In this document: one piece after another, positions 1 to 64,000 of the stretch
Position numbering within the stretch: the first letter of the stretch is position 1
Layout of the letters: the number at the start of each line of letters is the position of its first letter
DNA from: Tieghemostelium lacteum
Taxonomy: Eukaryota > Evosea > Eumycetozoa > Dictyosteliales > Raperosteliaceae
Direction: 5' to 3'
NCBI GenBank assembly: GCA_001606155.1
Contig: LODT01000013.1
Coordinates: 124,001-188,000, forward strand
DNA: 64,000 bases
The notes under the pieces: generated by a model
Told to the model about the DNA's origin: nothing
Seen by the model: only the letters and a program-made list of their open reading frames with translations
Database searches by the model: none
Translations under genes and position numbers: made by a program

Positions 1-671
1 GAAGTAAATGACTTACATTCACACTAGTACCAGGTATAATAAATCTTAAAGTCAACAAACCATTAGGAGATGATGCATCTATAGTATAGACACTAGTCTC
101 TACATTAGAATTTTGTGCTGTTATTGTAGATTCACTGATTTCCAATTGAAATATTGGATAACTATCTAACCTTATCCAACCAAGTACCTTGTCAACACCC
201 AATTGGTACCCAGGTTGTCCATTCGTCTCTTCGTATTCCACAATTAGAGTTGGTACATATCCCACTACCAACCCCAAATCCGTTCTTAGTGGTGCCATTG
301 GTTCCTTTATACCCTGTGACACAAACGCATAACTATAAGACAATGGAAAATATTCACCAGAACTGAAATAAAAGAGAGATGTATTGGAACTGGTCCCATC
401 TATACCCGCAGTATAAAAATTACCAGTGCCATTTGCAAAATACATAACCCTATATGGGTTATTTAGTACTGAAATGGCTCTTATTGAGTCTAGTTTATAG
501 GTTGTATGTATTAATATTTTAAATATTTAAAATTAGAGAATTTAAAGGAGGGGTAGGTAAACACAAACCGTATTCTTCTTTGTGTATAGGTAGAATTTCA
601 CATTGATAACATTTAAAGAGAAATAAAAGTGATAATAAAATAAGAATAATATTACAAGGGAGTTTATACAT
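1..671 (-). CDS. Secreted protein of the same family as the next gene, partial at the window edge
   Basis: I do not recognise the family. Exon 1 (671-569) encodes a hydrophobic signal peptide beginning MYKLPCNIILILL. Exon 2 is 489-17, and a GTAAGT donor at 16-11 sends the message out of the window, so the gene continues to the left. The 192 visible residues align throughout with the gene at 939-2357: exon 1 is 103 nt in both, and both share the DSI start of exon 2, an FYFSSG motif, an EYEE-NGQ-G-QL segment, KVLGWIRLD, and VYTIDA-SP-G--LRF. This copy has an intron after GTSVN that its neighbour lacks. The two look like a tandem duplication of a surface or secreted protein. The true 3' end and any GPI signal lie outside the window. 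Confidence 0.7.
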
Positions 672-938
672 GTGGAGTATAGAGAGTTCTATAGTAAAAA
701 TGTCTATTCATCTTTTGAAATAACCTATAACAAATTATTTTTTTTTTTTCGTGCTAAATAATTTGTACTACCAAAATTTTTTAAAAGAAAATAAGATATT
801 TAAAAATTTCTTGATAAGTGTCACACACAAATAAAATTGTAAAAATCTGAAAATGAACGGGTGATGTGGGTATGAATTAAAAAATAAATTAATTTTGTAA
901 ACCCAGAAGAGAGGGAAATAGGGGAATTGGATATTTAT

Positions 939-2357
939 TTAAATGAATAAAGTTAAGACCAATCCGAATAACATGAAGGCTGAGACTTTGAGAACTGCAG
1001 CTGAGCTGGAAGATGAGATACCAGCACCTACAGTTGGGTCCCAAGTTACAGTATCTGGTCTGACAGTGTCAAATGAGTGGACAATCAATTGACCAGAGTA
1101 AGTACCATTGAATTTAGCATTGATGAAGGAGTTACCGTCTTTAGAGGCATAGGTTTCAGCAACGACATTAGCAGAACCTTGGCCATTGTTGACTGAAACA
1201 GTCTTAACCCAGTTGAATCCAATTTCAACATCACCGGCATCTACAGAGACTGCATCGTTATCAATGTTGGCATCAACTTCGAAGCTGGCAGCCAAGAAGA
1301 AGGAAGCTAAGGCCAATCTGGAATTGGTGTTTGATGATGGACCAGTTGATCTACAACTTAGGAATGGTTCACTAGCATCACAACCTATTGAATTTTGGTT
1401 GACATTGCTGTCATAGTAATCATTAATTACAACATCAGCTTTAGATTGTTCAGCTGTGATTTCAACATCTTCACCAATAGCAACTGGGGCACCTGAAACT
1501 ACAAATCTCAATGCAAAAATACCGTCTGGTGAAACAGCATCAATAGTGTAGACTTTAGTACTAATTGAGTTACCATTTGCAGTGGCAGTGATAGTTTGAT
1601 CAGTGCTGTCAATATCAAAGTTACCGTATAAACTATATTTAAAATTTATGTAATCAATTAGTAATCTATATTTTTGTTTTTTATAGTAAAAATGTGTGGT
1701 GTAAATTTCCTTTTAAGGTTAAATATTAAAACTACATACTCTAATCTAATCCAACCGAGAACTTTATCAGATGAATTTAATTGGAAACCAGCTTGACCGT
1801 TATTCTCTTCGTATTCAATAATGGCAGATGGAGCCCATGCAGCAACTGAACCTTGAGCATTTACAGTACCTGGTGAAACACTAGCAGTGGCATAACTGTA
1901 GTAATAGGACAATGGTAAATTCAAAATACTTGATGTACCTGAACTGAAATAGAAAGCACTAGTAGTCACATCAGCATTTTGACCAGTAGAATCAACGTTA
2001 GCAGTTACACCAGATACATAAAAATCACCCAAAGAGCTAAAGTAAGTCAAATATCTAACATCGTTATCACCAACATTAATGACAGAAATAGAATCTACAA
2101 TAAGAATTTACAGTAGAAATATTAATATCCAATATTCTCTCTTTTTTTGATAACTACCACCAAATTTTCTATTTTTTTCAATTTTTTTTTTTTTATCAGT
2201 GCAAGGTATGAATTGTTCACCCCCCCTCACTTTTTTATGTATTATAAAACTTACCGTGTACTTCTTGTTGTGATTTTAGACCATAAATTTCAGCATTTAC
2301 CAATGCCAAAGATAAAATAAATATGTTGAATAATACAAATAATTTAGTAGAATACAT
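939..2357 (-). CDS. Secreted, probably GPI-anchored surface protein of unknown family
   Basis: Three exons (2357-2255, 2094-1740, 1632-939) give 383 residues. The phases are consistent: GTACACG joins ATTCTATT to give V-H-D-S, and GA joins TTTATACGG to give L-D-L-Y-G. The protein starts with a signal peptide (MYSTKLFVLFNIFILSLALVNA) of about 22 residues and ends in a Ser run followed by a hydrophobic tail (AVLKVSAFMLFGLVLTLFI) with nothing after it, the usual form of a GPI-attachment signal. The middle is Ser, Thr, Val and Asp rich, with few Cys, and reads like a beta-sandwich ectodomain. I see no named domain. It lies 267 bases downstream of a paralogue in the same orientation. Function is unknown; surface adhesion or coat protein is only a guess. 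Confidence 0.75.
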
Positions 2358-3129
2358 TTTAAGTAGATTAATTAATAGTAAATCCAATAAAAAATTAAAA
2401 TTAAAAAAAGTTTTTTTTTTTTTTAAAAGTTTGATCTTTTTGTGATTTTAACTGATCAAAAGCCATTTACATTATCATAAAAATCATAAGGTTATCCCTT
2501 AACTTTTTTGTGCAAAGCTATTCTGTCACTAAAAAAATTGAGATCTCAACTATTAGAGTGTTACCATTTACCATTTGTACTTTATTTTATTAAATTAATT
2601 AAAGAAACATTATTTCAAATCCAATCAATGGAATTTCAAATAAACTATAGTGTTCCGACATCATAGGAACATCATTTGATTTTTTTATTTTTTTTTGCAC
2701 ATCTGTTTCCTTTTCTGTTGTTTATGTTTATAGGTTTTACAGTGACTTACAATGAAAGTAATCTATACATATTTTGATTACTAATATTTCAAAAAAAAAA
2801 AAAAATCAATTAAATAAAGAGTTTCCATCTAAAATTAAATAAATCTTAGGAATGGTTATCATCAAAGATATTATTAATCGATCTCAAGCAAGATAATTCA
2901 TAGATATTTGCAAATAGTGATGTTTTTTTTTTTTTTTTAAAAAATCCACACCACCCACATTTTTATAACATTTTTTTATATTTACAATTTTTAAATATTG
3001 TCTATACACACAATAATCAAACTGAAAGAATAGTGATTATTCAATCAGTACCCAGGGTATAAAATCACACTTTTATCAATTAATCCCCCTTTTTTTTAAA
3101 CCAAAGAGAGAGATAGAGTGTGTGAGGAA
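2358..3129. other. Intergenic spacer between divergent genes
   Basis: AT-rich with T and A runs of 10-15 bases near 2410, 2800 and 2925. It serves as upstream region for the secreted-protein gene (minus) and the RasGAP gene (plus). I see no RNA gene or repeat family in it. Confidence 0.5.
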
Positions 3130-6100
3130 ATGGGTGATATAATATTAAATGTGTTCAGTCTAGTTGACAAGAGACTGAATAGATTAAAAGGACTGAAAAT
3201 GAAATCAAAATCTGATTTGGATATCATTTTACCTCAGTATGAAAAGATTAATGAGATTCTAAACAATGCCAAAAAACTATTGTTAAAGGATCCTGGTGAT
3301 ATCAATTACATTCAACAGAATATCATGCAGATTGATATACGTTTGAAAATTGTTGAATCGGAAAAGACAATAATCAACAATAGAATTGCAAATAGAGAAT
3401 ATGATGATGATGATTCACTCACTATTTCAACATCTTTTACCTCTCAGTCATTCCTCAAACCTTCATTACTTAACATTAGTACACAAACCACTACCACTAC
3501 TTCAACTATTACTAAACCTACAACCACATCAAGTAATAATGTAGATAACAATAACAATAGTAATAGTAGTAATCATGAAGAGAAAAAAGATGTATCTAGT
3601 GCAACAGTGGTGGAGAAACAAGAAATTATAACAAAGACTCTAAATGAACAACATTTCCCTTATGAAAATAATAGTAGACCACCATCAACTTATAATCCTA
3701 AGGATATAGTTCATTCATTTAAAGAGGAGGCACTAAAGAATATAGAGGAATTTGAAAAATCAAAAGCATTAAGTCCACAATGCAATTCTACAACTTCTGA
3801 AGAACCAGATACAAGTGTAAAATTAAATGAAAACTATAACCAACATCAACAAATAACAAGTGGTAATGTAGAAATAAAATCTGGTGATTCTAACGTGGTA
3901 GTGGAAATTAACGTAGAAAATCAAGAAACTCAAAAATCTCTTGATTCTAAATCAGTTGAAAATGCAGTAAAGGTAACTGAAGAGGATTCCTTTACATTAT
4001 CTTTCAAAAGCAAGAATGTCAACAGACAAAGTATGATTATTCCAACTGAGGAAATTAAAAATCAAATGGAACTAGGTAAAATTAGTGAAAATGATATTTC
4101 ACCAAGACAACCACAACCACACCCACAACAAAATATTTCACCACAAAAAACAAACAGCAATAATTACATTCCAAATTCAATACCACATTCACCTAGTTTT
4201 CAGAGTAAATTGGAAATTGAAGAGGACAAACTAAATAGTACTCTAATGTCAAGTTCATTGGTTGACACATTCTTGTTGAAATATAAGGGTAGATCTGGAT
4301 CAGATCTTTCCATTTCACAGTTTATTCAACCATTTATGATACAATCAGACTCACAAATTCAACAACAACAGTTGCCTAAACCCTCTTCATCTGTGCCTTA
4401 TAGTAGCTTTTTTGCCAAAACCTCTCAACAAAAGATCTCTCAGAAATTAAAATTGGCAAAACATATTCAAATACGAAAGGTCTCTGATGCAAAGATTGGA
4501 CATGCACGTAGTAATAGTCAAGCTAAAATCAATTATGTTCCAACAGAGGAAGAAATACTCTTACAACAACAACATGATTACAACCCATTATCATCATCCT
4601 CACCTGGAAAAATCATGGGAATGAATAATAATAATAATAATAATAACCATAAATCACTATTTTTACCAACATCATCTAAAGAACCATATGAACCACATTT
4701 AAATAGTCACAGTAGTTATCACATAAATGGTAATGGTAATATAAATAGTATAAATAACAGTCAAAGTAATAGTAATGGTAATTTAGAGAATCATATTGGT
4801 CAAGGTGAAAGATTGGCACTATTACAATCACTTTTGAAATCTGAAGAGTTGACAAATAATGCAGAGAGAAAAGTTATAGATGAAATTAATAATAGAACTA
4901 GATTAAAATCACAAGAACTCTATCAATTAGTTTGGGAAGTTAGACATCTTGATAAAGCAATTGCACATATATTAAATAATAGATTAAATATTTCAGATTT
5001 AAATGGAATATCTTTTAATGATATAAAATTAAATTATAATAATAATAATAATAATGGAAATAATAGTAATAATAGTAATAATGTAAAAGAAAAGATTAAG
5101 GAAAAGAATAATAGTAAAGAAAAAGATAGTTATAGAGATGGTGTTAGAGAAAGTCCACACATTACCTATCATCAAAAAGAAAATGGATCAGCAGTTATTG
5201 AGTTATCAAGTTCATTGAAATATTCACTGGAGAGATTGGTAATATTACTGAGAACTGAACCATCTATTCTCAGAGATACTCTGCATCGTGCTGATTATTT
5301 GGGTGTTGAAATGGAAGGTAGTTTTAAATCATCTCACACTGATTTATCACAAGCTATCGTATTCTCATTGTTTGGCAATTGTTTTACAGCTACTGATGAA
5401 AAGTTACTTTTACTATTGATAAAGTCAATTACTGAACTTGAATTCAAAATGGTAAAAGACAAAAAATCATTTGGTACTCAAGAACCATTCTCATTTACAT
5501 TGGTATCAACTTATCTAAACTATACCTATGGTAAACCATATATCATCTCTGTTCTAAAAGATCTAGTAGTTTCAATTATTCAAGATCACAATATCAATCT
5601 GGAGAATGATCCTGAGAAAAAAGCAATGTTGGCTCAAATTGGTATTTTAGAAGAGCCTGAAATTGGTAGGTGTTTTAACCTTTTATTATTATATTACATT
5701 CTATTAATACTAACATTTATATATAGATCAACATTTATTATTACAACAATTTACTGGTGAATTTTTAAAGAGAACTATTGCATTGTCATCTGGTATACCA
5801 TATGCTTTGAGATGGTTGTCTAAGGTTATAATTATTCAATGGAGAAATTATTTGAAATCTACTAGACCTGATGATTTCCAACCTAGTGAGATTACAATTC
5901 AGAAGGATAAACTGGTGGAAAGAGAATTTATTATTCATTTACTCTTTGAGAATTTCTTTATACCTGCATTGATTAGACCTGATCACTATGGTGTATTGAC
6001 TGGGTTAACTATAAGTCATAAGGCTAGACATAATCTCATTCAAATTGCAAAAATGGTATTGGATTTCATTAGAGTTCCATCAAGTATACCTCCATGGATT

Positions 6101-7797
6101 CAATCATATTTTGGTGATATGGATAGAGTTTTGGATGAATACTTTACAGAGTTAATTCAGGTAGAGGAGCCTGAAACCTACTACCACAGACCCATATTTG
6201 AATTGGAATTGGGTCAAGATTTATTGGTTTCTTCTACTGATTTGTTTATCATTTTGGAGTTGATTTACCACAATCATCCAGACCCTAACATTCAACAACC
6301 TGATGAGACTACAAGTCTGCAAAAAGAGGTTGTTGAAATGATTAAAAAGGTTCAACCTGCGTCTCAGTTACAAGAGGGTATGAAATTCTTGGTTATTAAT
6401 GTGTTACCTAAATTTGTAGATTCAACACCAACTTCCAATCCTAAATCCTTAGATCCATCAGTTAGACTTGCCAAAGAGAATCTGATATTGGCTCTATCTG
6501 TTCTATCATTCCTCTGTGGATACAGTAGCAGTAGTAATATATGTGAACTTTTGTTACTGCAATGTGGTAGATCAAGATCTCTTGAACTTAATATCCTTGA
6601 AGCACAAATTGAAGAAACTATTAGATCCTTATGGGCACTACCAGAAGTCTACAAACAAAATGACTATCAACTGCTTCTAGACTCCATGTTTGATGACTAT
6701 TATAAACGTGAGAAAAAACGTTCTCTTGAGAAACAAATTAAGGTTTTATACCTTGACCAACTACAACGTCACACCAGTCAGATTTTATCACAAAAGAATA
6801 TCAGTATTGAATTCCTTACCAACCAGAAATTCCGTCTATTTCGTGATAAAATCTATGCTCGTATGCAAACTGAATTTGTTAGTGACTTTATGACACAATT
6901 CTCTCAACACACTGGTCCTTGTGACTGTGAACCACAACTTGAGGTATCAGTAATCTGTAAGACATGTACACTAAAGTCACAAGCCATCAAGAGTTTCCTT
7001 ACCAAATCCAAAAACACACTAGTTCAATCAGAATGGTGGAAATCTGCTACAGATGATGACTTGAATTTTGCATCCAATACACTTGAGAGAAACCTTCTCA
7101 CCCAGATTTACAATTTCACATTTAATGTCTCCAAAAATGATAAGGCATTCTCAAAAGAATTGAATTCCAAATTCTCTTCCATTGATCACACCCATTTATA
7201 TATCCCAGAGAAATATTCAAATCAAGCTCCATGGGAATTAGCTCAACAAGAACTAAAGAAAATCAATCTATACAAATCACCTCATGATAAAATGAAATGT
7301 ATTATTGATACTTGGAATATAATATTTAGTATGTATACTCAATACTCTCACTTTTAACAAAAAACTTTACATAATACTAATCATTTTTATAAATAGATTA
7401 TACAAAACCATTAGGTGAATCAGGACCAGATGACTTTTTACCAATTATGGGATATGTTATTATTAAATCTAGACCTGAAAATATTTTATCAAATATCCAA
7501 TATATTCATTTGTATGCAGATTTGGATGATGATCATGAAATTTGGTTTATGAATTTGAAATCATCTATTGAAATTGTTAAAGAGGTATTGAAAGATACCA
7601 AAGGTAATGGTTGGAGAAGAGGTATACTTTCTCTGACCAGTCAAAGAATGGAGAATATGCTCAAGGAAATTAAAAGAAAAGAGAAACTAAAGAAATATCG
7701 TACTTCTATAGTTAGACTGGAATCTAATTCTCCAATTTTACAACAACTTCAAAATCCAAAGAATCAACCACCTACCAATATAAACTCACAACTATAA
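3130..7797 (+). CDS. gapvd1: RasGAP and VPS9 domain protein, GAPVD1/Gapex-5 type
   Basis: Exons 3130-5665, 5727-7328 and 7397-7797 give about 1,512 residues. The start is the ATG at 3130; the open frame extends upstream only through a GTG. The N-terminal 680 residues are low-complexity (Asn, Ser, Gln). A RasGAP fold follows at roughly residues 690-1010, including LLRTEPSILRDTLHRADYLG and the FFIPALIRPDHYG segment that matches the RasGAP signature of GAPVD1. Near the C-terminus, about residues 1345-1450, is a VPS9 Rab5-exchange domain: KLYKSPHDK-like helix, then GPDDFLPIMGYVIIKSRPEN and LKSSIEI. In animals this pairing links Ras-type GTP hydrolysis to Rab5 activation on endosomes and at phagocytic cups; a similar endocytic role is inferred. 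The last 350 bases are the third exon carrying half of the VPS9 domain, not a separate gene. Introns are 61 and 68 bases. Confidence 0.85.
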
Positions 7798-7949
7798 ACT
7801 ATAATAATTTTTTTTTAATCAACATATTATCTATCCCTCTCTCCCCACTCAACATTGTAATCATTAAAAACACACAAATAAAATATTTATTAAAACACAT
7901 TTAACTTAATATTTATTATAAATATATATATTCTTGAATTATTACATTT

Positions 7950-10900
7950 TTATTTTATTCTATTTCTTAGTTCGGATAATTTGATCTCTAGTTTTCTTTG
8001 TTTATATTTCTTGTAGCCATATATACCAGCAATTATAAGTGCAACACTACCAACACAACATAAAACTACAATAACTGGTATTTTCCATGCTGTGGATTTT
8101 GAACAATCAGTTTTAATCTCTTCAGTTGTCTCTAATAATGATGAAAAATTAGGATCAAGGATTATTTTATCTCTGAATGTTGGTGTGTTCATTGAAACGA
8201 ATAATTCTAAAGAACTGCTATCTGTATTTTCTTTGTAAAGTTCATCATTTTGGTCTAATAATTTAACTTGTGAATTTAGAATTCTGTTGTCAACTAACAT
8301 TTTGTTTGAGAATTTAGCCATCATTGTGGTTCCTCCATTTGAAACTTGGAACCATCCTAATGAGTCTGATGATGTATCAAAGCTGGTTGTGGTTTCCTTG
8401 GTTTCACATTCATATTCAACTGATTTTGGTGTTGTTGATTGGTAGATTACTTGTAGTGAATTGATGGATTTGGTGAAATTCCATTTACTTACATGAATTT
8501 CATATTTGATACTATTATCAGCCATTTGCATTGTTTCTCCTGCAAATTGAATAGTTTGTGATGTTTTGAAATAGGTTACAAAGAGTTCAACAATTGCTGG
8601 ATCAGAAGTGAATGTTCCTTTGTAGTATTTCTTATCTCCATTTACAACTGGTTGTCCCCAAACCAAATCTGATGTTTTGAGAGTTTTAACAGTACTTCCA
8701 TCTATTGAATTCAATTCTCTGAGATGAGTGACTGCAATTTGGAATTGGAAGTTGTTTCCAGGAACATTGGTTGTTCCATTATTATCAGTTGGTTTTTCAC
8801 TTGGTTGTTCTGGAAGATCATCTTTTTTAGTTTGACAATCAGTTCCAGTGTATTCATTTGAACAAATACATGTTCCATCTATGCAACTTCCAAATGGTGA
8901 AACACAATTTGATGGACATTCTTTGATTAATTGATAGTTAAATACATCACCAAGCCCAATAAGTATATCTACAGATACATTTACAGTCAATGGTTGTGTG
9001 AATCCATTTGATATCTCAGTATTAATATCACTTGCAAAGTAACATGTAATCATTGTAGAGCTGATTGCAATGGCATTTGTACATTCAGAGAATGCAGTAC
9101 TGTTTCTGATTGTAATATATAGACCAAGATTTCCAAAATTAGATCCAGTGATTGTAACTTTTCCAGGAGTACCTTTCTTGGTTGGTGTTGCAAGTTGAAT
9201 ACCTGGTGCGATGAATGATGTTTTAAAGACATTTGATTTATAAGTTGAATATTGTGAATAGATTTCAAATTCACCAGTAGATGCGGGTATAGTACATATT
9301 GTCTTCTGAATGTTACTTTTATATTGACATGTAATAGTAGTATTCAATGCTTCTTGGATTGTCATTATATTACTGATTTTAGTGAAGGTATATACTAACC
9401 CAATTGGATTTGAGTTGGCATCAATATCACTCAAATATTTTCCACTTATAGTAGTAATACCTCCTTCTACACCAACAGGACTTAATAATTCAATTAATGG
9501 CGTCAAATAGAATGAATTAGAGTTTGATTCTTGATCAGAAACTGTGACAGTCAAGTTGTTGTTCATATCTGATGGTGATAATGGAATTACAACTTTATAA
9601 TCTTGAATTGATATTGGTGTTTTGTTGATTGAAGTGCTTACAACTTGATTTGAAGTTCCGAAATATTCACCATTGATAACCAATGTATCTTGATCTTGGA
9701 AGATCGAATTGATAATTGGTTTTTCATTGTCAAATTTCAAAATGTTAGAAGTTCTGTTGGAAATTTGAAGTTGAATATTGTGATCTTTTCCGGTGTTTGG
9801 TTGAGTTGTGTAAAGAACTTCACTATTTGAAACCAATGTTAGAATGTTCTGACTAATTCCAGAATCTAGAATTGAAAGTGAATTTGGAGAACCAAGTGTT
9901 GATTGTTCAAAGAATCTTCCAGTGATTGTGATTTCTTGACCTTTGGTATCAACAATGGTTGGGTTGATTGATTTCAAAAATGGTTTGAAAATCAATTCAA
10001 TTGGTTCTGGATCTGTATTTTCTCCTGAGAGTGTAACATTTCCACTTTGTACAGTCAGTGGTAAGTTTTTACATTGTCCAAATGTATTGTTACTTGTACA
10101 TCCACTCAATGAAATTGGACCAATTGAAACAGTTAATCCATTGAAATCAATTCCAAATTCATTTCCAAATAATTCAATGAAATCATCAACTTGTTGAACT
10201 GATGTGATGATTGGTGATGCATAATAGAATCTGAATGAATCTGAATCAATTCCATCAACAGTTGCAATTGAGTTAATCTGACCAAATCCTGATCCAATTG
10301 TACATTCGTATTTATATGGTGATGGTCCACTTAAAAATGTACATGTTGATCCAATATTATTGAATTTGAATTGAACATTGGTTGATTGTCCTGCTTGGTT
10401 GGTTTGCGAAAGGAAATTACCTGAAATTACAAATTTTCCACCATCAACACTTGGTGAGGTTCCAGATGTCAATATTGGTTTCAATTTAAAAGTATTTAGT
10501 GTTGCAGGTTGATAATCAACAGTGACGGTTAATGCGGCATTTTGAAGATTATCAGCAAGAGTAATGGTGATTTGAGTGTGGCTAGTGGTCAATGTAATTT
10601 GGTTGGATGGGATAGATGTGGTTCCAATGTTAACTGAAATCTTTGAGAGATCATTTCCAAAGTTTTGACCTGAAATCAACAAAGTATTTAGAGTTTGAGC
10701 TGCAGTGCTGATTGTTGGTGCGGAGTAAGAGAATGTCAATGATCCAACTGATTGAAGTGCTCCATTGTTGTTTGAAACTGTAACAATCTTTCCAGTACCT
10801 GTTCCAGATGGAATTGTCAACATTAAAAGTTGATTGTTGGTTTTGGTGAATGTTGATGTTGTTGTTCCAATTTTAACAATAATATTGGATTCAAAGAATC

Positions 10901-13544
10901 TACCATTGATTGAGACTGTTGATCCACTTGTTGGAATTGAAGTTTGTCCGAGTGATGAAAGGTATGGTACGAGATTTACAGTTTGTGTTGGAACTGAATT
11001 GGATCCTGAAATTGATAGAGTTCCACTTTGAACAGTTGTTGGTAGGTTTTTACATGAGAATGCGGTGTTTGTACTTCCAGACAAACAATTGGAGGTGATA
11101 TCAATTGATCCAAGTGTTATTGTCAATCCATTCAGAGAATTTCCAAAATTAGTTCCCACAATATTAAGGTAATCATCAACTTGAGTAACTGATGTGATTG
11201 TTGGTGAATTATAGTTCAAATAAATATCACTATTTGATACAAGAGTGTTAACTGTGACAATAACTGGTTGTTTGGCATATCCTGCTGGTGCAGTGCATGA
11301 TAGAATTGAATGTGCAGTTTCAACTTTAATTCCAGTACAACTTCCAAAAGTACCAAGTGAAATTGATATTTTAGATGAATCAGTGAAGAAATTACCACCA
11401 TTGATTGTGATTATACCTCCAAGTGGTGAAATATTGCTGACTGAACTAACTGTTGGATTGGAATATTGGAATGTGAATGGGGATGATACTTTACTTCCAA
11501 CAGTTACAGTTGTTGAGGTTTTACCAGATCCCGAAGGTATTGTACATGTTAAAACTGTGTGAGCAGTTTGAATTGCAAGATTAGAACATGATAGACCTTG
11601 TACTGAAACTAATGATAGAGTATTAAAGTAATTAGTACCAGTGATTACAATTGAACCACCTGATGTTGAAATTGGTGGTATATTGGTAATTGTTGGTGAT
11701 TCATAATCAATATATTGTGCATTTGATGTTGTGAATGTATCAACTGTAACTGTTATACTGTAAGGTCCATTATATCCAGCTGGAATATCCACAATCAATA
11801 ATGAGTTGATATAGTCCCTTGTATAGGGCAGTTGAAGTGTAGAACTTGATAAATATAAATTAACAGTTATGGTTGAGAATACAGTACCATAGTTATCAAT
11901 TTGTAATGATACAGATGACCCATCAGTTGGAACTGAATGTCTAGCTACACCTACAAACTTTGGACTAATACCACCATATTGAGCAATTGTAGAACGTGCA
12001 GTACTAGGATCTAACATTTCAATAAATGAATTTGATAGATTAAAAGCAAATCTATGATTTATATTAACATTGGCTAGATTAATAGTATTAGATGAATAGG
12101 GTACTACTGCTGATCCAGTGTTTGGACCATCTAATAAAATGTATTGAGAGCCATTGTAATAGTATGGTTGCCATATATTCCACATTGCGCCATTTAGAGG
12201 TTCGGGTAGAGTTTTATAGATGAGGTCATAGAAAGCAGCATCTTTAATGAAAGCCATTGCACCTGTATAACCATCTAATTTAAGAGCATCTGCATAATTG
12301 TCTTTAGAAACTTGCCATGATGAACTACTAATGAAACCATTATAGAAAAGACTAGTAGATGGATAATAAAATGCAGCCTTAAAAGAAGAAAATATCAGTC
12401 CATTACTGTTAACAGTAACAGGTAAGAATTTACTGGTGCCCAAACTAGCTGATAGTGAACATGTTATAGCTTCGTCTGGTCTAATTATAGATGGATTATT
12501 ACATGGAATCTGAGTTGTACCAATTAATACAGATAGTTTGGATGCTATAGTGCCAAAACCAGTACCTGTAATTGTAATCAATTCGCCACTATTAAATTTT
12601 GGATAGACTGAGGATATAAATGGTAAATTGAATGCCCAATTTACTTTATCAGTTTTTGAATATACATCCAGGAATCTTACAGTGTATTTACCAGTATTTG
12701 ATGGAATTTGGCAAGTTATAGTTGTAGAATCCACAATGGTTTTACTCTGACATTGAAATGTTGTTGAATCAGATACTGATGTCCATGTAACTGTTAAACT
12801 TGCTAAATCATATCCTACAATATTTTTAATTGTAACTTGACCTCCAACAGTTTGTAAACTATCTATAATTGGTTGATTTAAACCACCAAATTCACAAATA
12901 TATGATTGAACAATAGCATTATTATTGTTATTATTCCAATACATTGGATCACCAGCTGTTTGTAACTACATTCAGTTTTAAAAGTCTATTAGTAAACATG
13001 TTATCTCTATCATATCTATAATATATACACACCCAATGTTCATTTGGTATTAAATTTGGTTCAACAGAAGCAAATGTACAAAATTGATAACATTTATCAA
13101 AATAAAGATTATAAAGTGGCATTCCTGTTTCAGGACCAGTGTTATAAACCCATGATCCTAATTTATCTAAATCTGAACCACTAATCCATGCAGATCCTAT
13201 AATTGATGCTAAACTATTGGTTTTTAAAAATTCCCATTCTTCAGGAGATGTAATGGTAACCAAATATCTATTGTATATAAATTTTACATTTTGGTTAAAA
13301 CTTTTTTAGATTTCAGAAAGAATATTTTTAAGATTATATCATACCCGTTATTTGATCCTACTGTTAGTTGAGAACATTTTATTTGTGCATCAGTATTACT
13401 AATGATGGCAGTTTCATCAACTCTAACATAAACATGATTATTCACAGTCCAATTGAAATATTGACTGAAAGTTTGTGATCTAACCAAACATAAATTTATA
13501 AATAATAATACAATAGTAATAGTAAAATTTGAATGTTTATGCAT
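7950..13544 (-). CDS. ComC-like surface receptor: C-type lectin, IPT/TIG repeats, EGF, transmembrane
   Basis: Exons 13544-13345, 13267-13033 and 12965-7950 give about 1,816 residues. Order: signal peptide (MHKHSNFTITIVLLFINLCLV), a C-type-lectin-like domain spread over exons 1-3 (GYLVTITSPEEW, then WISGSD, closing with YICEFGG), about a dozen IPT/TIG beta-sandwich repeats recognised by ITI-G-NFG, TLTCTIP and SFT-Y-SP motifs, an EGF-like module (CVSPFGSCIDGTCICS), a Dictyostelium ComC-type membrane-proximal domain, one membrane helix and a basic tail of about 20 residues. D. discoideum proteins of this type (ComC, and the related LagC/Tgr proteins) act in developmental cell-cell communication, so adhesion or recognition is a reasonable inference. 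Its paralogue lies at 17455-24020 in the same orientation. The lectin and first repeats have diverged, while much of the rest is near identical. Confidence 0.85.
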
Positions 13545-14095
13545 TTTGTTGTGATGAAAATGGATTTTTTTTTTGAAAATTTTTGAAATCTAGATATCCA
13601 TTGTTGCCCGAATCTGAAATCGTTACAAAAAAAAAAATCCATTTTTTATTTTTAGATATTATAATAAGTTAAATCAATTATATGTGATTGAGGCTTTCAA
13701 TATTTTAGATATATTTTTAATTAAAATTTTCGTATTTGCTTACAAATTATTATTATCTCTACTTTAAATTTAAAATTTTTTTTCAAACTAGAAATTACTT
13801 CAAAGATTGAGTAAATATTTAAATATAAAATGAATTGTTTATTATTTATATTTTATATTTATAAATATATTGTCTTCATTTAATATTGAATTTATAATTT
13901 ATAGTCTTATAACAAATTGTAAAAGATATAGTAATAACAATTACACTAAAAAGTCCTAAGATGATAATCATCCTTTCCTGATCTAATTTTATACTAATCT
14001 TTATTCTGTACTATTGTAATTGTCATTCTTACAAATTTGAGAAAATGAAATTTTTTTTGAATATAGGCATTATGAAAATTTTTTTTTTTTGCAAT
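13545..14095. other. Intergenic spacer upstream of the first receptor gene
   Basis: AT-rich sequence, nearly all A and T between 13640 and 14090. The only distinctive part is 13588-13613, which carries ATCTAGAT and GCCCGAAT, both also found upstream of the paralogous receptor. No gene seen. Confidence 0.5.
13588..13613 (-). promoter_or_regulatory. Motif pair shared with the paralogous receptor promoter
   Basis: On the gene strand this reads ATTCGGGC ... ATCTAGAT, 44-69 bases before the receptor ATG. The paralogue has the same two 8-base words at 24116-24123 and 24136-24143, in the opposite order, 96-123 bases before its ATG. Surrounding sequence is not alignable, so the words may be retained regulatory sites. 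This is inference from two cases. Confidence 0.3.
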
Positions 14096-14176
14096 GTACG
14101 AATGCGCGAGAGGTTTAAGCGGTTAGTTTCAGGTACTAATGGGAAACCATCGTGGGTTCGAACCCCACTTCGTACA
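14096..14176 (+). tRNA. tRNA-Leu (CAG anticodon)
   Basis: A class II tRNA without intron. The acceptor stem is seven perfect pairs, GTACGAA with TTCGTAC, with discriminator A at 14176. The D stem is CGC/GCG around GAGAGGTTTAA. The anticodon stem TTAGT/ACTAA encloses the loop TTCAGGT, giving anticodon CAG, which reads CTG leucine codons. A short variable arm (TGG-GAAA-CCA) fits a leucine tRNA, and the T arm is GTGGG-TTCGAAC-CCCAC. A pol III terminator run of T follows at 14183-14187. A retroelement remnant begins within about 30-100 bases downstream, the usual placement of dictyostelid tRNA-targeting elements. Confidence 0.93.
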
Positions 14177-14199
14177 CAACCTTTTTGTTTTTTTATAAA

Positions 14200-14879
14200 A
14201 AAAAAAAATTTTTTGGTGAGTGGCTCCTATGTCCACTTTGATATAGAATGTAACGAAGTCCAACAGTGGTATCCAACAAATAACAACAGGTAGAATATTA
14301 TCTGCATTTTGAGAAGCTTGGAAAGATTACCTATCCAACCACGCTGCTACCAGAATAATCCATCACAAAGGCAGAAATACCTTCTTTAGATTTTTTGCAA
14401 GATGTCTACCCTGCATAAATCACAGTTGAAGAAGAGGTGAATGTATGGATCAGTGAATGTTAAATTACATTCGTTTAGTGGACATCTCAATCAACTCTCT
14501 ATCAAGAAAATCCACTCTTGGAGTCTAAATGCTATAGATCTGAATCAAATCAGAAACAACGAAAAAACATTTCCAACCCTGATGTCTATAATAATGAACC
14601 AAATGTGGAATATAATCTGCTACAACCTATTTGAAACGGACAAATCCAATAGATCATCACCTGTTATGAATACTGCTATAAAAAAAGAACTATCCGAAAC
14701 AATCAACATTGCCAAATGGAAGCTTCTAATCAACAACTCCCATGATGTTAAACTTAAATTTTAAAATTTTAATATAATCTTAAAATTTTAATATAATCTT
14801 ATCAAATAAAATTTTTAATCTTTTTTTTATAAAACATTTGAAAAATGAATTTATTTAAAAAATATGATTAAAAATAATA
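14200..14879 (+). mobile_element. Decayed 3' tail of a non-LTR (TRE-like) retrotransposon, probable
   Basis: Just downstream of the tRNA, in the same orientation, lies a stretch with broken coding character. Across frames it gives a Cys/His segment (FFRFFARCLPCINHS at about 14377-14430) followed by an open frame of 107 codons (14441-14764) with LMSIIMNQMWNIICYNLFE. That order of zinc knuckle and then Trp-rich helix is what the end of a LINE ORF2 looks like. Two perfect 19-base copies of TTAAAATTTTAATATAATC (14761-14798) follow the stop, then an A/T-rich end. Dictyostelid TRE3 elements are known to integrate downstream of tRNA genes, which supports this reading. It is 5'-truncated and frameshifted, so not active. 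An LTR element or an unrelated pseudogene cannot be excluded. Confidence 0.45.
14761..14798 (+). repeat. Two perfect 19-base tandem copies
   Basis: The unit TTAAAATTTTAATATAATC occurs twice head to tail, overlapping the stop codon of the retroelement-like frame. It probably belongs to that element's 3' untranslated region. Confidence 0.8.
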
Positions 14880-17129
14880 TTAATCTGAAGAAATTTGATC
14901 AATAATAATAAAAGTCAATTGATCAATGACTTGTTGGAATGTTGGTCTCATATTTGGATTGATATGAGCCATCTTTTGGAAGAGTACTTCTAAGCCAGGG
15001 TTTTTCTCTTCAGTGTGGAATGGGATGGTTGGTTTTACATCATTTTGAATCATAATGGAAACCAAATCCATATCTTGATTTAATGGGTAAAACCAGAATG
15101 GTTTTACACCAACCATCAACTCGAATAAAACAAAAGAGAAACTAAAGATATCAACCTTCTCATTGTACTTTAGACCACGGCATAATTCATTACATCTCCA
15201 ACGTAGATGACAAATACCATAACTCTTCTTTTGGAATTGACCATCTGGACCTTTTTGATAATAGTCAATCCATTCACCAGGGGCTGAACCAGCTCTACAC
15301 ATTCCAAAATCGGCAATCTTTGGAATGAGACTTTCTGTCAATAGAATATTGTAACTGGTCAAGTCTCTGTGGATTACATGGCAAGATTCATGAAGGTAGT
15401 TCATTCCTTCAGCTACAGATCTCAAGATTCTCAGACACTTTTCATAACTTGGGAAACTGTGGCCATTTCTACACTTGTCAACGTAGTCAGACAGTGAGCC
15501 ATTGGAGCAGTACTCACTGACTAGAGCAGGTCCAATATCCAAGATTGCAACACCATAAAACTTGAGGACATTTGGGTGTTGGCAATCTCTAAGGATCTCC
15601 ATTTCCTTGACCATTTCATCGACTCTTTCGTCAACACCCTTCATCATCTTCAGTACTTTCAGGCATATCAGAGTACCAACAGGCAATAGAACATCACCAG
15701 TGTAGGTACCCAGATATACTTTAGCAAAATTTCCACTGCCAATTTCCTTTCCCAATTCAATATCACCTTTTGGGAATTGCTCAAATATAGACAGTTTGTC
15801 TAGTGAGACATTGGACAGCTTCAAAGATGGCAGTACACAAACATTGGAATCTTGAAGAGATGGAAGGGATACAAATTTGCTATCCATTGGTGTTAAAGCA
15901 AATTCTAAATTCTGTTGACTATTGAGACCTGAAGTGGCACTGGAATTTGAAACAGAGACACTGATCTTTGGATTCATTGGGATACTGGAACCAAGCAATG
16001 TAGACTCTTGACTGGTAGAAGAAGTTGGGACCATACCAAATGTAAGACCAACTGGTGTGAATGGGGTGCCATCAGAAGATAAACCACTTGATTGAGAGAC
16101 TGGAACAGAGGAAATAGAACTGAAAATACCAGACTCTTGGATGGTAACTGGAGTTGATGAACCAAAACCTAATGACAGACCAACTGATGTTATAGGAGTG
16201 GTAACAGAAGAACCAAAAGTATTGGAACCACAAGGAGTACCAGCAGAAACTGATGGGGGTTCCAATAGGTTTACAGACCCCTTACTGCTACCTTTTGAGC
16301 ACTGTTCAAACAATCCAGAAATTGTATCCGCAGTGAATTGACTTTTGCAACCAAAAAGAGAGTCTCCTTGTGGTGTAGTGGTGGTGGAACCAAATGGACA
16401 TACAGATACAGAACTATTTGCACATTGACCAAATAAACCTTCAGAGACACCGGATGTACTTGAAGAAGTACTGGGCTTACTTGTCTTCTTCTTTTGATGC
16501 TTCTTGCTGTTGGATGTTGTAGTTGATTTTGTGGTTGAACCAATAGAAAACAAACCACTTATACTTGATGTTACTTGAGAACCAAACATTAAACTATTAT
16601 TATTGTTAGTATTGTTGAGCTCTACAAGCTGTAACCCAACATCAATACATGAACCTTCGTTCAATTGTACAACAACTACTGGGTCAGAGGTACAACTAGA
16701 TTCTACAATCATTCCAGTTGTAGCAACAGTGGAAGTAGTTCCAACTACATTCTCTTCATGGACATCAGTAGCAACAGGAACATCATAATCAGCTACCAAT
16801 ACATCCAATGGATCTTGAACCACTTCTGAGAGACCAGTGACTTTAGAATGGTTTCTAAACAACAAACATTCAGATACATAACCATTAATTGGATCTGAAT
16901 TAATCTTTACAAAATTATTATTATATATAGATTTAATATTTTTGTTACTGATGTTGTTGTTTATATTTTTTTTAGATTGATGTTGTAGATGTAGTTGATA
17001 TTTTTTATTTTTTATATTATCTATATTATTATTGATATTTGTGTATTCTAAAGCATTGGCAACAATAATTTTTGTTGAATAAACGATGGTAAATCCAAAT
17101 ATTAAATTTCCTAAATTTTCAGACAACAT
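14880..17129 (-). CDS. TKL-type protein kinase with FG-type repeats
   Basis: One exon of 749 residues. The C-terminal 300 residues are a kinase domain: glycine loop GSGNFAKVY, the lysine in LICLKVL, HRDLTSYNILL with catalytic Asp, DFG, then LRWRCNE in place of the usual APE segment. The HRDLTSxN loop and the RW-CNE segment are typical of dictyostelid tyrosine-kinase-like (TKL) kinases, most of which phosphorylate Ser/Thr. All key catalytic residues are present. Residues about 180-400 are unusual: FG dipeptides recur as SLFG, GLFGQC, CPFGS, NTFGSS, LGFGSS and LTFGM within Ser/Thr-rich spacers, resembling nucleoporin FG repeats. The first 30 residues are hydrophobic (LGNLIFGFTIVYSTKIIVA), which could be a signal anchor. 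It lies between the tRNA/retroelement locus and the second receptor gene. Substrate and pathway are unknown. Confidence 0.85.
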   Translation of the reverse strand: MLSENLGNLIFGFTIVYSTKIIVANALEYTNINNNIDNIKNKKYQLHLQHQSKKNINNNISNKNIKSIYNNNFVKINSDPINGYVSECLLFRNHSKVTGLSEVVQDPLDVLVADYDVPVATDVHEENVVGTTSTVATTGMIVESSCTSDPVVVVQLNEGSCIDVGLQLVELNNTNNNNSLMFGSQVTSSISGLFSIGSTTKSTTTSNSKKHQKKKTSKPSTSSSTSGVSEGLFGQCANSSVSVCPFGSTTTTPQGDSLFGCKSQFTADTISGLFEQCSKGSSKGSVNLLEPPSVSAGTPCGSNTFGSSVTTPITSVGLSLGFGSSTPVTIQESGIFSSISSVPVSQSSGLSSDGTPFTPVGLTFGMVPTSSTSQESTLLGSSIPMNPKISVSVSNSSATSGLNSQQNLEFALTPMDSKFVSLPSLQDSNVCVLPSLKLSNVSLDKLSIFEQFPKGDIELGKEIGSGNFAKVYLGTYTGDVLLPVGTLICLKVLKMMKGVDERVDEMVKEMEILRDCQHPNVLKFYGVAILDIGPALVSEYCSNGSLSDYVDKCRNGHSFPSYEKCLRILRSVAEGMNYLHESCHVIHRDLTSYNILLTESLIPKIADFGMCRAGSAPGEWIDYYQKGPDGQFQKKSYGICHLRWRCNELCRGLKYNEKVDIFSFSFVLFELMVGVKPFWFYPLNQDMDLVSIMIQNDVKPTIPFHTEEKNPGLEVLFQKMAHINPNMRPTFQQVIDQLTFIIIDQISSD

Positions 17130-17454
17130 TGTATAAATATAATACTACAATTATTAAAAATTATCAAGTTTTATACCAAGCTTAATGAATTAAATAGAAA
17201 TAAAAAAATAAATTCTATTATAAATTTTATTTTATAAATCATATATTCATGGTTTAATTTTATAGTATTGTAAAAAATACTTTAATATCTTTAGGTATAT
17301 GAACATCACAAAATAAAAAAAAAAAAAATTAAATTTTGTATCTGTATCCACATATTTATAATATATTCAAGATATGAAAATGATAAATAAAAAAAAACAA
17401 AAGAATAATAGAATAACTTAAGATATTTAGTATATACGGCGTGTTTAATGAAAT
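17130..17454. other. Short intergenic spacer
   Basis: 325 bases of mostly A and T between the kinase start and the end of the second receptor gene. Nothing beyond homopolymer runs is seen. Confidence 0.5.
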
Positions 17455-20400
17455 TTAATTGATACTTCTTAATGTTTTTAATTTGATGTCAAATTTTGAA
17501 GCTCTATATTTCTTGTAGCCATATATACCAGCAATTATAAGTGCAACACCACCTACACTGCAGAGGACTGCAATTAATGGAATTTTCCATTTCTTTGATG
17601 ATGAACATTCTGTTTTAATCTCTTCAGTTGTCTCTAATAATGATGAGAAATTAGGATCAAGGATTATTTTATCTCTGAATGTTGGTGTGTTCATTGAAAC
17701 GAATAATTCTAAAGCGCTATTGTTAGTGTTTTCTTTGTATAGTTCATCATTTTGGTCTAATAATTTAACTTGTGAATTTAGAATTCTGTTGTCAACTAAC
17801 ATTTTGTTTGAGAATTTAGCCATCATTGTGGTTCCTCCATTTGAAACTTGGAACCATCCTAATGAGTCTGATGATGTATCAAAGGTGGTTGTGGTTTCCT
17901 TGGTTTCACATTCATATTCAACTGATTTTGGTGTTGTTGATTGGTAGATTACTTGTAGTGAGTTGATGGATTTGGTGAAATTCCATTTACTAACATGAAT
18001 TTCATATTTGATACTGTTATCAGCCATTTGCATTGTTTCTCCTGCAAATTGAATAGTTTGTGATGTTTTGAAATAGGTTACAAAGAGTTCAACAATTGCT
18101 GGATCAGAAGTGAATGTTCCTTTGTAGTATTTCTTATCTCCATTTACAACTGGTTGTCCCCAAACCAAATCTGATGTTTTGAGAGTTTTAACAGTACTTC
18201 CATCTATTGAATTCAATTCTCTGAGATGAGTGACTGCAATTTGGAATTGGAAGTTGTTTCCAGGAACATTGGTTGTTCCATTATTATCAGTTGGTTTTTC
18301 ACCTGGTTGTTCTGGAAGATCATCTTTTTTAGTTTGACAATCAGTTCCAGTGTATTCATTTGAACAAATACATGTTCCATCTATGCAACTTCCAAATGGT
18401 GAAACACAATTTGATTGACATTCTTTGATTAATTGATAGTTAAATACATCACCATAACCAATTTTTCCATCAACAGTTACATTTACAGTCAATGGTTGTG
18501 TGAATCCATTTGATATCTCAGTATTAATATCACTTGCAAAAGTACATGTTATCTTTGTAGAACTTAATGAAACTGCATTTGTGCATTCAGAGAATGCAGT
18601 ACTGTTTTTGATTGTAACAAAAAGACCTGTGCTACCAAAATTAGATCCAGTGATTGTAACTTTTCCAGGAGTACCTTTCTTGGTTGGTGTTGCAAGTTGA
18701 ATACCTGGTGCTATAACTGATGATCTAAAGATATTTGATTTATAAGTTAAATATTGTGAATAGATTTCAAATTCACCAGTAACTGGAGGGATAGAACATA
18801 TTGTCTTCTCAATATTACTTTTATATTGACATGTAATAGTAGTATTCAAAACATCCTGAGTTGTCATTATAATATTGATTTTAGTGAAGGTATATACTAA
18901 ACCAATTGGATTTGAGTTGGCATCAATATCGCTTAGGTATTTACCAGATAATGTTAAGATACCTCCTTCTACACCAACAGAACTTGATGATTCAATTAAT
19001 GGTGTTAAATAGAATGAATTGGAGTTTGATTCTTGATCAGAAACTGTGACAGTCAAATTATTGTTCATATCTGATGGTGATAATGGAATTACAACTTTAT
19101 CATCTTGAATTGATATTGGTGTTTTGTTGATTGAAGTGCTTACAACTTGATTTGAAGTTCCGAAATATTCACCATTGATAACCAATGTATCTTGATCTTG
19201 GAAGATCGAATTGATAATTGGTTTTTCATTGTCAAATTTCAAAATGTTAGAAGTTCTGTTGGAAATTTGAAGTTGAGTATTGTGATCTTTTCCGGTGTTT
19301 GGTTGAGTTGTGTAAAGAACTTCACTATTTGAAACCAATGTTAGAATGCTCTGACTAATTCCAGAATCTAGAATTGAAAGTGAATTTGGAGAACCAAGTG
19401 TTGATTGTTCAAAGAATCTTCCAGTGATGGTGATTTCTTGACCTTTGGTATCAACAATGGTTGGATTGATTGTTTTCAAAAATGGTTTGAAAATCAATTC
19501 AATTGGTTCTGGATCTGTATTTTCTCCTGAGAGTGTAACATTTCCACTTTGTACAGTCAATGGTAAGTTTTTACATTGTCCAAATGTATTGTTACTTGTA
19601 CATCCACTCAATGAAATTGGACCAATTGAAACAGTTAATCCATTGAAATCAATTCCAAATTCATTTCCAAATAATTCAATGAAATCATCAACCTGTTGAA
19701 CTGATGTGATGATTGGTGATGCATAATAGAATCTGAATGAATCTGAATCAACTCCATCAACAGTTGCAATTGAGTTAATCTGACCAAATCCTGATCCAAT
19801 TGTACATTCGTATTTATATGGTGATGGTCCACTTAAAAATGTACATGTTGATCCAATATTATTGAATTTGAATTGAACATTGGTTGATTGTCCTGCTTGG
19901 TTGGTTTGTGAAAGGAAATTACCTGAAATTACAAATTTTCCACCATCAACACTTGGTGAGGTTCCAGATGTCAATATTGGTTTTAATTTAAATGAACTTA
20001 AGGTGCCATCTTGAGTATCAACAGTGACTGTTAATGCTGCGTTTTGAAGATTATCATCAAGAGTAATGGTGATTTGAGTGTGATCGGTTGTTAATGATAC
20101 TTGGTTTGATGGAAGTGATGTTGTTCCAATGTTAACTGAAATCTTTGAGAGATCATTTCCAAAGTTTTGTCCATTTATCAATAGAGAACTTGCAGTTTGA
20201 ACAGTATTGGTGATACTTGGTGTGGTGTAAGAGAATGTCAATGATCCAACTGATTGAAGTGCTCCATTGTTGTTTGAAACTGTAACAATCTTTCCAGTAC
20301 CAGTGCCAGCAGGTACATTTAGTTGTAATTGTTGATTGTTGGTTTTTGTAAATGTGGTGGATGTTGGACCAATTTTAACAACTATATTATTCTCAAAGAA

Positions 20401-23400
20401 TCTTCCGTTAATAGCTACTACAGATCCTGAAGTTTGAATTGATTGCTGTCCTAGTGAAACAAGGTATGGTACAAAATCTATATCGTAGGTTGGAACTGTT
20501 TCAGCACCAGTTAAGGATACTTCACCACTCTGAACGGAGGTTGGAAGATTAATACATTTACCAAATGTACTATTACCTGTACATCCAGATGTAATGTCAA
20601 CCGAGCCTATGAGAACAGTAAGGCTATTAAAATCAACTCCAAATTCAGTACCAGAAATCTCAATATAATCATTAACCTGTTTAACTAATGATAGAGTAGG
20701 TGATGTGAATGATAATGTAAATGGATCAGAACTAACACCATCAACTGTTGCTACAGCACTAATTTGGCCAAACCCAGAATTACTTGTACATTCATAATAG
20801 TATGGTGATGATCCATTAATAAATGTACATACCACTGCAACATTATTTAGTTTAAATTGAACATTGGTTGATTGTCCTGCTTGATTAGTTTGTGATAGGA
20901 AATTTCCTGAAATAGTTAAATATCCACCATCAACACTAGGCTTTGTGGATCTTGTGAGAATTGGCTTCAATTTAAAAGTATTTAGTGTTGCAGGTTGAGA
21001 ATCAACAGTGACGGTTAATGCGGCATTTTGAAGATTATCAGCAAGAGTAATGGTGATTTGAGTGTGGCTAGTGGTCAATGTAATTTGGTTGGATGGGATA
21101 GATGTTGTTCCAATGTTAACTGAAATCTTTGAGAGATCATTTCCAAAGTTTTGACCTGAGATCAATAAAGAATTTAGAGTTTGGACTGCAGTTGTAATAG
21201 TTGGTGTGGTGTAAGAGAATGTCAATGATCCAACTGATTGAAGTGCTCCATTGTTGTTTGAAACTGTAACAATCTTTCCAGTACCTGTTCCAGATGGAAT
21301 TGTCAACATTAAAAGTTGATTGTTGGTTTTGGTGAATGTTGATGTTGTTGTTCCAATTTTAACAATAATATTGGATTCAAAGAATCTACCATTGATTGAA
21401 ACAGTTGATCCACTTGTTGGAATTGATGTTTGTCCGAGTGATGAAAGGTATGGTACGAGATTTACAGTTTGTGTTGGAACTGAATTGGATCCTGAAATTG
21501 ATAGAGTTCCACTTTGAACAGTTGTTGGTAGGTTTTTACATGAGAATGCTGTGTTTGTACTTCCAGATAAACAATTGGAGGTGATATCAATTGATCCAAG
21601 AGTTATTGTCAATCCATTCAGAGAATTTCCAAAATTATTTCCGATAATATTAAGGTAATCATCAACTTGAGTAACTGATGTGATTGTTGGTGAAATATAG
21701 TTCAAATAAATATCACTATTTGATACAAGAGTGTTAACTGTGACAATAACTGGTTGTTTGGCATATCCTGCTGGTGCAGTACATGATAGAACTGAATGTG
21801 CAGTTTCAACTTTAACTCCAGTGCAACTTCCAAAAGTACCAAGTGAAATTGATATTTTAGAAGAATCAGTGAAGAAATTACCACCATTGATTGTGATTAT
21901 ACCTCCAAGTGGTGAAATATTGCTGACTGAACTAACTGTTGGATTGGAATATTGGAACGTGAATGGAGATGATACTTTATCACCTACAGTTACAGTTGTT
22001 GAAGTTTTACCAGATCCCGAAGGTATTGTACATGTTAAAACTGTGTGAGCAGTTTGAATTGCAAGATTAGAACATGTTAGACCTTGTACTGAAACTAATG
22101 ATAGAGTATTAAAGTAATTAGTACCAGTGATTACAATTGAACCACCTGATGTTGAAATTGGTGGTATACTGGTAATTGTTGGTGATTCATAATCAATATA
22201 TTGTGCATTTGATGTTGTGAATGTATCAACTGTAACTGATATACTGTAAGGTCCACTATAACCAGCTGGGATATCTGCAATCAATAATGAATTAATATAG
22301 TCTCTTGTAAAAGTTAGTGATAATGGTGTAGTGGTAGTTCTGTAAAAGTATTTAACTTGTATAGACGAGAATACAGTTCCGTAGTTATCAATTTGTAAAT
22401 AAGCTTTTCCTCCAGAAGTTGTGATTGTATGGGTAGCAATATTAGTAAACTTAGGACTGATACCACCATATTGAGCAAGTGTAGAACCACCAACAGTAGC
22501 AACTTGTTGTTCAACACCACCAGTAGTTAAATTGAGCCAAAATCTAGTGGCAGTAGTTACACCGTTTAAGTCAATAGCAGTTTTAGAGTATGGTACAACA
22601 GTTGATCCTATGTTAGGTCCATCATTGAAAATGTATTTGGTACCGTCGTAATAGTATGGTTGCCATATATTCCACAACCCAGATCCAAAAGGTACTGGAA
22701 GTGTTTTAAATATAAAATCATAGAAAGCAGCATCTTTAATGTATGCCATAGTACCAGTGTAACCATCTAATTTCAATGCATTTGCATAACCAGTTCTAGT
22801 CAAATCAAATCCAGAAGCTGACACAAAACCAGAGTAGAAAAGACTAGTTGCCCTATTGTAGAAAGCAACTTTGTAAGATGAGTATCCCTGTCCATTGACA
22901 TTGATGGTTATGGGTAAGAACTTCTCAGCAAGTGTTGCAGAGAGTGTACATGTCACAGCTTCATCAGGTCTCAAAACAGCAGGTGTATTACAAGCTACCA
23001 TCGAAGCCCCTACAGATACTGTAATCTTTGAAGCAACAGTACCAAACCCAGACCCAGTAACAGTTATAACATCACCAACATTATATCCAGGGTACACAGA
23101 TGATATATAAGGAGTTATAAATGCCCAATTCAATGTAACAGTCTTTGCATTCTTATCCAAGAACTTTACATTATATTTTCCAGTATTTGGTGGTACCTGA
23201 CATTGTATAGTAGTAGAATCAACAATTACTCTATTCGAACATGTAAATGTTGAACCGTCTGATTTTGAGGTCCAAGTAATAGTAAGACTTGGTAAATCAT
23301 AACCAATTATATTCTTTATAGATATCTGACCACCAACAGTTGGTGTAGTATCTATAATTGGGTCATTCAATCCACCAAATTCACAAATATATGCCTTTAA

Positions 23401-24020
23401 ACTAGCAGCATTATTATTATTATTATTCCAATATTGATTGGTACCTGATCCTGATGTATGTAGCTGTTTAAAATTATTAGCACCAACTCACTCAAGTTCA
23501 TCCTTAAATTAATTTTACATACCCAATGTTCATTTGGTAATAAATTTGGTTCAATTGGACCGAATACACAAAATTGATAACATTTATCAAAATATAAATT
23601 ATAAAGTGGCATACCTGTTTCAGGACCAGTTGAATAGACCCATGATCCTAATTTTGCATAATCAGAACCACTAATCCAAGCTGCCATTGATGTTAATGAA
23701 TTATTCATTAAAAACTGCCATTCCTCAAGAGAAGTAATAGTTGCCAAATACCTAAAATCAATATTATTAATATTTAATATTTATTAAATTTCAATGAAAT
23801 TCTGAAGTACATACCCTATATTTCCATTTTGTTCAAGTAATGCACATTTGGCAGTTGCAGATTCAATGGAAACTAAATCGGTTTCATTGACTCTGACATA
23901 CCAATGATTATTGGTAGTCCATTTAACGTAGTTGGTATAAGTTTGAGAATATACAATACTCAAACTATTAAATAAAACTAAAAGTATAAGTAAAAGTACA
24001 AATGAATAATTATTTTTCAT
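17455..24020 (-). CDS. ComC-like surface receptor, expanded paralogue
   Basis: Exons 24020-23815, 23751-23523 and 23463-17455 give about 2,147 residues. Layout matches the receptor at 7950-13544, with the same two intron positions: signal peptide (MKNNYSFVLLLILLVLFNSL), C-type-lectin-like domain (ITSLEEW, WISGSD, YICEFGG), IPT/TIG repeats, EGF-like module (CVSPFGSCIDGTCICS), ComC-type membrane-proximal domain, one membrane helix and a short basic tail. It is about 330 residues longer because a block of several IPT/TIG repeats is present twice (around 19945-21930). The C-terminal half is almost identical to the paralogue, including at silent positions, whereas the lectin domain, first IPT repeats and last 60 residues differ. 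An extracellular recognition or adhesion role is inferred from ComC; different lectin domains on similar stalks would fit different ligands. Confidence 0.85.
19945..21930 (-). repeat. Tandem duplication of an IPT/TIG block inside the receptor gene
   Basis: Two consecutive units of about 985-990 bases. The phrase encoding KPILT...PSVDGG occurs at about 19945 and again at about 20930, and each is followed by the same series of SQTNQAGQSTNVQFK, INGRFFE, TKTNNQ and GQNFGNDLSKISVNIGTTS segments. The other receptor has one copy. The two units differ at many positions, so the duplication is older than the most recent sequence exchange between the genes. Confidence 0.8.
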
Positions 24021-24988
24021 TATTCCTGTATGCGAATTCGTAAGATGAAAGTAGTTATGAAAAAAAAAAATAACCCATAGATGAATGCGGATATTTTAAT
24101 CGACTCTGAGTCCCAGCCCGAATTTATATTTTTTCATCTAGATTTCATCGGTTGAAAAAAAAAAAAAAAATCATGATTTAACTAATTGGAAAGGCGCAAA
24201 TTTGCAACTACTTTGATCTAAAATATCACCTATTAATATTTAAATAATGTTTTAATCTAATTTTATTAATTAAGATATAAAAATAAAAAGATATAAAAAT
24301 TAATTACTTTTTGAATATTTTTTTTTTTTTAAGGATTTTTACCAGGGCTCTTGCAAGTTAAAAAGTGATGGAAATTTCTAAATTTGAATAACCTAGTTAT
24401 AATTAACAATTTTTAAATATGAATATGTATTTAAATTTAATGTTTGCCATTTATTCATCTTGAGTCTTCAAGATGATCATATTCATAACTGATTTCAAAT
24501 GAAATGAATATATCAAAGTAAAACTATCAAATTTATATGAAAAAGTCATCTTTGATTAAGCATTTATATGTCATTTCAAAGATATAGAATCATATGATTA
24601 AAGAATAAGTGTAATTTGAAAAGCAAAAGTATTTTAAAAATATTAAATAAATTCAAATAATTTAAAAAAAATCTATATTTTTTTTTTTTTGTTTTGATTT
24701 TTTTGAAAGTATTTGATTTTGGTTTTATTACTCAAATTATCGATAATTATATATTTAAGATAGATCTTTAGGGATTTTATAATGAAATAAAACCCTATCT
24801 ATTTTCAAGAATATTTCGTCATTTATTTTTTTTACTAAAAAGTAAATCATTAGAATAGAATAGAAAATTGAAACATAAATCAATTAAGATCAGCAAAAGA
24901 ACAAAAACATTACATACACTTTATATAATAATATATATAATACACAAATACACACATACACAATACACATAGATAGAAATAATACAGA
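24021..24988. other. Long AT-rich spacer with small hairpins
   Basis: 968 bases between divergent genes. At 24116-24143 are the two words shared with the other receptor promoter (GCCCGAAT, ATCTAGAT), next to an inverted GACTC-T-GAGTC. At 24456-24475 is a perfect hairpin, CATCTTGA-GTCT-TCAAGATG, followed by a second, interrupted one pairing ATATTC and ATTTCA with TGAAAT and GAATAT (to about 24511). Otherwise A/T runs. No coding sequence is recognised. Confidence 0.5.
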
Positions 24989-27900
24989 ATGTCATCAGTT
25001 AAGGTAGCTGTAAGAGTTAGACCATTTAACGGTAGAGAAAAGGAAAGAAATGCAGAGTTAATTGTCAATATGAATAATAAGACAACTGTCTTGACAAGAC
25101 CTGCAATGCTAAGAGTCAACCCAACAGCACCACCAACACCAGAAGACGAAAAAATATTTACATTTGATCACAGCTATTGGTCTTTTGATAGTAATGATTC
25201 TCATTTTGCCTCACAAAAGACTGTATTTGATGATTTGGGTAGAGAAGTTTTATCAAATGCCTGGGAAGGTTTTAATTGTAGTATATTTGCATATGGTCAA
25301 ACTGGTTCAGGTATGTGTTTAACATTTAAATCATTTAGATGAGATAAGTGGAGAAAAGTGTTTTTAAGAGGAATGAATAGTTTTATGCATAATATCATTC
25401 ACTAAATTCACCACACTCACACTTACATTCACCCTCCCACAGTCAATCCATAAAAATTAAAAACTAATCTCAAAAATCTTTACTCATCTTATAATTTGAT
25501 CATTTTATATATTAGGTAAATCATATAGTATGCTTGGATATGGTGAAGATAAAGGTATTATTCCATTGGTTTGTGAAGAGATGTTTGAAAGAATTAATAA
25601 TACTACTACAACAGCCTCTGAACAAACTGTATTCAAAGTTGAGGTATCATTCATGGAAATTTATAATGAAAGAGTAAAAGATCTTTTAAATCCCAAAAAT
25701 AACAAGGCTGGTGGTTTAAAAGTCAGAAATAATCCAGCAACTGGACCCTATGTCGAAGATCTCTCTAAATTAGCTGTCAAATCTTTTCAAGAAATTGATA
25801 TGCTCATGGATGAAGGTTCAAAAGCACGTACTGTAGCTTCAACTAACATGAATGCAACATCATCACGTTCACATGCCGTTTTTACAATTGTATTCACTCA
25901 ATCAAAAGTAAGATATCTCATAAACCCCCACACTCTTTTATAAAAAAAATCTAGAAATTATTAACATTTAATGTGATAATGAAAATTTAGATTGATAAAG
26001 CTAGAGGTACAGCAATTGACAGAGTCAGTAAAATTAGTTTAGTAGATTTAGCAGGATCAGAAAGAGCAGCAAGTACAGGTGCAACAGGTGTCAGATTAAA
26101 GGAGGGTGCAAATATTAATAAATCTTTGTCGACATTGGGTAAGGTTATATCAGCATTGGCTGAGAACTCAACTACCAAAAAGAATGTATTTGTACCCTAC
26201 AGAGACTCTGTTTTGACCTATCTTTTGAAAGAATCACTTGGTGGTAACAGTAAGACTATTATGATTGCCGCAATTTCACCAGCTGATATCAACTATGAAG
26301 AGACTCTATCGACACTACGTTATGCAGATTCTGCGAAAAAGATTAAGACAGTGGCTGTTGTCAATGAAGATGCTCAGTCTAAACTCATTAGAGAACTTCA
26401 AGCTGAAGTTGAGAGACTTAAACTGATGATGGGTAATGGAGGAACTGCCATGCCCCAAGATTTCAAGTTTATGACTGGTGGTCAAGACCAATTTGATGAT
26501 AATGGTTTGGTATTGTCTTTGAATGAAAAGATTGAAAGTTATGAGAAATTGATGACTGAACTCAATAAATCATGGGAAGAGAAACTGTCAGAGGCTGAGA
26601 AGGTCAGAGTAGATCGTATGGCAGCTCTAAAGGATATGGGTGTTGCAATTAAAGTTGTATCTTCCATTCCACATTTAGTCAATCTAAATGAAGATCCTTT
26701 AATGTCAGAGTCACTTTTGTACTATGTCAAAGAAGGTATTACAAGAATTGGTAGATCAGATTCACAAATTCCTCAAGATATTATATTGAATGGTCTGAAT
26801 ATCCATAAAGAGCATTGTATCTTACAGAATAACAATGGTGTTGTAACTATCCTTCCACCACCAACTCCAAAAGAGGCACTGGACCAAAGTAGTCCTAGAT
26901 CATTCATCTATGTCAATGGAGTTGAGATCAATTCACCTACTACACTTATCACAGGTAATCGTGTTATTTTGGGTAATAACCATATATTCCGTTACAATAA
27001 TCCAGAGGAAGCTGCTAAACTGGCAAAAGAGAGAGGATCAACCTCTAATACTAGTTTCCAGTCTTTGAATGTTCAATCTGAACAGGCTGATCAGATTGTT
27101 GATTACGATTTTGCTTTGAATGAGTTGGCTAGTATCCAAGGAAATCTTGCAATGTCCAAACACATTAACGATAAACAAGAATACAAGAAACAAATGAAAG
27201 CTCTCTATGAACAAATTCGTCAACAATTGGAAGTGGATATCGATACTGAAACTAAAGAGAAAAGAGAGAAATTGGCAATTTTGGCTATTAGAAGATGGAG
27301 AAACAAGGTTTTTAGATCAAAGCTGTTGAATAAGATTAGTTATATCATTTTGGCATTGAACGAAGCTAATGCAATTTCTGAGACTTTGCAAAAGAATGTT
27401 AATCTCTCTTTGAAACTATTTGCACTCTATCCTGAACCAGAACAGATTTCTGATAGTGTTGATTATGATACTGATTGGAGAAAGACTCAAGTAGCTATTC
27501 AAGTCATCAAGAAGGATAGTGGTGAGTCAACCCTGATTTCTGATCAGGATTTTATGGATCGTATCTATTCCATGAGAGAACTCTACCAAAATGATGGATC
27601 ATTGTCAGATAGTGGGTTGGATGTAGACCCTTTCCAAGTTAACTTTGATCAGGATACACTTATTGGTTTATCACATATCTATATGAAGAATATACTCTAT
27701 CTCTTTGATATTAAACGTCCAGTACCTATACTCGATCAGAATGGCTCACAAATTGGTTATTTAAATGTATCTATTAGTTCTCAGTCACAGTCCATCTCTT
27801 TAGATGACAGAAACTATTTTATATGTTCAGAGAATTCATCTCACAATCACAATGGAAATGGGGAATCTCAAAGTGGAACCAGTTCACCAAATAGTAACTC

Positions 27901-30900
27901 TAGTGATGATCATCATAATCATAGTATAAATGGAACCACTTCTAAATCCTATTTGATTAAGAATCAACCAATTCAAGTTCACATCTCTATCGATGGTTTC
28001 ACAGACTTCAAAGCTGGAAGTGATGAGATTTTCATTAGATACCTCTTCAATGGTGAACAGTACCAATCAGCAGACTACCAATCACCACAGACTTTCACCT
28101 ACAGTAACACTATTGAAATCAAGCAATGTAATGATGAATTTTTGAAATATCTCCAAACTCAGTATTTGGCTATAGAGGTCTATGGAAAGAAGGTATCTCT
28201 AACAGATTCACAAAGTATTGATGATCAGTCTCTTAAGCAACCTCTAATGGAGACCTTTGAGTTCTTAGCATCTTTAAATATCTATGAGTCCGATGGTCAA
28301 CAGAATGATGAATACAAACCAGTACACATTCTAGAAGATCCCTATGCATCTAATGCCAATGTACCTTCAGTTACATTCCGTCTCAAAAAAGAAAAGACAC
28401 AAAGACAAATTCAATTGAAATTCTTAAAATCTGATGAAAACACTCAGTCACAGAAACAACAAAGATCACTACAGAAACCAAATCAACAACACATTACACA
28501 ACAAATTCAACCTGAGATTAAAGATTGTCGTTCTGCAAAGATTACCAATATTAGAATTATTGGTAAAAAGAGAGAGACTTCTGGATTTGTTCCATCTACA
28601 TCATCTTCATCTCAAGGTGTACCAAATCTACCAAAGTCCACTAGTATCATTGATCTTTCAGCTAATGCCAATACTCCATCCACTCCATCTAATCCAAGAT
28701 CCATTAATATCAATACACCATCAACTCCAATGACACCATATTCAACATCACTAGGTAACTCATCACTTCAATCCACACCTAATAATGCTAGTTCCACCAA
28801 TTTATCTCTTCTTAAAGAAGTACTCACCAACTCAACTCCTGGTGCTAACAATAATAACCCAAGCCAATCTATAAACAATACACCTAGTCAGAACCAATCT
28901 AATGTCATTAACCAGATAAGTGATGAAATTATCGAATTACCAATTATCGACTACTCAAATGACTCTGTTTTGTTGTCTTGGAGAACTATTGATCCTACTA
29001 TTCTATTGAACCAAAATACTAGAAAAGGAGACAAGATAATCTTTACATTGTTATTTGAGGTATCAATTAATGGTTTCCCAGACTATGTAACTATAAGTAA
29101 AGATATATCAGTCAAAATATTATCATCAGATTCATTGGTTAATGTAACAGAAGGCTCGAATACCAGTATGTCTAATTTATTAGACCGTTTCAAAACTCAC
29201 TTTAAAGGTAGAGAATCCATCCTCGGATCAGAGCCATCTATAAGTGCAGGTGCTGTGTTTAATGTATATTTAACTAAATCCAGACAACTAGAACATCAGT
29301 ATCGTATTGGTGAGATGATTGATCTGCATCAAGAGAATATCATCAAACTTGGATACTCAATGAAAATGGAGAAACTTCGTCAGGAATTGGATCTTCGTGA
29401 GAAGATTAATATAGTTCATGAGAAGCAACAACATTCTGATGGTAGTGGCAGTGGAGATCAACTTACTCAACACAGTCACACTGAAACTGGTACTAGTAAC
29501 CTCAATATCGAAGAGATTGTAAAGAAAATGTCCATGATGAATAATATCTCTTCACAAAAGAGAAAACAACAAGATACCCAAAGAAAGAGATCAAGTACCA
29601 TTATTGAGGTTAAAGTCAAAGAAGTTGCATCCTCTGCACTTTTGAAAGAAGATGAAATGTCTGGTTATCTAAAGAAGAAATCAGCATTTAAAGAAGACTG
29701 GAAACCCAGATGGTTTGTATTCAAAAGACCATATCTATACATTAGTCACTCTGAAAAGGAAGGTGCTCAGAAACAAAAGAAGATTGATTTGACCAATTCC
29801 TCTGTTGCCCCACAAGAAGATGTTCCATTTGGGTTCGCTATTATCCTTCTAAGAAGAGTTTGGTTACTACAAGCCTCAACCAACGATGAAAGAGAGAAAT
29901 GGATGCAAATGTTGGATCCATTGAGAAAAGTAACTGAATTAAAGAACGAAGAAATTAGATCTGCTAAACAACAAATTGAAAAATCCTCTTCACAATTGGA
30001 CCAAATCAAATCTCAATTACAACTAGGTCAACAAGTTGTATTGGCTAAACAAAAGGAGATTGAAGATTTGACAAATTCTATAAGTCAATTGCAGTTGGAG
30101 AAAGAGTTTATTCAGCAGCAGATGGAGTCCTTTAGAGATGATATAAATATGCGTGATGAGGAGATTAATACCCTTAGAGAGACTCAAAACGAACTGATGC
30201 AGAGACTCTCTGGTCAGGTACAGGATCTACAAGTTTCCAACGATAACAAGGAAGTCCAAATTGGAAGTCTTTCCAATACCTTGTCTTCTACAAACCAGTT
30301 GATTGAACATATGAATCAACAGGCTAAATCCTATAAAGATGTAAAAGATATGCAAGTTGAACAGCTGGCCAAAGAGACTCTGACACTTCGTGAGAATCTT
30401 GAAAAGTTCACTGAAAAATTGACAGAATGTAAAATAACAATGGAGCAAATGGAAAAGCAAGCTGTGGAGAAAGACAGCACTATCAAAGACCTCTCTCAGA
30501 AACTATCATTTAAGGAACAAGACAGCTCTTTGAAACAGAATCAAATTGATATTCTCAGTAAGACTGTTGAGCAATCTAGTGTTGCAATGAAAGAGATTTC
30601 TCATCAGTATTCAACTACAACTCAGGTTAATGAAAAACAAATTCAAGTCAAAGAAGAAGAGATTGATACCATCAATAGTGCCTACCAGAATGAATCTAAT
30701 AAACTCAAGGACCAAACCAATCAATTGACTCTTCTAACCCAGACATTACGTGGTCAAATGAAGACTATGGAACAATCCAACCAAACTCAAAAAGAGTCAT
30801 CACAACAGGATCAAAAGAGACTACTATTACTTTTACAAGACTTGGAAAGCGGTCTAGGTAAAGCCTCACAAACTATAACAGAACAAAGCCACCAGAATAT

Positions 30901-31663
30901 GTTGTTGAAGAAAGAATTGGAAGAATCCAAGAAACTCAAAGACCAGAGTCAAGCACTAGAAAAACAAATTCATTTGTTTAAACAACGTCTTGTTCAGTCT
31001 GAAGATAAACTCATTGATAGGGAATGTGAGAATACTATTCTATCGGATAAATTGAAACTCTGGGAAGAGGAAATTAAGATTAAAGATTCTAAATTGGCAC
31101 TACTTGAGAATAATGTAAAGGAAGTACGTGCTGAGTATGCAAATGGTATGGCATTCTCTAGAGAGTTCTCTAATCAAGCTGATCATGCAAGTGCTGGAAA
31201 GAATTCTCGTAAATCTAAAGCATTGACAACTGAAGAGCAGATTGAGTCCATGAGAGAATCATCTATTGCACATCAGACCCACAATGCATTCTTGAATCTA
31301 CAGATTCAGCGTTTGGAAAATGAAAATAGACAACAAGAGAAAGTCTACTCTGAGACCATTCAGAGAATCAAAAAGGATCTTCAACAGAGAAATCAACAAA
31401 ATATAGCATTTATGAAACAACAAGCCGGTGAGGAAGTGGTAAAGAAAATGGAAGATCAAATTTCAAATATAGATCAATTGAAAAAGAAATATTTTGTCTC
31501 TTTAGTTGTCTCTGCAAAACTACAAAATGTAATGATGGGTAATATGTGTAATGTAGATGCCTATGAAATGTATGAACATGCTGTTGAACAACATATTTTA
31601 GATGAAAATCAATGGCCTGGTTGGATTTCTGAAAATATAAATAAGAATCATAGTAATCAATAA
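24989..31663 (+). CDS. kif1: Kinesin-3 motor, Unc104/KIF1 type
   Basis: Exons 24989-25310, 25516-25907 and 25991-31663 give 2,128 residues. The N-terminal motor (about 1-355) starts [11 protein letters not shown] and has the P-loop GQTGSGKS, switch [12 protein letters not shown] and switch [10 protein letters not shown]; the first intron falls inside the P-loop. After it come the FHA domain (about 485-590, RIGRSD), the KIF1B-type region, Gln/Ser-rich linkers, and a pleckstrin homology domain near 1460-1550 ([11 protein letters not shown] ... WKPRWFVF ... EREKWMQ). The last 570 residues are long coiled coil. Kinesin-3 motors carry membrane organelles toward microtubule plus ends; in Dictyostelium, Unc104 drives fast vesicle transport. 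Having a long coiled coil after the PH domain differs from animal KIF1A, where PH is terminal. Confidence 0.95.
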
Positions 31664-31685
31664 TTATAATAATTATAATAATAAT

Positions 31686-31745
<60 letters not shown>

Positions 31746-32121
31746 TTATAAATCATAAATCTAAAAATATTAATCATTTTATTTATACCAATATTGTTAA
31801 TAAATAACTTTAGTACATTTATTAAATTCAATTTCTGTATTTGTTATTTGAAAATCTTATAATAAATCTATTAAACACAATCAAAAAATATATCACCTTT
31901 TAATTTGAAAAGATAAATCTTTGGCCTATCTAAATTGAGTGAAATGAGAAAATAAATAACATAACATTTAAAATAATTTATTTTTTTTTTTATGTTACAA
32001 AATGTTAAATAATAATTATTATTTAATTGTTCTGTAAATTAAACATCTATTTTTCATTTATATTAAAATATTTTATGTTTTTATCCATCATATTTCAAAA
32101 ATAAATCATTATATCACATTT
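31664..32121. other. Spacer with (TAA)n microsatellite
   Basis: Positions about 31664-31743 are an AAT/ATA trinucleotide array, interrupted at first and then pure for about 17 units. The remaining bases to 32121 are AT-rich without recognised features. Confidence 0.7.
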
Positions 32122-32156
32122 TTGAAGTTTTTTTTTTTATTTTATTGTTTACCTAA

Positions 32157-32660
32157 AATGTCTTTAACTGGAAATAATCCCTCTAGTTTACATCCTGTTA
32201 CTATAAGTGATAATACACTTCTAGAAATTAAAGATAAGTTAAAAACTTCACTATTAAATCCTCGACCTATTGCATTGGTTTATGTATTAGGGCTTTGTTA
32301 TTCCCCTTCAGAATCAGTACATGCTCATTAGGCCATCTTTACACAATTTACCATTATTCAATTACTATTTAAACTGGAGAATACAAATAAACCAATTTCT
32401 GTTCAATGGGCAATTTTGTCAGACATAGTAGTGTCTCTACAGAATCTGGAAATACCAAAGGAAAAGGTGGGTGGAGAATCTCCAACGAAATTCCAGAAAT
32501 GGTGATGAAGTAGCTGCTCATAGAATATTGGATTTACTCATGGATACTTGAACTTCTCAAGAAGATAGAATTAGAATCTTAAATTGATATAAAGAACTCA
32601 AATCATCTGAAAGAATGGATAGAAATTCTAAAGAAAGAAAAAGACGAAAGACCCACATGT
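32157..32660 (+). pseudogene. Broken coding remnant of unknown origin
   Basis: The stretch begins with an ATG and a clean run of about 57 codons (MSLTGNNPSSLHPVTISDN ... LVYVLGLCYSP), and the following 330 bases still read like protein (for example NKPISVQWAILSDIVVSLQN, later RNGDEVAAHRILDLLMD and ending in a basic SKERKRRK-like tail). It is broken in several places, so it looks like a fossil gene or element fragment. I do not recognise the family. It is followed directly by a 23-base inverted repeat. Confidence 0.45.
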
Positions 32661-32664
32661 AATT

Positions 32665-32725
32665 GCAAATACAATAATTATTGTTTTTTATATAAAAAAA
32701 TCAAAATAATAATTATTGTATTTGC
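32665..32725. repeat. Inverted repeat, 23-base arms
   Basis: Arms 32665-32687 and 32703-32725 pair over 23 bases with one mismatch (GCAAATACAATAATTATT...), separated by 15 bases of A/T. It could be the fold-back end of a small transposon or a transcript hairpin. It lies at the end of a broken coding remnant. Confidence 0.75.
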
Positions 32726-33098
32726 TATCACAAAATGGATAAACATGGTGATTGTGGAAAAATTGACATCTATCAGTGGAAACATTAGCAATAAATAATT
32801 GTAAATATAAGGATTCCTGAGAATGGGTTGTTACGACTCAAGAGACTAGTAGAACATACAACAATAATAAAAAGAGGAATTATTATTATTCTTAAATTAT
32901 ATAATTTTTTGGGTTTTTATATTTATACATTCTTAGAAAAATGAGTAAATAGATATAGAAATCTTAAAACCAAAAATATCTTTTATTAATAATTTCCCCC
33001 TTTAAAGAATTTTTGATTATCTTTTGTTTTGATAAATTTAAACATTTTTTTTTAGTTGGATTTTATGAAATCTGTAGATTAACCAATTGATAAAAAAA
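32726..33098. other. Intergenic spacer
   Basis: AT-rich. A less AT-rich patch at about 32810-32865 (GGTTGTTACGACTCAAGAG) has no recognised identity and may be a further piece of the remnant upstream. Confidence 0.4.
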
Positions 33099-34271
33099 AT
33101 GAACAACTATGAAGCTATAAACACTAAAATTAATTCTTTTTTGGATATGTTATCAACTCAAGTTGAAGATACCCAAACATTTCCTGATAGACCAACTAGA
33201 ATGCAAATTGTAAAATCTTCAAAATCTCTATCGCATGAAATCACTAAAAGTAATGTACTGTTTAAATTTAAACCAATTTATTGAATTTTGAATTAATATT
33301 GACCAAATTACTGTATTTAATATTTAGTATCATTATTATTACAAGATATTAGAGCAAAAGAAGAGTTTTTCAGTAATATTGTTGAATGTTTAGATAATCT
33401 ATTTAGTATATATCAAGCATTAGCAAGTTACTCTTGTCAGACTTTATTTAGATCCATTCAAAACTATTATAGAAAACTATTAAAATCATTATTGGACTTA
33501 TTCACAGTCTATCAAGAACAAGAGCAATCTTTAGGCGAAGATGAAGAAAATGTGGTATCAAAACAGGTTACTGGTTTAGCTTGGAAATGTTGTGAGGAAT
33601 TTGAAAAGATGCCTATTAATAATACTGTAGCTCTCTATTTGAGATCTAAAGAATTGAATTCAATGATTCAAGATGCTTTAGATGAAATGGAAGATATCGA
33701 GAAAAAATTGAGAAAAGCCACTGGGGAGTTAGGTGCTGTTAAAGATACTAATAAACCAGGTGCTTTGAGAGACAGTCAAAAAGTAGATGATTTTGAAAAT
33801 GAAGATGACGATGAAAACGAAGAAGACGATGATTTTGAACAAGAAGACGATGACGATTTCTTTGATGATGGATCACTAGAGATTGTAAATAATCTCACTA
33901 AAGAAGAATCAGTTATATTATTTGACATTTGTGATTGTATTAGAGTCTCTCAAAAAGCCACTAAACTCTATCAAGAGGTAATGAAATCTATACAACCACA
34001 AGACAAAGACGATACCACAAATGATCCAAAACAAAATGCAAATACACACGAACAGATTCTAAACAAAATCAATGAACTCTCAAAGAACATTGATGACATT
34101 GCTTCTGCCATCTATCCGCCACTAAACACCCAATACCTCACCAGTCAAATTTCCATCATCAAAGTCTTCAATTTTGAAATTCTATCCGATTTGAAATCAA
34201 ATTTTAAATCCTTATCCATCCCACAAAAATTTGAAGAACCACTAGACTCCTTATTACTCAATGCTAAATAA
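33099..34271 (+). CDS. ccndbp1: CCNDBP1/GCIP (Grap2 and cyclin-D-interacting) family protein
   Basis: Exons 33099-33249 and 33328-34271 give 364 residues. The start is the ATG at 33099. The protein is helical, with two segments diagnostic of the vertebrate CCNDBP1 family: INNTVALYLRSKELNSMIQ followed by ALDEMED (vertebrate NKAAALLMLTKN ... AHEEMEQ), and LSKNIDDIASAIYPPL (vertebrate ISPSVDDLALSIYPPM). An acidic run (DDENEEDDDFEQEDDDDFFDD) sits between them where the vertebrate protein also has acidic residues. Family members bind D-type cyclins and helix-loop-helix proteins in animals and dampen proliferation; the amoeba role is unknown. The family is widespread in eukaryotes but rarely annotated, and I am fairly confident of the match. 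Confidence 0.8.
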
Positions 34272-34740
34272 ACAACATAGTCTTTATCAAATATATTAAT
34301 TATACTGCTGAATTTTTTTACCCATAAAAATATGTCGGTTTTGATTGAGATACCGAAAATGATTTTTACAAATTATTTCTTAATGATTCTCTTTGAATGG
34401 TTGTATGAAGTTTATATTTACACATAGTATAAATTTTGTCTTTAAAAGGGAGTTTTTTCTTTTTAAAGACTAATTCCATTGTAACTACAGTTTAAACTGA
34501 GGGAATTAAACAGAATACCATGGTAATTCATAGTACATATTAATCTGTCAATGATTTTTGTGTCTCCTTTTATCCAACATTTTTTATAATTGTAAATTTT
34601 AATGATAAATCTGCTCCTAATTGTCCAAAACCTTTACCAATATTACAAACATATTAATTTTACAAATATTTAGTTTGAATAGGAAGTAAAATATAAAATG
34701 TTATTATATTTATATACAAAATAATTTATAGACATTGTCT
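34272..34740. other. Spacer with clustered hairpins, possible small RNA locus
   Basis: Between convergent genes. ACCCATAA at 34320-34327 matches the DUSE box [A/T]CCCA[C/T]AA that stands about 60-70 bases before many Dictyostelium small-RNA starts. At about 34438-34470 GTCTTTAAAA pairs with TTTTAAAGAC, and at about 34471-34508 TAATTCC pairs with GGAATTA around the palindrome CAGTTTAAACTG. I cannot match the sequence to an snRNA, snoRNA or class I RNA. Confidence 0.3.
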
Positions 34741-36615
34741 TTATTTGATTGAATGTTTGAAATTAATAGTGTCTCTGGTATCAGAGAAATCATCCCATTT
34801 AACTATACAACCAGCCCAATTGGTGGAGATGATTTCCATTGAATGGGGAGACCATGCTAAGTCTCTTATGGTGCCTCTTTGATCTTTTAGTATTTGTACA
34901 AGTTTACCTGTTAGAGTCTCATAAATGTAAATGTTACCTTGAAATGAACCAGTGTAGATGTATTTTTGAGCTGTGGTCTCTGTAGGTGAGAAATAACATC
35001 TGATGAGAGTTTGTTCAACAGAGTGACCTTGATAGGTCATAAGTGAGGAATCATTCTTGTTTTTGGGAACTGTTGGTAGATCTATATGGGGTCTTATTCT
35101 GTAATCCCAAAAGAATCTGCCAATGGTATGTCTTTGTTGTAGGTCACTACTATTATTGAGAACTGACATGTTTGACATTTTTCTGGTGTCCCATAGTTTG
35201 GCAGAATGATCTTTACTGTTACTGAGAAGATACACACCATCGCCTTTTGGTGTTACATGTGTCAGACCGTGATGATGACCTGCCATTACACCTATAGGTT
35301 TATGAGGTTTACCTCTACCTAGAGAGGAAACTTTCTCTGAATCAGACTTTTGATTCAGAGTTCTTCTATCCCAAAGTTTAATAAAACAGTCATCTGAACC
35401 AGTGGCAAATATATTACCACTCTGATCTAGATAACAAACACTGTTTACATCATCACCATGTCCTCTAAATTCCAGAATTTTTCTCTTTTCTACTAAATCG
35501 TAGAGATATATATAACCATCTAAACTACCTGCTAAAATCTCATGATTATTAGGTGAGAATTTCAAACTGAATACACAACATCTATCAGAGTTTGTGTCTA
35601 AGTCTAGAGGTATATGATCAGAAGGTTCTTCATTTGCACTATTACTAACACCATCTCTAATTTTACATAATTGAATAAACGGACTCCAAGATGAATAAAT
35701 AAGATGACTTTGATCCGAACTGTAATCGGTATCTATTATAGACCAATTGATATCTCTAGCCTGTATATAACTAGTCTCTTTCCAAGTAGTGGTATTATAG
35801 AATCTTATCATTCTATCTTGTGAAGCAGTCATAAAACTCTGACCGTCTTGAGATAGTTTACAACAGAATATCTTAAAACCAGTTTGATTGATATCAACAG
35901 GTATACTATTTGGTAGATAGTGATTTGATATTCTAATATTCTTATTATTCCAATTTCCATAGATTTCCCTCTTCAATAGATACTCTTGTAGTGTTGTATT
36001 TTCATTTCTAACTCTATTTAAATATTCAATTTTAATTTTTTCATTATTTATATCTACAGGTTTCATTATTTCTTCATCTTGCTCTTCTTCTTTCTTCTTC
36101 TTTTCACCATTATTATTATTACTATTACTATTACTATTACTATCATTATTAGGAGTTTGGTAATTATTTGTCAAATAATTCATATAATATGAATTTAAAA
36201 CCTGAGAAAATGTACCTATTGCACCCATACCACTTTGTCTTAGTAATTCCGATAAAACACCATCTTCTAAATTTATCATTTCTTCATCATCGTCATATAC
36301 TTCTTCTTCGTCTTCATATTCTTCTTCTTCATCTTCATCAAAATAATCTTCCTCATTATTATCATTATTATTACTATTAAAATATTGATAAATATAACCG
36401 TTATTATTATTATTATTGTTAATGTTATTATTTCTTCTAACACTACTATTATTGTCATTATTATTAGGATTAGAAGTAGTTAAATTATCGCTAAAACCAT
36501 CATCAACACCGTCATCTTCAACATCTTCATTATCATATTCATCTTTTTGTTCTATATCATAAAAGTATTCATCATCGTCATCGTCAATACCAGATGTACC
36601 ATCACTTGAAGACAT
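34741..36615 (-). CDS. dcaf11: WD40 protein, DCAF11/WDR23 type
   Basis: One exon of 624 residues; the start is the ATG at 36615 (MSSSDGTSG). Residues 1-190 are strongly acidic with Asn runs. WD40 repeats fill about 230-615: DRMIRFYNTTTW, GSLDGYIYLYD, GHGDDVNSVCYL, GSDDCFIKLWDRRT, SKDHSAKLWDTRK, and a last pair with LIRCYFSPTETTAQKYIYTG and TIRDLAWSP. The WDYR segment followed by DSSLMTYQGHSVEQTLIRC is specific to DCAF11/WDR23 (WDYRW...SVMTYRGH...TLIRC). In animals DCAF11 is a substrate receptor of the CUL4-DDB1 ubiquitin ligase and restrains Nrf-type stress transcription factors; substrate adaptor is the likely role here. Confidence 0.88.
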   Translation of the reverse strand: MSSSDGTSGIDDDDDEYFYDIEQKDEYDNEDVEDDGVDDGFSDNLTTSNPNNNDNNSSVRRNNNINNNNNNNGYIYQYFNSNNNDNNEEDYFDEDEEEEYEDEEEVYDDDEEMINLEDGVLSELLRQSGMGAIGTFSQVLNSYYMNYLTNNYQTPNNDSNSNSNSNNNNGEKKKKEEEQDEEIMKPVDINNEKIKIEYLNRVRNENTTLQEYLLKREIYGNWNNKNIRISNHYLPNSIPVDINQTGFKIFCCKLSQDGQSFMTASQDRMIRFYNTTTWKETSYIQARDINWSIIDTDYSSDQSHLIYSSWSPFIQLCKIRDGVSNSANEEPSDHIPLDLDTNSDRCCVFSLKFSPNNHEILAGSLDGYIYLYDLVEKRKILEFRGHGDDVNSVCYLDQSGNIFATGSDDCFIKLWDRRTLNQKSDSEKVSSLGRGKPHKPIGVMAGHHHGLTHVTPKGDGVYLLSNSKDHSAKLWDTRKMSNMSVLNNSSDLQQRHTIGRFFWDYRIRPHIDLPTVPKNKNDSSLMTYQGHSVEQTLIRCYFSPTETTAQKYIYTGSFQGNIYIYETLTGKLVQILKDQRGTIRDLAWSPHSMEIISTNWAGCIVKWDDFSDTRDTINFKHSIK

Positions 36616-37285
36616 ATTTCCCAAAAAAATTAAAATTTAATTAAAAAAAAAATAATTAAAGTTAAAAAAAATCTACACAGAAGAGTTCTTTGAGTTCTTG
36701 TGAACAAATCATTTGTTTTTAGACTAAATCAAGTTCTCCCATAGAGACAATTTTATTTTTTTGAATTTCGAACACAAGTAAATTATAAAAATTTAATAGA
36801 ATACTTATATTTATATTAAAACAGAACAACACCAAAAATAGATAAATTTGACTCTTTAGATTTGGTATTCATACCAATAAGCAAAATTGTTGATTTACAT
36901 TTTTTTTTATTTCCTCAAAAATGTTAATGGGTTTGAATATATGAAAAAAAGACAACTGTTATGAATATTAATTTTTTTGTAAATCTATTACTACATATTC
37001 ACTATATAACTATCTATTCCTTAATCATACCCCCACATTAATATCAAAAAATAACTATTTATAGACTAAAGTGGATTTATACCCCACCAAAAAAAATTTA
37101 TCATTATTTCAAAAATTTCAAGATGTGTTTGAGTGGTAATGGAATAACGGTTCTTATTTTTGATTTTATAATAATAAATTGGTTTTTTCTTTGCGACAAA
37201 AAACATTTCTTTTTTAATTTTTTTATATTTATAAATCTTTTATTGAGTATACTAAATATTTATTTAGTCCATAGTGTTGCTGAAT
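36616..37285. other. Divergent intergenic spacer
   Basis: 670 bases, very AT-rich, upstream of the WD40 gene (minus) and the gelsolin-related gene (plus). No RNA gene or repeat recognised. Confidence 0.5.
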
Positions 37286-40200
37286 ATGGATCCTAAAAGA
37301 GAATACAAAAATAAAAAGAATAATGTAAATTCTCAACAACAACATCAGCAACGTAAATCAGCAAGACAACAAAAAAAAAATAAAAAGCAACAACAACAAG
37401 CATCATCACAAAATAACAATAATAATAATAGCAATGTTAATGAAAAGAAATCAATGAAGGTTTCAACTTCAATAGAATCAATGAATGAAATTGAACCATC
37501 ACGATCTCCACCATTACAAACTACACCACCAACTACAGTGACATCATTGTCTGCTGATACAATGTCAAAGAGTCTGAGTAGTACTAGTATAGATAATGAT
37601 AATGATTCTACATTACTCAGTCAAAATGAAATGGGTGAATTGAATAAAAGTGTATTGGATATAAAGAAACAAAAAGATGAATATAACCACTCTCATAAAA
37701 AAGAAAAACAAAAGAAAATGGAGGAGAGAAAGAAGTTGATAAATGACAGTATTCACAAGAAACATGAATTACAGAAACAGATTAAAGCCAAACACGAGGA
37801 GAAAAAGAAACTATTAGAAAAACAAAGAATTGAAACTCAAAAGGAGTTACAAAAAATTAAAGAACTCTCTGAATCTACTGGTAGTAATAGCAGTGGTACT
37901 TCTAGTAGTAGTGGTAGTATATCTAAAAACAATAGTGGAACTTTAAAGAGAATGAATTCCTCAAGTGATGAGAAATTCTTGGATATATTCAAAAGAAAGG
38001 TTTCACAGAGTAATTTAAGTAATAGTAATGGTTCTTTGAGAAAGTATACCTCTTATAATAGTATTGGTATAAATTCATCTTCAGGACTATTTAGAACCAT
38101 TTCCATACCAAGACTATCAAAACAACAGATATCACTATTGGATCTATTTTCAACATCTTCTCCTAACAGTAGTGGTGCTAGTCCAAGTAGTAGTACATCA
38201 TCACTTCAATCTCATTTACAAATGTCACCATCATCATTACAATCGTCTCATCAGGGATTGACTAGTTATGGTTCATTCAGGTCACCTAAAGATCTCTATG
38301 ACCAATTCAAGAAATCCTCAACTGGATCATCATCAGGGTCCTCATTGAGACTCAGTCTAAAAGACGACTTTTACTCAAAATCTAATACACACAAGAGATG
38401 GGAAGAGTATGCTAAGACACTTTTACCTACTGAACGTGAACAGGTAGTTTTGAAAAAGGAACAAGAGAGAAAACGTAAACTTGAAGAACTCTCTGGACCT
38501 ATAAACCCTCTAAGTAACTCATCACCAATGTCTCCAAAGAGACTTAGTACTCTTAGCGGAAGTGGAAATAGATTGTCTACAATGAGCACTGGTAGTAATG
38601 GTCTACTTTTAGATGACACACCATCAGTACCTGATAAATCAGTTGATGATGGTAAGAAGATCATCAATGCACTACTCAACAAGACTCATAGTACACCTAG
38701 ATCATTCGCATGTTTTGATAATGAATTCTCAACAGCCTCACAAAAACCTCCTTCCATGGTCAATATGTTCAGATATGGTTCCGTTGATATCGATTTTAGT
38801 GAGGTTTTTGGTGATCCTGAGGATTTAAAAGGTTTTGTAATGTGGTCAGTTCACTCTTTTGGGGTGGAGGAAAGAGAGTTAGATGACTATCCAATACTCT
38901 ACAGTAAGGATGCATATTTGGTTCTGAATTTAAGTACTGAGAATAACCAATTGGATAGTAAAATGTATAATATTCACATTTGGATCGGGAAAGAGTCACC
39001 TCTCGATCGTATTGGTACCTGTGTGATGATGGCTATTCAATTGAGTACTCATTTACAGGGTAAAGTAAACCACTATCGTGAGGAGCAGGGTAAAGAATCC
39101 AAAGTATTTACCAACTATTTCTTTAACGATCAAATGAATGGTATCAAGTATAAATCTGGTGGAATGGATAGTGATTTTCAACAGATTGCACTTAACCCAA
39201 TCAAGAGAAAAGCTCATTTATACAAGATTGATATACCACCTATTGATATTGAGACTGCTGGTGTAGTTTCAATTAGAAGAATGGGTTTGAGTAAAAAACT
39301 AGTTCAACATGGTTCATCTGAGATTTCATGGTTATTGGAGTGTGATGATAGAATCTATTATTTATTAGGCTCTAAAGCATCAATAGCCAATAAAAGTCAA
39401 ACTAGAAAACTTGCACAGGAATTTCAGAGTCATTATGCTCGTCCTATTCCAATAATAGATGCAAGTTTAGATCTAAAAGAATTCTATAGATTCTTAAAAG
39501 AAAACAAATCAAAATCTGATAATGATAAGGATTATAAGTCCACTGAAGAAGATGAAACTATTGTAAATCTTTACAAGACTTGTATTAAACCAAATGGTAA
39601 ATTAGGTTTAGAACCAATTCATGAAGATTATCCAATGAATTATAGTTTATTAACTGGTGAAAATGAAGAGGAAGAGGAAGAAGAAGAAGAAGAGGAAAGA
39701 GAAGAAGAAGTTTATATATTAGATTGTACAACAGATATATTTATATATTCATCCAATACTATATCTAAAAAGAAGATTGCAGTAGCTAGAGAATGTGCAA
39801 AAATATTTTATAATGAATATGAAAGACCAAAATGGGCTGAGATTTCAGAAGTTAAGAAAGGTAATGAACCACCACTGTTCAAATACCAATTTATTGATTG
39901 GCCAAAATCAAAAGTATCACTAAATTACAATAGTAATAATAATAAGAACTCAACAATAATAGATAGTTATTATAACTTTAGTAATATTAAAGTACTCAGT
40001 GATGATATTTTAGTAGAAAACCTTTTAGATAACGATGAAAGTGATCAAGTAGATGTCTATGTTGTAACACTTCCAGATTTAGAATTTTTCAAATTATCAG
40101 AGCCAGAAAAATCTACATTCTACGAGGAAGATTGTTATATGACAATTATATCTAGTAGAAAAGAGAGAGGCTATGATATCATGGAGGATCTAAATGAACC

Positions 40201-41381
40201 AAAGACCATTATTTATTGGTGGGAGGGTGTTCATGCTGATCCTAAAGGATACAGTGCCTTTATATATGGTCTATATCCAATCATTGCAAATAAGTTCCAG
40301 GATAAAGGTCAACCTAAACCATTGGTACGACTAATCACTCAACGTAAAGAACCACTTCACTTTATCAATTCATTTTCAACACCAATTTTAATTCACAAAG
40401 GTTCAAAATTTGATGAACCACATATTCTAAATAGAATTTACCAACTTATCATTTTAGATTCAACTGTTTATATTCAAGAATTAATACAAGTAAGTGTGAA
40501 TAACTATAAAGATATACCATTACACAATATTAATATTTGTATTTTAATTATAGGATAATTTAATAATGAATTCATATGATATATATTATATAGTTTCACC
40601 ATTGAATGATTTAATCACAATATGGAAAGGTGAAGATAATGATTTACCACTTAGCGATGATGAACTCATTAACTATGCCACAATGCTAGATGATAGTTAT
40701 GATAGTGAAATTATTCAACAAGGAGAGGAATCAGAAACATTCTGGGCATTAATTCCAAATATTGATAAAGAATATCAAGAATCAATTGATACCAATGATA
40801 ATAAGCTCTTTAGATTCTATCTGGACAATAAGTCATCTCAGTTATGTCTAATGAGAATCAATAGAAAGTATCCATCAGATTTAAATTATTTGGAATGTTG
40901 TCTACTGGAAACCTCCGAAAAATTGTACATGTGGCAAGGAATCAATTGTTCAGAATCACTGTTACAATTGGCAAAGAGTTACACTCAGGATTATTATCTA
41001 TCTGGTGAGAATGATGATAAGATTGTTCAATATGAATCACAATATCAAGAATCACTAGAGTTTAAATTATTATTTTCAGCTTGGGATAGAAAGGATTCAT
41101 TTATTGATCCTCTTGAAACCAGATCCAATCACTTGTCCATTCAAAAAACCTTAGACTATCGTAAGCAATGTCAAGAGGAACAAGAACTATTTAAAGAGTA
41201 TTTGGAATATGTAAATACTGTAGAAAATGAAGAGGACCTGGAAGATTTTGAAACTTGGACTTTAATTAAAAAGGGTCTAATTGATACATCTATATTAGAA
41301 CAACAATCTATCAATAACAATTCAATTAAAATGAAAAAGAAAAAGAAGTTCTTGGGTTTATTTACAAAGAAAAGCCATTAA
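37286..41381 (+). CDS. Gelsolin-related actin-binding protein with coiled N-terminus
   Basis: Exons 37286-40489 and 40554-41381 give 1,343 residues. The start is the ATG at 37286 (MDPKREYKNKK). Residues 1-500 are a basic Gln/Lys region with a charged coiled-coil stretch (KKQKDEYNHSHKKEKQKKME) and Ser-rich linkers. From about 515 onward are gelsolin/villin modules: FVMWSVHSFGVEE with YNIHIWIGKESP, a weak second module, EVYILDCTTDIFIY, KTIIYWWEGVHADPKGYSAF, IYYIVSPLNDLITIWKGE, and YLECCLLETSEKLYMWQG, so about six. No villin headpiece is visible; the protein ends in a basic KKKKKFLGLFTKK tail. The closest known type is the Dictyostelium gelsolin-related protein GRP125 (gnrA), which also joins a coiled N-terminus to gelsolin segments and lacks clear severing activity. 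The piece at 40554 is exon 2, since a GTAAGT...TATAG intron joins it in frame. Confidence 0.82.
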
Positions 41382-41513
41382 ATAAACAAAACCTTTAATC
41401 ATTAAACCACAAGGTTTTTTATATAAAAAAAAAACAACTAGTAAATTAAAACTTGATGAAATTGGTTTATTTTTAGAAAACTAATCCAATGCAACACTAA
41501 AATGATAATAAAA

Positions 41514-42770
41514 TTATTGTTGGTTGCAACTCACTCCATTTTGGTGTCCGTGACTATCTTCATCATCCTCTTCGTAGGAAGCTCTGTGTTGACTGTGGCT
41601 TTGACCAGCAGAAGATTTATCAAAGTCATGTAATTCTACTTCATCCTCAATGCCATCAGGTCCCAAGGCTGGTTTAACATTTGGTTTTGGTGCAGGGAGA
41701 ATCTTTTCTAGAGTCTTAAAGTCGGCGGCAGAAATTTGACCCTTAGTTGGGAAAACTACTTCAAATTGAATAATCAATCTACCCTTTTCAAAAGGTCTCT
41801 TGTAACCTGGCATACCTTCGTTAAAAATACATTTAGTGTCATCAGGTTTGATGATGTTACCTTGTTCATTTTTAATAGTGAGGACTCTTCCGTCGAGATG
41901 TGTAAGGTAAAAAGTGAAACCACAAAGAGCTTCAACCAATGTGATTCTATGTGTCATTAAAAGATCATCACCTTCTCTTTGGAAGAGTGGGTGTTCTTTT
42001 TGTTGGAGGATAACTACTACATCACCTGGGATGACATCTGGTGACTCATAATCACCTTCGTCTGGGAAAACAATTTTTTGACCATGTTTCATACCTTTAT
42101 CAATATTGACTTCCAAAGTTTTCTTTTCCTGAACAGTTTTGTTACCTTTACATTTTGGACAACGATCTTTCTCACGGATTACTTGTCCCTCACCTTTACA
42201 GGTTGGACAAACGCTTTGTAATTTTTGAACCATACCTGGTCCAATTTGTCTGAGTTGAACTTTAACACCTGATCCACTACAGTCATCACATTTCTTGACG
42301 GCATCTGGAGCTTTGCTGGCTGAACCTTTACCATTACATTCGCCACATTTACTGTTCTTTTGTAATGCCAATTTTGATACTTTTCCTTTGTAGAGATCCT
42401 CTAAGGAGACCTTTAGGACATGTTGAATTGGTTCACCTTTTCTTGGGCCACGACGTCCACCACCACCACCACGACCTCCAAATCCACCAAATCCACCTCC
42501 AAAGAATTGAGAGAAAATATCTTCTCCGAATCCACCAGCACCTCCTTCTTTGAGACCTTCTTCACCATATTTATCGTAAATTTGTCTTTTTTCACTATCA
42601 CTCAGTACCTCATAGGCAACTGTAATCTCTTTGAATTTATCTGTAGCACCGGGATCACTATTCTTATCTGGATGATATTTAATAGCTAATTTACGATAGG
42701 CTTTTTTAATATCTGTTTCTGATGCGTCTCTTGGTACTCCAAGTATATCGTAATATTTATTATCTGGCAT
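41514..42770 (-). CDS. ddj1: Type I DnaJ (Hsp40) co-chaperone with prenylation motif
   Basis: One exon of 418 residues. J domain at 1-70 with the HPD motif (KYHPDKN) that stimulates Hsp70 ATPase, a Gly/Phe-rich linker (GGFGGFGG), then four zinc-knuckle repeats ([32 protein letters not shown]), the substrate-binding C-terminal domain, and the terminal CNQQ. The last four residues fit a CaaX farnesylation signal (compare CASQ in yeast Ydj1), so the protein should be partly membrane-associated. The start fits the usual [12 protein letters not shown] opening. Its stop lies about 130 bases from the stop of the convergent gelsolin-related gene. Confidence 0.95.
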
Positions 42771-43374
42771 GTTTTTGTTGTTGCTGTTAACAATTCGATA
42801 GGAGAAGAATGAAAGATTTCTTTTTTTATACTAGTGTGAATGTAATAATAATATAAATATATTGAAAGAGATTTTCAAGTTAATCTATCCTCTAAAAAAA
42901 CAAAAAAAAACAAATAGTTAGTAAAATTTTGTTCAAAATAAAAAAAAAATTTTTATCAACGATCGATAACGTTGAACAATTGTAGAACATTTAGTTTTTA
43001 GGTTATCTTAACTAAATTGTTAGAATTAACTGATTCTCCTACCTTTAATTATAAGATATTGTAAAATATTCTTCAAAATTTGAATCAATGTTAAAAAAAT
43101 TTTTTGAATTTCTATTTTGTTTATATTTTAAAAATTTTAGGTTTCACATGAAATTTCAATCAATTCCACATTTCTTACAACCTAAAACAATTATTAAAAT
43201 TAACAATTGTATTTCACATTTCATTCAATTTTCTATATATAATCTTAAGATTTTAATTTAATATTTCTTAATCCAACGAGTTTTCTAATTTAAATACATC
43301 AAATTTAAAGAGAGTTTTTCAAAACTATTTATATAATTATAATATATATATAAATTTTAGTGAGGTTTTTTTTA
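42771..43374. other. Intergenic spacer upstream of the DnaJ gene
   Basis: 604 AT-rich bases. A TATAAAAAAAG run lies about 50-60 bases before the DnaJ ATG on its strand. I looked for a clean array of heat-shock elements (GAA/TTC triplets) and did not find one. Nothing else recognised. Confidence 0.45.
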
Positions 43375-45895
43375 TTAATACATTTCATCAACATCATAAT
43401 CTTCTTCATTTTCGTTTTCTAATTCATTTACTGTTAGATCTGAAATATTGTTATTACTATTACTATTATTATTATTATTATTTATATTAGAATCTTGATT
43501 TAGGTCATCATCTTCTAGAGTAAAATTTAAACTATTTCTTTTACTATTATTTTGACTACTTTGGTTACTGTTAGAATTGGAACCATGTGAATAATCGTTA
43601 AAATCCAGAGATTCATTTTCTATTAAATCCTGATCAACTGAATCGTCAACCCAATTAAAATCATCATTACTGTTTGTTCTTTTCATACTATGTCTTTTTG
43701 ATTTGTTTCCACCGCTAGTAGTAGAGGTAGTTGTATCATTAAAGTCATCTAAAGTCAAATCTGATTGAACAAAATCATCTAGATTATTCTTTGCGTCTCT
43801 AATACTACCAGCCAATTCATCAGAGATTTCATTGAAAGCATCTTTACTATAATTGAGTGATTCTTCAATGGAATTGATATCAATATCACCTCCTTCAGAA
43901 ATCTTACTAATATTTTCTTTTCTATTTTTAAAATCATTTATAATGTCGCTATTATCTGTTGGTGTTGTTGATGTTGTTTTAGGTTTAGTTGTAGAGGTTG
44001 TTGTTGTTGTTGATTTTGTAGAAGTAGTAGTTGTAGTTGTTGGTTTTACTGATGTTGATGATTTTGATTTTGTTAATGTAGCAGGTTGTTGTGGTTTGGT
44101 AATTGGTGCATTGGTTGTTGGTTTCTTTAACATTGATGATGTTAATCCTGTACTTGGCTTCTTTAATAAAGATGATGATGGTGAAATTGGTATAGTTGTT
44201 GTGGATTTTGGTGCACTGGTAGTTGGTGTTGTAGATGTACTACTTGATTTAGCACCTGGTGGAGGTGTAGATCTTGTTAGTGTTGATGATAGAGATGTTG
44301 ATGAGGTTAATGTAGATGATAGTGAAGGTTTTGATGTAGATTGTGGAGGTAATGACCTAGTTAGTGATGAAATAGATGAACTTTTTGTCAATAAAGATGG
44401 TGGACCACCTCCAGTTGTACTATTAGTTGTACCTCTAGTACCTATACTACTATATCTACCAGTTTGATTCATTAATGATATATTGGGACTAGATGATGTT
44501 GTCTTCGATTTCAATATACTAGTAGGAGTAGTAGCAGTTGAAGTTGAAGTTGTAGTAGTTGTAGTAGAACCACTACTAGATGAAGGTATCTCACTAAGTC
44601 TTCTAGTAGTACCTAAACTTGACTTTGATCTCAACATGGGATCAATAGGTTTCTTTATAGTTCTTTCTTCAAGACTTGGAGAGGAAGGTGTAGATTTCAT
44701 ACCTAACGAAGATCCTGATCTCTTTATATTACTACCACTACTAGTAGTAGTAATATTAACAGGTACACGACTCTTTAAACCAGATTGTCTACCTGTTTGA
44801 GATGTTGGTGTTTTTGCTCTATTAGAATCTAAAGCAGAGTGACTACTTGTATTATCACCTCTACGGAAATCTGATATATCCAAATCCAAATCAGCCGATT
44901 CCTCTACTTTTCTCTGATTCTCCTCTTCTTCAATAATAGCCTGTCTAATCTTATTAACAATTTCCTTTTGACCATCTGGTAGTTTCTCTTCAACAGAGAA
45001 AAGATTTCTCTGGGTTGTAGTAGAGAACTGATAAAACATTGTAGTTGCAGCCTTTTCATTGAGTTCTGCGTATGCCCAATAAATATATCTAGCAGTCTGT
45101 CTAATATCCACACCACCATCAGTGAGAAGTTTCTCAATGGATTTCTCTAGTCCTGGAACAGCACTAGTGAGAATCATACCCTCCTCTTCGATTGCTCTGT
45201 TTATAATAATCAAAATACAATCACCTGCCTTCTTACGCAGTTGTTCATTATGTTGATCCATAGAGGCATCTAGAAACAATTGAAAAAGACCTTTAGTTTG
45301 AAGATTCTCTAGAATCTCTTTTATAGTCTGAAATGCGGCATCTGCTATAATTGTGACTTTAACAACAACTAATTTAATGAGAATATGTAGATACTGTACT
45401 GCAAATGGTTCAAAACGATTTTTCATCCTCTGAACCAACAAGGTTACCACTTGACATGCCTCCTTGGCAATTGTGGATCTCAGTTCCTGTAACTGTTCAA
45501 TTAATGGCAATGTAAGGGATCTTAATATAACAGTCCATTGTTTCATCTCAATGGCATTACCTGTTACAATCCTCTGTAGTGTTATCAATGCCTTATGTCT
45601 AAATGTCCATTCTTTATCTTTTTGTCTAAATTCATTTATAATCTCTTCAACTTTTTGTTGAACTTCTTTATCATTTTGAAACTAGTCACAAGTATTTTAG
45701 AGTATAGAATATGTTACATTAGTCTCTTATCCTATTTTCTAATGATTTTATTGTTGCTTATCTATCACTACAAAAACATACATCTATTGGTGTCAAATCG
45801 TGTTGTACAGTTCCTAATAATCTAGACTGACTTGATGATTGACTTGGTGTAGGTATCTTTGATATTGAGGTTCTTGGTTTACTTATTGGATTCAT
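43375..45895 (-). CDS. CLASP-like microtubule-binding protein with one TOG domain
   Basis: Exons 45895-45782 and 45681-43375 give 806 residues, starting MNPISKPRTSISKIP. A TOG/HEAT array fills about 40-280: FQNDKEVQQKVEEIINEF, WTFRHKALITLQRI, LRSTIAKEACQVVTLLVQRM, then KAGDCILIIINRAI and DIRQTARYIYWAYAE, matching the CLASP N-terminal domain. The rest is a Ser/Thr/Pro-rich, mostly basic linker with Thr runs and SxIP-like segments, then an acidic C-terminus with Asn runs. CLASPs stabilise microtubules and act at kinetochores and the cell cortex. Animal CLASPs have two or three TOG domains and a C-terminal helical domain; only one TOG is seen here. A further 5' exon is possible, because the reading frame is open for eight codons before the chosen ATG up to an AG acceptor-like site after a long T run. 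Confidence 0.75.
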
Positions 45896-46056
45896 TTGAT
45901 TTCTAAAGCCACCAAAACCCTACTCAGATATTTGAAAAACAAAAAAAAAAAAAAAAAAAAAAATAATAATTAAATTTTTGACTTGAATGTTCATCCCCCT
46001 CTAACCTTGTGATAAAATAATTATTTTTGGAATTATATCATCTAATTTTATTTTTA

Positions 46057-46532
46057 TTATAATAAATCTTTTCTTGTCAACATACCAACAATTTGATTGA
46101 ATACATTGACTACCACTATATGACGTAAACCAGTTAATCTAAAAAGTCTATAAGCCTCAGTTAGAGAACTGTAGTTTTTAATTGAAACTACAGCAAAGTT
46201 CATGTAGGGTCTTAGATCAATTTGTTTCTCCAAATCAACTTGTGTCAATTGACTGACAATATCCGAGAGTGGTGGTATTTTACTGGCTAATTCAGCTGTA
46301 AATGTCTGATGATCTATTGGCAATTCACCATAGTTGTTCTCCGATAGGAAATCAACTGAGCTCTCTTCATTTGCATTTATAAATATCTTTTTCATTAATA
46401 GTACGCATAACTGATTTCTGAGTATCAACCCACAAAGAATCTTTTCTTCATCTACATGTCTTTCAAATAATTCATTCATTATTGTTTTTCTCTTATTTTG
46501 TGAACTACCTGTACTATCTTTACTACTATTGC

Positions 46533-46593
<61 letters not shown>

Positions 46594-48688
46594 GTTATTA
46601 TTGCTAGAAACACTTGAAGAACTGTCACTCAAGAATGGTGAATTTGGTGGGCTAATGTCATTAATTGACATAGATTTAGAAAGATCAGTTGTACTTGCTT
46701 GCTTATTAGATGTGCTAGAAAACTTATTAGATTGTATTCTAGGTGTAGATACTGTTTGGTTATCGTGTAATTCGGGTATCATAACTACTGGGAATCCATT
46801 ATGTTGTGTATTTGTTAGCATATCAATGACAGCCTTTACACTGACAACTTCAGGTAAGGTTTTAACATCACTAGCCATTGCGTCGGCAACTGTCAACTTT
46901 CTAATATGATGTGCAGGTTGTGATGGTAGATAAGGTATATGTTTAAGTTCAATTAAATGTTCATATACAGATTCATTAAATGCATCACCAGTCCATTTAC
47001 TGAGCATCACTACTAAGATTACTGGTAGTAGATACTGTGTACCTTCTGTCAATTCAACTATAATAACCACCAGAGAGATTGTCATTCTCAAAGATCCACC
47101 CATCATTGCAGCACTACCAATCAATGCATAAATCGATGCATCTACAGTTGTAAACCAAGTACTAATAAGTAAACCAAATAAACGACCCCAAGCAGCACCT
47201 ATAATCATCATTGGAATGAATATACCACTTGCCACATATAAGCCAGAGGTTATAATACAAAGCACCAGATAAAACAATGAAAATGTGAATAACACCCATG
47301 GTGAGAATATATCCACACTTCTGCTATATAAAATCTTTAAACTTGACTCTAAAGTTGTAAATGACAGTGTAGCCAACTGATTATATTGTCCTTCTGGACA
47401 AAAGAATTGCACTGTTGATATAGTCTCTGCAATATCACAAACATCATAATTTGGTGTTTTTATATTGGAAACTGGAGTACAACTGACTGCCAATGCTGGG
47501 AAATAACAAATGGCACTGGTGATTATAACAGCTAATATAACCTCTAAGAACTTATAGAGTTTATTCTGACCAAGGAACTTCTTTCTTAAATAGTTTATAC
47601 GTATGTTCAAGTGAACAAAAATTGCACCAATTAAACCACCTACTATTCCCATTATACAAAATGGAATGAGTTCCAAGTAGGTGTAGAGATAGGATTTAGA
47701 GACACCAAACGTCAATACACCATAATCGTGAATCTGTACTTCAAAACCTTGTAAAAACAAATTAGCAATCATAGTTGCTACCAGACAACTAAAGAAAGTT
47801 CTCCAGGTCAATTGACGTGACCAAAACGAAGAACCCTCTTCAAGAGCAAACAAAACACCACCAATAGGTGCACCAAAAGCTGCAGCTATACCAGCAGCTG
47901 CACCGCAACTTATAAAATCTCTCTTGTCAGAGTCATTTTGAAATACCCACATTTTTCTAATATGAATACCCAATGTTTTGGATTTGAACTGACTCACTGA
48001 CGAACCTACTATAGAACCTATGTGAAACATTGGTCCCTCAGGTCCTAAGACCAAACCACTGCTGAATGAAAATATCAAACTACTAATCTTTCCAACTAAT
48101 GTCTTTAGATTGAATGCTTTTTGAATTCTAATACCATTAAGGTAACCTTTTACTTCGGGTAGACCTGAGCTACTAACTAGAGGTCCAAACACAATAACAA
48201 ATATACACGATATCATACCATACAATAAATTAAATGATAAATATATAAGAAATGGTATAATTTTGTTTTTACTGTAATCTAAAATTTCAAGTAAATTATA
48301 TATAAAGATTATTATTTGAACCAATATTCGATTTGGAATTTTAATACATACATTTCTCAACGGCATTGAACTTAAGATCTTGTAGTTGATCAACAGAAGC
48401 TTTTAAACAGTAAACTATAATACCAACAATGATACCAATAAGTGAACATATAGTCCATTTACCAAATGTCTTTAACATTTTATAAAATCTATGACGTTCT
48501 TTGGTGTATTTTCTTAGGATTATATTATCAATCTCTGAGAAATCCAATGATTCAACACTCTGCATAGATGCCTTCTCTGCAAAGGACAACACCTTGTGAT
48601 GTCTTCTATGTGTCAATGTTTGTTGTGCTTTAGGTACACCATCATTTTCATCCAGATCCAATAACAAATAGTCCTTGGATTGTTTCAT
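46057..48688 (-). CDS. CLC chloride/proton exchanger, CLC-6/7 type
   Basis: Exons 48688-48352 and 48278-46057 give 852 residues. About ten or more membrane helices follow a cytosolic N-terminus of about 75 residues. Chloride-pathway motifs are clear: [13 protein letters not shown] (the GSGIPE site), [10 protein letters not shown] with the gating Glu, and [13 protein letters not shown]. The LEEGSSFW Glu corresponds to the proton Glu of CLC-7, so a 2Cl-/H+ exchanger of an acidic compartment is more likely than a channel. Two CBS domains make up the C-terminus ([42 protein letters not shown]). They are separated by a Ser/Asn region with a run of over 20 Asn encoded by AAT/AAC (about 46529-46598), where strain length differences are likely. 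It is transcribed away from the clamp gene across a spacer of 471 bases. Confidence 0.92.
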
Positions 48689-49159
48689 TGGTAACGAAGG
48701 TGGTCAGCTGAATGTTTTGTAGGTTTGAATTAGAATATATATAAAAACAGTAATCTTAAAAGACTTTAATATACATAAAACAAACAAATATAAAACAACG
48801 TCTTAGACAATGTTAATTATAGTTTTGCAAATTATAAAAAAAAATACACACAACTGCAAAAATGATAATTGGTTCGGTAAAAAATATCTTTTACACAATA
48901 AAATTTTGATAATTTTAAATCCCAAATTGAGAACCAAGAAATCTCTTTTTATAATTCTTCGGGAATGGTATCATCAATGACTTTAAAAACCAAGAATAAA
49001 GATCAAGAAATATCAATCTTACTATATTGGTATTGAAATCGATTCAATTTTTACATCCACTATTAAATTCAAATAATTTAATTAATTCATATAAAAATAA
49101 CATTAAGTGTAAATAAAAAAAAAAAGTTTAATTTATTATTATGTTATAATAATAATATA
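48689..49159. other. Divergent promoter spacer
   Basis: 471 AT-rich bases between the starts of the CLC gene (minus) and the PCNA-like gene (plus). No repeat or RNA gene recognised. Confidence 0.5.
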
Positions 49160-50271
49160 ATGACATTTAAAGCTATTTGGTAATTATTGTTGTAAAAAAT
49201 AATAGTAAACATACTAATTAGAAAAAAGTAATTCAAATAATAGCAAAATACTTTCAAATATATTTGTGTTGTTGAATGACTTTGTTGAGTATATAACACT
49301 TGATGTAACTGAGAAATGCTTACATTTGTACTCTTTTGATTCATGCCAAGTATTATTGGTTGATATCATTTTTAACAAATCTTTTTTTACAGAGTTTATA
49401 ATGTTTGTTTGAATGTAATTTAAAGTGTGAATTATATTTTAAAACTAATATTTTATCTTAGAGATACACCTATATTTGTTTCATTAAAAATTGAACATCT
49501 TTATAAAAGTTTTAAAAGTAATGGTGGTAATTTAGATAGTTTAGTTTTGAATTATGTTAATGACTATTTGCACATTGTAGGTACCTAATCTTTAATTTTG
49601 ATTTAAAGATATAGTCTAATGATAATTCAAAGACATTTTATAAAATGAATGGAAGTATATCAAATTATAAAATACCAGAGATTTATATTGAAACTAGAGA
49701 GAAAATAGTTTCCCCAAACTTTCAATATCCCTGTGAACTATTATTACATTCAAACCACTTGAAAGATGTTTGTATTGTTATAACTACTTATCCTTCTTTT
49801 AACTAACTAAACATCATAGATATGCAGTGAATTAAAATCATTTAAAAATTTAAAATTAAATATTAAAATTCAATTTGAAACCTTGACATTTGAAGTTAGT
49901 GATCAAATTATTAAAGCTAGTATTACTTTGGAAAATAATGTAAGATATTAGTTTTTATTGTGTTTACTAAATATATTTTAACCTATTCTACATTAAATAG
50001 GTAACTAAAGATTTCCAAATTCTAAATAAAGTAGAATTTGATATTGAGTTTTCCAATAGCTATTTTCTGAAAATGGATAAGGTTATAAAGAAGATGGGTG
50101 TTAATGAATGTCTTGTTCAATTAGGTCCCAATTTACCACTTGGCATTATTTTGTATTTATATTGATATTATTACTATTGAATGTTTAGAAGATACTAACT
50201 ATTTACCTATGTTTAGTGAAATTGATAACTGTGGATTTCAATTCTTTCTTGCACCTATGGTATCTGACTAA
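49160..50271 (+). CDS. Highly diverged PCNA-like sliding clamp, seven exons
   Basis: Exons 49160-49179, 49229-49402, 49462-49576, 49615-49767, 49820-49939, 50001-50152 and 50217-50271. All six introns are short (38-64 bases) with GT/AG ends, and the spliced frame has no stop. It gives 262 residues, against 261 in human PCNA. It aligns from end to end: SKILSNIFVLLNDFVEYITL with PCNA [36 protein letters not shown] with LQSMDSSHVSLVQLTL; VSLKIEHLYKSFKSNGGN with MGVNLTSMSKILKCAGNE; LLLHSNHLKDICSEL with MPSGEFARICRDL; PLGIIFEIDNCGFQFFLAP with [20 protein letters not shown]. Identity is low but fold length and landmarks agree. By this alignment the residue matching ubiquitinated Lys164 is Thr. PCNA rings tether polymerases and repair factors to DNA; this copy is too diverged to be assumed the replicative clamp. 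The last donor could instead join a downstream exon (50436-50549), replacing the final VSD with a tail of about 37 residues. No transcript evidence. Confidence 0.72.
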
Positions 50272-50692
50272 ATTTACGTTATTTCTTTGACATATTTTTC
50301 ATTATACATTGTTTAAAATCCTGAAATTCTTTACTACATTTATTCTTTTCAACATTATCTATATTCTTTAATATGCATGCACCATAAATAACTGACTGAT
50401 CTTTCATGATATGTACAGGTAAAATAAATCATTAGTCACCAGTTGATTATGATTCTCTCTTTGCATTTGATATCATACCTCAACAGAACATTGAGACATT
50501 GTACTTGAAACTTTTTTTGACCATTTCATGTTTCTTTCAATCAAAATAGATATTTTGGTGAAATCTCTTGAGTTATTTCCCCAAAACAACACTTCGAATC
50601 TCCTGGTGAAAATGAAAATAAAAACTTTATAAAAAAACATTTTATTTTTCGACAAAGTTTGACACTTAAATTAAAAAAGGTTATAATACAAC
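50272..50692. other. Spacer holding a possible terminal exon of the clamp gene
   Basis: After the stop at 50269-50271, an alternative intron would run from GTATCTG at 50259 to the AG at 50435. Positions 50436-50549 then read in frame as SPVDYDSLFAFDIIPQQNIE ... SCFFQSK and stop. The composition looks coding, and the phase fits exactly after LAPM. The segment QQNIETLY resembles a weak PIP box. Beyond 50549 there is only AT-rich sequence up to the stress-protein start. Confidence 0.35.
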
Positions 50693-51197
50693 ATGGTCAC
50701 ATTTTGTGTATGTTTAGATGGTTCTGAAAAAGCACATAAAGCATTTTTAAGAGCAGTGTCATTATATAAAGATGGTGACACATTGTTAATGTTAGTTGTT
50801 GTAGATTTAGTACATTATATGATGTCCAATCCTAAAGCATCAGAATTGTTATCTATAACCAACATCAAAGAGGAAATGATTGAAAATGGAAAATCATTAA
50901 TAGAGAAATACGAAAATCTATCAAAAGAATATTTTATTACCAAATATGAGAGTATTCATGCAGAGGGTACTCCAAAAGAGGTTATAGTTGAAACTGTTCA
51001 GAAAAAATATGTAGATGTATTACTTTTAGGTACTGTTGGTTTATTGAACAAGGAGCTGTAAGTATTCAAACATACACACAAAAAACCATCAAAATTAATG
51101 ACTAATTTATCTAATTTATTAATATAGTATTTCAATGGGATCAACAGCTCAATATTGTGTAAGACATTGTGAATGTGATGTTTTACTATGTAAATAA
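50693..51197 (+). CDS. Universal stress protein (UspA family)
   Basis: Exons 50693-51057 and 51128-51197 give 144 residues, the usual length for a single UspA domain. The N-terminal strand CVCLDGSEKAHKAF and the late motif GTVG-(9 residues)-GS (GTVGLLNKELISMGST) match the ATP-binding UspA type, and the C-terminal strand ends CDVLLCK like the usual CPVLLV. The short second exon supplies the essential end of the nucleotide-binding loop, so the gene is complete only with the intron removed. These proteins are small cytosolic dimers tied to stress survival; the specific role is not known. Confidence 0.9.
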
Positions 51198-51359
51198 ATA
51201 TATTTATTATTTTAAATTTCAATTTATCAATTATTATAATCAAACTGAATTAAATTGAATAATTTAATTTATTTTTTTTTTAGATTTTATTCGTTATTCG
51301 TTTTTAATTGAAATTTAAATTATTGAGAAACCCTTTTCAAAAAGGTTATTTTATCGGAA

Positions 51360-51789
51360 ATGAATAATAACAAAATTACACATAAAGATTTATTGTATAG
51401 TGAAAATATCATTAATAACAGAGAATCACCATTTATAATTAATACAAATTCAAATGAAAAACCAACATATAATAAATATCAAGAAGTTAAAATACCCACA
51501 ACAAAACCAGATTTTTCAAAGTTTCCACAGAGTTCAGGTACATAGTCATTATAGAAAAGCTAAACATCATCAGGTTTACTAATATTTCTCTGAAATAGTT
51601 TTAGGAAGAGTAAAAGATTTCTTACCGAAGATCAAACAAGCAAATGCTGATCTACAAAAGAGAATTGAAAATAATGAAGATGTAAATATAGAGAATGTTA
51701 AAGATGGTGAACAATATATAGAATTGAAATTAGCTTTAGGTATTTTAGAGAAAAAAGAAGGTTTATCACAAGAGAATATAATTATTCCA

Positions 51790-51820
<31 letters not shown>

Positions 51821-52050
51821 GTATTAAATTTAAAAAAGATGAAGAACAATCATCATTTTCAAAAGAGGATTTTGATAATGAAATGATTATTGATAAGAAT
51901 AGACAACAGATGGAACAGGAGCAGATTTTACAGTTACTTAAACAACCTACTTCAATATTGGATAAATTTATAACAGAGGATAGTGATGATGAGGAGAATA
52001 GTGATTATGGTAATCAAGAAGAATTAGAACCTACTGAATATCAAGAATAA
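51360..52050 (+). CDS. nopchap1: NOPCHAP1-like snoRNP assembly chaperone
   Basis: Exons 51360-51537 and 51599-52050 give 209 residues. The core VLGRVKDFLPKIKQANADLQ followed by VNIENVKDGEQYIELKLALG matches human NOPCHAP1/C12orf45 (LLDQVQTFLPQMARANEKL ... FNIENIDG ... VIQMDVALFEM). The flanks are disordered: an N-terminal Asn-rich region, a run of ten Asn after the core, and an acidic C-terminus (EDSDDEENSDYGNQEELE). In human cells this protein bridges NOP58 to the R2TP complex during box C/D snoRNP assembly; the same role in nucleolar RNP biogenesis is inferred. The family is short and poorly conserved, so this rests on one block. Confidence 0.72.
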
Positions 52051-52087
52051 ATACCATCATTAGTTGCTTTATTATATTATTATTATA

Positions 52088-53165
52088 TTATTTAGTATTA
52101 AAATGATTGATCATATCTTGGAAATCATTTGGTGATAGTTTATAGTTTTTATTACAGTAGATGCAGTTTAGGGTATCGTGGTTCTGTTCTTTCATTGAGA
52201 GAATCTCTTCTAGACCCAATGTCTGTAATTTAGTTTTAAATGTATTCAAACTACATCTACAAAAGAAATCTACAAATGTGCAATCAATTGATTTAATTGG
52301 GTCATAGTCAGGATGTTGGTCAGCTGACGAATAGATTCTCTCTAGTATCTCTGATAGTGTGAGTTTTTCAACATTTAAAAGATAGTCAATTGACAAATTC
52401 TTTTTTTCAAATGTCTCTTTAATGTGATTGATGAGTGATTGTGCATTGGATGATGGTAAACTTTGAATTAACACACCACCATTAAATTCAGTATCACCAT
52501 TTTGGAAATTAACTAGATTCTCCAATGAGATAAATGTAGGAATTTGTTCGGATTTATCAAAAAAAGTTTGAAAATCCTCCTGAATATTTACATCTGCGCT
52601 ACCACTAACAAAACTACTTATCGGTTTTTGGTTACCATATAGAATCTTACTGAAATTGAAAACTGATTTTCTCTCTACTGATACATCATCATTCTCTGGT
52701 AGATTTGAATTTATTGAATATCCTCTAACTTCACCTACATGTACTGCCTCTGCATATATATTCTATAACCATTCTTTTTGTATTAGTAGTGTATATCTTC
52801 CTATTGAATAGTATAATATTGCATACATTTGGATTTTTATTTGAAATAATTTGTGCTGCAATTCTTTCTTGATCAGTTAGAAATGAAGCACACATTGATA
52901 CACCTGCCATTAACTTTCCAAGTGATACTGAATCAACTAATGATAAATTATGTTTATTTTTAGCTACATTAGCAGCTTTTGTTAGATTGATTATTGAGAA
53001 TCTAAAATTTTTATTATAACCTGTAACTACTTGATCTCTAGTTCTTTTATATTCCTCTAATGATTTAGATTTTGGAGTTGAAGATGTTTCTTTTCCATTG
53101 CTAGTACAAAAATTTCTAAAATATTGGTTGGTTGCATATTTAAATAATTTTGCATAATGAATCAT
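52088..53165 (-). CDS. Hsp33-type redox chaperone, probably mitochondrial
   Basis: Exons 53165-52827 and 52762-52088 give 337 residues, both in phase 0. The basic, aromatic N-terminus (MIHYAKLFKYATNQYFRNF) resembles a mitochondrial presequence. The body carries Hsp33 landmarks: GKLMAGVSMCASFLTDQERIA, HVGEVRGYS (bacterial GEARGY), and the C-terminal zinc-binding cysteines FFCRCS ... CIYC, the CxC and CxxC pair that releases zinc and unfolds on oxidation to activate the chaperone. Hsp33 is mainly bacterial but occurs in some protists and algae. Its N-terminus is divergent from sdhC across 244 bases, another mitochondrial gene, and the two may share a promoter region. Confidence 0.9.
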
Positions 53166-53409
53166 GATTTCGTGAATTTAAAAAAATAGTTTAAAAAAAA
53201 TTTTTTATTAGAAAGAAATGATTATAGATTATTAATTCAAATAAATTATTATTTTATTACTTGATATATTTTATTGATATTTATTGCTGATGTTCAATAT
53301 ATATTGATTTACAAATTTATTTGAAGTTTTTTTTTTTTTTAAATTTTTTTATTTTCTATTTTTTTCAAATACATAAAGTCATATTTTTGTATTACTATAT
53401 AGTTTAAAG

Positions 53410-54114
53410 ATGTTTTCAAAGAATCTTTATACATTCTCAAACCAAATGAGAGTTATTATTAACAATGGTATTGTTAATAAAGGATTATTGAACAGTAATT
53501 TTGCAGGAGGATTGTATGGAAACAACCAAACTAAATCCAGCCACAAATTGGTTCAATCCAATAAATCACCAATTGCCTCATTCGATGAGACAACTATCAA
53601 TCAAAGAAACCAATATAGCACAGTTCAACCAAAGATCAAAATGGTCTTAAAGAACAAAGAGGAAGTTGTACCAGGACAAAGACCAACCTCACCACATGTG
53701 ACAATCTATAAATTCCCATTACCAGCAGTCATGTCAATTTTTCATCGTGTCACAGGTATTGCATTGGGTGTAGGTTTAACTGCAGTCTGTGGCGCCTCTT
53801 TATTTGGTGCTCACGATTCTGTCTACTATTTGGAATTACTTAAAAACACCTATCCACTACTGGTTGCTCCAGCCAAATTCTGTGTAGCTTTCCCATTAGT
53901 ATATCATACTCTTACTGGTGTTAGACATCTTGTATGTAATTGATAATCCACATTCACCAATCACCATTACTAACCTTTAATCTAATTTAAAAATATAAAG
54001 TTTTGGGATGAAACTCTAAAAGGATTACATATTAAAGAAGTTGACAAATCTTGTTTATTAATTTTAGCAGTATCTATTCCAATTTCTCTCATTTTAGCTT
54101 GGATCTCTATATAA
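53410..54114 (+). CDS. sdhC: Succinate dehydrogenase cytochrome b subunit (SdhC)
   Basis: Exons 53410-53931 and 54001-54114 give 211 residues. The N-terminal 85 residues are a Ser/Asn-rich mitochondrial targeting region. Then comes the family core: RPTSPHVTIYKFPLPAVMSI with FHRVTG, three membrane helices (about 110-140, 150-175 and the last 20 residues), and YHTLTGVRHLFWD, holding the heme-ligand His region. The last helix is in exon 2, so the protein is complete only after splicing. It anchors complex II in the inner membrane and passes electrons to ubiquinone. Confidence 0.93.
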
Positions 54115-54454
54115 AAGAGTAGCATTGAAATATTAAAGTAATAAAAATAGATATATAGATATCCTTTCAATTGAACCTTATTAGGATAATTTAACTATTT
54201 ATAATCTATCACTAAAATTTAATGTATAATTATCAAATGATTATATATATTCTGTTATTGATAAATTTATTTTAGTTGATTTTTAGGAAGTATTGATATA
54301 TAAGTATTCCTTTTTAAAAATCTATATTCTAAAATAGATCAATTATTTACAAATGTTGTTATTATTTTAAATATATATTTTTTTAAATTTACCAAAAACA
54401 TTGTTTAGTTTGTGGTGATTATGGGTGGTTATATTAGTATTATTAAATTTAATA

Positions 54455-56059
54455 TTAAATGAAATATTCTTGTCTTGATGGAACTATAGGAATTGGATTA
54501 TTACTACTACTAGCTCCACTTGGATTAGAACTACTATGGTTTAAATTATTACTATTATTATTATTATTAGTTATATTATTATTATTATTAGAACTACTAT
54601 GATTTAAATTATTACTATTTTGAGAACTAGAACCTTGATTATTACTATTACTTAATATTATATCTTCATTGAGATTCCAAACTAACATTTTCATACCTAG
54701 ATTTAATCTTCTTTCGTGTAATTCCATTAGAGATCTCTTTGTAATATTATTTTTAGAACTATAGGAGATGGCAACTTTTTGGAGATCTGGACAATTGATA
54801 AACAAAGCTTCAACTGTTTCTAAAGTGATCTTCATTGGACCTTTATTCTGAGTTGATCCACCATTGGTAATAGGTTGTTGATCTTTAGTCAAATCAACAC
54901 CAACTAATTTCTTACAAAAAGTGGCAACTTGTACCATAGAGAGATCAGTAACTTCCACACATGCACACAATCTAAGATTCTTTAGATTCAAAGAGTATTC
55001 AGTGAGTTGCTTGATATCATCGTCATTAACATCGGTATACGAGAGATCTAGAGTGGTGAGAGTATTTAAAAGTTTATATGGATTCTTTGGAAAGATGATT
55101 GGGTGAATATTTTTAAAATTACTGAGATTTAGTGTGGTTAGACTGTGAAGTTGTTGTAAAACATGTTGTACTGAGGTTCTGGTGACTTTTGAACAACTTG
55201 CTAAATTCAAATCCATCAATTGTGGGCAATCATTAATCAATTCCAAAACACCGTGATCTGTAATCAATTTACATGATTTCAATGAGATGAACTTTAGTTT
55301 TTTACATTGTCTAGTTAGAGCTTTCAGATCCTCATCTGAGAGATTATTACTACTACCCAAATCCATACTAGTAAAATGTGCGCAATATGGTGCTAGAGTT
55401 CTTATATCCCAACCAGAGATACCATTGAAATTAAGAAATGACAAATTGGTATTCTTAATGATATGACAGATTCCAGTGGTAGTTATATTCTCTACACGAT
55501 GTAAATTTATGGATTTTAATTTAACAGCACCATTGGCTAATAACTCCAGACATTCATCACTGGTTCTACCTCCGTCCATGTAGACCTGTTCCAGATTTGG
55601 GCATTTGGCAACCAACAACTTGGAGGTCTTTTCCGTTAGCCTCAAATTGTGTAATCTGATCTCTTTTAATTGCGGTGTATGTGTTACAATGTAGTCTATA
55701 GTTGCTTGTTTTATAAATTGATTGTTGAGATTGATCATTCTTACAGCAGACAACCGACTGGTTGACTCCATGTTCTTTAGAGCCGACAGTAATTTCTTTT
55801 TCTGCATTGTATTACTCATCGCCAATGTTCTCCAAAGTGTAGGATCATAACAACACTCTTTAAATCTATGTGATATTCTAGCAATGACACAAAGTTCATT
55901 GATTGTAAATAATTTTAATATACATAACAATAATTCTGTGGATAATAAATTAAAATAATTTGGATTCTGTATAGCTTCTAATTTCTCTGCCTCTAACTGT
56001 TTCAATAGTAAATTCTTTTTCTTATTCCTAATTACACCAAAACAACTGAATGTTTCCAT
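54455..56059 (-). CDS. F-box and leucine-rich-repeat protein
   Basis: One exon of 534 residues. An F-box is seen at about 38-80 (NLLSTELLLCILKLFTINEL, then RISHRFKECCYDPTLWRTL). Cysteine-containing LRRs of the FBXL/AMN1 type follow at about 105-430: LVAKCPNLEQVYMDGG, LTRQCKKLKFISLKSCKLIT, LINDCPQLMDLNLASCSKVT, EYSLNLKNLRLCACVEVTD. The C-terminus is an Asn/Ser tail (about 465-520). F-box proteins pick substrates for SCF ubiquitin ligases; the substrate is unknown. No close human orthologue is apparent to me. Confidence 0.88.
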   Translation of the reverse strand: METFSCFGVIRNKKKNLLLKQLEAEKLEAIQNPNYFNLLSTELLLCILKLFTINELCVIARISHRFKECCYDPTLWRTLAMSNTMQKKKLLSALKNMESTSRLSAVRMINLNNQFIKQATIDYIVTHTPQLKEIRLHNLRLTEKTSKLLVAKCPNLEQVYMDGGRTSDECLELLANGAVKLKSINLHRVENITTTGICHIIKNTNLSFLNFNGISGWDIRTLAPYCAHFTSMDLGSSNNLSDEDLKALTRQCKKLKFISLKSCKLITDHGVLELINDCPQLMDLNLASCSKVTRTSVQHVLQQLHSLTTLNLSNFKNIHPIIFPKNPYKLLNTLTTLDLSYTDVNDDDIKQLTEYSLNLKNLRLCACVEVTDLSMVQVATFCKKLVGVDLTKDQQPITNGGSTQNKGPMKITLETVEALFINCPDLQKVAISYSSKNNITKRSLMELHERRLNLGMKMLVWNLNEDIILSNSNNQGSSSQNSNNLNHSSSNNNNNITNNNNNSNNLNHSSSNPSGASSSNNPIPIVPSRQEYFI

Positions 56060-57065
56060 GTTTTCTTAAGATATATAATTCTATAACTCTCTGTAATTTA
56101 ATTGCAATCTAAAATGTAAACAAAAAAATAAATTGTATAAAATTGGTCAAAACTATAGTTTTTATATTTTTTCACCAAATTTGACAAAAATGTATTTATA
56201 TGTGACAAAAAAAAAAAAAACACAAGTTCTTTCTCTCCTAATCAAAAAAGTTTAAATATAAAATAATAATATATTATAATAAAACTAATAGTTAAAATAA
56301 AACAAATAAAAAAAAAAAAAAGAGAGAGTAAGTGGAGATAGATAGTTAAAAGAAGGAGAAGAATGGAAATAAATAAATAAAAATTTATATACTATTAAAA
56401 GTAGTTGCTGTTTGTTGAGCTGAGGTTGGTTGAATAATTAAAAATAGAGTAGGGTACTAATTTGAAAATACAATAATAAAAATTAAAAACAAACAAAAAA
56501 AAATATAAACTAAATTAAAGGAAAGAAAAAAAACAGGTGTGTGGGGGTGGTGAAAATTTCAATTATTATTATGACAGTGCTGAGTGCTGTATCTATAAAT
56601 AATATAGTGGAAATATGTAAAAAGTGTGTGGGTGTGTGTGGATAAATATAAGATATAAAGAAAAGAGATTTATATATAGTAACTATATATTTTTAATTTA
56701 TTATCTTCATTGATCGCACACCCTACCACAAAAACAAGTTGGAAATCCTTTAATATTGTTTACAATGTTATTATCTCTTTTAAAAAAGTGTACACTTTTT
56801 TAATTAAAATTTCCAAATTTACATTTTTAAAATTAAATTTAAAAAAAAAACAAATTAAAAGTTTGATTATGATAAGTTTTACTCTTTTTTTTTTTTCCCA
56901 AAATCACTTAATATATTAGTTTGAAATAATAAAAAAAAAAATGTTTTATTCATAAACCTACCTGATGGTAAAAGTTCTTTAAATCTAAATCAGTTCTTTG
57001 ATATAAAGTCAGGATTACAAAAATTTTTTTTTTTTTATCTTCTCTAGACTTGTGATTTACGTAAA
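56060..57065. other. One kilobase spacer with a palindrome-interrupted repeat
   Basis: AT-rich, with purine-rich and (GT)n patches at 56320-56640. TACAATGTTATTATCTCTTT at 56761-56780 recurs at 57361-57380, and the bases after it are also alike (AAAATTTCCAAATTTACAT against AAAATTTGCAAATTTACAT). In the first copy a perfect 20-base palindrome (AAAAAAGTGTACACTTTTTT, 56782-56801) lies between the two halves. No gene recognised; part may be a long 5' leader of the F-box gene. Confidence 0.45.
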
Positions 57066-57303
57066 ATGAGACATCTATTACCTTTAGTATCTGCTACATT
57101 ATTAGGAGTAGTTTCAGGTGTATACATATTTTTGCCAGGGTATGATTGACATTAATAGACTTTTAACTAAAAACAGAACTATTCTAATAAAGTGTGAAAA
57201 CCTACATACTATCCACAATTTCAGTCTACAACAAATAGACGCAGAGAGACGACAACAACAAAAACAGGCATCAACTCAACAACCACCACAACAACAGAAA
57301 TAG
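57066..57303 (+). CDS. Small single-pass membrane protein, 50 residues
   Basis: Exons 57066-57139 and 57225-57303 join as GG|T in phase. The predicted protein is one hydrophobic helix (LLPLVSATLLGVVSGVYIF) followed by LPGLQQIDAERRQQQKQAS and a Gln/Pro-rich tail. A short helix at the N-terminus with a charged tail resembles small mitochondrial inner-membrane assembly factors, but I cannot name the family. Support is the clean GTATGA...TTTCAG intron and the coherent helix. Without a transcript this remains a prediction, and it could be missed by standard gene finding because of its size. Confidence 0.55.
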
Positions 57304-57436
57304 CTTTTTTTTAATTTAAAAAAAAAAGGAGATGATATTTATTTCCTTTCTTAAAATTATGTACAATGTTATTATCTCTTTTTAAAATTTGCAAATTTAC
57401 ATGAATCTGAATGAAGAAAAAAATACTACTTTAGGT

Positions 57437-58579
57437 CTAATGTGTAAAGTATTTTAAAACGTCACCTTGGGATACCACTTGTACAGGTTTACCTTCTTTA
57501 TCTACCTTGTAAAGTCTATGTACTTTACTAAGATGGAATTTCTCAATAATCTCTTCTAAAGTTGATTCTTGTGTCACAGCAACAACCCCAGAATTAAACT
57601 GTAAACACCAATAAATATTAGTATATTATAGAGATAGATGATAGATAAGGCTATAATACAAACCATTTTTACACTATCATTCTTTGGAATGAATTCCATA
57701 AATGATTCAACAGGTAGGAACATACGACTGAGTAGTTTACCATCATAACCAATCATTTTCATATCAGAAACTGAAATGTTACCACAAAGAATTCCAATCT
57801 TATTTACAACTGCAATGGCAGAGACACTGTGTTCTTGTATGAGTTTAAATGCGTCTATAGCCAGAGAATCCAGTCGAATACTGACAATGGAGTTACTGGC
57901 AATTTGCATTTGTTCCAAGGTCTTTGAAGTACCTTCTAGACGATCTATAAAGCTGTGTAGGTACTCTAGTATACGAGATTGTGTGAGAATGGAAACTAGG
58001 TTACCTTCACTGTCAATCACAGGTATACGATGTACATTCCATTTGACCATAAGGTCAATGGCTACACTTAAAGGTGCAGTTGATTCAACTGGACACCATG
58101 CATTTCTACCTGAGAGATCGCATATATCCCCACATTTGTACTTTTCAAATATCTCTTTACTCTCTAGAATGTAGTCTAAATCTAAATCTACCAATTCTTT
58201 CTTTTGGAAATTTCGCATGCAAAAGCACACAATATCCACCATATCAATGAATTTATTAAATCTTCTAAATGTGTTGTCATAGAGTGGTAATGACAATACC
58301 TTTTTCTCTATCATTAACTATTTCATAGAATTTAGAATTTACACACACCATACCCCACCAAGTATTAAAATGTGGTAATAATTCGTAAAAAAACATATAT
58401 TAATTTTTTTGAAATTTCATTACTTTTTTAATATTATAACTATGAAATCATACTTTAAAAGCATCTTGAACTGGTTGTTCACTATTTACTGAAAAGATAC
58501 CGGCTTTATAATTTGGTAATATTTGTCCAATTTTAATGGAAAATATACTATCTTGCATTTTTTCGTTATTCAACAACAT
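57437..58579 (-). CDS. Four-CBS-domain protein, AMPK gamma/SNF4-like
   Basis: Exons 58579-58454, 58317-57664 and 57598-57437 give 313 residues, close to the 331 of human AMPK gamma-1. Four CBS motifs are visible: an N-terminal one around FSVNSEQPVQDAFK and KKVLSLPLYD; WNVHRIPVIDSEGNLVSILT with QSRILEYL (compare KIHRLPVID...LTHKRILKFL); HSVSAIAVVNKIGILCGNIS; and LSKVHRLYKVDKEGKPVQVV. The spacing and RILxxL pattern are gamma-subunit features. AMPK gamma subunits bind AMP/ATP in the CBS pairs to sense energy charge. It lacks the long N-terminus of some dictyostelid gamma proteins, and may be a paralogue of the PV42/SNF4 type rather than the true gamma subunit. Confidence 0.75.
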
Positions 58580-58809
58580 TTTTTGAGTTTATTCTTCTTT
58601 ATAAAAATATGAAAGAAATTTTGTAATACACAACTCAAAATCTTTTTTTAAATTTACTATAAAAACAACCAGGAAAAAAATTTCCAAAAATAGAAATTTA
58701 GATATTAATATTTTCAATTACTAAAAAATATTTAAATATAATTTATTGTAATCGCATTAATGTGATTGAATGTTATTTTTTTTATTTTTTTTTAAAGAGG
58801 AAGATGGAT

Positions 58810-60848
58810 TTATTTTTGATTGGATTGTTGATATAATTTACAAATTACTTTTTCTAGGTTGGTGATTGATGATGATTGTTCAATGGAGACTTCTGAGTAA
58901 CCTGCTAAGTTGTTGTTTCTTAATAGGAGATCAATTTCAGATTTTTCAACTAAAGTTAGTTTAGGTTGATCTGCAGTTGGTTTTTGGGATCTCTTGTCAC
59001 TGTGAGTACCTATTAGATAGACTAGAGTAGTTGGGAAATCCTTTTGAATGGATGTAATCTTTTCAGAGACATTGGTAAAAGATTCTGGTTGATCAATGGC
59101 AAACATGGCAATAAATATGGATTTATAGGGAATGGTTTTTAGAGTATCTACACGATAGTCATTGAAATAGAGGTTTCTAATTTTACTTAGAGTGTCAAGA
59201 CACAATTGTTTTTGGAATGATTTGAAACCAATATGTGGACTACCAACAACCATACCAATTAATGGTGATTTATAATTTGATTTCTTTCCATTATTTGCCT
59301 TGTATTTACTTCCAAACATTGGAGATGAGAATTTCTCTTCTGGATTATTAGTCAAATCATCATCCAAAAACTCAACCCAATCAAATCCTTTTGGATAATC
59401 CAAAAGAACACCATATTTGTTGTTATTAGATTTTGGTTGTGTTTTTGGTGCTGTTGGAGTTGTAGTGGTTTCTGTTGTAGTTGTAGTTGTAGTAGTAGTA
59501 GTGGTTGTTGTACCATCTGGGTTGGTATCTGGTGATGTTGTAGTAGTTTGTTCTGGAATAGTTGTATCTTCAGGTTTAGTTTCAAAATTTGGTTTATCTA
59601 AATCAGCAAAGAGATTATCAAGACCTACACCACCTCTTTCTTTAGCTTCTTTTTTATATTGTTCATATTTCTGAGCTGAAGCTTCACGGAAACAAATAGC
59701 CATAAACATATCTGTAATCAAATCAAAGTTATTGAATGTAATACATAAACCACCAGTTCTCTCTGAAATTGTTTGATAAAAGAATTTATAATTTTCATGA
59801 ATAGCTACAACACCATAAACTTTGACACCCATCAATGCCAAATCATCACATTCTCTAACCCAGTTAATTTGATGGTTGGTATAGTATGCTGGATGAGGAG
59901 CAGAATCACCAATGATTACAAATGATTTTGAAGTGTGACTACTCCATGACATAAACTTAGCCTTATGAAGTGCATATTCATAACACTCTGGTTCATCACC
60001 ACCAGAAGTTGATTTTACACCATTGATAAACTGAACAATCTTATTTACATCACTGGTTAGATCTAAAGTATACAATGGTTTTGATTCACAAAAGTCACCT
60101 AATGCCATGATACCTATACGAATAGATGGAATTTCTTTCATCAAACGTGTTACAGTCTCTACAACCTTCTTTCTAACCTCTACAATGACAGCATTCATTG
60201 ATCCAGTAGTATCAAAACAAAATACAATCTCTACATCATTACTGATATTATTTTCCATAAAATGAGCAATCATATCATCCTTGTCAATTGTTGGTATCAT
60301 ATCTTGACTGGTTGGAACAGAGTCATCACTAATAACTCCACCTTTTTTCTCTAGAATTAAAGTTTCTAATCTCTTTACAACCTTGTGTACATCATCATTA
60401 TCACCAAATATCTTTCCACTCTGAGACAATTGTAGTGCTGCTACTTTCAAATTTGGGAAATTTGGTAATAAAGTAGTTACAATAGTTCTAAAAATAAACC
60501 TTATTAATAATTGACCTATTTCTATAAATATCTTTATACATACCCTTTTAATGCATTAATCTTTAGATTTGGTACATTTGGTACAGTAATTTTAATTACA
60601 GTTGATTCATATTCAACATCAAATGAAAGTTCTTTAATGGTTTGTAAATGAATGGTACCTTCTTTTTTGATACCATGTGATGCAATGGTAGCAGATAGAT
60701 CTAATGGTTCACCTGCAAAAATCAATTGAAATTGATAATCATTGAATCCTGTTCTTTCACAAACTTTCTTGATTAAAACCTCAACTTTATCTGTTGGAAC
60801 TACATCTAATGAAAATGTTACGGTGGGTGTCTTTACTAAAATAATCAT
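58810..60848 (-). CDS. Ubiquitin-like, VWFA and Ras-like GTPase-fold protein
   Basis: Exons 60848-60544 and 60487-58810 give 660 residues. Residues 1-75 are a ubiquitin-like fold (MIILVKTPTVTFSLDVVPTD, LIFAGEPLDLSATIASHGI). About 185-375 is a von Willebrand A domain: VEIVFCFDTTGSMNAVI holds a MIDAS-type DxTGS metal site, then GDEPECYEYAL and SFVIIGDSAPH. A linker of Thr and Pro follows. Residues about 505-655 look like a degenerate Ras/Rab domain: GSPHIGFKS in P-loop position, SIFIAMFAIDQPESFTNV, LIGTHSDK in place of NKxD, and SEVSIEQSSSI near the SAK position. The P-loop lacks the standard GxxxxGK(S/T) spacing, so GTP hydrolysis is doubtful. The VWFA segment recalls dictyostelid VwkA but no alpha-kinase is present. 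A scaffold linked to ubiquitin pathways is a guess. Confidence 0.7.
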
Positions 60849-60889
60849 TTTAGTTGATGTCTGTTGAATTTATAAATATTTAAAAACTG

Positions 60890-60915
60890 AAAAAAAAAAA
60901 AAAAAAAAAAAAAAA
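60890..60915 (+). repeat. Poly(A) run of 26 bases
   Basis: A homopolymer in the spacer between the Ubl-VWFA gene start and the NVL gene end. It is a likely length-variable site and difficult to sequence. Confidence 0.9.
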
Positions 60916-60988
60916 TAATCAAAATATCTCAACGAATATTTTTCAAAGAATTAAATTAAAATAATAAATTGGGTTTAAATATAGAAAT

Positions 60989-63670
60989 TTATTTATTGTC
61001 AATAGACATATTGTTATTATTTTGATCCGTTGTATTATTATTATTATTAGAATTTGGTATACTATTGTTATTACTATTTGAATTATTTGTATTATTTGAA
61101 TTATTTGTATTATTTGAACCAGGAGGTCTAGATTGTTTAATTGAAGATTGTAATTTGTTATACATAATCTCATCTTTTCTTGAGACGGATGGTTTAACTT
61201 TAGATAAAGCAAATAAAAAGTCATCCATTGAAATGGGATCAACATTGATATTACGATGTGTATTGTTATTGTTATTGAGAACGGAAATAGATTGATTTTT
61301 GAATGATTTTGAAATTGCTCTAGATGCAGCCTCTTTGACTAATAATGAAAGATCTGCACCTGAGAATGAATCACATTTACTATCCATACCAATTTGGTGT
61401 AGATTGACATTAGGATTAATGGGAATCTTTGATGTGAGTGTTTTGAGAATTTCCACACGTTCTTCGGGTAGAGGTAAAGGTACAAAAACAAGTTTATCTA
61501 AACGACCAGGTCTAAGAACAGCTTGATCAATGATATCAGGTCTATTAGTAGCTGCAATGATAAAGACTTCAGAACGTTTCTCTAAACCATCCATTTCAGT
61601 TAACAATTGGTTAACTACACGGTCACTAGCCTGACTATTTTCACCTTGACCTCTTTTAGGTACCAATGAATCAAATTCATCAAAAAATATAATACAAGGT
61701 GACGATGCTGAAGCTCGTTGAAAGACTTGTCTAACAGCTTTTTCAGATTCACCTACATATTTATTCAAGAGTTCAGGTCCCTTGACTGATATGAAATTTG
61801 CCTGACACTCATTAGCAATTGCTTTGGCAAGAAGTGTCTTACCACATCCAGGTGGACCATACAAAAGTACACCAGCAGGACTGTTAACACCCATCTTTTT
61901 ATAACAGTGTCCAAATTTAATGGGTGATAAAATGGTGTCTGCCAATTCTTCTCTGACTGTATTAAGAGCACCAACATCTTCCCAAGTAACATCAGGAATA
62001 GTTGCAAAACCCTCTCTTTTGGCAGAAGGTTGAACTTTTTTAATTGCCTTTTTGAAATCTGACATTTCAATAAAAAATCTAGACAATTGTTCAGGGGTGA
62101 GTGTGGTTTTTTGTTCATTTTTTAGGTATTCAAAGATATTGAGTTGAGTAAGTTCCATATTGGTGGTAGTGGTAGTGTCATTACTTTGGTTAATGGTAGT
62201 GGAAGGTATGCCATTACTTAAAAATTCATTTTCAAAGAATCTATTGATTGAGAATATAGAAGATTCTCTAGCTAATAAAGTTAAATCAGCACCTACGTAA
62301 CCAGGTGTAATTCTAGCAACTTCGTCATAGTCAAAGTTAGGTTCCAGTCTCATTTTACTGGTTATAACCTTTAGAATCTTTGATCTTGCAGTTTGATCAG
62401 GTACACCCAAACAAATTTCCTTATCAAATCTTGATCTTAAAGCTGTATCTAAAGACTCTGGTCTATTAGTAGCACTAATCACTAAAACATGTCCTTTCTT
62501 TTGAGGAACTTGTACAGATATAATAGGTTGATTATTCTGACCATTTTGTGTAACTTGTACTGTAGGTTGCTGCTGAGTTTGTTGAGCATTGGTACTTATT
62601 AGACCATCCATACATGTCAATAACTGAGCTACTATTCTTCTTTCCATGTCTTTTGATGCTGTTTCTCTCTTTGGTGCAATTGCATCAATTTCATCAATGA
62701 ATATCAAACATGGTGCTTGTGCATGAGCATCGTTAAAGAGAGTTCTAATCTTTGCCTCTGATTCACCTGAGACACCTGATGTAATCTCAGGTCCGGATAT
62801 AGAGATCAAAGGAACTTGTAATTCACCAGCTATGGCTCTTGCCAAAAGACTTTTACCACATCCAGGTGGACCCTGCAAGAGTATACCTCTTGGTGGATCC
62901 ACTCCTAAATAACTATAAATCTCTGGATAACATATAGGATATTGTATATGTTCTCTAATCTCTTTTAATATATTCTCTATACCACCAAGATTTGAAAAGT
63001 TTATATTAGGTATCAAACCTGTATTTGATGATGTACCACCAGAACTACCACCCAAAGAACTCAAATCTTTTTTAAATTTTTTCATTTTTTGTTTTGGTGT
63101 TGAAGGTGTTGGTGGTGTTGCATTACTATTATTATCATTATTAACTCCATTACTATTACTACCATTACTATTATTTATATTTATATTCTCTGCAGTTGTA
63201 ACTAAAGAATCTCTTGATCTTTTGTTTAATTTAATTTGTTGTATAGGTTGTTGTGGTTGTTGAGGTGCATTCTTTTTATAGCTAGATAATAGAAACTGAT
63301 TCATTGAGTTACTAGGAAGTGGTGTTTCTTTAACAGATAGAATTTGTACATCAGAATCACTATCAGAATTTTCAGAATCACCATTGATTGTAGTTGTATT
63401 ATTATTATTATTATTTGCATCAGTATCTTGCATTACTTGATCATCACCTTCACCATCACTAATCTGACTAGCCATTTTATGTAATGATCTTTCAACTTGC
63501 ATTTGAAATGCTTTATATGGTTTTCTCATATACTCTGGAAATTGAGTACGTAGTTTATTAACAATTCCATCTGTATCCAATGATGTACTATTCTTTTCAA
63601 CTTGCTCTTCTAGTACTCTATCCACTCTATCTTGTAAAATATCCTCATAGGTCTTATGTTTTTTTGCCAT
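60989..63670 (-). CDS. nvl: AAA ATPase NVL (nuclear VCP-like, Rix7 type)
   Basis: One exon of 893 residues; the start is the ATG at 63670 (MAKKHKTYED), chosen over an upstream ATG because the short family N-terminus fits. Two AAA modules. D1: Walker A GPPGCGKSLLARAIAGE at about 270, Walker B LIFIDEIDAIAPKRE. D2: GPPGCGKTLLAKAIANE at about 605, IIFFDEFDSLVPKRG, and ATNRPDIIDQAVLRPGRLDK. The segment before D1 (NINFSNLGGIENILKEIREH) and the D1-D2 layout are those of NVL/Rix7, not Cdc48/p97. In yeast and animals this ATPase extracts assembly factors from pre-60S ribosomal particles in the nucleolus. Asn-rich tracts and a Lys-rich patch (KQKMKKFKKDL), possibly a nuclear localisation signal, lie between the N-terminal domain and D1. 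Confidence 0.93.
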   Translation of the reverse strand: MAKKHKTYEDILQDRVDRVLEEQVEKNSTSLDTDGIVNKLRTQFPEYMRKPYKAFQMQVERSLHKMASQISDGEGDDQVMQDTDANNNNNNTTTINGDSENSDSDSDVQILSVKETPLPSNSMNQFLLSSYKKNAPQQPQQPIQQIKLNKRSRDSLVTTAENININNSNGSNSNGVNNDNNSNATPPTPSTPKQKMKKFKKDLSSLGGSSGGTSSNTGLIPNINFSNLGGIENILKEIREHIQYPICYPEIYSYLGVDPPRGILLQGPPGCGKSLLARAIAGELQVPLISISGPEITSGVSGESEAKIRTLFNDAHAQAPCLIFIDEIDAIAPKRETASKDMERRIVAQLLTCMDGLISTNAQQTQQQPTVQVTQNGQNNQPIISVQVPQKKGHVLVISATNRPESLDTALRSRFDKEICLGVPDQTARSKILKVITSKMRLEPNFDYDEVARITPGYVGADLTLLARESSIFSINRFFENEFLSNGIPSTTINQSNDTTTTTNMELTQLNIFEYLKNEQKTTLTPEQLSRFFIEMSDFKKAIKKVQPSAKREGFATIPDVTWEDVGALNTVREELADTILSPIKFGHCYKKMGVNSPAGVLLYGPPGCGKTLLAKAIANECQANFISVKGPELLNKYVGESEKAVRQVFQRASASSPCIIFFDEFDSLVPKRGQGENSQASDRVVNQLLTEMDGLEKRSEVFIIAATNRPDIIDQAVLRPGRLDKLVFVPLPLPEERVEILKTLTSKIPINPNVNLHQIGMDSKCDSFSGADLSLLVKEAASRAISKSFKNQSISVLNNNNNTHRNINVDPISMDDFLFALSKVKPSVSRKDEIMYNKLQSSIKQSRPPGSNNTNNSNNTNNSNSNNNSIPNSNNNNNTTDQNNNNMSIDNK

Positions 63671-63795
63671 TATAAATTTAAATGGTTTCAATTTCAATAA
63701 ATAGTTTAATATAAAAAACGAATCGACCGAAAAAACAAAACCCACTATTACTTTTTTTTTCTTTTAATTTTAATAAAATCAAAACCGTCAAAAAA

Positions 63796-64000
63796 ATGAA
63801 TCATTTAAAATTATTGAGATGTTTTAGCACTACCACAATTAAAAATACAATTCAATCATCTATTGAAAAGAAACTATTGGAAACTTTTAAACCAACACAT
63901 TTGGAAATTTTAAATGAAAGTTATATGCATTCAGTACCCAAGAACTCTGAAACTCATTTTAAAGTAACTATTTTAGACAAATTCATTTATCACTTAGACA
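63796..64000 (+). CDS. BolA-like protein, partial at the window edge
   Basis: From ATG at 63796 the frame is open to the window edge (68 residues). A short basic leader (MNHLKLLRCFSTTTIKN) resembles a mitochondrial presequence, and then the BolA signature: IEKKLLETFKPTHLEILNES, followed by YMHSVPKNSETHFKV (E. coli and eukaryotic BolA1 read NESHMHNVPKGSETHFKV). BolA1/BolA3-type proteins cooperate with monothiol glutaredoxins in iron-sulfur cluster delivery. The remainder lies to the right of the window. Confidence 0.88.
   Translation, partial: MNHLKLLRCFSTTTIKNTIQSSIEKKLLETFKPTHLEILNESYMHSVPKNSETHFKVTILDKFIYHLD

Follow-up and report, generated by a model that had tools for sequence, protein, structure and literature searches.

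In the window analysed here, a stretch of 64 kb from the genome of Tieghemostelium lacteum, we identified a gene of seven small exons whose product is a strongly diverged sliding clamp of the PCNA type. Judged by its sequence, this gene is probably an intact and functional one, encoding a specialised, non-replicative clamp that would work beside, and not instead of, the canonical PCNA of the same genome. The gene and its exons, in positions of the window, are as follows.

49160..50271, + strand: whole gene, diverged PCNA-type sliding clamp of 256 amino acids; PCNA_N and PCNA_C over cut-off, TIGR00590 under cut-off
49160..49179, + strand: exon 1, ATG, encoding MTFKAI plus 2 nt; GT donor at 49180; outside the best local alignment
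49229..49402, + strand: exon 2, helix A1 to the middle of the PCNA N domain; unspliced PCNA_N match in the genome-wide scan, 3′ border recovered by spliced profile alignment
49462..49576, + strand: exon 3, helix B1 region of the N domain; both borders recovered by spliced profile alignment
49633..49767, + strand: exon 4, interface strand, inter-domain connector and start of the C domain (helix A2); both borders recovered by spliced profile alignment
49820..49939, + strand: exon 5, C domain, with F167 at the place of Lys164 (residue comparison); both borders recovered by spliced profile alignment
50001..50152, + strand: exon 6, helix B2 and the following strands, including P234 (residue comparison); both borders recovered by spliced profile alignment
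50217..50271, + strand: exon 7, C-terminal strand FFLAP and stop codon; 5′ border from spliced profile alignment

The reading frame opens with the ATG at 49160 and closes with the last base of the stop codon at 50271. It is interrupted by six GT..AG introns of 49–64 nt with a G+C fraction of 0.16–0.25, and the spliced product has 256 residues and no internal stop. To establish the borders, we used a spliced profile alignment in which any GT..AG intron of 40–130 nt was permitted and no border was supplied; the profile was scored on five other clamps, but its columns came from an alignment that included the protein of the window. Introns 2–6 were recovered to the base, with a score of 74.8. An earlier note on this DNA had proposed seven exons with GT/AG introns between the same start and end, which agrees with our model, and had counted 262 residues, which the best splice model corrects to 256. 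The best local alignment of the spliced profile search does not reach exon 1 (20 nt) or intron 1 (49180–49228), which makes exon 1 the least certain of the seven. It is supported by its splice signals, by the fact that no in-frame ATG occurs after the preceding stop and before exon 2, and by the likeness of MTFKA to the PCNA N-terminus MFEA; an alternative acceptor of intron 1, an AG whose last base is 49243, would preserve the frame as well.

The same spliced alignment was applied to 302 of 314 control stretches of 1200 nt from both strands of the window, the 12 that overlap the clamp gene being excluded. These controls, which are not independent since they overlap one another (step 400), gave a mean score of 23.0, a standard deviation of 2.8 and a maximum of 35.3. 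The spliced frame contains no stop, versus a mean of 23.2 and a minimum of 10 in 2000 base shuffles, and its coding score of 35.1 exceeds that of every one of 1000 shuffles, which reach at most 14.4. Individual exons differ in their coding signal, exon 2 by itself scoring −3.0 in frame. The spliced-alignment controls, together with the open frame and the coding score measured against shuffles, rule out a chance assembly of exons. This confirms that the gene described in the earlier note is real as sequence. Since PCNA itself served as the guide when the exon borders were first set by eye, the Pfam scores obtained with the spliced protein depend in part on that choice, an objection to which the spliced profile alignment and an unspliced scan with PCNA_N are not exposed in the same way. 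Over the whole unspliced genome, PCNA_N matched two places at E ≤ 10, one in the canonical pcna and one in exon 2 of the clamp gene, the second with 18.7 bits (cut-off 20.3) and E = 0.019, while PCNA_C matched the canonical pcna only.

Upstream of the clamp gene, an ORF on the − strand (46057–48393) encodes a CLC chloride channel that has a CBS domain and a long run of asparagines; downstream, on the + strand, lies a universal stress protein-like ORF (50693–51061). Two adjacent ORFs on the − strand (52088–53165) match both ends of Hsp33, a redox chaperone best known from bacteria (profile positions 8–69 and 160–272), and are perhaps one intron-split gene.

The two-domain sequence of PCNA is present almost end to end in the spliced protein. 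With the splice model initially fitted by eye to PCNA, Pfam gave 33.2 bits for PCNA_N (cut-off 20.3) and 25.4 bits for PCNA_C, which narrowly passes its cut-off of 23. NCBI's PCNA model TIGR00590, which we take to represent eukaryotic PCNA, matched residues 10–256 with E = 1.7e-21 and 76.8 bits, short of the equivalog cut-off of 99.1; the best archaeal-type NCBI model reached 58.2 bits. An hhalign comparison with three eukaryotic PCNAs covered residues 14–256 over 237 columns with a probability of 92, and the best 60 of 95 matches among PDB sequences were all PCNAs or archaeal clamps. The models of Rad1, Rad9 and Hus1 (PF02144, PF04139, PF04005) gave no match at E ≤ 10, in a search whose HMMER filters discard the majority of matches with E higher than roughly 0.1. 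The profile comparison with PCNA, Rad1, Hus1 and Rad9 that the earlier note had proposed thus came out for PCNA, in Pfam, TIGR00590 and hhalign alike, with none of the other three found by Pfam. Both Pfam domains, the TIGR00590 match and an identity of 22–23% to the canonical copy bear out the proposed assignment to a highly diverged clamp of the PCNA type.

A separate canonical pcna, for which the same note had suggested a search, was found by the genome scans with PCNA_N and PCNA_C on another contig (C30). Its product keeps K164 and shows 54–55% identity with the chains of human and Arabidopsis, and the gene has one intron as read here, versus six in the diverged gene. The 9-1-1 families match on contigs C18, C23 and C9, away from the clamp gene, with one locus each for Hus1, Rad1 and Rad9. 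With a canonical PCNA and one locus for each 9-1-1 family, the diverged gene is therefore an extra clamp gene. That it might supply a missing 9-1-1 subunit was considered and rejected, all three families lying at other loci and none of their profiles matching here. A genome search with the diverged protein revealed no second copy, 6 of the 7 matches being listed and all of these lying within its own locus. Four Rep_fac_C matches, three of them over cut-off, gave no hint of a further, dedicated loader, in a type of scan that intron-split genes can escape. The canonical pcna (locus L002) carries an E2F-type site, TTTCCCGC, in its intron (1894), and CCCGCGC in its 600 nt upstream (1384). The E2F-type consensus occurs nowhere in the 64 kb of the window, nor in any of the five Hus1, Rad1, Rad9 and two Rep_fac_C loci, each taken 1.5 kb beyond the match; since these five loci lack it as well, its absence near the diverged clamp has little meaning.

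We then compared the diverged clamp residue by residue with other clamps, among them reference chains that we take to be human, Arabidopsis and yeast PCNA. It keeps 13 of the 26 columns that are invariant in five reference clamps (in human numbering D41, V45, L47, F57, K77, D86, F103, K217, P234, G245, L251, A252 and P253) and 23 of the 58 that are invariant in four eukaryotic PCNAs, versus identity with human PCNA at 31 of 190 variable columns. Such a contrast is partly what would be expected of any descendant of PCNA, even one free of constraint, and is by itself no proof of constraint. The claim that Lys164 is not conserved stands: F167 occupies that column of the alignment, where the host canonical PCNA has K. 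For the DNA side, the partner (PIP) pocket and the subunit interface, positions were chosen according to the known structure of PCNA, and the diverged clamp is identical to human at 3 of 13, 7 of 17 and 6 of 26 of them, compared with 9 of 13, 12 of 17 and 16 of 26 for the canonical copy. With counts this low, it is uncertain whether the protein binds DNA, binds partners or closes a ring. On the DNA side, K13, K14, R146, R149 and R210 are lost and K77, K80 and K217 kept; K20 is lost in the diverged clamp and in the host canonical PCNA alike. Extra lysines occur near helix B2, and the four inner helices hold 10 K/R, versus 8–9 in five reference clamps, in segments of 60 residues versus 56 in the host PCNA. 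The PIP-like pocket keeps V48, L50, P234 and L250-A251-P252, the L-A-P end of the chain being thus retained, and is altered where human M40, H44 and I128 are replaced by F, Q and S. The chosen positions were in part compared with published ones: the available part of one source gives 40–44, 117–135, 230–235 and 251–253 as the partner pocket of PCNA (PMC6881253), and that of another gives 13, 14, 77 and 80 as its inner-side lysines (PMC7225939).

That the chain still ends in L-A-P and keeps P234 and a number of core positions, and has lost Lys164 together with much of the DNA side, most likely indicates a clamp with other partners and another control than PCNA. The protein would fold as a clamp subunit and encircle DNA in a closed ring, made of itself or shared with canonical PCNA, and a PIP-like pocket of changed specificity would hold its partners. 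No ubiquitin could be attached at the position of Lys164, whose loss would place the clamp outside Rad6-Rad18 switching. Given the altered pocket, the missing Lys164 and the changed DNA-facing residues, a clamp specialised for repair, recombination or development appears likelier than a general replicative one, and replication itself is most likely served by the canonical gene.

The main rival to this explanation is that the protein serves as a subunit of a mixed ring, joining canonical PCNA and modulating or poisoning some of its partners, in the manner of the specialised subunits found in heterotrimeric PCNAs of archaea. The S-x-Y pattern of human S112-Y114 is retained on one interface strand, and on the other one, strand D2, both glycines (G176 and G178) are substituted, so that the two edges of the clamp differ, as a mixed ring might have it; however, with so few interface positions shared with human PCNA, both edges are diverged, and we hold this arrangement to be possible but rather doubtful. 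A decaying pseudogene of pcna seems very unlikely. Its very fast divergence, its small AT-rich exons and the negative coding score of exon 2 would suit decay, and the preference for family-invariant residues is, as noted, partly expected without constraint; against this stand the frame, free of stops where shuffles hold about 23, and the exact recovery of introns 2–6 with proper splice signals. A gene free of constraint should have acquired stops by the time its identity to the canonical copy had fallen to 22–23%, and the open frame therefore counts for function. It is extremely improbable that the gene encodes Rad1, Rad9 or Hus1 itself: these proteins share the fold family and are all diverged clamps, but their models gave no match down to the limits of the search described above, and the three families match elsewhere in the genome.

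A gene acquired from an archaeon or a virus, instead of one duplicated from the host gene, is what a tree of six rows would suggest, in which the diverged clamp groups with an archaeal PCNA outside the four eukaryotic ones (support 98/99), and in which sisterhood with the host PCNA (AU p = 0.009) and also with yeast PCNA (p = 0.025) is rejected; an archaeal source has likewise been proposed for the second PCNA of Trichomonas, according to the available part of a survey (PMC8357120). We enlarged the tree to 14 rows with archaeal and archaeal-virus sequences, 33 loci yielding 18 usable ATG-started ORFs of 235–300 aa, 8 of them kept at less than 70% identity. The support for the placement then fell to 41/84, and the tests accepted both a eukaryotic clade (p = 0.41) and sisterhood with the host PCNA (p = 0.23). 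A false join is likely, since the branch of the diverged clamp is the longest of the 14 rows and its letter make-up was flagged as differing from that of the other rows. A further tree of 8 rows, to which Hus1 and one exon's worth of Rad1 had been added, joined two long branches and was set aside. The higher score with TIGR00590 than with any archaeal-type model also speaks against acquisition. No relative of the diverged clamp was found in phages by tblastn, in viral contigs (IMG/VR) with peptide patterns from the diverged protein and from the canonical-PCNA alignment, in genome contigs with patterns from the latter alignment, or in PHROGs; the pattern searches are limited in reach, because the canonical-PCNA alignment found no clamp either, though archaeal genomes hold clamps. 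Altogether, we consider acquisition unlikely. As a separate observation, PCNA_C matched in 111 of the 115 archaeal genomes searched, 22 of these 111 with two matches, so that a pair of PCNA genes seems frequent in parts of their phylum.

Set against known clamps, the protein resembles eukaryotic replicative PCNA in the length and order of its two domains, in P234, the L-A-P motif, K77, K80 and K217 and in part of the PIP pocket, and departs from it by an identity of 22–25%, a score below the equivalog cut-off and the loss of Lys164, K13, K14 and R149. It is 19–27% identical, over the same span, to archaeal or archaeal-virus rows, a group that includes heterotrimeric types, and the one archaeal row compared has no Lys164 equivalent; unlike archaeal PCNA, it scores higher with NCBI's PCNA model than with archaeal-type models. 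The 9-1-1 clamp offers a likeness in manner of working only, as a non-replicative clamp beside PCNA, but no profile match, its three families lying at other loci. The extra PCNAs of protists are likened here by description, not by sequence: the available part of the survey gives two PCNAs per genome in Trichomonas and Acanthamoeba, three to four in some ciliates and one in most surveyed eukaryotes (PMC8357120). For Dictyostelium discoideum, the same part mentions one PCNA, obtained by BLAST with human PCNA (PMC8357120), a search that could overlook a copy as diverged as the present gene; one pcna also appears among the RblA-repressed genes of this species in the available part of another study (PMC3386910). 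Among the matches listed from the open-licence literature, no title or abstract opening reported a diverged second PCNA in a dictyostelid. A second PCNA in a protist is thus already known, and the diverged copy described here, devoid of Lys164, is an addition to that kind.

A bolder version of our reading would make this gene a fifth lineage of eukaryotic sliding clamps, old or horizontally acquired, with its own ring and partners, outside ubiquitin control of the Rad18 type, which dictyostelids in general would have retained for repair, development or sex (macrocysts); we regard it as fairly improbable. CRISPR knock-in is reported for several dictyostelid species in the available part of a recent source (PMC13046832). 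With a normal PCNA, the three 9-1-1 families and an intact clamp lacking Lys164 in one genome, this organism offers a natural test of which surfaces of PCNA serve replication and which can be re-tuned.
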